A DNA stretch of 64,000 bases from Hydractinia symbiolongicarpus (lineage: Eukaryota > Cnidaria > Hydrozoa > Anthoathecata > Hydractiniidae), in contig NC_079876.1 in NCBI RefSeq assembly GCF_029227915.1, forward strand, positions 26,385,828 through 26,449,827. Direction: 5' to 3'. The notes beneath the pieces were generated by a model. It was not told the DNA's origin. It saw nothing but the letters and a program-made list of their open reading frames with translations, and searched no databases. Position numbers and translations under genes: made by a program. Shown piece by piece: positions 1-64,000 of this stretch (the first letter of the stretch is position 1; each line of letters begins with the position of its first letter).

Positions 1-580
1 AATATACAAGAAAAAAATTCACTGTGATTTTTCATCTGATATTGTTTTTAAATAAACTTTGGATTAATCATATTGAAAGGGTGTGCAGAGTTTTTTGTTC
101 ATTCATATTTCTTAAACATTAAACTTATATAATTTTAATGATCCTTGAGTGGCATCCTCAGCAGCATAAAACACTGTTGAAAGAAAGATATCCAGAGTAA
201 AAATATTTCCGCACACCATATAATAGATGTATGATTTTCTAAACAAACCTATCAGAAGTCGGAAGGTTATACAGTGCAGTACTATAAAGATGTCATTGCA
301 CACCATCTTGGTTGTTGTTGCTGTTTCTCTGTTATAATTATGTCATCTTTTCTACATATTTCTTGAAAGACATAGCACTGGAACTATATTCAGTGGAATT
401 CATCAGGACACTTTAGTTTAAAGAGGAATTGTTGAAACTAAATAGTTTTAATAAAAGATAATAGTATTATAGCTATAAAGTCGTGACAAGGATGTTTTAA
501 TAGAAAATTTATAAATATGTAGTCTGAAAATAACTTCATAATTTTTAAACGGTTACCGCTACCTTAATTATGTTTTATAG
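1..580. other. Upstream intron or flank of the LRP gene
   Basis: No open exon with plausible splice sites is visible here on either strand. The acceptor at 579-580 opens the first visible LRP exon, which starts inside an LDL-receptor class A repeat. This stretch is therefore most simply an intron of that gene, whose 5' part is outside the window. Confidence 0.5.
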
Positions 581-3500
581 AAAAATGCGAGGGCAAAGAT
601 TTTCAATGCAGAAATGGAAACTGTATAGAACCACGTTGGCAGTGTGACAACGAAAACGATTGTGGAGATAATAGCGATGAAAACCCAATAACATGTCGTA
701 CGTTTTTTTAAACTTGTTTTGTGGTTTATTTTATTGTGACATTATATTAAATACCCTAGGTTATTTTACATTATCCAATATAAATGTCTTGTGTTTTGCC
801 AAAGCGGGATGTATTGTCCTGTACGTTATCTTTGAGCATCAGTAGAAAATCCTTTAAGTTTGCCATTATTTAAACACATAAATTTGCCTAATAAAACATA
901 ATATAACATACAATAAAATCATGTTACACATCACAAACGTAATGGCTTTTTCCTGAGAATTTGCAGAAGCACCAGACATTTTAAGATGTCTAGTAACATA
1001 CGTTTTTTCTTTTGTTTAAATTTCGTATATGCTACATAAAGAAAAGAATCATAAGGATCCTAAGGACAAATTATATTGAAAATCCGTAGGTGTGAGAACA
1101 GACAGCCTATTTTATTAGCAAATCAATTTTCTTCCAGCAAAAGCAAGCTGCCGTGCAGGACTTTTTACATGTAGCAATGGCATGTGTATTAATCAGTTAT
1201 GGGTGTGTGATGGAGACAGTGATTGCGAGGACAATAGTGATGAATTGCCACCTGCTTGTACTGCTGAACATAAAAAAGTTTGCGGAGAGAACTATTTTCA
1301 CTGCAAGTCGGGTAAAGTAAGCGGTGCTGGAATGTGCATCAAGAACAAGTTACGTTGCAATGGGAGAAGAGATTGTATTGATGGAACAGATGAGGAAGGG
1401 TGTCCCTCCGATCGCATTATCTCGCCACACTGCGAAGAGTTCTTATGTGATTCAGGACAGTGCATCTCTATGAAACAAATGTGCAATGGTGTTATGGATT
1501 GTCAGCATGGTGACGATGAAAAGAATTGTGAATTTGAATGTAAAGCTGGTTACTTTCGGTACGTATGATAATAGTTGCAAGCAGGGATGTGTTGAAATTA
1601 TTATGTGGTCTTTGCGAACTATTGTAAGGCAGAAAATTTACACACCTTCACACACCCTTTTATTTTACATCACTCCAGCATCAATTAGTAGTTTACAACT
1701 TTTCTTATCATCATTCTCGGTTTAACATCTGTTAATGCTAACATGTGTTGAATGGGTTTTAAAAATACAGAAAGTTTTTAAAGAATATACAGAAGAGTGT
1801 TGTTGCCAAGGGTACGATTGTGAAATTATTTCAACTTCTCTTACCATTTTGTTACAACACTTTTTCACTATACATTTCTTGTTGTTTTTTTATTGTATGC
1901 ACATGATGCATTCCTTTAGCAAACAATTTTTTAAACGTATTTTTTTTCCACCATACAGATGTGCTAACTCATATCAATGTATTAACCAGTCGTTAGTTTG
2001 CGACGAGAAGTTTGATTGTCGCAACCATGCTGACGAACCTACCAGTTGTGGTAAAAATGAGTGTGCTAGTAATTATGGTCACTGTGCTCACCAATGTGAG
2101 GATCTTCTTACTGGTTATAAATGTCACTGTAATCCTGGATTTGAGCTGGAAGCAGATGGTCATAGTTGCAAAGGTATACATTTGTATGTTGGGTTGATAG
2201 CTTTACTTAAATTTTTATATTGAATCTCCAGTATTGTATTTTGTACATTATGATAACCCTTTTCAACTTAAATTGCCCAAAAGTTGTTTTCAGAACTTTT
2301 TTAAATGCATCTGTCTTTTTTTGTTTTGTTTTTAGATGTAGATGAGTGTCGTATTCTGGGCACATGCAGTCAATTGTGTACCAATAAAAAAGGTAGCTAC
2401 AAATGCTCGTGTCTGCCAGGTTATCAACTGGAAGGAAAAAGACATTGCAAAGCCCTAGGTAGGACGGTTTGCATGTTTTTTTCATAAATTATCCAATAAC
2501 AGAATCAGAGCTCCCTTATTCGTCTTCAAAAGATTCCACAATTAATCATTTGTAAAGTATATGGCATAATTCTCTGTATAAAGCATAAGTACTTAAATGT
2601 AAAAAACGTTTTTCAAATACCTAAATTTTTTTGTACCTTAAGCAACTATTCCCTTTTTTTAATATCCCCTAACCTCTAGCAGCCTTTTTGAACCTCTAAA
2701 GGCTGAAAAGAGAAGTTGCATTATTTGTTTTACTTGATTGCATAAGGGAAATTGTAAAAAACTGATGCAAACAGATTGAAGCTATTCAGTTAACAATTAC
2801 AAAAGTGATTTGAAAGATATTTTCAGGTCCCGATTATTTCTTTGTTTTGCACAAACATGAACAACTTGGTGTAGTGTGCTAATTTGTCTTGTTTTAGGAT
2901 TTTCATTCTTCGTTCTGTTTTCCGATCAGATAAGTATTCGCAAACTGCAACTTCGCCAGTCTCACGATTACCATGAAGTTGCACACGATTTAAGCTGTGT
3001 GGTTGGAATTTCTTACTTCGCTATGTATGGTTATGTGTATTGGAGTGATGCAAAAGAACACCAAATCTCTAGGTACGTTACTCAAAAGATCACTTTTCTA
3101 TTCTTCTATTCGCAAAAGAATAGAAGAATAGAATCTATGAATTAAAATGGCGTCTTTGCAAATAGTTCTACAAATAAAATGTTAAATTGGGAACCCTTTT
3201 TTTCATCAATCATTTTAAACTCCTATTTATGCTGGAACAAAATAACAATTAACAAGGGATCAATTGTAAGTGGTATATAGTATTCTCAATTCACAACTGC
3301 AAGAAGATTTTCTTCTATACAGTCAGCAAATTTTTGCGAACTGACTTTTTATTTCTAATTTGAACCCTGCATTTCTTCCATTCTATCATAAATTTCTTCA
3401 TAAAAATCGATTCTGCCTTTTTTTTAAAAAAGATAGTAATCTTAATTCTCTTATTTTTGGCATAACAACTAAATCCTCTTGAAAAAAAAAAATTTCTAGT

Positions 3501-6500
3501 TAAGATACTTCTATTTTACGCCAATAATTTGTTGTTTTGCACTTTGTTTATTGTTTTATTGGATCATGTTTTCATTTTAAATCCTTCATGTATAGTAAGA
3601 TATTATTATTATTATTATTATTATTATTTTAACTTTTAAAATTAAATTTTTGTGCAGAATTATTGTCAGTTTGTAAAATTGTGTGGTGACAATCTGGTAT
3701 TAGTTTGGTATTGATTAAATGTAAAATAATAAATAAAAATAAGTCAAATAATAATTTTCAGTACCTAAGATTCGTGTTTATTGGTCAACAAAATGATGCA
3801 AAAAAAGAAGACGTTAAAAATAAATTTTGTGAAAATATAAAAGTCTGCAAAGTATTCTAAATATGCGGGGTTTTTTACATTCAGTGTAAAGCAATAGCTT
3901 CTGAAAATCAATGTTCAGTATTATTTCTTTGTAACTTAGAAATCTTATTGGCACAACTTGTGGTTAAAAATGTGATATACTGCAAGGACATATGCTAAAA
4001 TAAAATAATATTGATTTAATATATAAATAACAATTCTGATATATTTCCTTGTGTTTATCTGTTCAAAGTTCTATAAAAATCAAAGTTATAACAAAAATCC
4101 TTGGCAAAAAACATAAAAAAGGAAAAAAGGGTTGTAAACGTCAAAAGTGCTGCACATTTATCTCTATTTTTTTAAATACTGACTATTTTTTTCGATATTT
4201 TTAAACTGAAAATGCCACCACGCTAAATTTTTAACCATGTTGGTGATAGTTATTTCATGTTTTTGAGGACTTAATTGGACCTGAAGTTGCGCTAAGGTGA
4301 ACACTTTTAAATAAACCCAGAATAACTCAATGTCGTTGAAATCTTGTGACTCATCTCAAATATCTTTTAGTTGAACTATTAGTTTTAGGTTGAATATTTA
4401 CATTCCAAGTATTCCCAGACCTCCTTAAATATCCTTGATTGTGTCTGCATGAAGTGTTTTGATTAGCTCTCATTTTTGTTTAGGTTGAGTCTCCATGAGC
4501 CAGGTAAACATGAAATTATTGTTCAGAACATAAAAGAACCTGATGGTGTTGCAGTTGATTGGATGAGTTTGAAACTATACTGGGTGGATGCATCTGAAAA
4601 GGTGATTGAGGTGTCCGAGTTAGATGGCAAGCACCGTTCTGTGTTAGTGTCTACTGGTCTAACAGAACCGAGAAGTATAGCAGTTGACCCCACTGATGGG
4701 TAAGAAATTTGTTTTTAGGTTGACCACTACTGATGGAAACTCCTTTACAAATCTAAGAGATGGAATTACTTGCAAAAATTACTGCAAAAATGAGAAAAAG
4801 TCTCGTGAAAATTTTTTCTGCCCCCTTTTTTTTAGATTTAGGTTTTTCAGTCTGCAAGTTGTAGAAACCGTATGTGTTGTTTTTTTCTCATTAAATTTCC
4901 GGTTTTGTCAAACAACAGTACTTCTGTAAAAAAGTCAAAAAAGTTTGGCAAATGTGGGTCGTCCCTGTGTTTGCAAAGGTGCCAGGGTCATGCCTGTTTT
5001 ACTTAAGAATTTGATTTGAGTAAAAGGTTTAAAGTAAAAATAATATCACCTGTGGGAGAATTTACACAAATTGTAAATGAGTTTTGTATGTCTTTTTTCA
5101 GAAACCGGTTCTTGTATTGGTCAGACTGGGGCGAAAACGCTAAAATTGAGCGAATCAGTATGGATGGTGATCTGGAAAGTCGAATCACGATTTTTACTCG
5201 CATTGATAGCTGGCCTAACGGACTCGTGATCGACTTTACCATAGAGCGTTTGTTCTGGGTGGATGCGAAACGAAAAACCATTGAGTCTAGTTCCCTGAAC
5301 GGCAGTGATCACAAGTTTATTTTAGAAATCAGTGGCTATCATCCGTTCTCTGTTGCCATCTTCGAAGATTATGCCTACTGGACGGACTGGGAAATTGAGG
5401 CAGTTCATCGAGTGAATAAATTTAACGGGGAGTCGTATGAACGTCTGCAAATACAAGGATACAAGCCGACAGGGATATCAGTGTACCACCCTGTGTTACA
5501 ACCTTCTGGTACATTTCATAATTTTTTTTGCATGGACTCCTTAAATTTCTTAAATTCTAAAGTTTAAGTGGCTCTGGAATTTTTCTTGAAAAGTTTAAGG
5601 TATTAGGATTTTGGATTTTGAAATATTTAGAAATTTATCTTTAATAATTATTAGAATTATTAACTATGTGGACTTTTACATTAACTGCAGTTGATTATGT
5701 TAATTTCTCTCTTACGTTCTTAAAAATAAAATGCTCTTAAATTATTTTGAATTTTAACCCCAGAAATTACTGGCCACCCTTATGTAAGCAAGAGACACTA
5801 CTGCTGGTTCTATTTTTAGCACCAAATTTGTTTTGTCTGTAGTTGTTTTCATAAAACTTGCATGTTTTCGTAATCATCTTTCTTATGTTACTGTGTTTTT
5901 TGTTTCAGCCTCCAATCCTTGTAGAAACAAGTTTTGCAGCCATCTTTGTTTATTTTCACATCGCTACGGTCATCGATGCGCATGCCCGACAGGACATCAG
6001 CTCATGAAAGATGGTAGAACATGCAACACATCAGGTATATATCGAGCTGATTTTCATAAACATATCAAAATCGTGTTTAACATAACGTTTGATTAAAATG
6101 TAAAGTTTGATGGAAACCAAACAAGAAGCATTATATATCCTTTTTAAGAATACTCTCAGGATTCTCACGCCTTCTGAAACACATTAAACATCGTAAAAAA
6201 TAAAATCCTGAATAATTCTGAAATTTTCTGATTTTTTGTGAAAACTCCTAAACCTCCTATTTGTCAAACTCAAGTTTTTATAATAAATTTTCTTTTGTAG
6301 GATATAAGTCTAAAATATTGTAATTTTTCATCAGCTAATACGGAAATGAATTCTGATCAATCTAATTTGTCTTCCTTGTTCATTTCTTTTGACATCCTTT
6401 ATTCTTGTGTTTCTAAGTTACATTTATTTATTTAAATTCTCTAAAATCTTTTAAATTATGTTATCCCTGTTAAAAGAGATCTCCTTAAAAAACAGCTACC

Positions 6501-9232
6501 CCCCCCCCCCCCCTCCCACTAAATATCCTTACAAAATTAGTTGCGAAATGAGTGTGAACCCTTTCTTGTGGTTTCAAAACATCAAGCCTTCATTTTCTAA
6601 GATTGATTTTCTGGCCACTCAATAACAAGTTGCATAATTTGTTTGTTTAGATGCGTATAATTGTGTTCCAGATTTTTGTTTACGTGGAGGAATATGTTTT
6701 AATGAAACTAATAAGAAACCTTCTTTACCAAGATGCAGGTATGTTGTCTATTGAAATGCTGTCATGCCAAAGAAAGATACGACTAGTCGTTAACCCATGA
6801 CAAAATTCACGGGGTCGCCCGATCTTTAAATTTCACAGAAATTCGCCCGTCTCCACAAAGTGGATAAAATATATTGCATTTGCAGTTTGGTGTGCCCGTA
6901 GCACGATTTTTATTGCGCACACAAACACAGAGAATACGGGTTTTAATATAGCAGACTAGCTGTGAGACCCAGCGTAGAAACATCGCGTTAAACCGCCCGT
7001 AGTTAGGCGTTGAATGCCAGGTTGAGCTCCTAATAAATACAGGTAGACCATGATCCACATCTGGGGCTGGAGACTTTTAGTACAGGTATATGGTGTGTCA
7101 CAATAAGTAACAATAGCAATAAACCTTCCGAACGTTAAACGTCAGGTTGAGCGCTTAAGTGTAGGCAAACCATGCTACCGTCCGTGTGTGGAGTGCTTTC
7201 ATCAGTGTGCCCTATAGGCGACATATCTCGGCTATTAACAAAGAAGATGAATCTCCTTGATATTTACATAATACACCACTCTAACCTTTCTTTTGAAAGT
7301 AAACAATGTTTCAGTTCCGCTACTTATTTTCGTTTTAGGTGCCCACTTGGCTTTGGTGGCGCTCGATGCGAGAAGCGGGTTGAGCCATTTAAACCAGTTT
7401 ATCAAAGAGGTCGCATAGGTGAGATATTTTTTCTGTTATCGCTGTTATCGTCGTCTTTTCTTTTTTTATTTATTTATTTTTTATTTATTTATCTTGTTAG
7501 TGAAGTACGCATGCGTGGACGGTTATTGTTTAAATGGTGGAACCTGTGTAGAATTTTATAAAAACCGATTTCTCCTGAAGCCGAAATGTTTGTAAGTACG
7601 TTTCTTGGTTGCTGATACATCACCCTGTAAAGAACTAACATCTGTGTTACGCCCTTTATGTTTTCTTGTTTACTAGATGTTCGCGATATTTTTACGGTAA
7701 ACGATGCGATCGTGATTACAGCTATTTGTTTGTTTCACCACCCACAAAAGCATCAGTCAACGGAAACAAAGAATCGTCTGATCGAGCGAGGCAACGTAAG
7801 TGACTTTAATCATAGTGTAAACACAAAAGCTGTTAACGTAATTTGTTTATTGTCAATTTAATTTTTAATTTATTTTATTTATTTACTTTAAGATGAGCTT
7901 GTGGCTATTTCGATTTTTATTGTGGTTGGTACTTCTTTTTTAACCTTGTTTGGTATGTTTCTCATGTGTCACTACATAAAGCCACAGCCTGGGTAAGAAT
8001 TTGTTTTCTATTTATGTTTGCATAACGGTATTTTAACTTGATATACGACGTTGTGCTATTCACACTTTTCCTTTATGTAGACCGTCATTAAGAACGTTTG
8101 CAAACCCAGTGTATAGATCGACTACATCTAATATTTTACAAGCACCAAACGAACAGGTAGGGTTTTGTTATGTTGTGGATTTGCGGGTTAAGCGAGACAA
8201 AAAGGCGAGAGATACAAAAACCTGTGTAGAGAATTTATTGAGTTTTCTACAATATTTCTAATTTATCACAGGGTGGCCACACCTCTAAACCCCTCTAAAG
8301 TCCTCTATTATCCACTAAAAAGATGAAAATATAACCAAAACTTCTGTTTAACTCCTTTACCTTCTTCAGGTACACTAATAATAGTTTAATAGTTTCACTT
8401 GCTATTTCCACATGACAGATAAAGACATCGTCTAATTGTTTGGCATAGCTTGGATTTTTTGTTTGTTTCTAAAGTGACAGCTCTTACTAACTGTTGTATC
8501 CTATAAAATCTTCTATTTTTCTTCAAAATTTGTGGCCAATCTGTATCAGCAAATCTAAAGGATGTTTGGGTGAGTTTGTGCACGCGTAGTCTGGAATACT
8601 CTTTTGAAATGACGAGGTCCTTTTTTTTCTTGGCAAGAACTAGTCATGGCCGTTTTATGTCGATAAAATCAACAGAATACTCCCTATGCAATAAACATGT
8701 GGCAAAGAATGTGTTTGCACAGCCAGCTCTCAAAATTCAGATCAGCGTTTTGACAATTTAAAAATTACCCGTTGTCCATTAAAGTCGGAATTTGACTACA
8801 TGCTTGAAAGATCGATGTTCTTAGCAAACCATTTTAGGACCAATTTTTCAGTGAGTATGCTGAGACACAGATGCCAACGTCAACGCGCCTATAGGGTTAC
8901 TGCTGCTCTTAACTACGTTGATTTTATGACTATAGAATTACGAGTACCATCATATTATTCATATTTACCGTTATTTAATCGTTATTAAACCACCTTGCAG
9001 TTTAGGGGTAAAGCGGCTTTCTTACAGTAAAACGAGAGCCTAAAGCGGTTGGCAACAGTCAAAAAAGAAAAACAGCCTTTCTTAAAGTTATAGTATCTTG
9101 TGCCAACCCTGTATATGCACAAAATTCCTCCACAAAATAACAGCCCAAATATATTTGCTTTTCTTCGTTTTTCAGGATACAGAAGAAGAGGATGATTTCG
9201 ATGAAAATAACTGGATGTTGAGCACCTTGTGA
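581..9232 (+). CDS. Low-density lipoprotein receptor-related protein (LRP1/LRP2-like), 3' part, 15 exons
   Basis: Endocytic cell-surface receptor, 5'-truncated by the window. Exons: 581-697, 1138-1558, 1959-2173, 2336-2458, 2898-3072, 4484-4699, 5102-5508, 5909-6034, 6651-6738, 7339-7418, 7501-7591, 7677-7795, 7893-7992, 8081-8156, 9176-9232. All junctions are GT-AG and phases agree, giving about 802 residues. Domain order: five LDL-receptor class A repeats (SDE-type calcium motifs, some degenerate), an EGF repeat, a calcium-binding EGF repeat (DVDEC), a YWTD propeller ([34 protein letters not shown]), an EGF repeat, EGF-like modules, one membrane helix (exon 7893-7992) and a tail of about 50 residues. 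The tail carries FANPVY, the FxNPxY clathrin-internalisation signal, then an acidic stretch. EGF modules between propeller and membrane resemble LRP1; the short tail with a single NPxY differs from LRP1. The exact family member is unsettled because the N-terminus is missing. Confidence 0.93.
3601..3628. repeat. (ATT)n microsatellite in LRP intron 5
   Basis: About nine uninterrupted ATT units inside the intron 3073-4483. The rest of that 1.4-kb intron is AT-rich with no exon-like reading frame. Confidence 0.9.
6499..6513. repeat. Poly-C tract in LRP intron 8
   Basis: A run of about fifteen C residues in otherwise AT-rich intron 6035-6650. This is a probable assembly and polymorphism hot spot. 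Confidence 0.85.
6782..6956 (+). repeat. Dispersed hairpin repeat family (CTAGTCGTTA...TAATATAG), copy A
   Basis: Starts with the ACTAGTCGTTA head, has a degenerate short stem (CCATGACAAAATTCACGGG), then TCGCCCG, and ends CGGGTTTTAATATAG. Related copies lie at 16700-16814, 32521-32655, 39122-39553 and 58902-59030, all in the same orientation. No coding capacity; it looks like a non-autonomous mobile element of unknown class. Confidence 0.6.
6985..7200. repeat. Diverged internal duplication beside repeat copy A
   Basis: Two stretches of about 85 bases, near 7005 and near 7135, share the order AGGTTGAGC...CAAACCATG or GACCATG...GGAG...GTGT or GTAC. They look like an old tandem duplication inside the LRP intron between the two EGF-like exons. 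Confidence 0.4.
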
Positions 9233-10166
9233 CAGAAGAGCGTTGCATTATTGTTACAACACAGTTTTCAACGCTGGCAAGTTTGCGACGTATCATTGGA
9301 CGTGAATGCGACGAAGTAGTATGGCCAGAGACTTGACGTCGTGTTTGTTTTTCTTATAACAGAGCCTTTTTTTATTTACGCATGCTTATATTCTGTGTTT
9401 TGCTTTTTATTGAGATATATTTATATATTTATAGTTGTGTCTATATTTTAGATTATATATTATAAGCCAGTAGGGATGAAAACAGAAAGTATATGATTAT
9501 TTTTGAAAATCTTAAAGACCATGATCGAAGGGTTAACTTTAAGGTCACTTTAACAGAAAATCATACACCAAAAAACAAAAAATTCTTTAAAATGTCTGCA
9601 TTTCCAGTCCGCAAATATGCCCAATATAATTTTTGGCGTTTTTTACTTTTACCTGTTAACAACAAGTTTAAAAAATCAATTCTTCATCGAAGGAAACAAA
9701 ATTAGGTGAATAGATGGTCATAGGTTTTCGAGAGCACAATCTGCCGTGAATATCGTGAATATAAAATGCTGACATGGGTAGGGTCAGTTCCGTCTAAAAG
9801 TAGTTGATGTCCAGTCTATCAAAAATGTTTAGATTTTTACTTTCCAGTTTTCAAATCGCAAACTACGAAAGTTTTCAGAACATAATCTGCTTCGTGAAAC
9901 CTCTGCATTAGATTTGTGCATTGACTCGAAAAGAGAAATTTGCTCGATCCCAGTCATTTAGGTATTTTTTACGCTATAATAATTTCTTGTTTGTATCGCA
10001 GAGACATATTTATAAAAACGAAAAAAAGTTACTGTACATATGTATATATAAAAAAGCTTTCGTACAACTTATTAGAAACAGTTTTTTTTAACAAAGTTTT
10101 TTATCGGTTGCAATCTTTCTTTTTTCAGTGATATTGTCATTTATTATTTTTTGTTTGCCCGTTAAA

Positions 10167-10272
10167 TTTTTATTGTTGTTGTTGTTGCTGTTGTTGTTGT
10201 TGTTTTTGTTTTTGTTGTTGTTGTTGTTTTTGTTTTTGTATTTGTTACTGTTTTTGTTGTTGTTGTTGTTTG
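10167..10272. repeat. (TTG/TTTTTG)n microsatellite
   Basis: Over 100 bases of TTG and TTTTTG units. Both strands stay open through it (poly-Leu/Phe one way, poly-Asn/Lys the other), but only because of the repeat. Confidence 0.9.
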
Positions 10273-10605
10273 ATGATGTTGCTGCCATGTTGTTCGGCAT
10301 CATTCGCCTACGTTTGACTGTGTATAAGTATATTTGTTATATGAAGTTTATATGAAGAAGAAGATATTTACAAGAAGTATTTATTTATACGAAAAACGAT
10401 ATTTATATGAGAAAACTACGACACGTAATAACACTCGTCGTTTTTGCAACTATAAAAAGAATTTTTTTTGTCTCAGTTCGCGTTTCTGTGTGCGAGGAAA
10501 TTTGATTTTTGCGTTAACCGGTGTCTCTATCTAGCATCATTTATCTAAATCTTATATCCGGACCACCTTAAAATATATGGGTGCATTAAAATACATTGAG
10601 GAAAT

Positions 10606-10632
10606 TTATCAAACCAACTCCTACTTCTTCTT
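10606..10632 (+). repeat. 27-base dispersed direct repeat, copy 1
   Basis: The sequence TTATCAAACCAACT followed by a Y-CTACTTCTTCTT tail occurs here and again near 11699-11725, about 1.1 kb away in the same orientation. The function is unknown; they may be ends of a degenerate element. Confidence 0.5.
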
Positions 10633-11318
10633 TTACACACAACACGGTCTTCGCGTTCAAAAAAATAAACAAAAAAGAAATGCGATCGGAATTGTTTTTT
10701 GACTGTGGGATTAGACAGTGAATTCGTACTAGTGTCGCGGCGTAAGAATTTTGTGTTTTAAATGCCATTTTTATTTTTAAGTTTTGTAATTTTCAATTCT
10801 ACAACTCTTGGCTAAAAAGGTCTTAGCACTGAAACGTAAGACTGATCTGAAACATTTTTATATATGATACCCTTGATAACGTCTTTTCGACTTGTTCCCA
10901 AAGGTTTTTTTTCTTCTAAATAGACTAGTAAAATAGCCAAGTAATTACCTGGAGTTTTATTCAGGGGGTTTTCTTAGCATACTCTTAGAACTGCTTTGGG
11001 GTTCCATCTCCTCCCTCCACATCCAAAACGAAATAGCAAAACTGTACAATTGCGCGCTAAGAAAGCGTATTTAACTTCTCTGCCACAAAATTAAGTAAGC
11101 TGGTTCATTCGCATGGTAAACCGCGTAGACGAAAAATCAATTCTATAAAAGTGTTTCTCTGGTTAAAATAAATAAATGTCAGAGGATTTATAGAAAAGGG
11201 TCCTCCTCATACAATGTTCGGGGGCTAAAGTTTAGCGTAAAAAAGACAGTTTGAGTGTAGTTATCATCTGCAACACCTTCGCAAGCATCGGGCCGTCGTG
11301 CGGCCATTAATGGATGTT

Positions 11319-11333
11319 GTTTACCTCGGCAAC
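11319..11333 (+). promoter_or_regulatory. Imperfect X-box (RFX site) candidate upstream of the ciliary gene
   Basis: GTTTACCTCGGCAAC matches the RFX half-sites GTTTAC and GGCAAC with a three-base spacer and one mismatch. It lies 1.45 kb upstream of the start of a sperm-tail/ciliary gene, the class RFX factors usually control. A chance match is possible. Confidence 0.25.
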
Positions 11334-12786
11334 AGAATCTTAGCCTCGATGACCTTAAAATCTATGGTTTTCCGCAACTTTGTTGATCTTGTTACGGTGA
11401 GTTTGTATACAACCAGTGTTAACGTTCCATGTGGCTGACTAATTCTATCAGTTGACTGGCTTTTTTCCTGTAATTGTACTTTTGTAATGTATTTTTAATG
11501 TCAAGATTTTCTGTGATTTTTGCGTAGCTTCTTTACCTGGCTGTAATACAATGTATAGCTATCCTAAATATGTCTGGAATTATTTTTATGTGCACATTGT
11601 AAACTTTGTGCTAATAAAGCTCCAACTGATTGGATTAGCTAACAAGTAGCTATTTAATGTTTTTCTTTCTCACAATTTGTGATTGTTGAACGATTACTTA
11701 TCAAACCAACTTCTACTTCTTCTTGTCTATATACAATATAGAAGAGTGTTTTCTCATGTGCAATAGAGAGGTGATTTATATATTTTCTGTGGTTAGCTAA
11801 CTAGCCTCACTAAGTTTGAGAAATAGCTAGCTATACCTTGTGAACTGTTTTCAGGGAAGATCGCACTTCCCAGCTGGACAATGTGGAGGATTGAATCCAG
11901 AAAATCTGAGTCTCCGAATTAGCTAGAGCTACTGACTCCCACAGAATTTGTCTTTATACTTTTCTTGGTCTTTAATCTAAGGATATAGATGGGATGTTCC
12001 AAGAAATATTTTTGTGTTTTCTGGTCACTAAACACGCCACCTCAGAAAACGCAGTATATATTTGTCTTGATAGCAAAATCAATGAGGTTCGAAATAGAAG
12101 TTTTCTAATTTGTTTTTCTTTTTAATATAGTAATTCTTTATATATAAAAAATTAGCCTATATTTAATTTGTGGCAGGGAAATTAAATAAGCATTTTCAGT
12201 GTGCAATTGACAATTTTGTTATTTTTCACAAAAACACTAGTGTTTTCCTTACACTCCCTGTTGTTAATTTTAGAGATTAATCAAGGTAAGTTGGCCTAAT
12301 ACTATTTAAAAACCAATTGTGACTTAAGTCCTCAGGTCTATATTGAAATGAGTCCTGGCTAAAGGAAATTAAAAATTGATGAATCACAAGCTAGAAAAGA
12401 TATAAGGAAAAGGTTCATGGAAATGTTTTTCACTTATTAAGCATTTTTTTACTAAGGATGGATTCATGAAAGAGGAGTGCATCATCACTGAGTTTAAACA
12501 GGTGGTGTGTATAAATCTTTTTAGATAACCTCCTGGTTTAAATAATGTAAAAAAGGTTGTGGGATGTAGTAGTTAGTGGGGCTGACAACATGGAAAAGGG
12601 GTAAAAAATTTTAACCTTATTTAACCTGGTTAAAGAACTCGCTAACACCATAAACCCAAGAACATATTTCACTCATTTGTAATATTATACACATAATATA
12701 CTACATATAATACTACATATCTTTAGAATGCATGTATTCAAGAAAAAATTTTATGCATCAAATAAAGAGTAAATATCTTCAATAAA

Positions 12787-15700
12787 ATGAGTAGCAAGAA
12801 GTTCTCTGGTGCACCTTTTGGCATTCAAAAAGCTAGGTTTGTGGGTTTTTAAAGTTGTTTCCTACCAAAGTAAATATAACTGTTAAAGAGATTCTTTTTG
12901 GCAGAGAGCAAAAGTTACATTGACAATCAATTATGCAAAGTAGTAGTATTGTTCCAAATATTAAAGATTGATTAAATTATTTTTAACATGAAATACAAAC
13001 TCAAAATTTTAAACAATCTATATGGTACACGTTGTTTAAAATTGTCAAATTAAGTTACTGTTAGGTCTTTGATTGTTTTAATCGCAACCTTCTATAAGAA
13101 GTTCTTATTTTCATGAAAGTAAACACTATTTATAATTCAAATATGCAGTTTGCTTTAGTATATTTTTTTTGCGATTTTTTTCTTTGTTTTAACGCAATAA
13201 AGACGCTAAAAAACAAAGCAAATTCCAGTCCAAAAATGCATTGGGAACAAGTCAAATAATGTCCTCTCGATCAGCACAGTCGTGCGTAATATATGGTATC
13301 ACATTGTTTTGTTGTATTTTAAAGAACATTTTTAGTTCCAGGCAATAACTTTTTACCAAATAAAAAAATGTGTTAGCATCTTATAGCCTGAATTGACAGA
13401 AACACAGTGCTGTAACTCTTTTCTTTACTGTCAAAGAATCTTGATAATATCAGAAATCATATTTTTGTTAAAAAAAACCTTACAGTATTCTTTAAACCTA
13501 AGAATTATAATCGTTAATTAACCTTTCTCCATCATAATGTTAGTTTTATGTTAACTCACTCCAGATTTGAAGTGGCTGGAATTCATCCTAAGAGGAGACC
13601 ACCTGGTACTTTAACTCAAGTTAGTTATGATAGAAAGTCCATGTTACCTTTGGTATGTATATTTTACTTTCACATTTTTTCTTTGTGTTGGGATTAGCCA
13701 ACAAGATTGCATTCAAAAATTAACATCTATTTTGTGACATTTTTAGTGTCAACAGATAGCGAGAATTTGAAACGATACTAGGCCAAAATTGTGCCTGGCA
13801 TCGTTATTTAGATCCAGAACATGCCTTCCAAAAATCAAAATAGGCTTTGTTTCTAATGCTATTGTTAAAGTTAAATTTTAGTAGCTTTAGGTTATACTAT
13901 AAGACTTTTTGCAAGTTCTAAACTATTTTTTTGTGGTGAGCACCAGTCATTGTTATGGAAGCACAAACCTTTTTGTACAATTATAGTTCATTTAAATAAT
14001 GTGCCTGACAAAGACATTATAAAAGCAAATGTTTTTCGGAGAGGTATTGTATATACTGAAACAATTGTGGAATAAAAAAGTGCAATAACCAAACTAATGA
14101 AATTTTTGAGATTTTTTCCTTACGTTTTTTTTTCTTTTCTTATGCTATTGCAAACAAAAAGCCTCACGTATAGTTGATATTTTTAAGCCTACGAGTTTCT
14201 AACACGTTATGCTTTAGTGACTTCCGAAAGATAATTTCAGATTAATGATTCATGAGCTGTAATACCATCATTAGTCTCTACGCTTACTTGTGTCTTAAAT
14301 AAGCCACATTTGACAACTTTAAAAAGACCAAAGTACAAGAGTTCTTACCAAACTATCTTGTATAGAATCAAAACTGTCAGTAGTGGTCGATAAAGGTTTG
14401 AGCAACGTATGTTATTTTTAGCTTATAATTGCTCTTAAAAAAAGATAATGAAGTATCAGCCGCTTCCCGGCCTTAGCATTTTTGGCAAAACCAGAATTAT
14501 GTTGCTAACTCTTAGCCTGTTTCTTAAGTTTGTTATTAACCTTATTATTAATCTTATTATTCTAGAGCCGAAAACTTGGACCAGGGACATACAACATAGA
14601 TAATGCCACCTTTAGTGCCAAAAATGTTGCAAAAAGTGCATCAGGACCAGGTGACATACCTTTCTTCGTAAAATATTATAGATTCATGAAATATTGCATT
14701 TCTGATTGTTTTAATAAGGCTTCTTAAGTGTAAGGTGATTTTCTTAAAAACATTTGGCACAAATCTGTAAATCTACTACCTCATTTGGTGTAGATTTTGT
14801 TGATTAAATCGGATTTTTTGGCATAGATTATATTTGATGATTCGAAAATTTACCAAATTATGTATATATGTAGTTATTTTGGATAATGATAAAAGGGACA
14901 TTATTTTTCTTTAAAGACGAGTCATATTTAATAAAGGAAAGAGACTTAAAATGTACACTGTGTTCATTTCTCACCCATGATCTTAATGATACCATCAAGC
15001 TCAAACTGTTTTCAAAGAAACGGATATATATAAGTTTTCTTAATTTGATGTAAATTTGATGCGACACTAATTTTTCCAAATTCTCTACACCAAATTTTCT
15101 CCCAACGAGGTTCTGTAAACTCGTTAAAATTATGTATCATAAGACCATACTAGGTTTTTTTACCTGATAATACCAAATTATTTTGTGACTAAACCAACTC
15201 AACTTTTATCCATAATTTGATTTTTTATATTACAAGCCTGATTCTGTTTTCAAAATTAACCCATATAAACAAAGGAACTAGTTATAACTTTAGAAAAAAA
15301 GTGAATCAACCAACTTTTACATGAGCTAAATTAATTAATGTATATTTTTGTAGGTTGGGAGCGAGCATATGAAACTAGTCAAGCTGCAAAAATACCTCAT
15401 CTGTTGTACCGAGAAGAGTGGAAAAAGAAACAACTGCAAGTGCGTTTATTTGTTTGTTTGCTTGTTTGTTTGCTTGTTTTGTTTGTTGGTTTATTTATTT
15501 ATTTGATTGTGTGTTTGTTTGTTTGTTTTATTTGTTTGTTTGTTTATTTGTTTGATTGTGTGTTTGTTTGTTTTACTTGTTTGTTTGTTTATTTGTTTGA
15601 TTGTTTGTTTTATTTGTTTGTTTATTTTTTGTTTGGTTGTTTGTTTGTTTTATTTGTTTGTTTATTTTTTGTTTGATTGTTTGTTTTTTTGTTTGTGTTC

Positions 15701-18700
15701 AATAATTTATGTTCTTATTGGCAAACTTACAGAACGAATCAAATGGACTCTTAAGTAATATTTCTTTGCTGTAAACTCTCAACATCCAATAATAATTTAT
15801 CCATCCAGTAATAATTTCATTTATGTATTTGTTGTTTGCATAATACACTTTGTTCTTCTCATAGAAATGCCTCCTTGGTCCAGGTACATACAACATTCCT
15901 GATTCATTTGACGAGTTGAGCAAGAAACCTGGCAGTAAAAGAGGTGTATGTCAGACAAGGGCTCCAAGATTTGACGATTCTGGAATGGTTGGTTGTGTTC
16001 TTACAATTTTTAGAAATCCTATTGAAAAATGTTTATTTTTGTTTTTCATTTCCATGTGATTCATTGCTATACAAGTTTTGTTAAGACGAATATCATTCGT
16101 AAAGCAATCCAGAAACGGACTTAGTGAATTTTTGGTAACATCACTTCACAGACCCTCTTTATGTTTTGCTAATTTCCTGTTTTTAATCCTTAAGATTTTT
16201 TCCCTTCTTATATTTTGCTTATTTAGAAAAAACACTTTGTAAAAGTTTAGATTGTATTGCCATGTGGGATTTGTGATAAAGAAACAATTTTTGGACCTGG
16301 GAGTAAATTCAATATTAGGTGACCCAGGAACTAGAAAACAACGTAAACGAAAATCACCAAAGCTGCAACGTCAAAAAACAACAACAAATGCATTGTATAA
16401 CTGTTCTTTAGAGTGATGTTCCTGGTCCTGGAACTTATGGTAAAGGTGGCATTCCTCATGCACTACTCGAGGAGAAACAATTAAAATCAGCAAGTACCAT
16501 TGGTATGCTTGATGCTGGAGCATCTGGTAAAAGACAGTTACCAGAAGTTGTAAGTGTTTCTAACAGTTTCAATAACGCATATCTGTGAAATACATACATA
16601 ATAATCATCATCACTCGAATCTCCAGTAACTTAACCTATTTGTTATTATTTTGTGTTTCTATTATTATTGTTACTAAATTCATCGAAAATATACAACAAC
16701 TAGTCGTTAGCTCGTGGAAAAATCCACGAGTTCGCCCGTCGCAGCTAAGCTACCATTTTGCGTGACAGACAGACGGACGGACGGACAGACGTATACGGGC
16801 ATTATAATATAGATTAACAAAATTCCAACTTAATTCAAAATTTGATGACGTTATCACCAAAAATGCTGAAGTCATCAATTTTTTTCACCAAATTGTTTAT
16901 CAATACCTAGACATCACTCGTGGTAAGTATCAAGTCCAACGGACAACAATTGTAGTAATTACACAGGGAGGAGTCCCTAAAAGGCCCAGCAGGAATAGGG
17001 TTAAACTTGCAGTAAAAGTGTTTTGGGATTCTCCTTTAAACCTTCACTAACCTCGAACCATTTTTGTGTTCCTCTGGTGCAATATTGAGTAGACAATCTG
17101 TGACAGTTACTACTTCTTTTTTGTAAAAAAAATTTAATTGCTCATATACGAGAGATACAATTGTTCTGCTTCAGTAAACTTTGGCCTTTACAAACCCAGG
17201 CCTTTATCATTTATATATATATTTTTGTTTTGGTTGGAAAAACTATTTTTATTTTCAATTTTGTGTTAAAATTTGAGTTATCGAATGTCCCGATAGCACA
17301 AAAGTTTTTTTTATCCCTAACAGGTTCCACTTATTGAAGATTTTTTTCACGTTTTGCAAAGCATTATGGTTATAGTTTTTCAATTTTTCTGAATATACAT
17401 AGTGATGGTCACCTTCTTCTCTTAAATCCTTGCTCCCATAATATTTCTAGGACATCTAACATAAAAAGTGTCTATTATTATACTGGATCTGCTCCTAATT
17501 CTGTGACTACATTTAGCATATTGCTATTATCACACGGCTTTGTACAAATGCTTTCTGCTTTGTTTTATAGGGTTCTGCTCTGTGTCCTGGACAGTATAAC
17601 TGTAAAAGCTTCACTGATGAGTTGGCTGAGCGAGTTATTAGTAAACGTGGTCCCTATGATTTGTTTACTGGTGATCGAAATAAGCCTATCACCGTTGGTC
17701 ATTTCGCTGCACCTGTGAGTTTATATTATATAACATTGACACACTTCGTATATAATATATTTATAAACAATATAATTTATAAATTCTCCCCAGAATTTTT
17801 TACACAAGCGGTTTTTTTTACCCTCCACATGCTGCTCATAGGTGAAGATGAATTTTGTTTTAAAGGTTTCGTTTTTTAGTTTTTTATTTATTCCCTCGAT
17901 GATTGGTTTGCTTAGCTTGCTTAAAAGATTGCCTAAAAGCGAAGGTCATCAGCACCCGTCCTTACAGAACACGTAATTAACACAAACTATTTTAAGCCCT
18001 TCACTTTCGAAAGCGTTTTGCAGATCCTAAAAGCTTATTGAGAGATTACATTTTTAATTTATACCTCGAGTTATCGGATCACCCAAGATTTAGCAGCGTA
18101 TATTCTTTTTATGTCAAATTACAGTTATCGAGTCATCTAAGACTTTGTAACGAATATTCTTCTTTTATCGAGTTACAGTCATCGAGTCATCTAAGATTTT
18201 GTATCGTATATTCTTCTTTTATCGAGTTGCAGTTATTGAGTTATCTAACATTTTGTAGCGGACATTCTTCTTTTATTGAGTTACAGATATCGAGTCATCT
18301 AACATTTTGTAGCGTAAATTCTTCTTTCATCGAGTTACAGATATCGAGTCATCTAAGATTTTGTATCGTATATTCTTTTGTTGTTGTAGAACAAAGCACA
18401 CTTAGGACCTGGTGAATACGAGATCAAATCATTTTTAGATGGACAGAACAGTAAGAAAAGATGCTTCTGTTTGTATTTTAAAAATTGTAGTTTTTGTCAT
18501 GCATAAAATGTTTTGTTTAATTAATTTTTGTTTTCTTGATTTTTGGTCTGTTCGATTGTTTTTGGTATTCACGTTTCTTGTGGTTATTCAATCGCGATAG
18601 CGCGATGATTTGGTTTCAGCTCAGGCTTATCGTCATTTCGACGTTTATTAAGGAGGTTTACAACAATTACTTTTATATGCACTATATTCACAAAGTGCGG

Positions 18701-21032
18701 GAAAAATGTGCTAATTGATCTCTTATTTTAACCTCTCTATAAATTTTTACATAATATAAGTTTGTTTTACATAAAAACTTTTTCTTCGCGATTGTTTTTA
18801 TGCACAGCATTTTCTTGCTGATGTTAATTTTGTTATGGTTGCGGTTCTTTGTTTGTTTTGTTTTGCTTTTGAAGCGTCTGTCTTTTTTTCAGGTGAACAC
18901 AAGAAAAGACAAGGAAAATTCGGGAAGGTTGCTCGCTTTCCAGATGTACCATCAGATCGAATTCACTGCAAAACATTGTCACAATGGCCACGAAAATCAG
19001 TAAGATTTAACAAACTTAAATTTTGTCACCTTAAGGGAATAAATTTTATCTTATAATTGTTTAAAATTTGCTTTTATTTAATATTTCCAAAATTTATCGA
19101 TTCGTGGAAATAAATTTACGCTAAATCTTATGTAGAACCTTTCTCAATGAAATCTTGGTAAAATAAATTTACGCTTGTGCTAAAGATCGTGAAGTCCATG
19201 TAAAAAAAATATCTACTCAAGGTACCATGTTTACGCTTGTTTTTGTCGATTTTGATGTCACAGGTTTAAAGCAGTGAGCGTTAGAAGTATTGCTATAAGC
19301 TTCTGGTCATGAACTTGACGCTGCTAAAGGGGCGAGTCTGGCGGAATAAAGGTCTGCGTAAAACGACCCAGTGTTCAGTTCAGACTGTTGTAATGAAAAC
19401 GAGCGAGACAAATTTATTTTTTCAAGCAGAAGATGATAACATCGAGTTTGTCATTCTCATTTCAGGACGAACCTGGTCCTGGTAGTTACGATCCAGTGGA
19501 TTTGTCGAAACCAGAACCATTATGCCGACCACCCTTTGGTTCGACCTCTGAACGGAACGATAAAAAAGCTACGCAATTTTTTCTTGGAAGTAACGTAAGC
19601 TTTTTTTTTTGCCTTCGTGAAAGCAAAGATATTTTGTAATAATTGAGAGCATTCAAGATGGACGTTCGTCCTTGGCGGAGGGAGAGTGTCACGTGGTGCT
19701 AACAAAATCGAAAATTGGAGGGGGGTATTTGTTTGGCGTGTGTTTATCTTTTTCTTTTTCAGGTTTTTTGTTTGGTTCTGTATGTTTTTCGCATTACGTT
19801 ATATATAACGTTTATATAAGCGTCACGTGGACTGACCTCTCGTTTCTTTTGTCAAGGTACATGCAAACAAATTTCTTTAATAGCTTTGTGTTTTGTTATT
19901 GTAGAGAGGATAGGTAACAAATAATAGGTATGACGAAAACAAACCCGACTAATCAAGGGAAAACATAGTGAATATTTTGACGAACGTATTTTTTGAGAAT
20001 TTCTCCTTTTCTTTTAACAGTTTTAGTTCAGTGTATAGAAACAACCCAAAGATTTTACGTTGATTAGAGGACGTAAAATATCCGTCTGTTTATAAAATGG
20101 ATTTCAGTTTTTCATTGGATGTTCTTATTTTTGCATGTCATCAATTATCCTGTATTTTTCACTTCGGTGCTTTTTTTAAGTTTTTCAAAAAAATTGAGGT
20201 ATTTAATTTTTGCATATATATTGTAGAATCCAGTTGGTCCAGGTCGTTACAACATAAGTCAGTGGCACCAAAAACAACACAAGAACGGTAATGTTAGCGC
20301 TTTTAATTCTAACACCAAACGATGGGACGCCAATCGAGATAAATATTTAATGTAAGTTTAAATATTTTTTAACTTGGTTGAAGTTTTTGTGAGGGAAGAA
20401 TTTCGTCTTCAATTCGCAATGTAGGGTGTTATCTAATCGCTGACGGCTTGTCAACCTGTTGTTTTCTTTTTGTTGTGTCATTCTCCTTCTTTACTCACTT
20501 TTCCCGCGTTTTAGTTCTTACAGTTACGTTTGACTCTCGATGACTCAAACTTTTACGGGACCTTAAAAAGGTTCGACCTATCGAGAAAAAGTGACTTTTG
20601 AAAAGCTTTACGAAACTTTTGCAGAATAGCTCTAATTCCTCAGCCGTAATGACCAAAGAAGTTAAAATATAATTTCCAGAACTTTACAGGCCGTGTCTGT
20701 AACAGCCAGCCATGCTAAAGTTCCAGAAGTCCGGGAATTGAGAGAAAAATCCCAATTGAAAACGAGATTTCACCTTTCCACATTCGAAATCTCGAGAAAG
20801 AACTTTGTCAGTGAGAAGTATATACTGAGGTAGTTTTATCGCTTACGGATGGCGGAAGAGACTTCTTACCGGTTTAACAGTGGTGCATCGATTAAAAGCC
20901 AATTTACTCCTAACAGACTTCAAGTTGCCCTTATTCAGAGTTGTATAATTGTTTCTATTTTTTAGGGAAAGAATACGCGCGAAAGATGTGCCAGTTAAAG
21001 ATCGTGTATTTTTGGTACCTTCAGAAGTTTAA
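12787..21032 (+). CDS. LEXM: Lymphocyte expansion molecule / CIMAP2-like ciliary protein, complete, 12 exons
   Basis: Microtubule-associated protein expected in cilia and sperm tails. Exons: 12787-12836, 13565-13652, 14566-14650, 15354-15439, 15865-15987, 16412-16549, 17571-17714, 18390-18450, 18893-18999, 19466-19594, 20227-20351, 20966-21032. Phases join into 400 residues, close to the vertebrate length. The start is set by a short exon reading GAPFGIQKAR, then FEVAGIHP, which resembles my memory of the vertebrate N-terminus (GAPFGTQ..RFDVA.LHP). SHIPPO/STPG motifs recur: LGPGTYNI (twice), SGPGW, PGPGTY, CPGQYN, LGPGEYEI, PGPGSYDP, VGPGRYNI. Two further segments fit the LEXM family rather than generic SHIPPO proteins: KRGPYDLFTGDRNKPI and SDRIHCKTLSQWPR. 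Donor GTTGGT at 15988 is the weakest junction. It converges on HSDL2, whose stop lies 786 bases away. Confidence 0.9.
15443..15695. repeat. (TTTG)n microsatellite in LEXM intron 4
   Basis: About 250 bases of TTTG, TTTA and TTGC units immediately downstream of exon 4. Long open frames here (poly-Leu/Phe/Val/Cys) are repeat artefacts. Confidence 0.9.
16700..16814 (+). repeat. Dispersed hairpin repeat family, copy B (best preserved)
   Basis: Head CTAGTCGTTAG, perfect stem CTCGTGGA-AAAA-TCCACGAG, TTCGCCCGTCGCAGC, GACAGACAGACGGACGG tract, and tail ATACGGGCATTATAATATAG. It lies in LEXM intron 6. It closely matches copy C at 32521-32655, including the segment AGCTAAGCTACCATTTTGCG. Confidence 0.75.
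18060..18378. repeat. 54-base minisatellite, about six copies, in LEXM intron 7
   Basis: The unit is about 54 bases, containing ATCGAGTTACAG, ATCGAGTCATCTAA and TTTTGTAGCGTAT. It runs almost into the exon 8 acceptor at 18388-18389. Because 54 is a multiple of three, one frame stays open (SSFIELQ repeats), but there is no splice or homology support for coding. Confidence 0.85.
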
Positions 21033-21817
21033 AACATTTTGGTAGTTATTCTCATGTGAATATTGTAATTATTATCTGTAGAAACGTATATTTTTTTAAT
21101 TATTACTAAAATTAATTCCTTTTTCTTAACGTCTTTTTCTTAGTTTGAATTAAATTTTCCAAGAATCTTTGCAAGCTAAATAAACAATCGCGAAATCAAA
21201 GGAAGTTGTCGTTTTAAGGGGAAAAACTTTCGCAATCCGAAGCAGAACCTTTCTTGTTCCCAGTTTCCTTAAATGTATTGTCCAGTGACACTAAAACGTG
21301 TTAAGTACGAGGTTACCAATCGAATATAACAACGACGTATGTTGATAAATTACTATAATTTGAAAAAGGAATCATGAAAAGAGGAACCTAAAATCCAGTG
21401 AGAAACACATGCGCCCCAAACTTTCAATTCACGCTGATTATTCGTTTTGAACAACAGAATGGAAAGTATTTAGTTTTATATCATATCACCTTCGTTCTCA
21501 GGGCATTTGGCCTTAAACGGTTCAGTGACCCTGGGGACGAGGATGATGCCATTTCGCATTTGTAAGTGCATCCATATTTTTTCAAATTCAACTTTTTCGG
21601 CTCGAATTAGATTTATGGGGACACAATTTCCATTGGATTCAAGATTTCCCAAACTACAGCCGTTTTATATTTACAATGCAATATAGTATTACCAGTATTG
21701 CGATAGATACACTGCGGTGGAGGGCACACAGTATATCAAATGCATTTTTAAATACTTTGCATAAAAATAATTTTTTGCAAAAAACATCCCCGCTACTATA
21801 TTTCACGTGACACCAGT
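21033..21817. other. Convergent intergenic region LEXM-HSDL2
   Basis: It holds a candidate poly(A) signal for LEXM (AATAAA, 21179-21184) and a diverged copy of the CCTGGGGACGAGG palindromic element near 21490-21553. No exon-like sequence was seen. Confidence 0.5.
21179..21184 (+). terminator. Candidate poly(A) signal AATAAA for LEXM
   Basis: Canonical hexamer about 150 bases after the LEXM stop codon. Confidence 0.45.
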
Positions 21818-24800
21818 CTATAATTTCGATTTAGCCTGGACCGACTTCATTAATTTTTCTAATTTTAACGCTTGGGACATGTCTCCTTTGATCTTCAGTT
21901 TCCCGCCCATAAAAGCTTGCATCGAATTCAGTTCTCCATTGAACATTTTCTCAAAGTCCACACTGTCCATGATCATTCTGCAGGTCGCTGCACTCTCGTT
22001 GACTGGGTTGAAAGTCACTGAACCTATGAACAACCGGATAAACAAATGCTTTTGTAAACAAATAAAAAAATTTTAAACAGGAAGGGAAGAAAGGTTTGCG
22101 CAACAAAAGATTGTGGAATTAAAGAAGTTTTAGTGGAAAAAAAACATAACTTCCGTAACTAAGTACTGAATTGGTGCATGACATTTTAGAATTAATTATT
22201 GCGAATCTGATATTGAGTCAAAAAATTGCAAATTGAAGTAATGGATCCATGAATTTTTCCTCGAAATCGTTTGATAATTTTTTTCATCTTGGTTATTAAG
22301 ATGTTCATTGAAATTTTTTTCCTCCTATAAATATTTATATAACAAAACAACGACAGAAATAACTCGTCTTTTTCCTGGAAATCGACAAAATTAGATGGCA
22401 AATTTGATTTTTTTTTTCTTGGGATTGCGGAAATAAAGATTTCGAATAGATCTTTCCCGAATTTCCTAATTATGTCAAACTCAATTAAAGAGGTCGATAA
22501 AAAAATGATTCTTATCTCTAAGTTCCTTAGCAAAAGGTAGCATAAATTACTTAATTTTGTAAATATTTCTGTTCGTTAAGTGCCTCAATTGCGAACTGAA
22601 AGTTACGGTCAAACCCTTCATAAAGCCGAACTTTCCGAGAATAGCCTCGTTTTCAAAATAAATAATTTCTTCAAATCTAAATAAAATCCAACCAGAATAT
22701 TATATTTCTTTAAAATCTTAAGTTTTGTCATGGTAATTTGATATTCTATCTGAATATCCTTATTTGAAGAGCATAGAAACATTTTAAAATTTTGGATGAC
22801 GTCATAATTATTATAATTTATGAAATTCGGGAAAGGTGTATTGCGTAAATTTTTCTAGAAATTGCGGTAGAAAAGATTGTAATTTTGAACAAATTCGCAA
22901 TCCTTAATTCCGCAATATTTTTTTGCGCAATAATTTCTTAGGTAGGGTTTACAAAGCTTAAAGATAAGACAAATAGGAAGCGGCGAAAATGTTTACTTGT
23001 TGGAAATTCGATGTCCTTTTAAAATATAATTATTGTTGATTATTTTTCGTTATTTTTCGCAAGTTCCTAAAACGCATTTCGAAAAGATTAACTTTCGCAA
23101 TCTAGTCATGCTGAGATATTACGGAAGCACAAGTGAAAAATTATATTCGCGAAATAGTAGCACTTTTTTTTAAGATAAGGTAGCGTTCAACCGAACTTGC
23201 TCGTATCACAAAGGCTAACCATAATTTTCTACAAAAAAAGAATGACTAAAAAAACATTTGACATCAAAATATTGTTTGTACGAAAATAAGAATCTTCGTA
23301 CAAACAATATTTTGAGCTCGCTCCATCTTACCTGCATCGTGTTGCAAATCAAGCAACCAAACACCTGGCTCGGCACCGGTTAATTCGAACGCATAAACAG
23401 CCGAAACTTTCCGCACTAATTCTTCATTTAAAATGGACTCGATGTGATTGAAGAGTGTCGTTACACCTGCTGTTGGACCAGATTTCTCCTCAGTTTTTCC
23501 TCCGATATTGCCTGACCTGTCCATGAAGAAGTCCTCTGCCCCGTCAACGAAGTAATCAGGGATCAAGTTGGCACCTAAAGGGAAGAGCTATATATTGTGG
23601 TGGTATAATTGGCATCAAATCCAGCAGCATTCACGGGTGGTTCGAAGCGGAATCTAAGAGTTAGCGCATGCGCGGGTTTTTAACGACATCCGTGGAGGAA
23701 TAATGGCGGCCGGCATCAAACTACGTAGTCAAAACAAACCAAGAGCAAGTTTAAATCTATTGTTATCCTCCCATCTAATATTCCAATAGATCTAATTTAG
23801 CCGTAAACGAACATGTGATAAGTCAACGAAGAGGCTCAGCGAAACATTTTTGTTGTAGTGGAGCTAGGTACGAGGAACAAGACTACTCAAGTAGATGAAA
23901 GAAAAAATCAAGATTTTTGCTTATTTGCGTTACGTTGCTAACGTCAAGGTAATTAACTTGTTATTCAGAGTTTTCTAGGGCTGTAGAAAAGTTATTTTAC
24001 ATCAAGGACACATGGCCCTAAGAGAAAAATACAACTTTGAAGTGCTTTCAGTTTTTTTTAATCAGAAAATGACTTTTGAAGTAGGCATATTTTTCACAGT
24101 TTCACGATAACTATCAAATACGTATGAAAGCTTCAATATCGTTTAACTAAGCCAATGTGGCATTACTGTGTTATAAATTTGCTAGAAACTGGTTAACACA
24201 AGGTTGGTTAACATAAAATATTTATATATATACATGCTAGGTAGGCGACAAAATACAGTCACATCCACTTAACAGCTAGTAGAAAATTCTGTCACTACTC
24301 TTCCTCGCCTTTTGTAAATTTACGCTTTTTAGCTGCTGGCTTCAAGTCTTGAGCTTCTGGATTTGTTGTCAAAAGGTGCTGTTTCATAATGTATTTGAGC
24401 CTGTCAACTGGGTTTTTGATGTTTGAATAATTTATTCTCATACGATGCAAATCGTGGTGAATAGATTCTCCACCTTGTTCACCATAAAAACCTAAGCCCG
24501 TTCTCCACTTGTTTACAAAATCCAATACATGGTCTTCTAGTATGTGCAGCTTTGGACTGATGTATATTGAAGGCCAATTAACTCTTAAATAACACATGAA
24601 CTGATTGATAGATGTCTCTAAAAGTTGGTTAAACAAATTTTATAAATTGACTTTTCTACTTTTAAGCATTTCATAAAAATCAAACTTGCATATTTTACCT
24701 AAATTTGATAACATTTCTTGGGTCATAATACATGAAGAATTGAATATTGAGTGACACGAACCATACAGCTTGAACAGTTGTTCAAACTTCTTGCATGTTT

Positions 24801-27800
24801 CTTGACACTCCAGATATAAAACTTGATCATCACATTGATTCTGTACAATTTCAGGAATACGATCACATAAATACTTTATGTTGCCATCCTATAATATTGT
24901 CTACTGTTTGTTGTAAACCAATTTGTGAAATTATACTTATGCATAATACAATTTCATATTTTTCGTTTACTTTATCTTGTTTCAATACAAATTGTATAGC
25001 ATTGTATTGAAACAAGATAAAGTAAACGAAAATTTTTATAAATTGCAAAAATAAATCTAACCTTGAGCATTTTATGACAATGGTTGCCAATAAAGCTTTT
25101 TCCGTGGTACGCCTGCCTCTCAACACCAAGCTCCTGCAGTGTATCGTCTAGGGATGATACGCAAGGACCAGATCCAATTTCCAATTGGTACTTTTCTTTG
25201 AATGCTTTTATGCTTCTATGTTTCTCCTTCAGTTCAAATTCTAAGTTATCCAACTCTGGTTTGTAGTTTTTTTCAAACTCATCCTTGGTAATTTGTTTAG
25301 ATATAACCATCCAGTTCATATGTTCCTGCTGGTTATCATACTCGTCCTCCAATTCTTTTGACTCATTTTGTAAATTGCTAAATATATACATATATATATA
25401 CATATATATATAGATATGTTATAAAGAAATGCAGCCCAAGATATGATTGGAAGTAGTATTAATAATAATAAAAATCTAGTAAGGTGTACATACATTAAAA
25501 TTCTCATATTTGCCATAAACTCTGCAAATTTAATATTAATTTCACCATCAGTAGTTTGAGCATGAATTGTGGCAATTCTTAAATCAACTTCTTGACAGTA
25601 GCTTTCCAAGTTGTTGAACATTTTTAAATATATCCCAAGTGTTAGGTGGAGCCCTGGTATAGCCACCTATATAAAAAGTAATAAAAAATAGGTTTGCTGA
25701 ATTTTCATAACATTGCACGAAGTACATTATACTTACTTGTTCTAGGGGGATGTTAAAGAAGCAATCATGTATCACATTTTGATAGTGTTTGGCGTTTTTC
25801 ACTAACGATCCATTGTCACGAAATCGCTGCAGGTTTGTGTTCAAACTGTCCAAGCTACGTTTTGGAAAAGATCCACGAATAAATTTTGGGATGCAAAGTT
25901 GGTCAGTCTTTATGCTGCACCAGAGACAACAGTGACGGCCTGTAAAATTTAAAACACTAAGGTAATTTTATAGATAGATTTTATTTTATATAAGACACAT
26001 TGTATTATTGATATATAATATACACATAATTTTTTTAAGGAATCTGAAGTGATATGTGCCCAAAGAAGGAACTTTTGAAGCTATTTTTGTTTTTCCTTAA
26101 TGTGAAATTTGATATTTATTTTAATTTAATAAAACATGTCATTACCATTTGCCCCACTAATTCCATACATAGCACATAAATACTCGTAATCTCCATACAT
26201 AAAGAGACGGATCTTCAAATTATTCCACTTCTGTTTTTGTAGAATCCTAATTTGTGGTTTAAATCTTTCTAAGCAGATTCTTAAATTTGTCACGGAATCC
26301 TTTGCCTCAAATATGCTGAAGATGGTCGTATTTTCTTTGCGATTAGGGTTTCTAATATTTGCCACTTGATAGCTCATTTTGAAACTGTTATCACCATGGT
26401 CACCACCAATTTTAACATGTATTTCATCATCCGGTATAAATGAGTGATGAACTAATTGATTATTTTTACTCAGTTCTGTTAACCGGTTTAATATATGACC
26501 TACAACATTGTAAAGGTATACCCAAGGCTTGGGATCTACAACAAGCTGCTTATTACTACTACTAAATTTTCGAGTTAGAGGAGCTAGCTCAGCAACAAGC
26601 CCTTTCCCTATCCACTTGTCTGCAACCTGTCTTGTTGTTTTTTCAGATGCAAGTTTGATGTCAAAAGTGGCAAGCCATCGGGAAATATTTCGCATAAGGT
26701 TCCATGGCAAATTCAAGGTGGCTTTCATGGCGGCAGCAGTCTCAGCTGGAATGGAGACATGATGGATTTCTGCGATTATTTGTTTTCGCTGCTCCTTGTC
26801 ACATTTTTTCATGATCGCAGCTGTTTGTTTCACAAATGCATCATTTGAATTTCCTGAAATCATGTTGATTATATTTTTAGCTGTTTTGCTCCGATCAGAT
26901 AAGCTTCTTTTACTACTTTCATTTGATAACTTTCTTGGCATGCTGATCGGTGTAACCGTTATTGGCTAAAATAAAGAAATGTTTTTTATTTTTAGTCTTT
27001 GTTAGATATATAATATATATATATATAGTAGAAATATGAATAATTTTCAGGTAAATGCAGAAAAATATGTATATTCTAAATGTTTATTTATATACCTGTG
27101 GTCCTTTTGTAGCAAATTGAATTGTTTGATTCGGTAGTTTTGACTGTTTAATTTTGATACCAACCAAATGTGTCATGCATTTTTCAATAATTGTCGGTAC
27201 AGGCTTAGACGGACTTAGCTTTAAAATGTCGTTGGGTGTCATCAATTCTGGCTCAATGGTTTTTTTCGGCCTTCCACCTTTTTTAGATTTTATAGGCCGT
27301 CCCCCTTTAGATTTAATTTTCGAGAAATTTGATGCACTGCCTTCTTTCCATCTTACTGGGCATTTTGATGTTTTTGTGCCCCGCAAATTACAATTTTGCA
27401 TTGTGCAGTAACATTTATTACAAAATTTTGGTGGATGTATTTTGTTTACATCTTGCTCAAAGTCCTCCTGAAATGCTGACTGAAGGCCAGAAAGGTTTTC
27501 CTTTACAAGATAGGAAACTCTTCCATTCAAAATATTTCCACATATGCGACAAAGTTTGGTTAGATCTGTATGTTCTGCCATTCTATAGCTATAATTATTC
27601 TAAAAAATAATATTATGTAACCAGTTTAATCGTTGCCTTTCCAATTATATTTTTTAACTTAGTCAAAAGCTTTTTGCAAACATAAAGTTTCACATTTCAT
27701 GACCATAAGCTTTTTTTCCTGTCTGTGCCACCATTTTAAAAATTTGAATTTTGTTCAACTTTGATGACAAATATTTTTCAGAAAAAAACTGAAAGCAGTA

Positions 27801-30800
27801 TGGAACTTTAAAAAATAGAAAGTATAATCCTTGGGCTTTCGTAACATATAAGTTTGATTAGGTGAAAAACTCTATATAACGTTATAGCCGACCTGTTAGC
27901 TAGGTCACTTTTTGACTCGACATTTACCGTCTCGTCTTATTTACGTTTGTTGCGCTTGGAAACGACAACAAAATTGTTTTTTGATTTTTTCCACAGCATC
28001 TGAAGACCTTAGATGCTAGTTAAATAGATTTACATAAGGCCACGCGAGAGTAAAATTTCTGTTATCGACATTAGAAGTTGTGCCTTTATCAGCAACTTTG
28101 TTACAAAATTTTGGAAGCTCGCCCCAGACTCCCGGCAAATGCGCTTAAATTCCATTGTACGGCCGTTTGAATCACCCGTGCATTCGGAGCAGTAAAAATG
28201 ATCGAATTTAAAATTTAAGTTCTCCCTAAAGTAAAACAATAAAAATATAAATGTAAAAAATTTTCCGACTTTATCAAAGAGACAAATAAAATCGAAATTG
28301 TTAGAGATTTTTGAATCAGAAACAATACTTTATTAAAAAGGGGTACCCCTTTTTCCCCTGTTTATCCCAGAACCTGATTCTTTCCATGTGTATTTTAGGT
28401 TTTCTTCAAGAATATCAAAAAATGTCCACCATTTTCCAAGGTACCTTGAAGGTAGAAACTTTCGCGGAAAAAAAGTTTGGTGGAAAATAAATTTGGCATA
28501 AATGACGAAAGGTAATTTGTCGGGCGACAAAATTTGACGGGAATTTTATTTGGCAGAGAGCTAAAATAAATAATTTTTGCGGGAGGTGTTGATATTCAAA
28601 AATGGGCAATGTACGCTCATTGCTACGTGATGTTATTGATATCTCATGGTACAGAAAAAAATTTGTAATGTCAAGCTATAGATTTGTGGACTTCTAACAA
28701 AAGGATTAGATCATATTTTTTTTGATGACATCACCTATCTGATGAGGTGTACCGGCATTTTTAGATCAATAAAGAAAATTTGATAATAACCGAAAATTAT
28801 TTGCGAGCCAAAATTTTCTGTCGACCCTGAGTGACGACAGTTTGAGGCGAAGCACCGACAAGTGTGAAGAGATAATGTTTATCTATGCTGAAAAACACAA
28901 TAAAATCGTTTATCGTACCTTTCACCCAAGAATAGTCCTCTAAATCTGTAACACCCACTTCTCTTAGAGCTTCCTCATCGATAGCAAAATTACCAGTGTA
29001 CGAACGACTATTTCTTGTCAGTATCACATAAGCTGCATCAGCCATGATGTCGGGTTTACGACTTTGATTCATTAATTCGTCACCGCCTAGCATTTTGATG
29101 GCAGCTGTTGCTATACCTACAAGAAAAGTGCATAATGGTGTCTGTATCATTTTTGTGCATTCGCAATTTGAGAGCTTTAATCTCAATTGTGTAAATTTAT
29201 ATTGTTGCGCTAAATGCCGGATGGCAAAGATGAGATATATTATGTGATCCATTTTTCGGATAGGTGTAATCCTAGCTACATTCTGTAGCCAAAGTGACAA
29301 GCTAGCCAACCAAATTATGGCTGCGTATACATGCTGACATGTTGCAACTAACATAAAATAATTTTTTTTAGTTTTATGCTCAAAAGAACTGGTGAAACAC
29401 AATTTGAATACATAAATAATTTTATTTTAAATATTAAAGAATATTTTTGTTGGAAGTTTAAAAGAACTGGTGAAATTCAATTTGAATATAAAACTAATCT
29501 TATATATTATATGTGTATCATACTCGTGCGCAATTTTTCTAACCATTACACTACCTTTTTATAAGAAAGGGACATGCAAGAAAGTAGTCCTCAGGGTTCC
29601 AGGGTATTTGTTGACGTCAAGTTACGCCCTGCCAACGTTTCGTTAACAAAACTCTTAACGATGTCTGAACGCTGAAACTAGAGAAATGCTAAAGACAATT
29701 ACAGTAGGCTGGATGGGTTGAGTGGTTGAATATTTTGGCTAGGTGTTGATAGGTAGAGTCGAGTCTGGGTGTAGGTGTGAACACACGGTACTACCCTTAC
29801 AGTAACGGCAGTTCAAAGTCTTCATTTCTAAAAAGAACCTTAGTGATTTCAAAATTAAGGGATCATGTGTTTTCGTGTTCTATTTTATTACTCGATGTTT
29901 CGGTGAGGATACTTCATATTGTACAAATAAATACCTGTCTTCGGCCACAGAGCATTCACAGCTACACCATCATTTCTGAATTCTTCGGCCATTCCAAGAA
30001 CGCACATGGACATTCCATATTTTGCTATCGTGTAAGCTAGCATAACAAACGAATACAACCATAAGCGAAAAAACAATTTCGCAACAGGAAGAAAGCTGCT
30101 TCACAGCTCATTTTTAGGATCGGGGGTTTCCTTTTAACACTCAATCAAAACGGTAAATACAGCTTCTCCAATCTTTATCGGAAAGATGGGGTCCAATCAT
30201 CGTTCATTGGGAAGGAAGGTCTATTAATAGAACTCTCTTCCCAATAAACTTGGGTGTTTTGTAGGTGGAAATGCCAGAAGTCTTTAGTTGTAAGAATTTA
30301 GATGCGCTTGTGACCTTTTGCTTAGTTTGCTTTACTAATAAAAACAATTATCGAGCCCAACAAGTAATTTTCTCTACTTTAATTTGAATTTAAGCAGCCC
30401 AGCATTAAAAAAACTCACCAAACTGGTGAGTTTTTCAAGGGTAGGTACTTATTGGAAGAGCCGTTTTGTTAAATTTATTTCGCAAACATTTGGCACTTAT
30501 AGGGGGGGGGGGCTTAATTGATGTATTACAGTAATTCTTACAGTATGATAGCTAACACTGAATGGCTGATTGATGTGTTACAATTATTCTTACAATATGA
30601 TAGCCAATAAATGGCTGACTGATGTTTTAGAATAATTCTAAACGTGTATACTCAACACAGAATGACAAAAAAAAAATCTTACCTGTATGGTTTTTGAACC
30701 AGACTGGTTTCATGTTAAGCGGTGGACTGATATTTAAGATGTGAGGATTTTTGCTTTGTTTCAAGTATGGTAGACAAGCTTGAGAACTAAATGACATAAT

Positions 30801-33541
30801 ATAAAAGTCACTCCCCATTGACTTTAGGTCTTGATTGAATAGTCAATTGACTTTAGTGAAGTATGCAAACCTCAGAACTACAGCAACTTTTATTTAATTC
30901 CAATTTACCTGGTTTAGTCTCCAAGCATTTATTTAATATCCATTTATACAAGCAAATATTTAACCTTAAGCAAACACACAAAAACAAAATAGAATGATTA
31001 CCATAAATATGTTCCCCTCGTGTTGATGGAGTTCATCAGATCGTACCTACGAAAATAATAACAACTTATTTTTAGATAGCATTTCAGAGTCTTAAACGAG
31101 CTATGAAAAAGGCCAAATGATTTATTGCAGCGTCAGAAAAGCTGTGTTAGTATACGGAAAGCAACTCACATTATGAGACTAGAAATAAAGCCTTGTTTTC
31201 ACTGAGGGTGATGAGCCCATCACTTTCCTCAAGGAATCATCACTTGGGGAGAGCTACTTATTAAAAAGCGATGAAACTTTTTTGTTGCCTAGATCTTCAT
31301 TTACTTAATGATTTTTTGTTTGTCATTGGAGAATTTCCTGTCTCTAATTACTATTGTCTTCAAGATAAACATGTTTGAAAAGTTCCATCATCACCACAAG
31401 CCTTGTCAAAATATTTCTAGTGGGTATAGCTTGTCCAATCAGATCAATTGATTTCAGTACGATATGTATATACCATTTTTTGAAGTGAAAATCTGGTTTT
31501 AGAAGTGCAATTTGCCACTTGCCTAGCCTTTTTCCATCCGTGTATAATGCTCAGTAATGTATGACAAAAAAAATAGATTTTGTTGATTGAATTTTTGGAC
31601 TTTTAAAATGAGACTGATGTTACAAAAAATATGAAAAAAACAATATGTATCTAATAAAACTCAAAGAATAAAAAATAAGTACAACAATATACCTTTTCAT
31701 TTCAGTTTCTAATGTCCCTGTTAAGCTTATAGCAGATGCATTGTTTACCAGAATATCAATACCTCCAAATTTCTCAACTGCTTCTTCCACAGATTTCTGC
31801 ACAGCTTGGTCATCTCTGATATCAACAACACAAGGTAGACATTGGCCTCCTGCTTGTTCAACTATTAGTAAAAAAAAACTTCATATCAAAGCAACCAATA
31901 AAGGAAAAAAGGAAAAAGGCTTTTTTCAAAGGAAAATTACCCCTTTTATACTGTTTTCAATGGTGTCTGCATTGACAAACATTAAAAATTTCTCCATTTG
32001 AGAAAAGACATTAAAAAGCTTATGAGGTATTTATTCAATCAATTGTTTACCCGGGGTGGTCAACAGTTAAATAAAAAACCCAAAAACGCAAACGAGATAA
32101 TGTTTTGTTAACATATAAGACTATAAAGAAAATTGGCTTGAAAAATATCTTCCCCAGCATTTCTTGTTAGCATGTGGATGTTTGTTTATTGCTGTTTAAA
32201 AATTTAAAGACATCACCTCATGGCTGTCTGTTTTTTTTATTGATGTTATTTCGCCTGCTCTGAAAGAAATAGGATTAGTTGACAAGTTACTTCAGTTAAT
32301 ACAATCAATAACAATTTTGGGTAAAGAAAATTTTGCAATTTAAAAAAAAAGAAATTTTTGCATCTCAAAATTAATTTTTGTTGATGACCAAGTTAGTTAT
32401 TTTAAACATTAAATACCCAGTTAAAGATGTATTGAAGGATATATAGATAGATATGCATATTTTACATGGCCAGACTCACAAATATAGAGGCATGATATTT
32501 ACCCTGCCTATTATTTTATTATAGTCGTTAGTCCATGGAAAAATCCAGGGGCTCGCCCTTCCTTTTTATATTGCATCACATGCTTCTCGATACTTGCGCA
32601 GCTAAGCTACCATTTTGCGTGACAGACAGACGTATACAGGTATTATAATATAGATATAAACTATAGTCAAAGAGTAGTGAGTGGGATTACCAGATTGGAG
32701 CAAAAGCCGTTTTTTAGATAATCACACAGTAAGATGGTACATGCTTATGGCATGGCCTTAGAATACCCCTCTCATTTTAATTTTACAACTGAATTAACCT
32801 ACTTGACCAAGGTGTAGGTGGCAAACAAAAACAATGCATTACAATCACGTCCGTTAAGGTTAGAGTCCCAAACTTATAGAACAGGCTGGTCACGTAGGTA
32901 GGTCATATAGGTTACTTTGTAGAAAATCCATCATCAAAATACATAGCACACGTTGGTCACGTAGGTAGGTTACTTTTATAGGAACTGTTACATATTGCAA
33001 GGGGGTATTCTTAAAGGTGAGTGCATGGGGGTGATTCTGATATTTTCCGAATCAGGTTAATAAAATGAAGCTCTGATCGAAAAATTGGCAGATTCTGAAT
33101 ACCTCATGTCTCCATGATCATAGTATTTTTTAGAACCACTCATGCACACACTCTTCAATGCGACACGTAATACTTACTTTCTTGAGCAGCAGTGTAAACA
33201 GTACCAGGCAATTTTGGGTGAGCTGTCACAGTTTTCGCAGCTATCACGATATTAGCACCATCTTTTGCTAACTTTAGTGCAATGGCTTTTCCAATTCCTC
33301 TGCTAGCTCCAGATATATACGCAGTTTTACCTGCAAGTTGCCTGTGTTAAAGTAATACGATACAAATTAAAGAAGGAGAGAAAGCTAAAAACCACATCAG
33401 ATATATAAAAATGGACAAATGTTTCACAACGTTTCTATTATTTTTCTGAATCTTATAATATTTTAATATTTTGTAGAGACCATGACTATACAAAGCATCA
33501 AATTGAATTAACACAAAATTTTACCCAGTATTTAATGCCAT
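21818..33541 (-). CDS. HSDL2: Hydroxysteroid dehydrogenase-like protein 2 (SDR + SCP2 domains), complete, 9 exons
   Basis: Peroxisomal/mitochondrial short-chain dehydrogenase fused to a sterol-carrier-protein-2 domain, implicated in lipid metabolism. Exons in transcript order: 33541-33525, 33341-33178, 31861-31693, 31046-31002, 30786-30683, 30036-29935, 29116-28919, 23574-23332, 22023-21818. All are GT-AG and phase-consistent, giving 415 residues (human about 418). SDR signatures: SGASRGIG cofactor loop, NNASAISL, ILNISPPLN and the YTIAK active-site segment. The C-terminal SCP2 domain spans the last two exons (VWLLDL, LKIKGDM). The protein ends in SKL, a canonical type 1 peroxisomal signal. 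The first coding exon holds only MALNTG. Intron 7 is 5.3 kb because a DNA transposon sits in it; splice sites of the flanking exons are intact, so the gene should still function. Confidence 0.95.
23264..23315. repeat. Perfect 21-bp hairpin in HSDL2 intron 8
   Basis: Arms 23264-23284 and 23295-23315 are exact reverse complements, with a ten-base loop. They lie about 17 bases past the exon 8 donor in transcript direction. Homology stops at both outer edges, so it looks like a recent palindrome-forming mutation rather than a mobile element. Confidence 0.9.
23628..23690 (+). repeat. Left terminal inverted repeat and CATT target duplication
   Basis: CATT at 23628-23631, then the TIR starting CACGGGTG at 23632. 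The inner block GCGCATGCGCGGG is at 23664-23676. Confidence 0.7.
24295..27581 (-). CDS. RAG1 N-terminal-like transposase (N-RAG-TP type), 836 residues, 7 exons, intact
   Basis: Exons in transcript order: 27581-27096, 26965-26146, 25939-25737, 25666-25494, 25377-25062, 24888-24699, 24617-24295. Every junction is GT-AG, all phases match and no frame is broken. The N-terminus has a RAG1-type zinc region: CRICGN (C11, C14), then DVNKIHPPKFCNKC (C54, C57), the pattern of the vertebrate RAG1 N-terminal domain (CRICGN...DVDSIHPxxFCxxC). Two AT-hook-like GGRP motifs lie at residues 93-107. The core has KIGGDHGDNSF (D351/D354), MYGDYEYL (D421), HCCLWC (439-443), a Glu/Lys-rich probable coiled coil (about 562-640) and YGEQGGESIHHD (E776/E780). 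These acidic residues are candidate DDE catalytic positions by inference. RAG1-N-domain elements (N-RAG-TP) are known from molluscs and other invertebrates. Whether the core is homologous to RAG1/Transib cannot be decided by eye. Confidence 0.85.
24960..25032. repeat. Perfect 31-bp hairpin inside a transposase intron
   Basis: Arms 24960-24990 and 25002-25032 are exact reverse complements, separated by eleven bases. It lies in the intron between transposase exons 5 and 6 (24889-25061). It has the same architecture as the hairpin at 23264-23315 but unrelated sequence. Confidence 0.9.
28130..28184 (-). repeat. Right terminal inverted repeat and CATT target duplication
   Basis: The TIR ends at 28180 (plus-strand CACCCGTG), followed by CATT at 28181-28184. 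The inner inverted block CCCGGCAAATGCGC is at 28131-28144. Confidence 0.7.
29381..29496 (+). repeat. Tandem direct duplication in HSDL2 intron 6
   Basis: AAAAGAACTGGTGAAA followed by a CAATTTGAATA-type tail occurs twice, about 80 bases apart. Confidence 0.6.
30522..30640 (+). repeat. Two to three tandem copies of about 55 bases in HSDL2 intron 5
   Basis: The recurrent core is TGATGTATTACAGTAATTCT / TGATGTGTTACAATTATTCT, then TTACARTATGATAGC and AATGGCTGA. Confidence 0.6.
32521..32655 (+). repeat. Dispersed hairpin repeat family, copy C
   Basis: TAGTCGTTAGTCCATGGAAAAATCCAGGGG head, an AGCTAAGCTACCATTTTGCG segment shared with copy B, GACAGACAGACGTATAC and tail ATTATAATATAGAT. It lies in HSDL2 intron 2. 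Confidence 0.7.
32890..32975 (+). repeat. Short direct repeat GGTCACGTAGGTAGGT
   Basis: Two copies about 65 bases apart in HSDL2 intron 2. Nothing else was recognised around them. Confidence 0.5.
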
Positions 33542-33887
33542 TTTCTTTCCTGCAGCCAGTCACGCTTACAATGTTGTTTTCCTGAATGGACTTTGCCCCC
33601 TCGCGGCATCTTTTATATCTCGTGAAATGTTCACACGATGTCCCAGGTGGCAATTATATTTCCCCTAACAAAGGGTGTATCCTTTTTCGGCATCCAGGTA
33701 AGTTGTTCTACTCAACCTCGTACCCAAGATCTTTCAAAAATCGAGTTATTTAAATTTTTTTTATCCAACCTCGACGCCTCGCCGTCCCGATATAAAACTA
33801 AAGAAAAGAGCGTCTCCCCCTGCAGAAAAGGCATATCACTTCATTCGCAATTATATTGAAAATGTTTTTTTTTGCATTCCTCTTTAG

Positions 33888-34173
33888 TACCGACTGATAG
33901 CCTCGTGATAGATGGTTTGCTTCCAGTGTGGAAGGTCCTGGGTTTCAACCCCGTTGAGTATTGCCAGAGACTATAAAAGGTGTAAATTGTTTCTTCCTGC
34001 TTAGCGTCAGCATGAGAATAGGATTGATAACTAAGGCAGTTGCTGTCCTAGCACGGCTTTCGTAGCTTAAATAGGAGCTTTAAATGCACTAGAACCTCCA
34101 TCACAGCAGGACCTCTGTTGATAGCAGCACCAACAGAAGTAAAAAAGCTATCCTGAATAAATAATTTCAATAT
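33888..34173 (+). mobile_element. tRNA-derived SINE, copy 1
   Basis: A box-like GATAGCCTCGTGATAGATGG and B box-like GGTTTCAACCCCG, then a body shared with 36518-36812 (GAATAGGATTGATA, GGAGCTTTAAATGC, TAAATAATTTCAATA). Two copies with the same head, body and tail support a SINE rather than a tRNA gene. Confidence 0.75.
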
Positions 34174-34548
34174 TTTAATTATCTTACGCGCGCTTTCGCT
34201 TTCAAAGGTCATATATTATCACAACGGTTGCCTTTATCGTGCCACTGCCCTTAGTACCGCCGTTTTTGTAAAAGGTCGATAATATAACAACATTCATATT
34301 TTTGCCAACCTTCCCTCTTCTCGTTACAAGTCATATCCTTCGTTTATATGTGGTATCATCTTGGCATGGGAGAACAATGTGGCCAGAAATCAAAACTCAG
34401 TCATTAATAATTCTCTTCCTTCTACACAGAAATCGTACATATAAAGTTAATCTATTTATATATCCTGCGCACAACAAACCTTGTTCCCAGTGCTTGCTAT
34501 CTTAAGGGTCAAAATTGTTTATATATTAAAGTACGTAAGAAAAGAATG

Positions 34549-34600
34549 AATGATTGAATGAATGAATGAATGAATGAACAGAAATAAATATATCAGTGAA
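34549..34600. repeat. (GAAT)n microsatellite
   Basis: Runs of GAAT/TGAA continuing as degenerate GAATAAATGAAC to about 34650. Confidence 0.8.
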
Positions 34601-34756
34601 TGAATAAATGAACAAACGAACAGACAAAGAAACAAACGAATGAATAAAAATTAATAGACGCATGTGTTCCCACTTAAATAATAACATTGTATGTTCCTAT
34701 AAATAAACTTTGAATGTGGCCTCAAAGTATGTGTAATCCTGCAGTATTATGTGGCG

Positions 34757-34835
34757 ATATAACCCTCGTCTCCAGGACTTGTTAGGCTTTTTATATTTGA
34801 AAGGCCTGAACAAGTCCTGGGGACGAGGTTGTATA
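34757..34835. mobile_element. Palindromic mini-element (CCTGGGGACGAGG family), complete copy
   Basis: Left arm ATATAACCCTCGTCTCCAGG followed by ACTTGTTAGGC; right arm GCCTGAACAAGT then CCTGGGGACGAGGTTGTATA. The arms are imperfect reverse complements around a short AT-rich centre. This looks like a MITE of about 80 bases. Confidence 0.7.
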
Positions 34836-34954
34836 AACCCAAAAGTCTCATGTATGGTTAAGCATGCTTTAAAAACCAAGAATAGAAGAAAACTAGTACT
34901 TACTTCAAAAAAAATCTTAGAAAAAGTAAATATGAAAAATTAAAATTAAAACTT

Positions 34955-35150
34955 TTTGCGTTAAAATTTTTGTGTTACCGCACTATCTAGCCATTAGCGC
35001 CAAATACACAGCGCGTAAATAACAAAAACACCTTAAATCCAAAAGAAATAGAAAATTTTTTGCGTTAAAAATTGTGTTACCGTAATATCTAGCCATTAGC
35101 GCTATACATATCGCCTGAACAACAAAGAACACCTACAATCCGAAACGAAG
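34955..35150 (+). repeat. Tandem duplication of about 100 bases
   Basis: Both copies share TTTTTGCGTTAAAA, TGTGTTACCG, ATCTAGCCATTAGCGC and an ACACCT-AATCC-AA tail. Confidence 0.65.
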
Positions 35151-35458
35151 AATAAACTTGAGGAATAAAATGAAATGAAAGAATATAATATGCGACACAT
35201 GAGAACAGAACAGTCTAAAAAAAAATTGCATTATATATGAAGCGGAAACACCGGTAGACACAAAGCATGAAAATAAATCGAAACAAAAAACAACATAAAA
35301 GAATAAACTATTCTTTAAAAGAATGCACAGGAAATTGTTCGTAAAAAAAAAATATGTGAACATAAAAAAAATCCTTTCTGTTTTCTCTTCTCTCCTAAAT
35401 TGAGATAAATTGAAATACTAAACAAAGTAAATTGCAATAAAAATATACACCGTGGAGG

Positions 35459-35575
35459 CCAAACGCCTTAATTTTCAAGTAAACGCCCTACTCCTTAACC
35501 AAAAGCCCTATTTTTTAACTAAACGCCCTACTTTTTAACTAAACGCCCTACTTTTCACCAAACGCCCTACTAACC
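35459..35575 (+). repeat. 20-base minisatellite AAACGCCCTACTTTTTAACT
   Basis: About six degenerate units with the constant core AACGCCCTA. Confidence 0.8.
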
Positions 35576-35965
35576 AAGAAACAAAACGTGAAAACTGCAG
35601 AGAACGTCTTAAAAATTTTGACGTCAACACAAGCCTCTTCCCACAACCCAACCAATGATTACATATGAAAAGAACGATTTAATGAAGCTGCATTGATTTT
35701 TGTTTCAAATTTTGGGTTATTTTCCTTATTTTTCTCCCTTCGGGATACTCATTGAAAAAAGGAGTTTCAAGCTTCATAAATTAAAATCTTATTAAAAAAA
35801 GTTTGCAATCATTTTCTCATGTTTATAATACTCACATGATCTTATACAATAAGATTCTTTCCGTATTTTCATAAGTGATGTGCCCAAAAACGAAATATGG
35901 GAAGTTCGTAAGATACCTTAAAAAAATTTAAATGTATAAATTCCTATATTATATTTAAAAAAAAT

Positions 35966-38900
35966 CTATTTTATTCGGCCAGTTTTGGCGTCATTGATTG
36001 CCCCCCATATGTCAAAGATAAAATCATCTGGGAATTCGAAGTCTCCAAGTTGGCCATCAACAGCAAGAGCGTAATCGCTTGGATTTTCTAAATTGTTACC
36101 AAGGTCAATAAGCGTGTTTGCTGAAATAAAAAGAATAAAAAAACACTTACAACGACAATGTAGCAAATTATTGGTTTATCGCCATTTTTTCACAACACGT
36201 TAGCTAGTAGCTTCCGAGAGAAAAAATATCCACGAATTATTTTTTCAATTTTTTCTTCTTTATTTAGCGAGAAGAAATTTTCGCAAAAACTTTCGAAAAC
36301 CATAAAACCATATAAATAACCGCCACTTCAGCTTAAAGGTTCGATCAAAGCCCTATTCTAATCATTGAGACAAAACGCTTATTAGAATATAATTTTCAAA
36401 TATTAAACCTGAATTATTTTATTTTTTATATATTTCATATTTTACTTTAATCGTGTTTTTTTAACAAAATGACGGATCGCTGGCGTGCTGCAAACACGAG
36501 AAAGTTGTTCACAACATTAGAAGACTGGTAGTCTTGTGGTAGACCCGTTCGCTTTTAGTACGGGAGGTCTTGATTTCAAACCCCCGCCGAGCTATGCCAG
36601 AGACTACAAAAGTGTGAATCTATCCTTTCTGCTTAGCGCTTAGCAAGAGAATAGGATTGATATCTTAGGCGGTTGTTTAGTTGAGCGATTGTTGTGCTTG
36701 CACGATTTTCGAAGCTCAAAAGGGAGCTCTAAATGCTCTAGGACCCTCTTCGGAGAAACGTCGTTGATAACAGTACCAAAAAGGAAATCCTGGATAAATA
36801 ATTTCAATAACAATAGAGATTGAATTCGGGTTAAGTTGTTATTTCAGAGTAAAACCTTTTGGTGTAGTTTATGCTGGTCAAACTATAGTGGTTGTATTAT
36901 ATAAACTTAAGAAAAAAAATTTAGATTGAAAAAGGATTAAAATATTCATTAAAATACGCAAAGTAAACATGACGCTTTATATCTGAAGACACTGAAGGCG
37001 AAGTTGTAAAAGTGTGAACTTGTTGTTGTAATCTACTTGCAAATTTTTAGTTAAAGAAACATTATCGACCGCGTGTACCATTTTTGAAATGAGTGGTGAA
37101 AAATTCCAGAATTAATTAACTCCATAAAAAAGCATTATCTCCATCAACGTACGCGTACACTTGGTCCGAAATGTAAAATAAAGCTTTTTTCGCGAAAATT
37201 TGTGACCGCGAGAGTTGAAACTTGTCAGGTAGACAATTCTTACGCAGTTTCGCGAAAAAAAAAACCTTCGCGAATTTTGAGGGTTTGAATATTTCGCACT
37301 CGAAAAATCTTGCATGTGATAAATGCATCCATTTAGAATTTCGTGTACAGCCCGCTGGCGGTCGCCTACCCACGTGTTTTTTAAACTGCACTAGTTATGG
37401 TGTAACCTAGCTATCTGATAGGTTCTTCATAAACTTTATTCGTGGTTCTGACTAGAGAATATATCTCACTCCTTTCAAAGAGGCTTAAGTCAAAAATTTT
37501 GAGCATAATGAATCTTATTTTTGATCGTTGCAAATGTGTTTTCAACTTTAGGTGAATGGCAAAAACTGAGTTTTAATGAAAACCGGTTTAAATTAAACCA
37601 GTTTTATTTGGTGTGTGTGGGGTATTATTATATTTTTTAATTCGACTTGACACTAAGTTTTTTCCAATTCACACTTACAAGCGCGCAAAATAAGCAAATT
37701 ATAGAATGCGAAGATTAGCAGCATTGGTAAATGTCAAAATAAAAGACATACTAACCTAGCTCCGGATCTCTGATACCAAGAAACTTTTCCAAGAGATCAT
37801 CTATTCTACTTATTGCTTTCCCTTCCCACGACGGAGCCTTAAAAAATGTATATTGAAAAATCATAAGAAAAACTTACTTCTGTAAGACACACACAGTGAA
37901 ATCAATTGTATTATTAATAACATTTTTTTATGGAAAAGAACTTTTTATGAATTTTGTATTATAAAATAAAATTCCCTGAGTTAATTTTTATTTAAAAAAT
38001 TATACAGGGAAAAAAATTTCGCGGTTCACCAACTCATTTTCTTTGGAAATATACTTTTACGAATTTTCCAAAAACCGCAAAAGTTTTTTCCACAAACACC
38101 TTTTTTCCTAAAGTAAACAACATACCTCTTCCACGACAGCAGGACCTTTCGAACGTAATCTGAGAGTAGCGCGACCTGAACCAACTATTTCTGTATTTTT
38201 AGACGAGCTACCTTTGCCTTGCCTTGGAGCAATACCATCTAAAAATAGTTATACATTCCCAGTTAAAATCACCTAATACTCAGAAAACAAAAAATTATAT
38301 GCCAAAGTCAAACTTACCAAAACCTCCTTTCATTGGTTCATATAATTTCAAAGTGAATTCAGTTCCTTCCGGCAGCTCCCTTAGTATTTTAGCAACTTCA
38401 AAATGGCGCGATCCAACAACGAATTTCCCGTTTATTGAATCAATATGATCACCTACGTGCATCTGCTCATACTTTGCTGCCACGCTACCGTCTCGAATGC
38501 GTTTAATGAAAGCCAAACCGTTTCCGTTATCAGTAATTGTGAGACCTAATGCAGCAGCATCTTTAGATATGGTAATGTTTTTACAGTTTCCTTTGCAATG
38601 CGCAAAAATAAGATCTTCCAAACCGATCTGTCCACCAAGCAGTTTCTCCATATCCACTTTTGGACTGTTTAAGGTACAAAATAAAATCTAGAACAAAAAA
38701 AAATAAATATATGATAACTTTGTTGGTACCACTGTCAAAACATGTTCCTATCGATAAAGCTATCTTAACCCTGTTTAGGTAGGGTTTGGGGCAGGTTGAG
38801 ACCTTTTTAGAAGGGGGGATTTGCCACTTCTATAAAACTTGCACAGCATGTAGCTCACCAAAGTGGAAATGAGTTACAACTGCTGACGTCAGCATTGCCG

Positions 38901-41900
38901 TTACTTTTATAGTCAAGTTTGAGTACATTTTAAGACATTTACATATTTTTATAAATTTTTATGAAAATATTGAGAATATTTGCGGGAGATTTTAAAGAAT
39001 AACGTCACAAGTAAAGAAAATTATTTTTGTAACAATTTCAATGCATTTTGTAAACAAAAATGTGACAAAATTTTTGTAATAGGAAAATTGAGGAAAGTGT
39101 TTATTCCTACATTTATTAAAAACTAGTCAATAAAGCACGTGGAAAAATCCACTTACTAGCCACAAAAACAATGGGTTGTTTTAGATGTTTTACTGATGTC
39201 AGCATTGCATTTCTAAAACAAAATTGGCGAAATTTATTTTATCCGTTGCCTGTAACGTGTAGATGTTGAAACGCCGATCAAAATAATGTATATAGTATCA
39301 TTATGTAAAGATTTAAGGGTTTAGGAATTTTGCTGATGTAAGCAAAAATCCACAAAAACACAGAAATTTGGTGACATTAAGTGTATCTGTTGCCTTCAAT
39401 GTGTAGATCTTGAAACGCTGATTAAGAAAATGTATAGGATCATATACTTTTGACAAACAGTTACAGATATATTGTGGTTTAGAGATTATAAATAAAAAAA
39501 ATCCACTTTGCCTGTTACAGACAGACAGACACACACTCCCTGTATTATTATAAGGAGTTTTGAGGAGACTTTTAAAATAGAGGGGAATTGGGCAGTTTTT
39601 GGGAGGCATGGAAAAACTGCTTTAAAAAATTTTTTTTTTAATTTTTTCATCTTTTTAATTTAAATTTATGAAACTTTCATTACGGAAGAAATGTTAAAAA
39701 TCACACTTTTGTTTTACTGATAGCAATAAAAGTTCCACACCTTCTCGTAAATGGAAAACAATAGATTTAATACATTTCTAGTTAATCACATAAACCGATG
39801 GGGGTAGTAAAAACCCTAACCACTTTCCCTCTCATCCAAAAAAAGGGTTAAGATAAGACTTTTGTAATCTGGTTTTCTCTTGTTAACAAAGCCTCTAAGC
39901 TAACAAAGTTCTAAGTTTGAAAAGAAAAAAGATTTTTGTAAAAAAACAATAGTCTTTTTGTGCGAAAACTTGTAGCCCACTTAATTTTTTTATTCTTATA
40001 AATGCAACACATTAGCAACCAGTGCCAGCTAAAATCCCAATGCCATTTTTTTAAAATATACGGAAATACATTGAATTAAACAGTTTAAATAGTTTATGGA
40101 GGTTGATGAGCCTCTCAATATTTGTCAAGTTAATTCTTAACTATCTTTTTAACATTATCCTAGGGTTAAAATAAGGAAAACAAAACTGACTGGAAATAAA
40201 ATTCACATGGTTGTTCACACCAGCACCCCAGCAAAGCAATTGCCTGAATTTTAAATCTATATATATTCTAATTTGATTTTTCTTTAATTATATACTACAG
40301 TTATTTATGCAATTATATAATTATTTTTTGTCTACTTTTGGAGATTAATTTTTGTGATTTTCCTTAACTTACAAATTTTTGTGACAGAATGTAATAAGAA
40401 CAGTCTTGATGCAAAGGAATGTGAGTTTAGATCTAACCTAATCTGGATCAGATTGGAAGAGTGTTATTAATATACCCTGTCCAACCCATGCTATAGCACA
40501 GAAAGCTGGCATTAAGCAGAGAATGATGATGCGACCTGTTTCAATGGAGAAACTGGAGGTTTCTCACCAGAAACAATTTTGCCACATATATACACGGATG
40601 TGACATTATATCTTCCATCTTAAATACAGCAGGTCATTGATATGGTTACTGATGAAAATTGAGAAACCGTACCAACATCAAAACAGTTTCCTTAAAATTA
40701 CAAGCTTAGACATTATGGTTTAGCATGTTAAGTTTTAAGACCTAAAAACATCTGCATAATATGCAGATACTATAGGTGAAATCATCTCAGTCTATTCATA
40801 AAGGTATTGTGGTATCATAAAGGTATCATAAAGGTATGACCTTAAGAAATTACAATGAAACAACAGGAACACCTCTAATAAAGCCAAAGGTCACTCTGAT
40901 ATGAAGCAACAAAAGTGACTGCATGATAAAGGGCTCTTTAAGAAACCTGTGGACAGCCACATGTTGATGGCAACATGCTAAATGCAGATAGCAAAAAGGA
41001 TGATTTTGTAGTTGTTGTTTTCAATATTAAAGAAAATGTAGACATCACAAATATGTGGTGTTGAACTGACTGAGTTCTGAAATAGGATTAGTCAGCCATT
41101 TTGCAAATAAAAATTCAATATTTATGGATAACTGGAATGCATTGTGTAAATGAAGCTATTGTGCACCACTTCAAATTAGTTCTCAGAATCCATGGCACTC
41201 ATGATCAGCATTATAAGGCGGTGGATAATGGCTGTGGGAAGACAACTAACAAGCATATAAATATTTTTTGTTGTTCTATTTTTATTCCACTCTGTGTGGC
41301 AAAAATTGTCATAAAATATAGGGTTAGTCAGGTAACTTTAACATCAAATATTTGTGACTTTTGGTTAGCATCTCCCTCTATAGTAGAAAATCATATTAAT
41401 CAACTCATTTATGACAGACATAAACAAGATGTAAACTTAAAAAATCTGACATTATTAACATTCCAAAGACGTTATTTGCAAAGCAAGGGAATGGGCGTAT
41501 ATATACGATGCAAAAAAAAAATTTGAAAAAGCGTGACAGTTTTTTGTCAGTTAGGAAAAACTGTAAAATATGCTGTTACATTATAAATAAACTACACCTC
41601 TTTTAGGCGTCTATTGCATCCTACTTAAACAGCAAATCACTGATTTAAACTGTTAAAAGCAAGATTCACACACTTAAGCTGAAAGTCGCACCTTCTTTTA
41701 GTACTGGGAAGAAGGGAAATGTGACCTACAACTTTTCTAAGCCAATAAAAAAATTGATGAAGGAATGTGTGTTTTTACGCAGAAACTTCCTCACCTAAAT
41801 AATCTTTTTTTAATTTTTTTTGTTCAATGTTTCAAATGTTCATCTAGATTCAACTAATTTTAAGAACACTTGAATTTCATATGAACATAGTCAATAGTAT

Positions 41901-42816
41901 TATGTAACTACATCGATTAATATTACAATGGCAAAACTGCATCGCAGTTCAATTACAGAACTCTAGACGTAAATCAACCTACATCTGATTCCGTCAGTGA
42001 TATTCACTTACTTGTAAGATTACGTTTTCCAAAATCACGCTCCTTGATTCAAATCATCAAAGACCGTTATGGCGATTCTTTGTAAGATTGATTTGAAAGC
42101 TCAAGAAGAATCACTTAAATAAGCTGTAATATTCATCTTGTTTTCATTCAACCAAAACAGCATGTACATGCAAGATGGTGGCAAGTCCATGTTTCCACTG
42201 CTTATTATTTTAATATGTCTGTTGGTAGGCCAAATTTTAAGTTACACGTTCATTAAAGTACAAAAAGACAATGCAACCAGGCTGTATATATACATATATA
42301 TTAGTATTTAAAATGTAACACAGTATAGTTAGGTAATGATTTGCTTATTGAAGCTATATTATAGATTTAATTTTAAGGTAATGTATTAATTATACTGTTA
42401 CAGCATTTAAAAGTTTTATCTATCTAATTATACTGTTACAGCATTTAAAAGTTTTTCCTTAACTGTATGTCACTGGCAGCCTGAAGGCAGATTTATATAC
42501 AAGCGTTTGAGCTCTATAAACAGCTAATAGCTCTTTACATAACATAACATAATACCTCATCTAAGGGCACATTCAACCCTTCAGATATTCTTTGATAAAG
42601 TTCTTTCACGTTTGAAAAATTTCCTATTTTGGCAGTGGGGCTTCCATGTGCTAACTGGGCATTAAAAGCTAATTGTCTAGCCATTTGTTGAGCTTTATTT
42701 TCTTCCTGAATCTTTCGAACCCGTTCTTCCTTAGAAGCGTCAGCTATTTCGTCTTGTTTGTCTGATTTTTCTTTCTTCTCCTTATCCTTATCCTTTTTCC
42801 CTCCAAACAAAGGCAT
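35966..42816 (-). CDS. GIPC1: GIPC-family PDZ adaptor protein, complete, 5 exons
   Basis: Adaptor linking PDZ-ligand receptors to myosin VI in endocytic trafficking. Exons in transcript order: 42816-42556, 38687-38318, 38238-38126, 37837-37756, 36120-35966. Phases fit a 326-residue protein; vertebrate GIPC1 has about 333. The N-terminus is Lys/Glu-rich ([17 protein letters not shown]). Then come the GH1 region ([39 protein letters not shown]), the PDZ domain in exon 2 with [18 protein letters not shown] as the ligand-binding loop region, and the GH2 region ([36 protein letters not shown]). It is not resolved whether it is orthologous to GIPC1, 2 or 3; an early animal probably has one pro-orthologue. 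Intron 1 is 3.9 kb and repeat-rich. Confidence 0.95.
36518..36812 (+). mobile_element. tRNA-derived SINE, copy 2, in GIPC intron 4
   Basis: Head TGGTAGTCTTGTGGTAGACC (A box-like), GGTCTTGATTTCAAACCCCC (B box-like), then a body matching copy 1 up to the tail TGGATAAATAATTTCAATAA. It is antisense to GIPC. Confidence 0.75.
39122..39553 (+). repeat. Dispersed hairpin repeat family, copy D (expanded or composite)
   Basis: It begins ACTAGTCAATAAAGCACGTGGAAAAATCCACTT and ends with GACAGACAGACACACAC and CCTGTATTATTATA. The roughly 350-base interior has two related stretches (GTGTAGATGTTGAAACGC and GTGTAGATCTTGAAACGC). It lies in GIPC intron 1. Confidence 0.5.
42372..42454 (+). repeat. Tandem duplication near the 5' end of GIPC intron 1
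   Basis: ATTATACTGTTACAGCATTT followed by AAAAGTTTT occurs twice, about 37 bases apart, roughly 100 bases downstream of the exon 1 donor in transcript direction. Confidence 0.8.
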
Positions 42817-45800
42817 TTTAGGTTCTAGCTAGGTTTCTAGTTTCTACGATAAATTTGTAACATATAATTATGAATGAACTTATATAATAACTACTAAAAA
42901 CTTTAATCAGTTTAACATTTCGATATTCGCACGTCTGGCATAACAATTTGTTGGGAAATCTTAAAGCACCAGCAGAATAGAAAAGATCCATCCAAAACAG
43001 ACATTGTTTTTCTTTTTTATCTTGCTTAGTAGAAAATTCCAACAGAAATCATATTATTTTTAATCGGGTTATCGAGTGCTTAATTAATGATTAATAATTA
43101 GTTTAACAGGATATACAGTGAGAATAAAATCGCTGGATAACCGTTTTCCCTGGAAACACTGCTAGCATTCTACACTTTTTGGGAGTAACACAGTGACTGA
43201 TTCACGTTTGCATCTTCTGTTCACTATCTCGTTACTACTTCCTTATCTTTATTATTAGTTACAGCGGCGCACGGGATGAGTTTAAAAAGATGGTTATAAC
43301 CCCCACTCCTTTACACACCAACACGATTTGAAAACACAGTGTACAACACTTTTTATTTTATTAAAGCATGGCGAAATTTCTTCAGGAATATTTTAACCAC
43401 AGACATGGGTAAAACAAAACTTGCCTTTAACGGTTTTTTTAAGTTTTTACATCATGGTTTGGCCCCAATCTAAGACGCCTAGAAAGCCCTGGAGACGAGG
43501 TTTAGTTTTGGTGCCCAACAACATAATTTCTTCTTTTTTAAATATTTGAGAACACTACAACTTCAGTCCCAGGGCCTGATGTTTTCTTTTTTTCATATGA
43601 GGATGAAACGTTGAGTTCTTGATATTAACAGTAATACCGCGTGATTTTTTTAAAAACAGAAATGGGGAGTTACTATCAACAAATTAAATCCTAAAAATGC
43701 CAAGCATGTTATTAAAATGTCGAACTGCATGTAAGTAATATTAAACACAAATAAATAGATAAGAAAATAATAATATTGAACGAAAACTAATCACGTGGAA
43801 CTAACGAACCAATGACATAGGAAACAATAGGCCTTAACGAAACATTGAATGCGAGCAATTTTAATTTCTATAGCCAGTTAGTTAAAATGTTTTTTATATA
43901 AAAAAGGAATGGCTGTATCAAGATTTCTAAATCGCATAGGGACACATTAATTGCAATGCGAAAAACGTTATAAAAAAAAGTTTTTAATATCCTCAAGAGA
44001 GATTTGTGTTTATATTTTACAAGATAAATACCTATATAGAGTGATTGATGTGAAGTTGTAAGGTATGATTTATATAACTTTTTTTATATTTATTACATTT
44101 TGTAGGGATAAATCTTATGCTGAGAAGTTCAATCAATTTTCGCTTTAATAACTGACAAGTATATCTTTCTTAGAGAATTTTTTTTTGAACGAATGAAACG
44201 AAGTAATTGACTATCATAGATAGACCTTTTTTCTTGGTTAGACATATTGTTTTGACTTTGTTATTAACGTTCTAACAAACAAATTTTACTTCGATTATTT
44301 CCAAAACTGCTTTGCAAATTTTTCACAGATTTATTCGTCTGGTAAATTATGTTGACTTTAGCCTTTCCTATTATTTCACAATATATATAACACACAGAAA
44401 ATAGTAACTTGCTTTCGTTAGAGAGCGTTCTTAGTCTTTTTACAAGTAAAAAAGTTCAAATTTCGCACTTCCTTCCTTTTCTGGGCTGCTTCGCTAATTT
44501 TACTAGCGCAATTTAATCATCGTTCTGTGATAACCTAAGTGGCCCGGGGGCTCGTCACACCCGCCATCTTTTTACTCTATTATTGCTAACATAGGATAGG
44601 TTTGTGCAGAAGATGCGTTTTAGGCCACTTGAGGAGGTTAAAATCTCACAACATTTTCATTTGGCGGTAAATAATTCCTATTTATTTATCAATATTTTTA
44701 ACCTTGATTATAGCTTAACAATTCTGCCTGGTGTCGATTGATAGCTACATATATTACTGTACTAAGATACCTTTGATCTCTTTGGGCGAAAACACACCCA
44801 TAAACGTCGTATACAAGCTCAACAGTTTTATGACTTAGCAATGTTACATAATTGGTCACAGATACGTAAAAAGAAAAAAAATTAAATGGTCACGATTGTG
44901 AGCGGATTTCTAGAGCATCAACAATCTCGTGACAGGGCAATCTGCCTTCTGATTTTTTAAGAATTTTTGAGACAGGGTAAAATCTTCTGATGCAAAAGCA
45001 AAAAATGGAAATTTGCTTAACTCTTGTAAACGCAATTCTTTAACGATTCCACTTTTGTATATAAACAACCGAGTTGCTAAAAGCTGTGGCTTAGATTTAG
45101 CTGGAAACTTAGCAACCAGTTTACAATAATTTTTGGCAGCGAACTTTGCGTAAAATCTTAAGTCATTTGCTGCCATTTTTGAACCAAAATAGAAATACAG
45201 CGGCTTGAGGCGTGGAAAGTATGCTTTTTGTTACCAAAAAAGTCATAATTTTATTTTCTTCCATTTTTTGCAAAATCAAAAAAAATATCGCTTCTAAATC
45301 GATTCTAATATTACGGCATATTTTTTTTCTGAAGTGCTTTTTTCTTTCTCCACAGGAACAGTCTTGTCTTTGGCAAATGCACACTTAAGTTGGGCTTAAA
45401 TCCGGCTAAAAACACCTATTTTCATGATTTTTTGTATAAAAAATGTTTAGGTAGCGAAAACGCGTTTGGTAGCAACTACATTTAAAAATACAATCTTCTG
45501 GCATCACAAAGCAGCATGCATGGTATATTAATAAAAAAACTTACCCTTGGCAAATGCACTTCTAAATACTAATACCACCGGTTAAATAGACGTAAGATTA
45601 CAAATGTTACAAATATTTGAGAACACAACGCTGTAAATTTACGCTTGTCTCAGGAAGACCTTTCTTGCAATGCAAGTTAAAATTCGAATGTTTTTATTTT
45701 CGTCTTCAGAATAAGGGATTGGACAAGGTTATATGACTGGGGGTAGCTAATCTAACTATAAGTGACAACTAAGTGATATTTATTATCCACAACAATTTAG

Positions 45801-48115
45801 TTTGAAGATACCTTATTGGAAATAAAGTATCAGGAATATCTAAGTATAGTCTTATTTTTTTCTTGTACCGTTTCATAACAGAGTATGAGATAACAACAAA
45901 ACGAATGTTGCCCCGAACTTTCACAATTGCTTACCTCTTAGGACCGCTTTAATACACCTAGTTCCCAGTCCCTTTCCATAAAAATGCGGCAGTGTACCGG
46001 GTAGCTACGATAAATTTGAAACTTTTTAAACCCGGTGAAACACTAAAATTAGGAAAATAGCGAGCGTAGAAAAAATCCAACCGAAAAACAAACAAGCAAC
46101 TCTTGTCTCAGAATTTAAGATACAAAATCCGAATTTTCACGACCGACACCCAAAAGTTGAAACATGTAGAAGATTTGCTACGCCCGCATGGCGGTATTCT
46201 GAAGGAACCAAGCAGACATGAATTTATGACCAATTTACTCCCCGTTGTTGCATAAAAAAAAATGCGTAATGGAAAGATAATATTAGCATGAGAAAATATT
46301 TAGACTTCAACCCAAATCTTAACCTGATTTCTGAGAAACTCGGTTGTTCAAAAAAAACGTGTATTGTCATGTTCCACTTATAATATCTTGCTAAGCATGG
46401 AAATCTGCAATGGTATGGTCAGTAAGTTTTTTTTATAGGCTGCCATATGTAAAACGCGCCATATTTGTTTTTAATTTTTCGCAAAGTGAAAAACAGAATC
46501 TAAACAATTATGGCTGATTTTAAAACTGCAAATAATGCGAAACGATTAGGAAAAACTGTCAACTAACCGCCGAACACAATAATTATGGAAAAACCTTTGT
46601 CCCCATGGCTTGTTGCCTGGTGCCAAAGCGAGTTTCTTCGCCGCCAGTCTCGATGTCAAAAAGGCAAGAACTCCTGGGGAAGAGATTGTTTTTCTGCGTG
46701 CTTTTGTTAGTAGTATTGTCATATGAAAGTATTACTTTTTTTAAACGTTCTACCCAAATAGAACAACCTTAAAAATTCTTCTCTAGAAATGTTCGGAGAG
46801 AGAACGGCAACTTTGTTTTGCTGGTTTTAACCTTGGAGGAAAGAATACGGATTCATCAAATTCATCATCAAATTATCTAATTGTTTTTATAACCAATCAT
46901 AGTTGCGAATTGTTTTTCACGAATAATTTAGTCACACAACCGCCAAAATTTCAAATTAAGTTTCTATACAGACACCTGCTAGAACCTCACGCAGTGTTTT
47001 AATAGATTTAAAAGAGTTGTTTCTCCTTCCGTATTCTTTCCTCCAAGGTTTAACTTGTTTTGTGCATGCGTACTGAAAGAAATTACATACTTTTCCGGCG
47101 TAGATGGTCCCATCCTTGATACGTTGAGTCGCTATAAAGAAAGTCTTGTACTGTAAGTTGTAGAATCGGAAAAAAAGCTTTGAACACGTCTGCCGCACAC
47201 GGAAAGGTTCACCTTAGGGCCCACAAATTTGATAAAAATACCATACTGAGATCATGAATAAGTTTAAACTGTGTAAATCTAGCATAAAAATATCATAATT
47301 ACATGTGGCGTCGAACATCGAAATTGGCGTTGTAGTTGTAGCTTTATTCTTCATCATACGTTTTAAGCAATTTCAATCTATTTTAAAAAATCTATTTTGG
47401 CAAAAAGGAATTCTTACATCGAAAAGTCGTACGTACCCATCATACCCTTATTAACCGCTTACATTGTTATTTCCACCACTTGAATACTGACAATGCTTGC
47501 TCAGAATATGTCTTCTATGCAATCAACATGGCGACTATTTGTCACGTTATCCATAACCATAATTCAGTATGCATAGCCAGCTGCAGCTGAACTCGCCCTA
47601 ATTTATTTTCTCTAGTAAGTAAACAGAAGTAAACAGGTGCCAACAAAGACAAGTGATAAAAAAAAACGCGAGCCTCTTTTTATAGCTCTCTTTAACATAT
47701 ACTGACTCAGCGTGTGCATTTAGCTTAAAATCTGATCTATCTTTCGCAGTAAGGTTTCTTAAAAGTTGCACAATATTTCGTGTATTAATACCCCTATTCT
47801 ATTTAAAGCGACTGCCAAAATCCCTACTTTGTGCTGGAAATAAAATAAATTTGTGCTTGGACCAGACTGAAAATTACTAGCAACCAAAAGTAAGGGATTC
47901 AAAAATTTACTAAAAACGATTATAGAATGAAGTGTGTTCATTGTGAAACATGAATGGCTTGTAAAGGGGCTAAAACTGAAATTAATTTTTTTTAAAAAAC
48001 AAACATACGGAAAAAAATTGAAGATACATTAGGAACGACTTGTAGAAAAACGTTTAGATTAAGTTAAATGCGTTTTAGAATTTACTGTATATGTTGATTT
48101 GTTTATTTTTTCTAG
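42817..48115. other. Intergenic region between GIPC and the large disordered-protein gene
   Basis: About 5.3 kb upstream of two divergently transcribed genes. It holds half-copies of the palindromic element (43484-43504; 46590-46695), an inverted repeat (46825-47053) and AT-rich sequence. A few minus-strand frames (for example 44910-45176) are open for about 88 codons but show no recognisable protein, so I call no gene. Confidence 0.5.
46825..47053. repeat. 27-bp inverted repeat with a 175-base spacer
   Basis: Arms near 46825-46851 and 47027-47053 share TTAACCTTGGAGGAAAGAAT followed by ACGGA in opposite orientations, with a one-base difference near the AAC end. This may be the stem of a MITE-like element. 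Confidence 0.65.
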
Positions 48116-48129
48116 ATCTACCTGCAAAG
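48116..48129 (+). promoter_or_regulatory. Splice acceptor and 14-base 5' UTR before the large gene's start
   Basis: A pyrimidine-rich TTTATTTTTTCTAG ends at 48115, 14 bases before ATG at 48130. This fits a 5' untranslated cis intron or a spliced-leader acceptor. The ATG at 48091 lies inside the acceptor tract, so it is not used as the start. Confidence 0.6.
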
Positions 48130-51100
48130 ATGACGACGGAAAGCGTTCCACAGGAAGAATCATCCCATGCGGTCCGTCCGATTGTCAACAATATAAAAGT
48201 TATCAACTATGCTATGAATATAGTACCGAATGAAAGCGGACCAATCAAGACATTGCCCAGAATAAAACCCGTTGAAAGTTCCAAACCAAGTGTGATACCA
48301 GGTGTTAAAAGAACCTCGTCAAAAAAGGTGCAGCCGCTTAGTTCATTCATCAAAGGCGATGCAGAGGAAACAGAAAATGGCTACGATGCGTTTTCACCTG
48401 GCAGTGTTAATCCGACTACGACTTCTTCATCTGTAGGCAGGGATGCAACATCTATAGCAATTAAACTTAATTCGTCAAATAATTCCGATAAACTTTCAAC
48501 CGTAAACAACAATGTCCCCGACGTAATACCCACGTCGATTTTTTACTCCCAACCTGCTAGCAATTCTGAAAATTCCAACTCGAACAACGGTGCTGTTAAA
48601 AGCTTTGTAAATTCCTCAGCCGGACCATCTCTTAGTAAAGAAGAGAAAAAAGGGGAAAACGTTGAAAAAATCGTGAAAACAATACAACCTCCAAGTATGC
48701 ATAATACTAAAATCCTAAACGAAATTCAAACAGCTTCATCGAGTAAGCCTACTGGAAGTAGTAGCCTGACCAACCAACCAATCTTCTTTAATCCTAATGC
48801 CGTAAAATCTGACCAGTTAAGCGAGAACATTAAAAATGGAGCAAACAAGACGATAACGTTAGCTGGTCAAGAAAAGGCGCCAAAAATTGAAAAGAAAAAT
48901 GAATCTAAAAAAGTGAATAATATAGTAAAGGAAAAGAAGTCTGCTTCGAAACAAGCTAACATGATTGAAGTAAAAGAGCAAAACTGGAAACCAACTGCGA
49001 AATCCGCCACAAGTGCAAGTTCTAAAATTGTTGTTGTATCTAGCCAAACTTTAGCCCAGTTGAAAAAGCAACGTGAGAGGGAAGAAAATGTGGAGAAGCC
49101 GAAAAGTATTGAAGTTATCACAGATCATGTTAGTTCTAGTAACGGACGTTCCACAGAAGAAACAAGTGAAAGAAGTACTAATTCCAACTCAGAAAGGACG
49201 AAAAATATAAACAGTACTTCTAAAGACCATCCAGTTTACAGAAAAACAACTGTAAAAGGTCCCACTGAAGATTCTACTTCCTCTTTAAAGCTATCTGAAG
49301 CAAAAGTGAATTATCAAACAACCGCTTTAACTACGCCTCAAACTGCAAACCAGGTTAACCATATTGTACCAATGAAACATGACATTTCAAAAGGAAGCAA
49401 ACCTGTTTATACCACGACTAATGTTTCACGTCAGCAAAATGTTAAAGAAAAGCAAACTAATTTGGAAAAAAAGACTCAAGAAAAGACCAAACGCGGACCC
49501 ACTAGTGATGATCAAAGGAAAGTACGTCTAACGAAAACACATTCAACTCACTCTGACAGCTCTATTCCTCAAGTGAGAAAACCTGCACTGAAAAAACAAA
49601 AGTCAGATAGTGCTGTGAAAGTCCAAACCTTTAATTCGAAACCAACTAAAACCATCGATGGTAAGCCGACAAACAACAAGACTGAAGCTAGTGTTAACCT
49701 ACATGTCACATCCGACCACAAACGACATGCGGAAAATGCTACGATCATACGCCAGCTTGATCCTACTGTTATCTCGTCCGTTGTAGCTAAACCCACTGAA
49801 ACTGTAAAAACTCGAACACAGGACATTGTTAGAACTGTATCAACCGCCCCACCAAATAGAACAACAGCAACTCAAAACACAGGAGAACACGTTAAAACTT
49901 CTGTCGTCAAGACAAAATCAGAATCCACTCGTGTGATCAAAACAACAGAAACAACAAGAAATTCAGCTACGACTTCTGTTTCCGCAACAGTGAAAACATC
50001 AAATGCTGACATATCGATAAAATCACAAAAGAAACACACAACCGATGATGAGATTAAAACAACCACTGTCCAACCTACAGGAACTGCAAAGTCTGAAGTG
50101 AAACGAATGGGAACACCCCATGCAGTAACCAGTTCAGAAGCACCAACTACCACATCAAATCTAAAAAAATCCGCTGCTAAAACAAACATAACCCAAATAG
50201 AAACCAGTCACAAGCCAGTAACAACACCTTATGCAAACCAAAATACATCAGTAACCGCAGCGTCGAAAAGTCAATTGGATTCCACCTTTAAAGCAGCTAC
50301 AATTTCAACAACAAGTACAGCTACTTTGGGATCAAACTATGTCATGAAACAATCACCTGAAACATACCCACAAACTAACCTGGAGAAGCATATATCAGTA
50401 ACAAAAAGCGAAAGTGTAGTAGCGGTGAAGAGTCATGGTTCCCAGAAAACATTTGATTCGCTAGTATCCAAAGTAGAACCATCATCAACACCAGGACTGG
50501 CTACCACCAATAAAAATGTAGAGAAGAACAAGATGTTTCATGATTCCAGTTTGAATCATAGTAAACCTGATGTACTAGCATCTACAGTGGAATATTATGA
50601 ACAAAATCATACCGAAAGCAAATCTAAAAATAATGGTAAACAAAGCAAGTCTGAAGAAAAAAAAGCAAGAAAGGACAGTAAAAAGAAGAAGAAAGAGAAC
50701 AAAAGTTTATCCAAAGCCAAATCAGACAGCGAGAAATATAAAACCAAAAAAGATAAAATGCTCCTATCAAAACAAAAATCCACTGGTTACAATCAAGATC
50801 AGCAAAAAAATCAACTTTTAAATCATAACGCCGATAAGTTTACAGCAGAGTTGCCTTTACGCAGTAACAACAATATACCTGCACCCGTGTTCACAGACGT
50901 CGTAGGTAGCAAAATCTCCAAAGTTGTTCCTGAAATCATAAAAAATGATACAATAACAGACGTTTCATCTGCAAAGGATGTTATTCATAGTGCTGTCAAA
51001 AAACATTCTGATACATCGAAGTCTGTATCCACGAACATTGCATCAACTGCGGCTACAGATCCGGAAATCATCACAACTCAACTACCAAACAAGCACGACT

Positions 51101-54100
51101 TTATAGAAAAAGAGGCTAGCCTTACACAAAGTAAAGAAGTCATTAAAACCACCATATTGGACACGACGAAGCCTGCTGTCACAAACCAAAATGAAATCCA
51201 AAGGAATGAACCTTCAAAGATTTTATCTAGTGTTTCAACCATCACCACAGATAGACAGTCTGGTGGAGAATTCATGTCGTCCTCAAAAGCAATGTTGTTC
51301 CGAAAAGCTTCTGAAAATCACATAGTTAGGGGAGATAGACCTGCATCCAGCAAAGCTCCACTTGAAAGTAGAATGTCGCTACCTGTGAATTTGCCTAAAG
51401 AAAATGCTGAAGAGATAGCACAGAGTTTACAAATTAACAAACCAATTTTGACGGTTGGTCAAGCGTCATCAGAGCAGTTGCAACCAAAACCGGAAAATAA
51501 AAAAGAAATTGGTGTCCAAATGGTTTTACCAGAAAAAAACAAAACCGACCAGGACATTCTACATGAACATCTAAATATAAAAGAACGACACCAGGTTAAG
51601 AAATCGTCTTCCGTAAAGAGATACGTAGATGTAGTCAACAAAAAAGAAGACATTGCTCCCATTTTGAATGATTCATCAAAGGGAATCAAGCGCACGAGAA
51701 GTTACTTGGAACCCAATTCTTTAACAAAGAAGAAGATAAACACTGATTTGACAACAATAATGCCTCCAGAACCTCCTGCAGAATTTTATGCTCAGTATAC
51801 AAAGCCAGAAATAACAGAGGAGGTAGTTTCAACGGTAACCGAAGTTCGAAACGTTGAAAGTTATCCAGATCCAGACGTGCGAGTTGTAGAACCGCCTAAA
51901 GCAACTCGCGATAACATTCAAGCTAGTAACCGCAATGCCACATTTATTGCTACAAACAATTCTCAAGCTTCCGTGGAGGAACTCAAGCCACATGCAATCT
52001 CTTCAGAAGATGCTGAGCTTATACCAAAAAGGAATCACACTCCACCTATTGTGTCTGCTAAACCAAAACCCATGAAAACATCCGTGGATAACTCCTTATT
52101 TTGGGGGAATTCCAAAGAACAATCTACCCTGTATTCAGAAACTACAGGGATGATACAAAATAAGACAGCCTCGATGTCAACCACAAAACATGAAAAAGAA
52201 ATTAGTATGGAGAAAGTGGAAGCAGGATCTATTGCAGTTGAGAAGACCAGTAATACATCCAAGAAAGCGACGTTTAATACCGCAGATTTAAGTGAAACAG
52301 ACCCAATAATGGACGTCGCTATATCAGAAAAACTAAGCAAACGAAAAGCACCACCACCTCCTGTTATGCCAAAAACATCGAAAGCTATAAGATATTCAGC
52401 ATCAAAAAAAATCGAAACTCGGTACAGCGTCGAAACAACTAAGGAAACAACCTCGGATGTAGAGGCCGTGCACAATCCGAAAAAAATGGAGTTGCTGCAG
52501 AAACTAAAGGAGAAGTCTTCGACAAGTTTTGCGGAAGAAAGTAAGATTCAACCACCTTCTCCTGAAGAACCTTCTCCCGAGCCACTTTACGCAAAAGTGA
52601 TAAAGAACAGAACTAACAAATTAGACGAGCAGCACCAAGGTGGAGAGATCGAGCGAAAATACGATGGAAATTTGACGAATACAGTGATGGAAGAAAACCA
52701 TCGTGAAAGCAGCAGTTATATCACCACAGGAGAATATCAACAAGGAAGTAATACTTTTATCATCCCAGGAGGAGAGTTACAAAATGTTGATAAAACAGAA
52801 CATACGCTCGACGTTTCATATGAAAGTCCTTATGCAGAAATATCTAATATATATCCAGCCAGCAGACCATCCTATCCTGAAATCCCAGATCCTGATTATG
52901 AGGACGACACCATAGAATTTAAAATGACCAACAGTCAGAGTGTAATCGCAGAGGAAGCACCTACCATGAACTTGGATGCAGGTGTTGTTGAAAAAGAAAA
53001 GATTGAGGAAGTTCCTGCTTTAGATATCAATCAAATTGCGGTAAAAACACAGAATTCTGAAAAACAGGTGGAAAATTCTTCTCCGGTGGAAAACTCGAAC
53101 AAAATGCCAGTTATCCCTGATCCTGACTATAAAGCATCTGCCATGGGAGCGGATGTAGGTGCTGTTGAAAAAGAAAACATCGAAGAAGTTCCTGTGTTAG
53201 ACATCAATCAAATTGTGGTGGAAGCAGAACAGTATTCAGAAAAACAGTTGGAAATTTCTTATCCGGTGGAGAGTACTAAAGTAATGCCAGCAATTCCTGC
53301 ACCTGATTATGACGAGGTTACAAGAGATGAAAAATTGCAAAGTATTGGCACAAGTAATCATCCAGATGCTGATCTTACATCCACTGAACCAGAAAAACAG
53401 ACAATTGTAAGGTCAACTTCAATTTTAGTCGAGAAAGAAGAGAACTTGAATTTGTATAGATTGATTCACGGCAAAGACAAAAACATTGAATCTGTTGAAA
53501 AGATAGAAGAAACTCGCGTTAAAACAGACCAGCAGGACAGCAGCACTCCTCCTGTAAACAAGAAAAAGGCAGCACAAAGTGACTCCACCTCGGACGTTCC
53601 CAAATCTTTATTAACGCTATTTAAACCTACCGAGGTAGCGGCCCAGAACCAGCCTAGAAAAGTTGTTGTTAGAGTCGAAGTACCCGATGAAGAGACAAAA
53701 GGAAGTCGCCGATTTAGTCTCGGTAGTTTTAAGAAAACAAGACAAGGCAGCAAGCATGCTGTGATATCGCCGGATGTAGCACCAAACGATTCCAACGAAA
53801 AAGACGAGTTTAGAGCAAGGTCGCATTCGTCTCGATTATCTAGTTTTCTTGACAAGGCTAAATTTAGAAACAAATCGAGGAAAAAAGATCACAAAAGACC
53901 ACAGAGTGATATCATATCAGACAGTTACATGAACTTTTTATCTGGTCCTGATATTAGTGCAGAGACCGAAAACATGTTCAATACTTTTGAACAAACCAAA
54001 GAAGAGAGTACATCCCAAACTGTTCCTTTTTCAAATAATTTACCAGGTCTATCAGCCGCCCAATCATTAAACTTTCTAAAGAACGAAAATAATTATCCTC

Positions 54101-54312
54101 AGCCTTTACCAAACACGAACATGGAAGGCTTTTACGATATAAAACAGTTCAAGAAAATTGAAAAAACTGCTCCGGAAAAAGCGTACTTTGAAGACAGCGC
54201 TGATAACTCAGATGAGGAAGAAATCACCTACGAAGGAGATTACATTGACGCCTCGTATGAAAAACGGAAAATGAGAGAAGTACGCGGTTTCGACGGATTT
54301 ATGATGTACTGA
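48130..54312 (+). CDS. Large intrinsically disordered protein, 2,060 residues, single coding exon
   Basis: I do not recognise the family. No signal peptide or membrane helix is visible, so it is probably cytosolic or nuclear. It is Ser/Thr/Lys/Pro-rich and low in hydrophobics for about 1,400 residues, with a Lys-rich block near 840-885. Further on: a Pro-rich SH3-type motif KRKAPPPPVMPK (about 1402); tyrosine motifs EPLYAKV (Y1487) and SPYAEIS (Y1568, SH2-type YAEI); three IPxPDY motifs (Y1590, Y1667, Y1727); a 59-60-residue tandem duplication; and basic NKSRKKDHKR (about 1910). It ends EVRGFDGFMMY, almost identical to the end of the small convergent gene at 55890-56222. The combination suggests a signalling or cytoskeletal scaffold, by inference only. 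A 6.2-kb uninterrupted exon is unlike its multi-exon neighbours. Confidence 0.9.
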   Translation: MTTESVPQEESSHAVRPIVNNIKVINYAMNIVPNESGPIKTLPRIKPVESSKPSVIPGVKRTSSKKVQPLSSFIKGDAEETENGYDAFSPGSVNPTTTSSSVGRDATSIAIKLNSSNNSDKLSTVNNNVPDVIPTSIFYSQPASNSENSNSNNGAVKSFVNSSAGPSLSKEEKKGENVEKIVKTIQPPSMHNTKILNEIQTASSSKPTGSSSLTNQPIFFNPNAVKSDQLSENIKNGANKTITLAGQEKAPKIEKKNESKKVNNIVKEKKSASKQANMIEVKEQNWKPTAKSATSASSKIVVVSSQTLAQLKKQREREENVEKPKSIEVITDHVSSSNGRSTEETSERSTNSNSERTKNINSTSKDHPVYRKTTVKGPTEDSTSSLKLSEAKVNYQTTALTTPQTANQVNHIVPMKHDISKGSKPVYTTTNVSRQQNVKEKQTNLEKKTQEKTKRGPTSDDQRKVRLTKTHSTHSDSSIPQVRKPALKKQKSDSAVKVQTFNSKPTKTIDGKPTNNKTEASVNLHVTSDHKRHAENATIIRQLDPTVISSVVAKPTETVKTRTQDIVRTVSTAPPNRTTATQNTGEHVKTSVVKTKSESTRVIKTTETTRNSATTSVSATVKTSNADISIKSQKKHTTDDEIKTTTVQPTGTAKSEVKRMGTPHAVTSSEAPTTTSNLKKSAAKTNITQIETSHKPVTTPYANQNTSVTAASKSQLDSTFKAATISTTSTATLGSNYVMKQSPETYPQTNLEKHISVTKSESVVAVKSHGSQKTFDSLVSKVEPSSTPGLATTNKNVEKNKMFHDSSLNHSKPDVLASTVEYYEQNHTESKSKNNGKQSKSEEKKARKDSKKKKKENKSLSKAKSDSEKYKTKKDKMLLSKQKSTGYNQDQQKNQLLNHNADKFTAELPLRSNNNIPAPVFTDVVGSKISKVVPEIIKNDTITDVSSAKDVIHSAVKKHSDTSKSVSTNIASTAATDPEIITTQLPNKHDFIEKEASLTQSKEVIKTTILDTTKPAVTNQNEIQRNEPSKILSSVSTITTDRQSGGEFMSSSKAMLFRKASENHIVRGDRPASSKAPLESRMSLPVNLPKENAEEIAQSLQINKPILTVGQASSEQLQPKPENKKEIGVQMVLPEKNKTDQDILHEHLNIKERHQVKKSSSVKRYVDVVNKKEDIAPILNDSSKGIKRTRSYLEPNSLTKKKINTDLTTIMPPEPPAEFYAQYTKPEITEEVVSTVTEVRNVESYPDPDVRVVEPPKATRDNIQASNRNATFIATNNSQASVEELKPHAISSEDAELIPKRNHTPPIVSAKPKPMKTSVDNSLFWGNSKEQSTLYSETTGMIQNKTASMSTTKHEKEISMEKVEAGSIAVEKTSNTSKKATFNTADLSETDPIMDVAISEKLSKRKAPPPPVMPKTSKAIRYSASKKIETRYSVETTKETTSDVEAVHNPKKMELLQKLKEKSSTSFAEESKIQPPSPEEPSPEPLYAKVIKNRTNKLDEQHQGGEIERKYDGNLTNTVMEENHRESSSYITTGEYQQGSNTFIIPGGELQNVDKTEHTLDVSYESPYAEISNIYPASRPSYPEIPDPDYEDDTIEFKMTNSQSVIAEEAPTMNLDAGVVEKEKIEEVPALDINQIAVKTQNSEKQVENSSPVENSNKMPVIPDPDYKASAMGADVGAVEKENIEEVPVLDINQIVVEAEQYSEKQLEISYPVESTKVMPAIPAPDYDEVTRDEKLQSIGTSNHPDADLTSTEPEKQTIVRSTSILVEKEENLNLYRLIHGKDKNIESVEKIEETRVKTDQQDSSTPPVNKKKAAQSDSTSDVPKSLLTLFKPTEVAAQNQPRKVVVRVEVPDEETKGSRRFSLGSFKKTRQGSKHAVISPDVAPNDSNEKDEFRARSHSSRLSSFLDKAKFRNKSRKKDHKRPQSDIISDSYMNFLSGPDISAETENMFNTFEQTKEESTSQTVPFSNNLPGLSAAQSLNFLKNENNYPQPLPNTNMEGFYDIKQFKKIEKTAPEKAYFEDSADNSDEEEITYEGDYIDASYEKRKMREVRGFDGFMMY
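52957..53310 (+). repeat. In-frame tandem duplication (59-60 residues) in the large protein
   Basis: Copy 1 (from 52957) and copy 2 (from 53134) share VEKEKIEEVPALDINQI / VEKENIEEVPVLDINQI, SEKQ, PVE and MPxIPxPDY. A third, shorter IPDPDY precedes them at about 52882-52899. Confidence 0.9.
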
Positions 54313-55889
54313 AGGGCGTTTAATGGCAAATTAATTTGATCGGATGCAGAAGTTATAAGTTCGCAATGGACGTGACGCAAAACAAAAGCGTGGAGAAATG
54401 ATACTTTCTCTATTATATATTATACACTTGCTATATAATCTTAACTTTCCGATTTAAAACAATTTAAACATTGTTATTATTTATATCGAATTAAAATAAT
54501 GAGGATGTAGGTTAGCGATATCTGCTATGCTGGATTGCATCGGTTTGCGTTTTCCTTGCCAACCATTTCTTTTGTAGCGACTTTAACAGGCTTATTAGCA
54601 CATTTTCTTTGTAATATATTCTTCTCGTTTTCAAGAGAACTTTCGAACACAATTTTAGAATTTTTCGTAAATAATAAAGTTATTGGATCATTTATAATTC
54701 ATTATTTCTTTCTTCACTTTACTTCACTTCAAACGTTTTTAAAATGAGTTTAAATGGACAAGCATAAATAGTGGTAGCGAGTTTTACATAAAATTTAAAA
54801 TTTAGAACTACATCTAATTACATTTATCTTGCTCCCTGATCAGTAAATTCAAATTATCAACAATCCTCGATACTAAAGAAAAATTCAGTTTTTTCAAGAT
54901 AACTTTGATGACAAATTCGTGCGTCCTTGACAAGGAATCATAACACACTCACCTACGCAAGAACAGTTTCAGTCCACACCCTTTTGAAATTAGTGTTGAT
55001 TTGGGTTTTTACCCGGTCTTAGATGCCCCATTGAATAAATCGTGACGTATATTCCTGCTATATTAAGTTGAGTAATTTACTAAAGCGACCACGGTTCGAG
55101 TAAACATCTAGTGACATTTGTTATAGGGGGTGTAAAAGATGTTTTTTATTACATTTTCATTCGAAGGAGATGTTTAAAAGAAAAGGGGCTTTTTATCAAA
55201 GCGGTTTAGTATTTTTTTTACACGAATCAGCGTACACCAAAGAATGCTGCCAAGTTGTATTTAAGGTTAAAAATATGTTATTGTTGATAGAAAATTTGTA
55301 AATTATTTTCATTTTGAATTCTCAGCTCTTTTCTTTTGACTCCTTCCTCTGTTGTCGTCTCCTCTCTAACAGAAAAGCACTTCGTTATTACTGTTATCAA
55401 TAAAGAGCACTGGGAACAAGATTAATGTTATGGGTTTGTTTACATCATACTACTTTTTCTATAAAATGTATATTTATTATTGAATGAAATCTGGTGTCTC
55501 GATTCTGTGCCTAAAACCAACTCGTTTTAAGTGTTTTGGCATTTCTTTTATATAAAAAAACAAACACGAGACGTTATAAGGCGTATACAAACTCTTTTAA
55601 ACGCTGCAACCGATACTTCAGCCGCAACCGCCCTAGCTATGTTTTTAACTCAGTTGCAACCTCCCTTTCTAATCAGAATCTAAAACGCAAACAGTTTCAT
55701 TCAGGTCACTTTATCTTGCATACAAATTCAATGTTCAAGAAGGCGTATACAAGCCAATGTAGCTAATTATAGTTACAAAATTTATATTCAACACAATGCT
55801 ATATATACAAAGTTTAATAAATATAGACTTTATTATCTCTTGCAGTAAATACTCTAATATGGCATATCTTTTTGTAAGTTCCGTAGGTT
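54313..55889. other. Convergent 3' flank between the two GFDxFMMY genes
   Basis: Candidate poly(A) signals: ATTAAA at 54490 and AATAAA at 54673 for the plus-strand gene, and AATAAA (minus) at 55834-55829 for the small gene. No other exon was recognised in these 1.6 kb. Confidence 0.5.
55829..55834 (-). terminator. Candidate poly(A) signal AATAAA for the small gene
   Basis: Canonical hexamer on the minus strand, about 55 bases past the stop codon. Confidence 0.5.
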
Positions 55890-56222
55890 TTAGTACATCA
55901 TAAAATCATCAAAACCTTTGATTTCGTCATAAACTATATCAGACGAAGATCCGCATAATACATCTTCAATAACTTCTAAACTACTCTTCGGTCGACGTCC
56001 AGCAATTATCTCTTCCTTTATGATTTCTTCAATTTCCATACGTGGCGTTGTTTTCTTTTTTACAATGTGCGCCATGCGCTCGTCAATGGTTTCCCCGTAA
56101 CGGGAAAGTCCGGTCGTAGGACTGCTGGGCTGTGAATTGCGCACAACATCGTAATATGTGACGCGAGTGTGCTTCCGTGATTTTGAAGTGAGCTTAAATC
56201 TTTTAAAAAAGCCCTTTCCCAT
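55890..56222 (-). CDS. Small basic protein with C-terminal GFDDFMMY motif, 110 residues
   Basis: Single-exon open frame with no recognised domain. It begins MGKGFFKRFKLTSKSRKHTR, a strongly basic, partly hydrophobic N-terminus that could bind membranes; it lacks the Ser/Thr expected for N-myristoylation. A Ser/Pro-rich middle follows, then an acidic IEEIIKEEII segment, ending IVYDEIKGFDDFMMY. The last 11 residues match the end of the 2,060-residue protein (EVRGFDGFMMY). Its basic FK..SKSRK block also recalls FRNKSRKKDHKR there. The shared end, a poly(A) signal close behind and the open frame support a real gene, probably related by an inverted partial duplication or a shared ancestor. Confidence 0.75.
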   Translation of the reverse strand: MGKGFFKRFKLTSKSRKHTRVTYYDVVRNSQPSSPTTGLSRYGETIDERMAHIVKKKTTPRMEIEEIIKEEIIAGRRPKSSLEVIEDVLCGSSSDIVYDEIKGFDDFMMY

Positions 56223-56589
56223 CGCGAAGAAAAAATCTTTAACAATCCTTTATATTTTTTTCAATAATTCAATAATAGTTCAATAATTTGATTTAATTCT
56301 AACCGAATTCTAGTTTCTTTGTTTTTGCCGTCTCATCAACGCACGTCAGCACTGCACGTCGTTATTTGAAGTCACTAAATATAAAGCGTATATTGGTGAC
56401 ATCACAAAAGTTTCTAATCATACAAAAAAATAATCAACACTACAAGTCTAAGAATTTATTTAGGAGACGAAATTTTATAAAATACACTTTTGGTAACATA
56501 ATCGCAGGGAAGGAAATACACCAGAATTCAAAATTATTACAAGCTCGTGAGCTTGTATTAAAACGCAAATTTGTCCTACAAGAATGGAA

Positions 56590-56665
56590 ATTTTTGCCTC
56601 TCTGAGCACCGACACGGGAGTAGTCGTGTGTTCGAATCTCATCTTGGTCACTATTTTTACTTTTT
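56590..56665 (+). mobile_element. tRNA-derived SINE fragment
   Basis: GTCGTGTGTTCGAATCTCAT is a good Pol III B box with tRNA-like context (GAGCACCGACACGGGAGTAG before it). The stems do not fold into a full tRNA and a TTTTTTTTTCTTTT tract follows. Confidence 0.5.
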
Positions 56666-56780
56666 TTTTCTTTTCACTATCTTGCCTGCGAGGGTGTGTT
56701 TCCAACTCGTAACTAACTAACCAAATGGTCAATCGCAACGTCACAGATTTAAACTTCGTAACAAAGTACTTGTAATTCAT

Positions 56781-57255
56781 CTAAATGACATTTCAGGCCA
56801 AAATTGGTATTATTTTCGACAAAATTTGGCACAGTTAACAAAAAATTATGATTGTGACATCATAATTTGGATTTTTTTCACCTAAATGTCATTTTAGGCC
56901 AAAATTTGTCTGAAAATTAAAACTACTTTATTTTCGACAAAGTTAAAAAAAAGTATGCCGAACATGATGGTGCCATCAAAGTTTTGCTTAATGTCATTTT
57001 AGGCCAAAGTTGGTCTAAAAATTAAAACTGCTTTATTTTCGACAAAATATAGCACAGTTGACAAAAAATTATGCTGAACATGATGCTGACATCAAAATTT
57101 TGATTTTTATCACCTAAATGTCATTATAGGCCAAAATTGGTCCAAAAATTAAAATTACTTTATTTTCGACAAAATTTGGCACAGTTAACAAAAAAAGTAG
57201 GCTGAACATGATAGTGACATCAAAATGTTAATTTTTTGTCAACTAAATGCCGTTT
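56781..57255 (+). repeat. Tandem array, about four units of 102-128 bases
   Basis: Each unit starts near TAAATGTCATTTTAGGCC and contains AAAATTGGTC, TTTATTTTCGACAAAAT, CAGTTAACAAAAAA and GAACATGATGGTGACATCA. Unit starts are near 56781, 56883, 56990, 57115 and 57243 (the last one partial). Confidence 0.85.
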
Positions 57256-57444
57256 AAGACCATAAACGTTTCAACCGCGCAACTTTCAACCATGAATGAT
57301 AGGCTGTATTTTTTGTTAGCAGAAATTGTAGAATTGGGTTGCATTTTCGATGTTTCATAGTTGTGCATTTTTAATAGCGAGATTGCTTAAGCACCTTCTG
57401 CATCTTGTATATTGTTTAAAAAGATAAGTGTTGAAAAGATGTAT

Positions 57445-57537
57445 TTAACTAACTGGTAAAGTAAAGGTGTTTCCACCAAAGTTTTCCAAAGTGAATGTAG
57501 GCAGAGTTAAGGTCTCCCCAAATGCCTGGAAAGTAGT
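57445..57537 (-). other. Exon-like 30-codon frame with acceptor and stop
   Basis: After TTTTTTGCAG the minus strand reads TTFQAFGETLTLPTFTLENF, then GGNTFTLPVS and TAA. Composition is protein-like, but no partner exon was found that joins in phase. It could be the terminal exon of an unrecognised minus-strand gene or a chance frame. Confidence 0.25.
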
Positions 57538-58901
57538 CTGCAAAAAATAAAATTTCCACAAAAATACGTAAGAGAAAAACGAAGACGCTACACCTTATAT
57601 AATTAATGACAAGAGCGAAATTCTTTTCGCTACGCTAATGACACGCCAACATAGTGAAATATGATTTCGGAAACACTCCGAAAAACGTAAATTTTTCGAT
57701 TCCCTTCCTCTTATTTGTCTCCGCGTCATAAGCGTACAGGAGTGACAGTTCTGGTAATATATTTTTTTAACTAAAGCCATTTCCTTTTTTAAACAATTAA
57801 CATCGTATATTATTTTTCTTTTTCTCACTGAGTGACTTTCTTATACCCGGTCCTTTTTTTTGAGGGGGGGGGATTACTGAATTTCGAAAATTTTAGGTGC
57901 AGCTTGTGGTTTTTCTTCTTCCTGTCAGTCAGTTAACTCCAGACTGACCCAACGAAAATTAAAATTTCGAGGAATTTTTCGTTCAAGAAGATCTCGTAAC
58001 AGAAATCACAATTTGATAGACAGCTTTTTATAAACTTTCTTCGCGAGGTTGTTTACGTGTATCATACGTCTTGTTACATTTTAATTTAATACCTCTCCTT
58101 CACACGAGGGAAACATTAAAACAAAATATAACAGCTAAGAAATACCTTTCGACAAAGAAGTCAGAAAAAATCGAAGTCATTGGGTTGATAAAGAAAATCA
58201 ACCTCCCCAACTATTGGAACATCCTGTTTAAGACCTTGAAAATCAACCTACCCCAATTTATTAACACGCTAACTATCGATTTGATGAAAATTATTATACC
58301 CCCTACTTCAATAAGCCCCCTCTAGTTCTTAAATTTCGAGATGTTGACGGTAACAACTGTTAAATAACGATTTTGCAATGAGAAAATAGTTATGCGCACG
58401 CATTTTGGTAGGTAGAAAGTATAACCAACAGACCAGAGTAAACAAGAAAATGTAGTTAAAAAAAAATTACACTACGTTTTCAGGCATTCTGATTAGCTTA
58501 GCGCTCTAAACGACGCGCTTTTACCTTCAAGAACGGGTGTGACGAAGTAAAAATCCAAAAATGCTGTGAAATATACTTTTGATATAAAAAAATTGAAATA
58601 CCTTGCTTCTTATTTAACAACATTATAGGTCTTGTCAAGCGAGTTATACTTCTCAGTCATAATACGTAGTTATATATAAGAATTAATGGCGTGTATAAAA
58701 CAATATTTAAAAGTACACCATGGGAAAATTATTGTGCGACTAATTGCATAGATACGAAATGAAGTTTTGTTGTATTAAAAAGTGTTTAGTAAACTTAGGT
58801 GCATCTTAGAACAGTACTAGTCGATAGCCATTTGTTATTTGTACCTTTCGTGCATGACCTGATATTGGTTAACATACAGATAACAGCTTTTATTATAGAA
58901 A

Positions 58902-59030
58902 CTAGTCGCTAATCCGTGGAAACATCCACGAGGTTGTCCGTCTTTAAGTTACATGCTATTTTGTGTGCCCGTTAAACGACACTTTTCTTGTGGACAGACA
59001 GACAAGATATGCGTCTATTATTAGGGAGAA
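58902..59030 (+). repeat. Dispersed hairpin repeat family, copy E
   Basis: AAACTAGTCGCTAATCCGTGG then AAACATCCACGAGG, TGTGTGCCCGTTAAACGAC, GACAGACAGACAAGATATGCG and TCTATTATTAGGG. Confidence 0.6.
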
Positions 59031-60646
59031 GCGTAAGCAAGCAAGGTAAAAATTCGTTCGAATCAAAATGCAGTACGAATTTTCGCAACTTTTTACATTG
59101 AGGGAGGTATACACCTTTCCCGAGACCATGAGTCATACTTTTTTTAAACTCGCAAAATATGAATACCATATTTGAATTCAACATAGTTTGTTTAATTTAT
59201 GTGTAAAAGTTTAACTTGATACGCCAACAGAAAGTGCTATTTTGAGGAGATATACATCACAGTGTCTTCTTAATGCTCAAGTTACCATGTCCCGCCTCGT
59301 TTTTAAAAAGAGGTTGGACATGCCACAAATCTTTAAATTAGAATAGCAGGTTGTTTACTTGCTGCATTGTTTCGAAATTTTCTTTGTTTATGACATTTTT
59401 GATAAGGAATTGAAATCTGTTGTCCGTCCTTTATAAAATTCAACAGAAAAAGTTGCGGCACATCAAAAGAATAAGTCTCGGGAAAGGTGTATTGATTTTA
59501 CATACATTCTACATTTTACATATTTAACATTCACATGCATATTCAAGTTGCGGAAAATTAAAATATTGCCAAGAACATGTCGCTATTCTGTGAAAACTTC
59601 ACGAATAATTTTTTCAGCAGTTATGAAGCCTATCTACAAATTCGTACGGTATATTGTATATCCTGCATATCTCTCCTATACAACACTTAAGAAGTCTTGT
59701 ATTCAGCTTGATTGAAAAAGTTAACTTACACGCACTTATCGCCAATAATGTCTTCACCTTGTTCTGAATTTTTTCTCAGTTTTTAAAACTTATATCTTTA
59801 TGTGGGACCTGATATTGAACAATTTGGGTAATGATGCGTATAATCAGTACAATGACACGCCGAATAACAATAAAATAAAAAATAACCAAACGGCTTGTCA
59901 TTACTGATTTGGTGTTACATCATGTATCAAAATAAATTGCCGGTCATGATAAACCATTATTTTTACATTCTATAAAAGATTTATATTACAAAACCGCGCG
60001 TCATATCAAACCGCGCGTTATATCAAATCGAATCGGCAAAAAACAAGCAATTGAATATACACATACCATTGTAGTTATGCGAGTCATGTAGAATTGACTA
60101 AAAATGATTACTGTTAAAATTACATACGTGATAAGCACTTTTTTTATCTTAGTAAATCTTGCTTTGAAAAGTTTGTGTATAACTTTTTATATAATCTTTT
60201 ATCTCTTGAAATTGCAAAACATCTCGACAATGAAATGGAATTAGGCTCAATTAAATTGTGATCTCATGCTATTGTGTGACTCACTGTCAATCAGTCATCG
60301 TTGAGTAAGAAATAAAAGGGATGTTTGTATATTGCTTCATTAACATGTGCATGAGTATGTTTTATATAATTACTCTCGCGAGATATATGATTTCTCCCTT
60401 TTTTTAGAAGAGAAACCACAGAGATAGTACATTGTATAATGAAAAGTTCGCATAGCAAGTTCTTATGATATAAGAAAAATTCGCATCGCATAATAAAGAG
60501 AAGTTATGCTTTAGTAGATAGAAAATTTCACGAATAAGAAAATTCGCAAATTTTTTACATTTCCAGAACGTAAACATTTGAAGGACTTTCGCGAATCGAT
60601 TCTCTTGGACAATATTGCGAGCATATGAACACCCTCGCGAGCATAC

Positions 60647-60743
60647 AAGCACCCTCATCCCCAGGTTTTTTTGCCTTTTTATATGAGAGAAGACGTAATA
60701 CTTTATATAAAAAAGGCAAAAAAACCTGGGGACGAGGGTGGTA
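60647..60743. mobile_element. Palindromic mini-element, near-perfect copy
   Basis: Left arm CAAGCACCCTCATCCCCAGG then TTTTTTTGCCTTTTTATAT; right arm ATATAAAAAAGGCAAAAAAA then CCTGGGGACGAGGGTGGTAT. The stem is about 35 bases around a centre of about 20 bases. This is the least diverged copy and so probably the youngest. Confidence 0.75.
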
Positions 60744-61875
60744 TAACGTAAGAAACTCATAACATTATGTCATAAACACGTACATAGTGGTAAACTCTCA
60801 ACAAGGCGTTAAATTTTACGCCTTATGGCGGTTCTGGTATTCCATATTTCTGCTTTAAAGTTATAATTACTTTTATCACTGAACGTTGACATTACAAGTA
60901 TACAAAAATGTGATGCTAAGATTTTAAATGTCGGACAGGAAAATTGATATGGATTCATTCAGGAAATTGTCTTGTTACTTATTCCACAAAAATAAACTGT
61001 TTATTATTCTCACACAATGGCGAAAATCTCAAATCAATTAATATTTTTATATTAATTTACAAATTCTTCTACACGCGATGGTTCAGTCTTCCACGGATCT
61101 CTGTTTTCATCATAAAAGTCAACAAAAATTTTAGTCACTAATTTAATAACCTTTTGCCAACTAAATTTCTGAATTTTTTAGTCACTTATTGCATACTAAT
61201 TTCCAGGTCCACAATGACCACGAATGTTTGAATTTTAAATATTTTTTTTTCTTATTAAAGACAGGAGGACAACAAAATCTGTATAACTCATTTTAAGTGA
61301 TTATTTTTTTTTTTTTTTTTTATTTGAACATTTTCAATGATTTGGTCATCAACTTCTGCTTCCTTTTTTTTCTTCTTAACTCTTTTTTTCCTTTGAAACG
61401 TTATTCAAACTGATACAAGGTTGTTTTTCGTGTTCTTTTTCTTACTGTTAATTAACAAAAATGGCTATAAAAAAAAACAGCATAAAATGGTCAGTAAAAA
61501 AATCGTCAAAATTTGTTAATCACCAAAAAAATATTAGTCACTTAGCAAAAATGCTGTCACCTTTTGCGGAGCACCAAATTTTCGCTGGAGCCCAATGTTG
61601 TTTAAGATTTTATATTTTACTTGTTTCTTACTTGTTGCTTGTTAACTTGGGAAAACAAAATTCAAGTGATTGGCTTCAAAACTAAACTTTTAGTCGCATT
61701 TGTCGTTTCATTTTTTTGCACAAGAATTGTCTACAAAACCAAATTCCTAATCTTTCTAATATATTCTCACTTCAGGTCGGCTGTTGTACATGCTGTTTAC
61801 AAGCTGCTTCGTTTGTTAGAATTTCAGCCTCATGTTGATAATAAAATACTGCTTCTAAACAAACAGCGTAAGGCT

Positions 61876-61929
61876 CCACCTCGTCCCCGTACGTAATCAC
61901 AGGCATAAAAGAGCCTGAGGACGAGGTTG
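61876..61929. mobile_element. Palindromic mini-element, short copy
   Basis: CACCTCGTCCCC...AGGC around ATAAAAGA, then GCCTGAGGACGAGGTTGCG. It retains both ends of the family but little of the stem. Confidence 0.6.
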
Positions 61930-62424
61930 CGTGTATCTTTAATCATGTTATCAGGACATTTTACCAGTTTGAAGCGGAAACAGACTAGTTACCAGGAACA
62001 TGCACACATGTAACATCATTGTTTTTCTTATCCAATATTTCAGGACGATACAATCTCCACACAGAGAAATACATTTAAGTGTATAACATAATTCTCCTAA
62101 GGGTCGCTTGGCCCCTGAGCAGATTTTAGCTAATCAGAAAGGCAAAATTTCCTGGAAACGATGTTAATTGTATAATACACATTGCAATCTAACCTTGATT
62201 ATAGGTTCCTTAATGCACCTAGTGACGTTTGACGACATAAAGTCTTGGAAACGAGGTTGCCTATACTTGATTATCTTATTTCATATTCTCTTTTACAGAG
62301 CTAGTAACTTATAGATGACCAGCTTATTTATGGATTGCTTCGATACATCAGTTCATATATCCTATTTACCACCAAATAAGATGCTGCTGGGATTAATGAG
62401 TTTTCGAATCTTAAAATTCAAAAT

Positions 62425-62520
62425 GCTTACCTGGCCTTGTTGTTATGGAGTTCGCTTCGTAATCACAAGGTCTGTGGTTCGGTTCTCAGCGCGGGCATGT
62501 TTAGCAAGTGTCTTAACCAC
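62425..62520 (+). mobile_element. SINE-like tRNA-derived segment
   Basis: GTTATGGAGTTCGCTTCGTA then ATCACAAGGTCTGTGGTTCG resembles the anticodon-to-T-arm part of a tRNA with a B box (GGTTCGGTTCTC). The 5' tRNA half is not recognisable, so this is not a functional tRNA gene. Confidence 0.45.
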
Positions 62521-62847
62521 AGCTACGTGTAAACCCATGCAATTTGAGGGAAATTGGGTAGACAGTGCCGGTGTATACTTATTTTTACTTAATTTTTACG
62601 CCAAGAAGCAATGGAAATTCCGCCCATTTTGTGTAAACTCGCCGTGCGATGAGAAGTTGCAACAAAGAAACGTTCATTTATTAGTCGAGAGGAAGCCTCA
62701 TTTTACTGCCACGAACCATGTCCCCAGTTGTTTCCAAAAAGTTGCAATATAATAATGTGACGGAAAAGCAGTCAGGGAAGAGATAATTCGTTAAAAAAAA
62801 TCAAAAAAATAGCTGGTATTTTTTTATTTTTTTATTTATTTATTTAT

Positions 62848-63476
62848 TTATTTAGTTGGACACGAACTTATGGACGCTTGTTGGAAGACTACTCCTGAAT
62901 CATAACTGTTTAACCATTTGTTGTAGCAGGCGGTGTATCTAAAAAATTCACGTGATTAGATTAAAAGCAGCGTGAAAATAAGAAAATCAAAAAAAGATTT
63001 TGACACTTTGTGGGCGATTCAGCTAGTGGAAAAACTTTTGGATAATAATTTTAATTTATCTCTGGTATCCAAAATTTCCGACGGCAATGACAATTCGGTA
63101 TTTACATTAAAAAGTATATCCACTCTACAAAACAACAGAGCAAAGGAAAATGGATCGATTACCCGATAAGCAAAATGTCGGGGTTTGGGGGTCTGTAATG
63201 TAAAAATTTATGTTTCAACTTCATCTTCGGCAAAGTAAAGTTAGGAGTTATCAAAAAATTATCAACGTCCGCCATCTTTTTAATAATGGTATCGTAAAAG
63301 TTTGTCAGCCTTTTTGCACTTACTCTGTGTTGGACCAAATAGGTCGCACTGTCATACCCCTCAAGTACCATATGTCGATGATTCTATCATGGCGAAGATT
63401 GACTGACTGCACAACTCCAAGATCTTTTTTCAGCAACACATTCAAATGCTCAATGCTACCAGAGTCATACGTGTGT
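62848..63476 (-). CDS. Probable last two exons of an unidentified minus-strand gene
   Basis: Exons 63476-63324 and 62938-62848. The first has a TTACTTAG acceptor and a perfect GTAAGT donor; the 385-base intron ends TTTTTTAG. Phases join in a Glu codon to read about 80 residues to TAA, including DSGSIEHLNVLLKKDLGVV, NLRHDRIIDIWYLRGMTV, RPIWSNTEYTACYNKWLNSY and a C-terminal ISSCPTK. Repeated TAAATAAATAAA after the stop would provide poly(A) signals. GTAAGT on the minus strand starts exactly at 64000, so the preceding exon may begin just beyond the window (intron 63477-64000). I recognise no family. Two independent consensus splice sites plus a protein-like frame make it more likely than chance. 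Confidence 0.5.
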
Positions 63477-64000
63477 CTAAGTAAGCAGAATAGGAGTTTT
63501 TACAGTTTTTGTTCAAGAGCATTGCATGAGAGTTGGTGGAAAAATCAAGGATAAATAAATTTAAGAACAGGGTTGTCTCGTTTAATCAAAATGATTCTTA
63601 ACTCGACCTAGGAGAATCTACGCATCAATTAGAGTTGGTCGTTAAAACTGGAAAGGAAACGTTTTATATGGGCAGTTCTTTGTTGACGTTTGTTTTTTTC
63701 ATACGTGTTGTAAGCAACACAGACTGAGTACTTTTTGACGACCATTCTGCAGAGAAGCTTATGCCAAGGCAAGTTATCCCTGGAAGGACGATGTCTTTCG
63801 TGTGTAAAAACATTTAAGCGATTTTAAATACTTCAATCCAAAATATATAGATGCATGACAAATGCATAGATTGAGAAGAATCGGATGCACTTTTCAAAAC
63901 TTCTTTAAGCTGTCGTGTTTTCAAAACATGGAATCAGAATGAGTAATAAACTAAATCAAATGCGGAAAATAATTTAATGCTTCTAAAAAGTAGGACTTAC
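63477..64000 (-). other. Probable intron of the unidentified minus-strand gene
   Basis: Bounded by a GTAAGT donor at 64000-63995 and the TTACTTAG acceptor at 63477-63484. Nothing else was recognised inside. Confidence 0.35.

Follow-up and report, generated by a model that had tools for sequence, protein, structure and literature searches.

A young Chapaev-superfamily DNA transposon with a partial RAG1-like N-terminus in Hydractinia symbiolongicarpus

The window analysed here is a stretch of 64,000 nucleotides from the Hydractinia symbiolongicarpus assembly HSymV2.0. Its positions 23632–28180 form a 4549-bp DNA transposon with the ends CACGGGTG and CACCCGTG, in agreement with the coordinates, imperfect inverted ends and CATT flanks given in the preliminary description. 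The 15-base core of the left terminal inverted repeat, CACGGGTGGTTCGAA, lies at 23632–23646 on the plus strand, at the gene's 3' side, and the right core, CACGGGTGATTCAAA, at 28166–28180 on the minus strand, at the gene's 5' side, with the element terminating in 5'-CAC ... GTG-3'. The CATT target-site duplication flanks it on both sides (left copy 23628–23631, right copy 28181–28184, neither assigned a strand). A subterminal box, GCGCAT, starts 33 bases from the left end (23664–23669, plus strand) and again 37 bases from the right end (28139–28144, minus strand; ATGCGC on the plus strand), and the distance from the outer CACGGGTG to this inner box is 24 bases at one end and 28 at the other. 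The end pattern has 41 exact matches genome-wide versus 8 with a reversed control pattern, and 18 of 19 end pairs (all except L022) carry an exact 4-bp duplication, which together place the transposon ends beyond chance.

The exon in 28797–29426 resembles short-chain dehydrogenases, with 3sc4 (E 2.2e-14) as its top match, followed by HSDL2 (3kvo, E 2.9e-11), and that in 23264–23587 shows a weak resemblance (E 0.5) to domains of multifunctional enzyme 2, which we take to be SCP2-like. These similarities suggest that the transposon lies within an HSDL2-like gene, in one of its introns, a previously proposed setting that is supported rather than proved.

The transposon's own gene lies on the minus strand, and its seven exons splice at GT/AG sites into a stop-free reading frame of 836 residues, so that the unbroken seven-exon gene described earlier holds. 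Exon 1 (27096–27581; start codon 27579–27581) encodes a RAG1-N-like zinc module at residues about 4–63, followed by two GGRP motifs. Exon 2 (26146–26965) carries a DUF1280 core with D351 (26399–26401) and D421 (26189–26191), and exon 3 (25737–25939) encodes C440 and C443, aligned with the C-x2-C of RAG1. Exons 4 (25494–25666), 5 (25062–25377) and 6 (24699–24888) lead to exon 7 (24295–24617), which contains H754 and H759, aligned with the zinc-binding pair of RAG1, E780 (24466–24468) and the stop codon.

RAG1 is the enzyme that rearranges antibody genes. D351, D421 and E780 align with its D600, D708 and E962, which substantiates the candidate DDE core, and the aligned D, D, C-x2-C, H-x4-H and E follow the same order as in RAG1. 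Among 35 aligned rows, D351 is conserved in all 35, D421 in 31 (2 gaps, 2 other residues) and E780 in 24 (11 gaps). A family profile of the core scored 41.8 against RAG1, with controls reaching at most 25.7; on its own, this similarity between core and RAG1 is modest (hhalign probability 40%, P 3e-4). This residue order, along with the RAG1-like N-terminus, would also fit a RAG-like (RAG1L–RAG2L) or Transib transposon, i.e. direct kin of RAG1. We regard such a placement as highly improbable. The core belongs to DUF1280 (PF06918, 61.1 bits; Pfam cut-off 25), as do all 35 homologues found according to precomputed Pfam lists, and not to the RAG1-core model (PF12940), which gave no match to the frames holding exons 1, 2, 3, 5 and 7 (threshold E 1) or to 34 homologues (threshold E 0.01). 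Searching the genome for RAG1-core members yielded nothing, but the control for this search also matched nowhere, so that it does not demonstrate their absence. The duplications are of 4 bp, versus 5 bp in Transib and RAG (PMC8355894), and among the listed open reading frames a RAG2-like partner was not noticed. What the element shares with RAG1 of jawed vertebrates, RAGL and Transib is the first N-terminal zinc module, the aligned catalytic residues and the zinc-binding pairs, whereas its core family and duplication length differ, and it has no RING.

The N-terminus matches the Pfam model of the RAG1 importin-binding region (RAG1_imp_bd, PF12560) at 25.4 bits, barely above the cut-off of 23.3, and the match is confined to the first of its zinc modules. 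Both the W-PH-C-C module, which is the second, and the RING are absent from the window protein; they are retained in four further Chapaev exons of this genome that were examined. The term "RAG1-N domain" used in the preliminary description is therefore right in kind but partial, since it applies to the first module and not to the W-PH-C-C module or the RING. A family profile of the N-terminal part, which includes RING-bearing rows, scored 197.6 against RAG1, with at most 24.5 in 30 controls, and the window protein alone reached only E 0.56 against solved RAG1. A single RAG1 N-terminus used as the query retrieved 77 proteins, none of them with DUF1280. A check for resemblance to a non-RAG1 zinc finger came out largely in favour of RAG1: exon 1 had the RAG1 model as its sole match at E 1, although zf-AD, another zinc domain, was also matched by 3 of 34 homologues (best E 4.3e-5). 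By sequence comparison, the N-terminus appears to be a shortened zinc module homologous to the first part of the RAG1 N-terminal domain.

HSymV2.0 holds 13 full-length copies, including that of the window, which align at 99.87–100% identity to the window copy and carry 13 different exact 4-bp target duplications. Both outcomes bear out what had been proposed as a check, i.e. further copies with the same ends and with different four-base flanks. A 164-base query from the left end matched 22 places in the genome, 17 of them at 100%. Empty sites were found for three copies and carry the target sequence once: the joined flanks of L009 have a 181-base match elsewhere with 100% identity, and those of L012 and L013 have matches of up to 99%. 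The 836-residue frame is open in 13 of 13 full copies, with an identical protein in 10. Substitutions are rarer in exons (5 of 16, versus 55% of the length; binomial P 0.047) and too few to claim selection. An open frame within a host intron could also indicate a single domesticated host gene of transposon origin; the chance of this is practically nil, as it is refuted by the near-identical copies that lie at different sites, with target duplications, on several chromosome-sized contigs.

DUF1280 was named as the Chapaev transposase in a survey (PMC3985635), and Chapaev elements are typified by CAC/GTG termini and target duplications of 3 to 4 bp (PMC4079192); their N-terminal Chapa zinc domain is followed by a RING in two subgroups (PMC4411706). 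The element shares with Chapaev (CMC group, Pfam DUF1280) the CAC/GTG termini, a 4-bp duplication, a DUF1280-type DDE transposase and part of a RAG1-N-like Chapa domain, namely its first module, which exceeds the Pfam cut-off. It differs in having this domain shortened and no RING, and in showing 43–45% identity to its four best full-length relatives found, in alignments spanning 99% of the protein. The Chapaev3 subgroup, with its 3-bp TWA duplication between A and T (PMC4079192), is ruled out by the 13 different 4-mers at the 13 full copies. The N-RAG-TP of Aplysia is likewise a mobile element with RAG1-N-like sequence, and by its description in PMC8355894 consists entirely of it; this is not the best label here, because the window element has a full DUF1280 core. 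We therefore consider it very likely that the element is a complete, autonomous, cut-and-paste DNA transposon of the Chapaev superfamily that has moved very recently and possibly still does. With its ends, duplications and open frame, it is indeed an intact transposon in an early-branching animal, a cnidarian. It represents a new, very young family within a known superfamily, and is less novel than first suggested: the Chapa (RAG1-N) domain of Chapaev elements, both those that carry a RING and those that lack it, was described in 2015 together with its meaning for RAG1 (PMC4411706).

The same Chapaev family could also be a recent jumper that is now silent, for instance through small-RNA silencing. 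The internal deletions in five copies (L015, L016, L022, L025 and L026) are consistent with this; against it, four copies including that of the window are identical across all 4549 bases, and the frames of the full copies are open. We consider silencing a serious possibility, yet on balance doubtful. For a Chapaev element that may still be expressed, catalytically active and mobile, a spliced mRNA would yield the 836-residue transposase, whose DNA-binding parts would recognise both element ends. The residues D351, D421 and E780 of an RNase H-like fold would then cleave at CAC/GTG, and the element would join its target with a 4-bp stagger, the repair of which would give the duplication. The N-terminal zinc module may serve in dimerisation or partner binding, which is a guess.

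A bolder reading, which we judge unlikely, is a still-active Chapaev element with bipartite, unequal ends, built from the outer CACGGGTG and the inner GCGCAT at the two spacings. Were the transposase to require two unlike ends, an asymmetric-end rule comparable to that of the RAG (12/23) and ProtoRAG (27/31) spacers would exist outside the RAG/Transib branch, and this would suggest that such a rule, along with a RAG1-type N-terminal module, predates the RAG/Chapaev split. The element alone leaves the published account of the origin of the RAG1 N-terminus unchanged. Hydractinia is a model animal in stem-cell biology, and a RAG1-related transposase of freshly mobile appearance would open the role that a RAG1-N-type zinc module plays during transposition to laboratory tests. 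Other families of this genome, in which the RAG1-like array of Chapa and RING is retained, offer a natural comparison. In the core tree, Hydra vulgaris proteins with DUF1280 and RING (e.g. LOC124815234 and LOC105850185) fall in the sister clade of the window's clade; a RING is present in 8 of the 11 rows of that sister clade and recognised in none of the nine rows of the window's own.

The element at 23632-28180 of the window is a member of the known DNA transposon superfamily Chapaev, belonging to a very young family and carrying a shortened RAG1-N domain. Its ends, CACGGGTG and CACCCGTG, and the CATT flank on either side lie where the preliminary description had placed them. The seven-exon gene on the minus strand (27581-27096, 26965-26146, 25939-25737, 25666-25494, 25377-25062, 24888-24699 and 24617-24295) is likewise unbroken, as splicing at GT/AG junctions gives 836 residues without a stop, and the splice model is supported by the four best homologues, which match 99% of its length at 43-45% identity. 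The hallmarks of Chapaev follow PMC4079192, and a survey (PMC3985635) names DUF1280 the Chapaev transposase and places it in one clade with RAG1. Within the element, the intron after exon 5 contains perfectly matched 31-base inverted arms around an 11-base loop (24960-25032), and a perfect 16-base inverted pair (24043-24058 and 27782-27797) lies about 412 bases in from the left end and 384 from the right.

The copy search covered the 480.9-Mb assembly (76 contigs, with the window in contig C2). The end pattern CACGGGTGRTTCRAA has 41 exact matches genome-wide versus 8 for the reversed control, and the 41 resolve to 19 end pairs plus 3 unpaired ends. A 164-base left-end query finds 22 places, 17 at 100%, one at 99% and four diverged at 79-94%. 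Including the window, 13 of the 19 pairs are full-length (4549-4551 bp, aligned identity to the window copy 99.87-100%), and L009, L019 and L024 equal the window copy over all 4549 bases. Five pairs have internal deletions (L015, L016, L022, L025 and L026), and one, L020, is a diverged 259-bp miniature. Pairwise substitution among full copies averages 0.054% (maximum 0.13%); each of 16 substituted columns deviates in a single copy, and an AT insertion is the sole variant common to two. The protein is uninterrupted in all 13; ten copies encode the same sequence and three carry one change each (H335N, R437C and D385N). An exact 4-bp target duplication flanks every pair except L022, its length being ambiguous in L020 because it lies within a T run. 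Full copies with differing four-base flanks, for which the preliminary description proposed a search, do exist: the 13 have 13 different duplications. L015 and L016 share identical 300-base flanks, so a single insertion was probably duplicated along with the surrounding DNA. The element is probably autonomous and perhaps still mobile. In L023 (C12:2351431-2356579), D385N is the only residue change, apparently at D386 of the homologue P0001, a position invariant among 34 aligned homologues. On contig C4, two diverged left ends, L027 and L028 (91% identity, 12-base flank in common), probably represent an older relative that was copied within another repeat.

The empty-site search queried 6 of 17 joined flank sites and gave junction-spanning matches for four, namely L009 (100% over 181 bases elsewhere), L012 and L013 (up to 99%) and L010 (up to 91%); the joined sites of the window and L011 had none among the matches listed (26 of 3096 candidates scored). 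Among the compared loci, 9 of 19 insertion sites have a junction-spanning match, several being neighbouring tandem-repeat units; the matches of L018 and L021 are gapped across the junction and do not count as clean evidence. Several insertions (L010, L012, L015-L017, L021, L023 and L026) lie within tandem or dispersed repeats, some of one repeat family.

A GCGCAT box starts 33 bases from the left end and 37 from the right, at octamer-to-box spacings of 24 and 28 bases; RAG obeys a 12/23 rule. For ProtoRAG, a figure legend in PMC8355894 gives spacings of 27/31. In a first-order simulation of 2000 sequences, which averaged 1.03 boxes apiece, no sequence placed GCGCAT close to both ends; since the box was chosen after inspection, this overstates the significance. 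The ends of other families were compared on their 5' sides. L029, L037 and L039 (common start CACGGTCG, three different flanks) and L036 have GCGCA about 40 bases in, and L030, L031, L033 and L034 have it 23 bases past CACGGG, which is unsure as the true end. The exceptions are L035, with GTGCA instead, and L048, with none in the 45 bases shown. The L042-L047 group starts with CACGC.

For the exon 2 frame, the DUF1280 match scores 61.1 bits, above the cut-off of 25. Thirty-five homologues were found, and 34 (P0015 left out) were scanned for Pfam domains, giving DUF1280 in 34, RAG1_imp_bd in 17, the RING model PF00097 in 10 and zf-AD in 3 (best E 4.3e-5). In profile-profile comparison with RAG1, the core scored 41.8 against a control maximum of 25.7, and the N-part 197.6 against 24.5, with 30 controls each drawn from the RAG1 rows themselves (one reversal and 29 column shuffles) rather than from unrelated families; as the N-part profile contains RING-bearing homologues, 197.6 is the family's score, not that of the window protein alone. 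The candidate DDE core proposed earlier holds up in that D351, D421, C440/C443, H754/H759 and E780 align opposite RAG1 D600, D708, C-x2-C, H-x4-H and E962, but the core match is modest by itself (probability 40%). This RAG1 numbering agrees with the positions in P0037 at an offset of 8.

At the N-terminus, the exon 1 frame matches RAG1_imp_bd, the Pfam RAG1 importin-binding model, at 25.5 bits (cut-off 23.3). The 34-homologue profile finds RAG1 in the PDB (6oem, 1040 residues, positions 101-386) at E 3.8e-16, and the window protein alone at E 0.56. An N-domain model of vertebrate RAG1, constructed from 18 of 77 RAG1 rows, gives the window protein 16.4 bits; when the first 165 residues of that protein were shuffled 200 times, no score exceeded 4.9. 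None of the 77 proteins returned for a single RAG1 N-terminus as query carries DUF1280; similarity between single sequences is therefore too weak to reveal the RAG1-Chapaev link. The window protein retains C-x2-C (residues 11 and 14) and HP-x3-C-x2-C (49-57), followed by two GGRP motifs, presumably AT-hook-like. The RAG1-N identity claimed earlier stands for this first zinc module but not beyond it, as N-terminal alignment and motif comparison found neither the W-PH-C-x2-C module nor a RING. P0001-P0004, of the window's clade, retain both W-x2-H and C-x2-C, and P0021 retains W-x2-H with the last C missing; the loss seems confined to the window family, where the second module looks to have been lost locally. 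In a quick core tree (SH-aLRT support only; labels from precomputed Pfam hits and motif search, several rows lacking an N-terminus), the window falls in a nine-row clade (99) with RING recognised in none, sister to 11 rows, of which 10 are named Hydra vulgaris and 8 have a RING. RING is present as well in P0019, P0022 and P0034, which belong to neither clade, so its loss on the window's side would be the simplest reading. The first zinc module is also weakly zf-AD-like in 3 of 34 homologues; L032 scores 21.5 bits against zf-AD, under the cut-off of 28, and PDB 7po9 matches this stretch at E 0.025. As zf-AD is a dimerisation domain, the likeness would hint at such a role.

Kapitonov and Koonin 2015 (PMC4411706) report the RAG1-N-like Chapa domain in Chapaev, a RING in two of the subgroups, and losses among clades; they conclude that Chapa and RING were fused to the core in a common ancestor. 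The evolutionary message on the RAG1 N-terminus is thus already published; the new part is the experimental handle. The repeat table published with the Hydractinia symbiolongicarpus HSymV2.0 assembly has no Chapaev line (PMC10411563). A literature text search, with subscription papers mostly outside its reach, found no paper on Hydractinia and Chapaev; Repbase lay outside its scope, and an earlier entry there is possible.

Elsewhere in the genome, RAG1_imp_bd occurs at at least 60 places and DUF1280 at at least 77. Four N-terminal exons of the 20 available (L030, L032, L040 and L047) all exceed the Pfam cut-offs for RAG1_imp_bd and the RING model. A RAG1-core search of the genome gave no match, and neither did its control. 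In a second Chapaev family (C2:6864672-6866738 and elsewhere; L067-L078), 21 DUF1280 matches share one and the same score, and compared pairs among 12 of its loci are 99.3-100% identical in aligned blocks; its RAG1_imp_bd exons are mostly open over 347 residues. At L064 (C14:18470527-18471150), the DUF1280 match lies in a 1030-residue open frame, far exceeding those of the other matches.

The transposon sits between two host exons, both on the transposase's strand. One resembles short-chain dehydrogenases, with 3sc4 first (E 2.2e-14) and HSDL2 (3kvo) second (E 2.9e-11), and the other weakly matches SCP2-like domains of multifunctional enzyme 2 (E 0.5). In HSDL2, an SCP2 domain comes after an SDR domain. 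The two exons are compatible with HSDL2 as host gene, the setting named in the preliminary description. A 2077-residue open frame at 48079-54312 of the window, with one relative at 83% identity, is likely a host gene.
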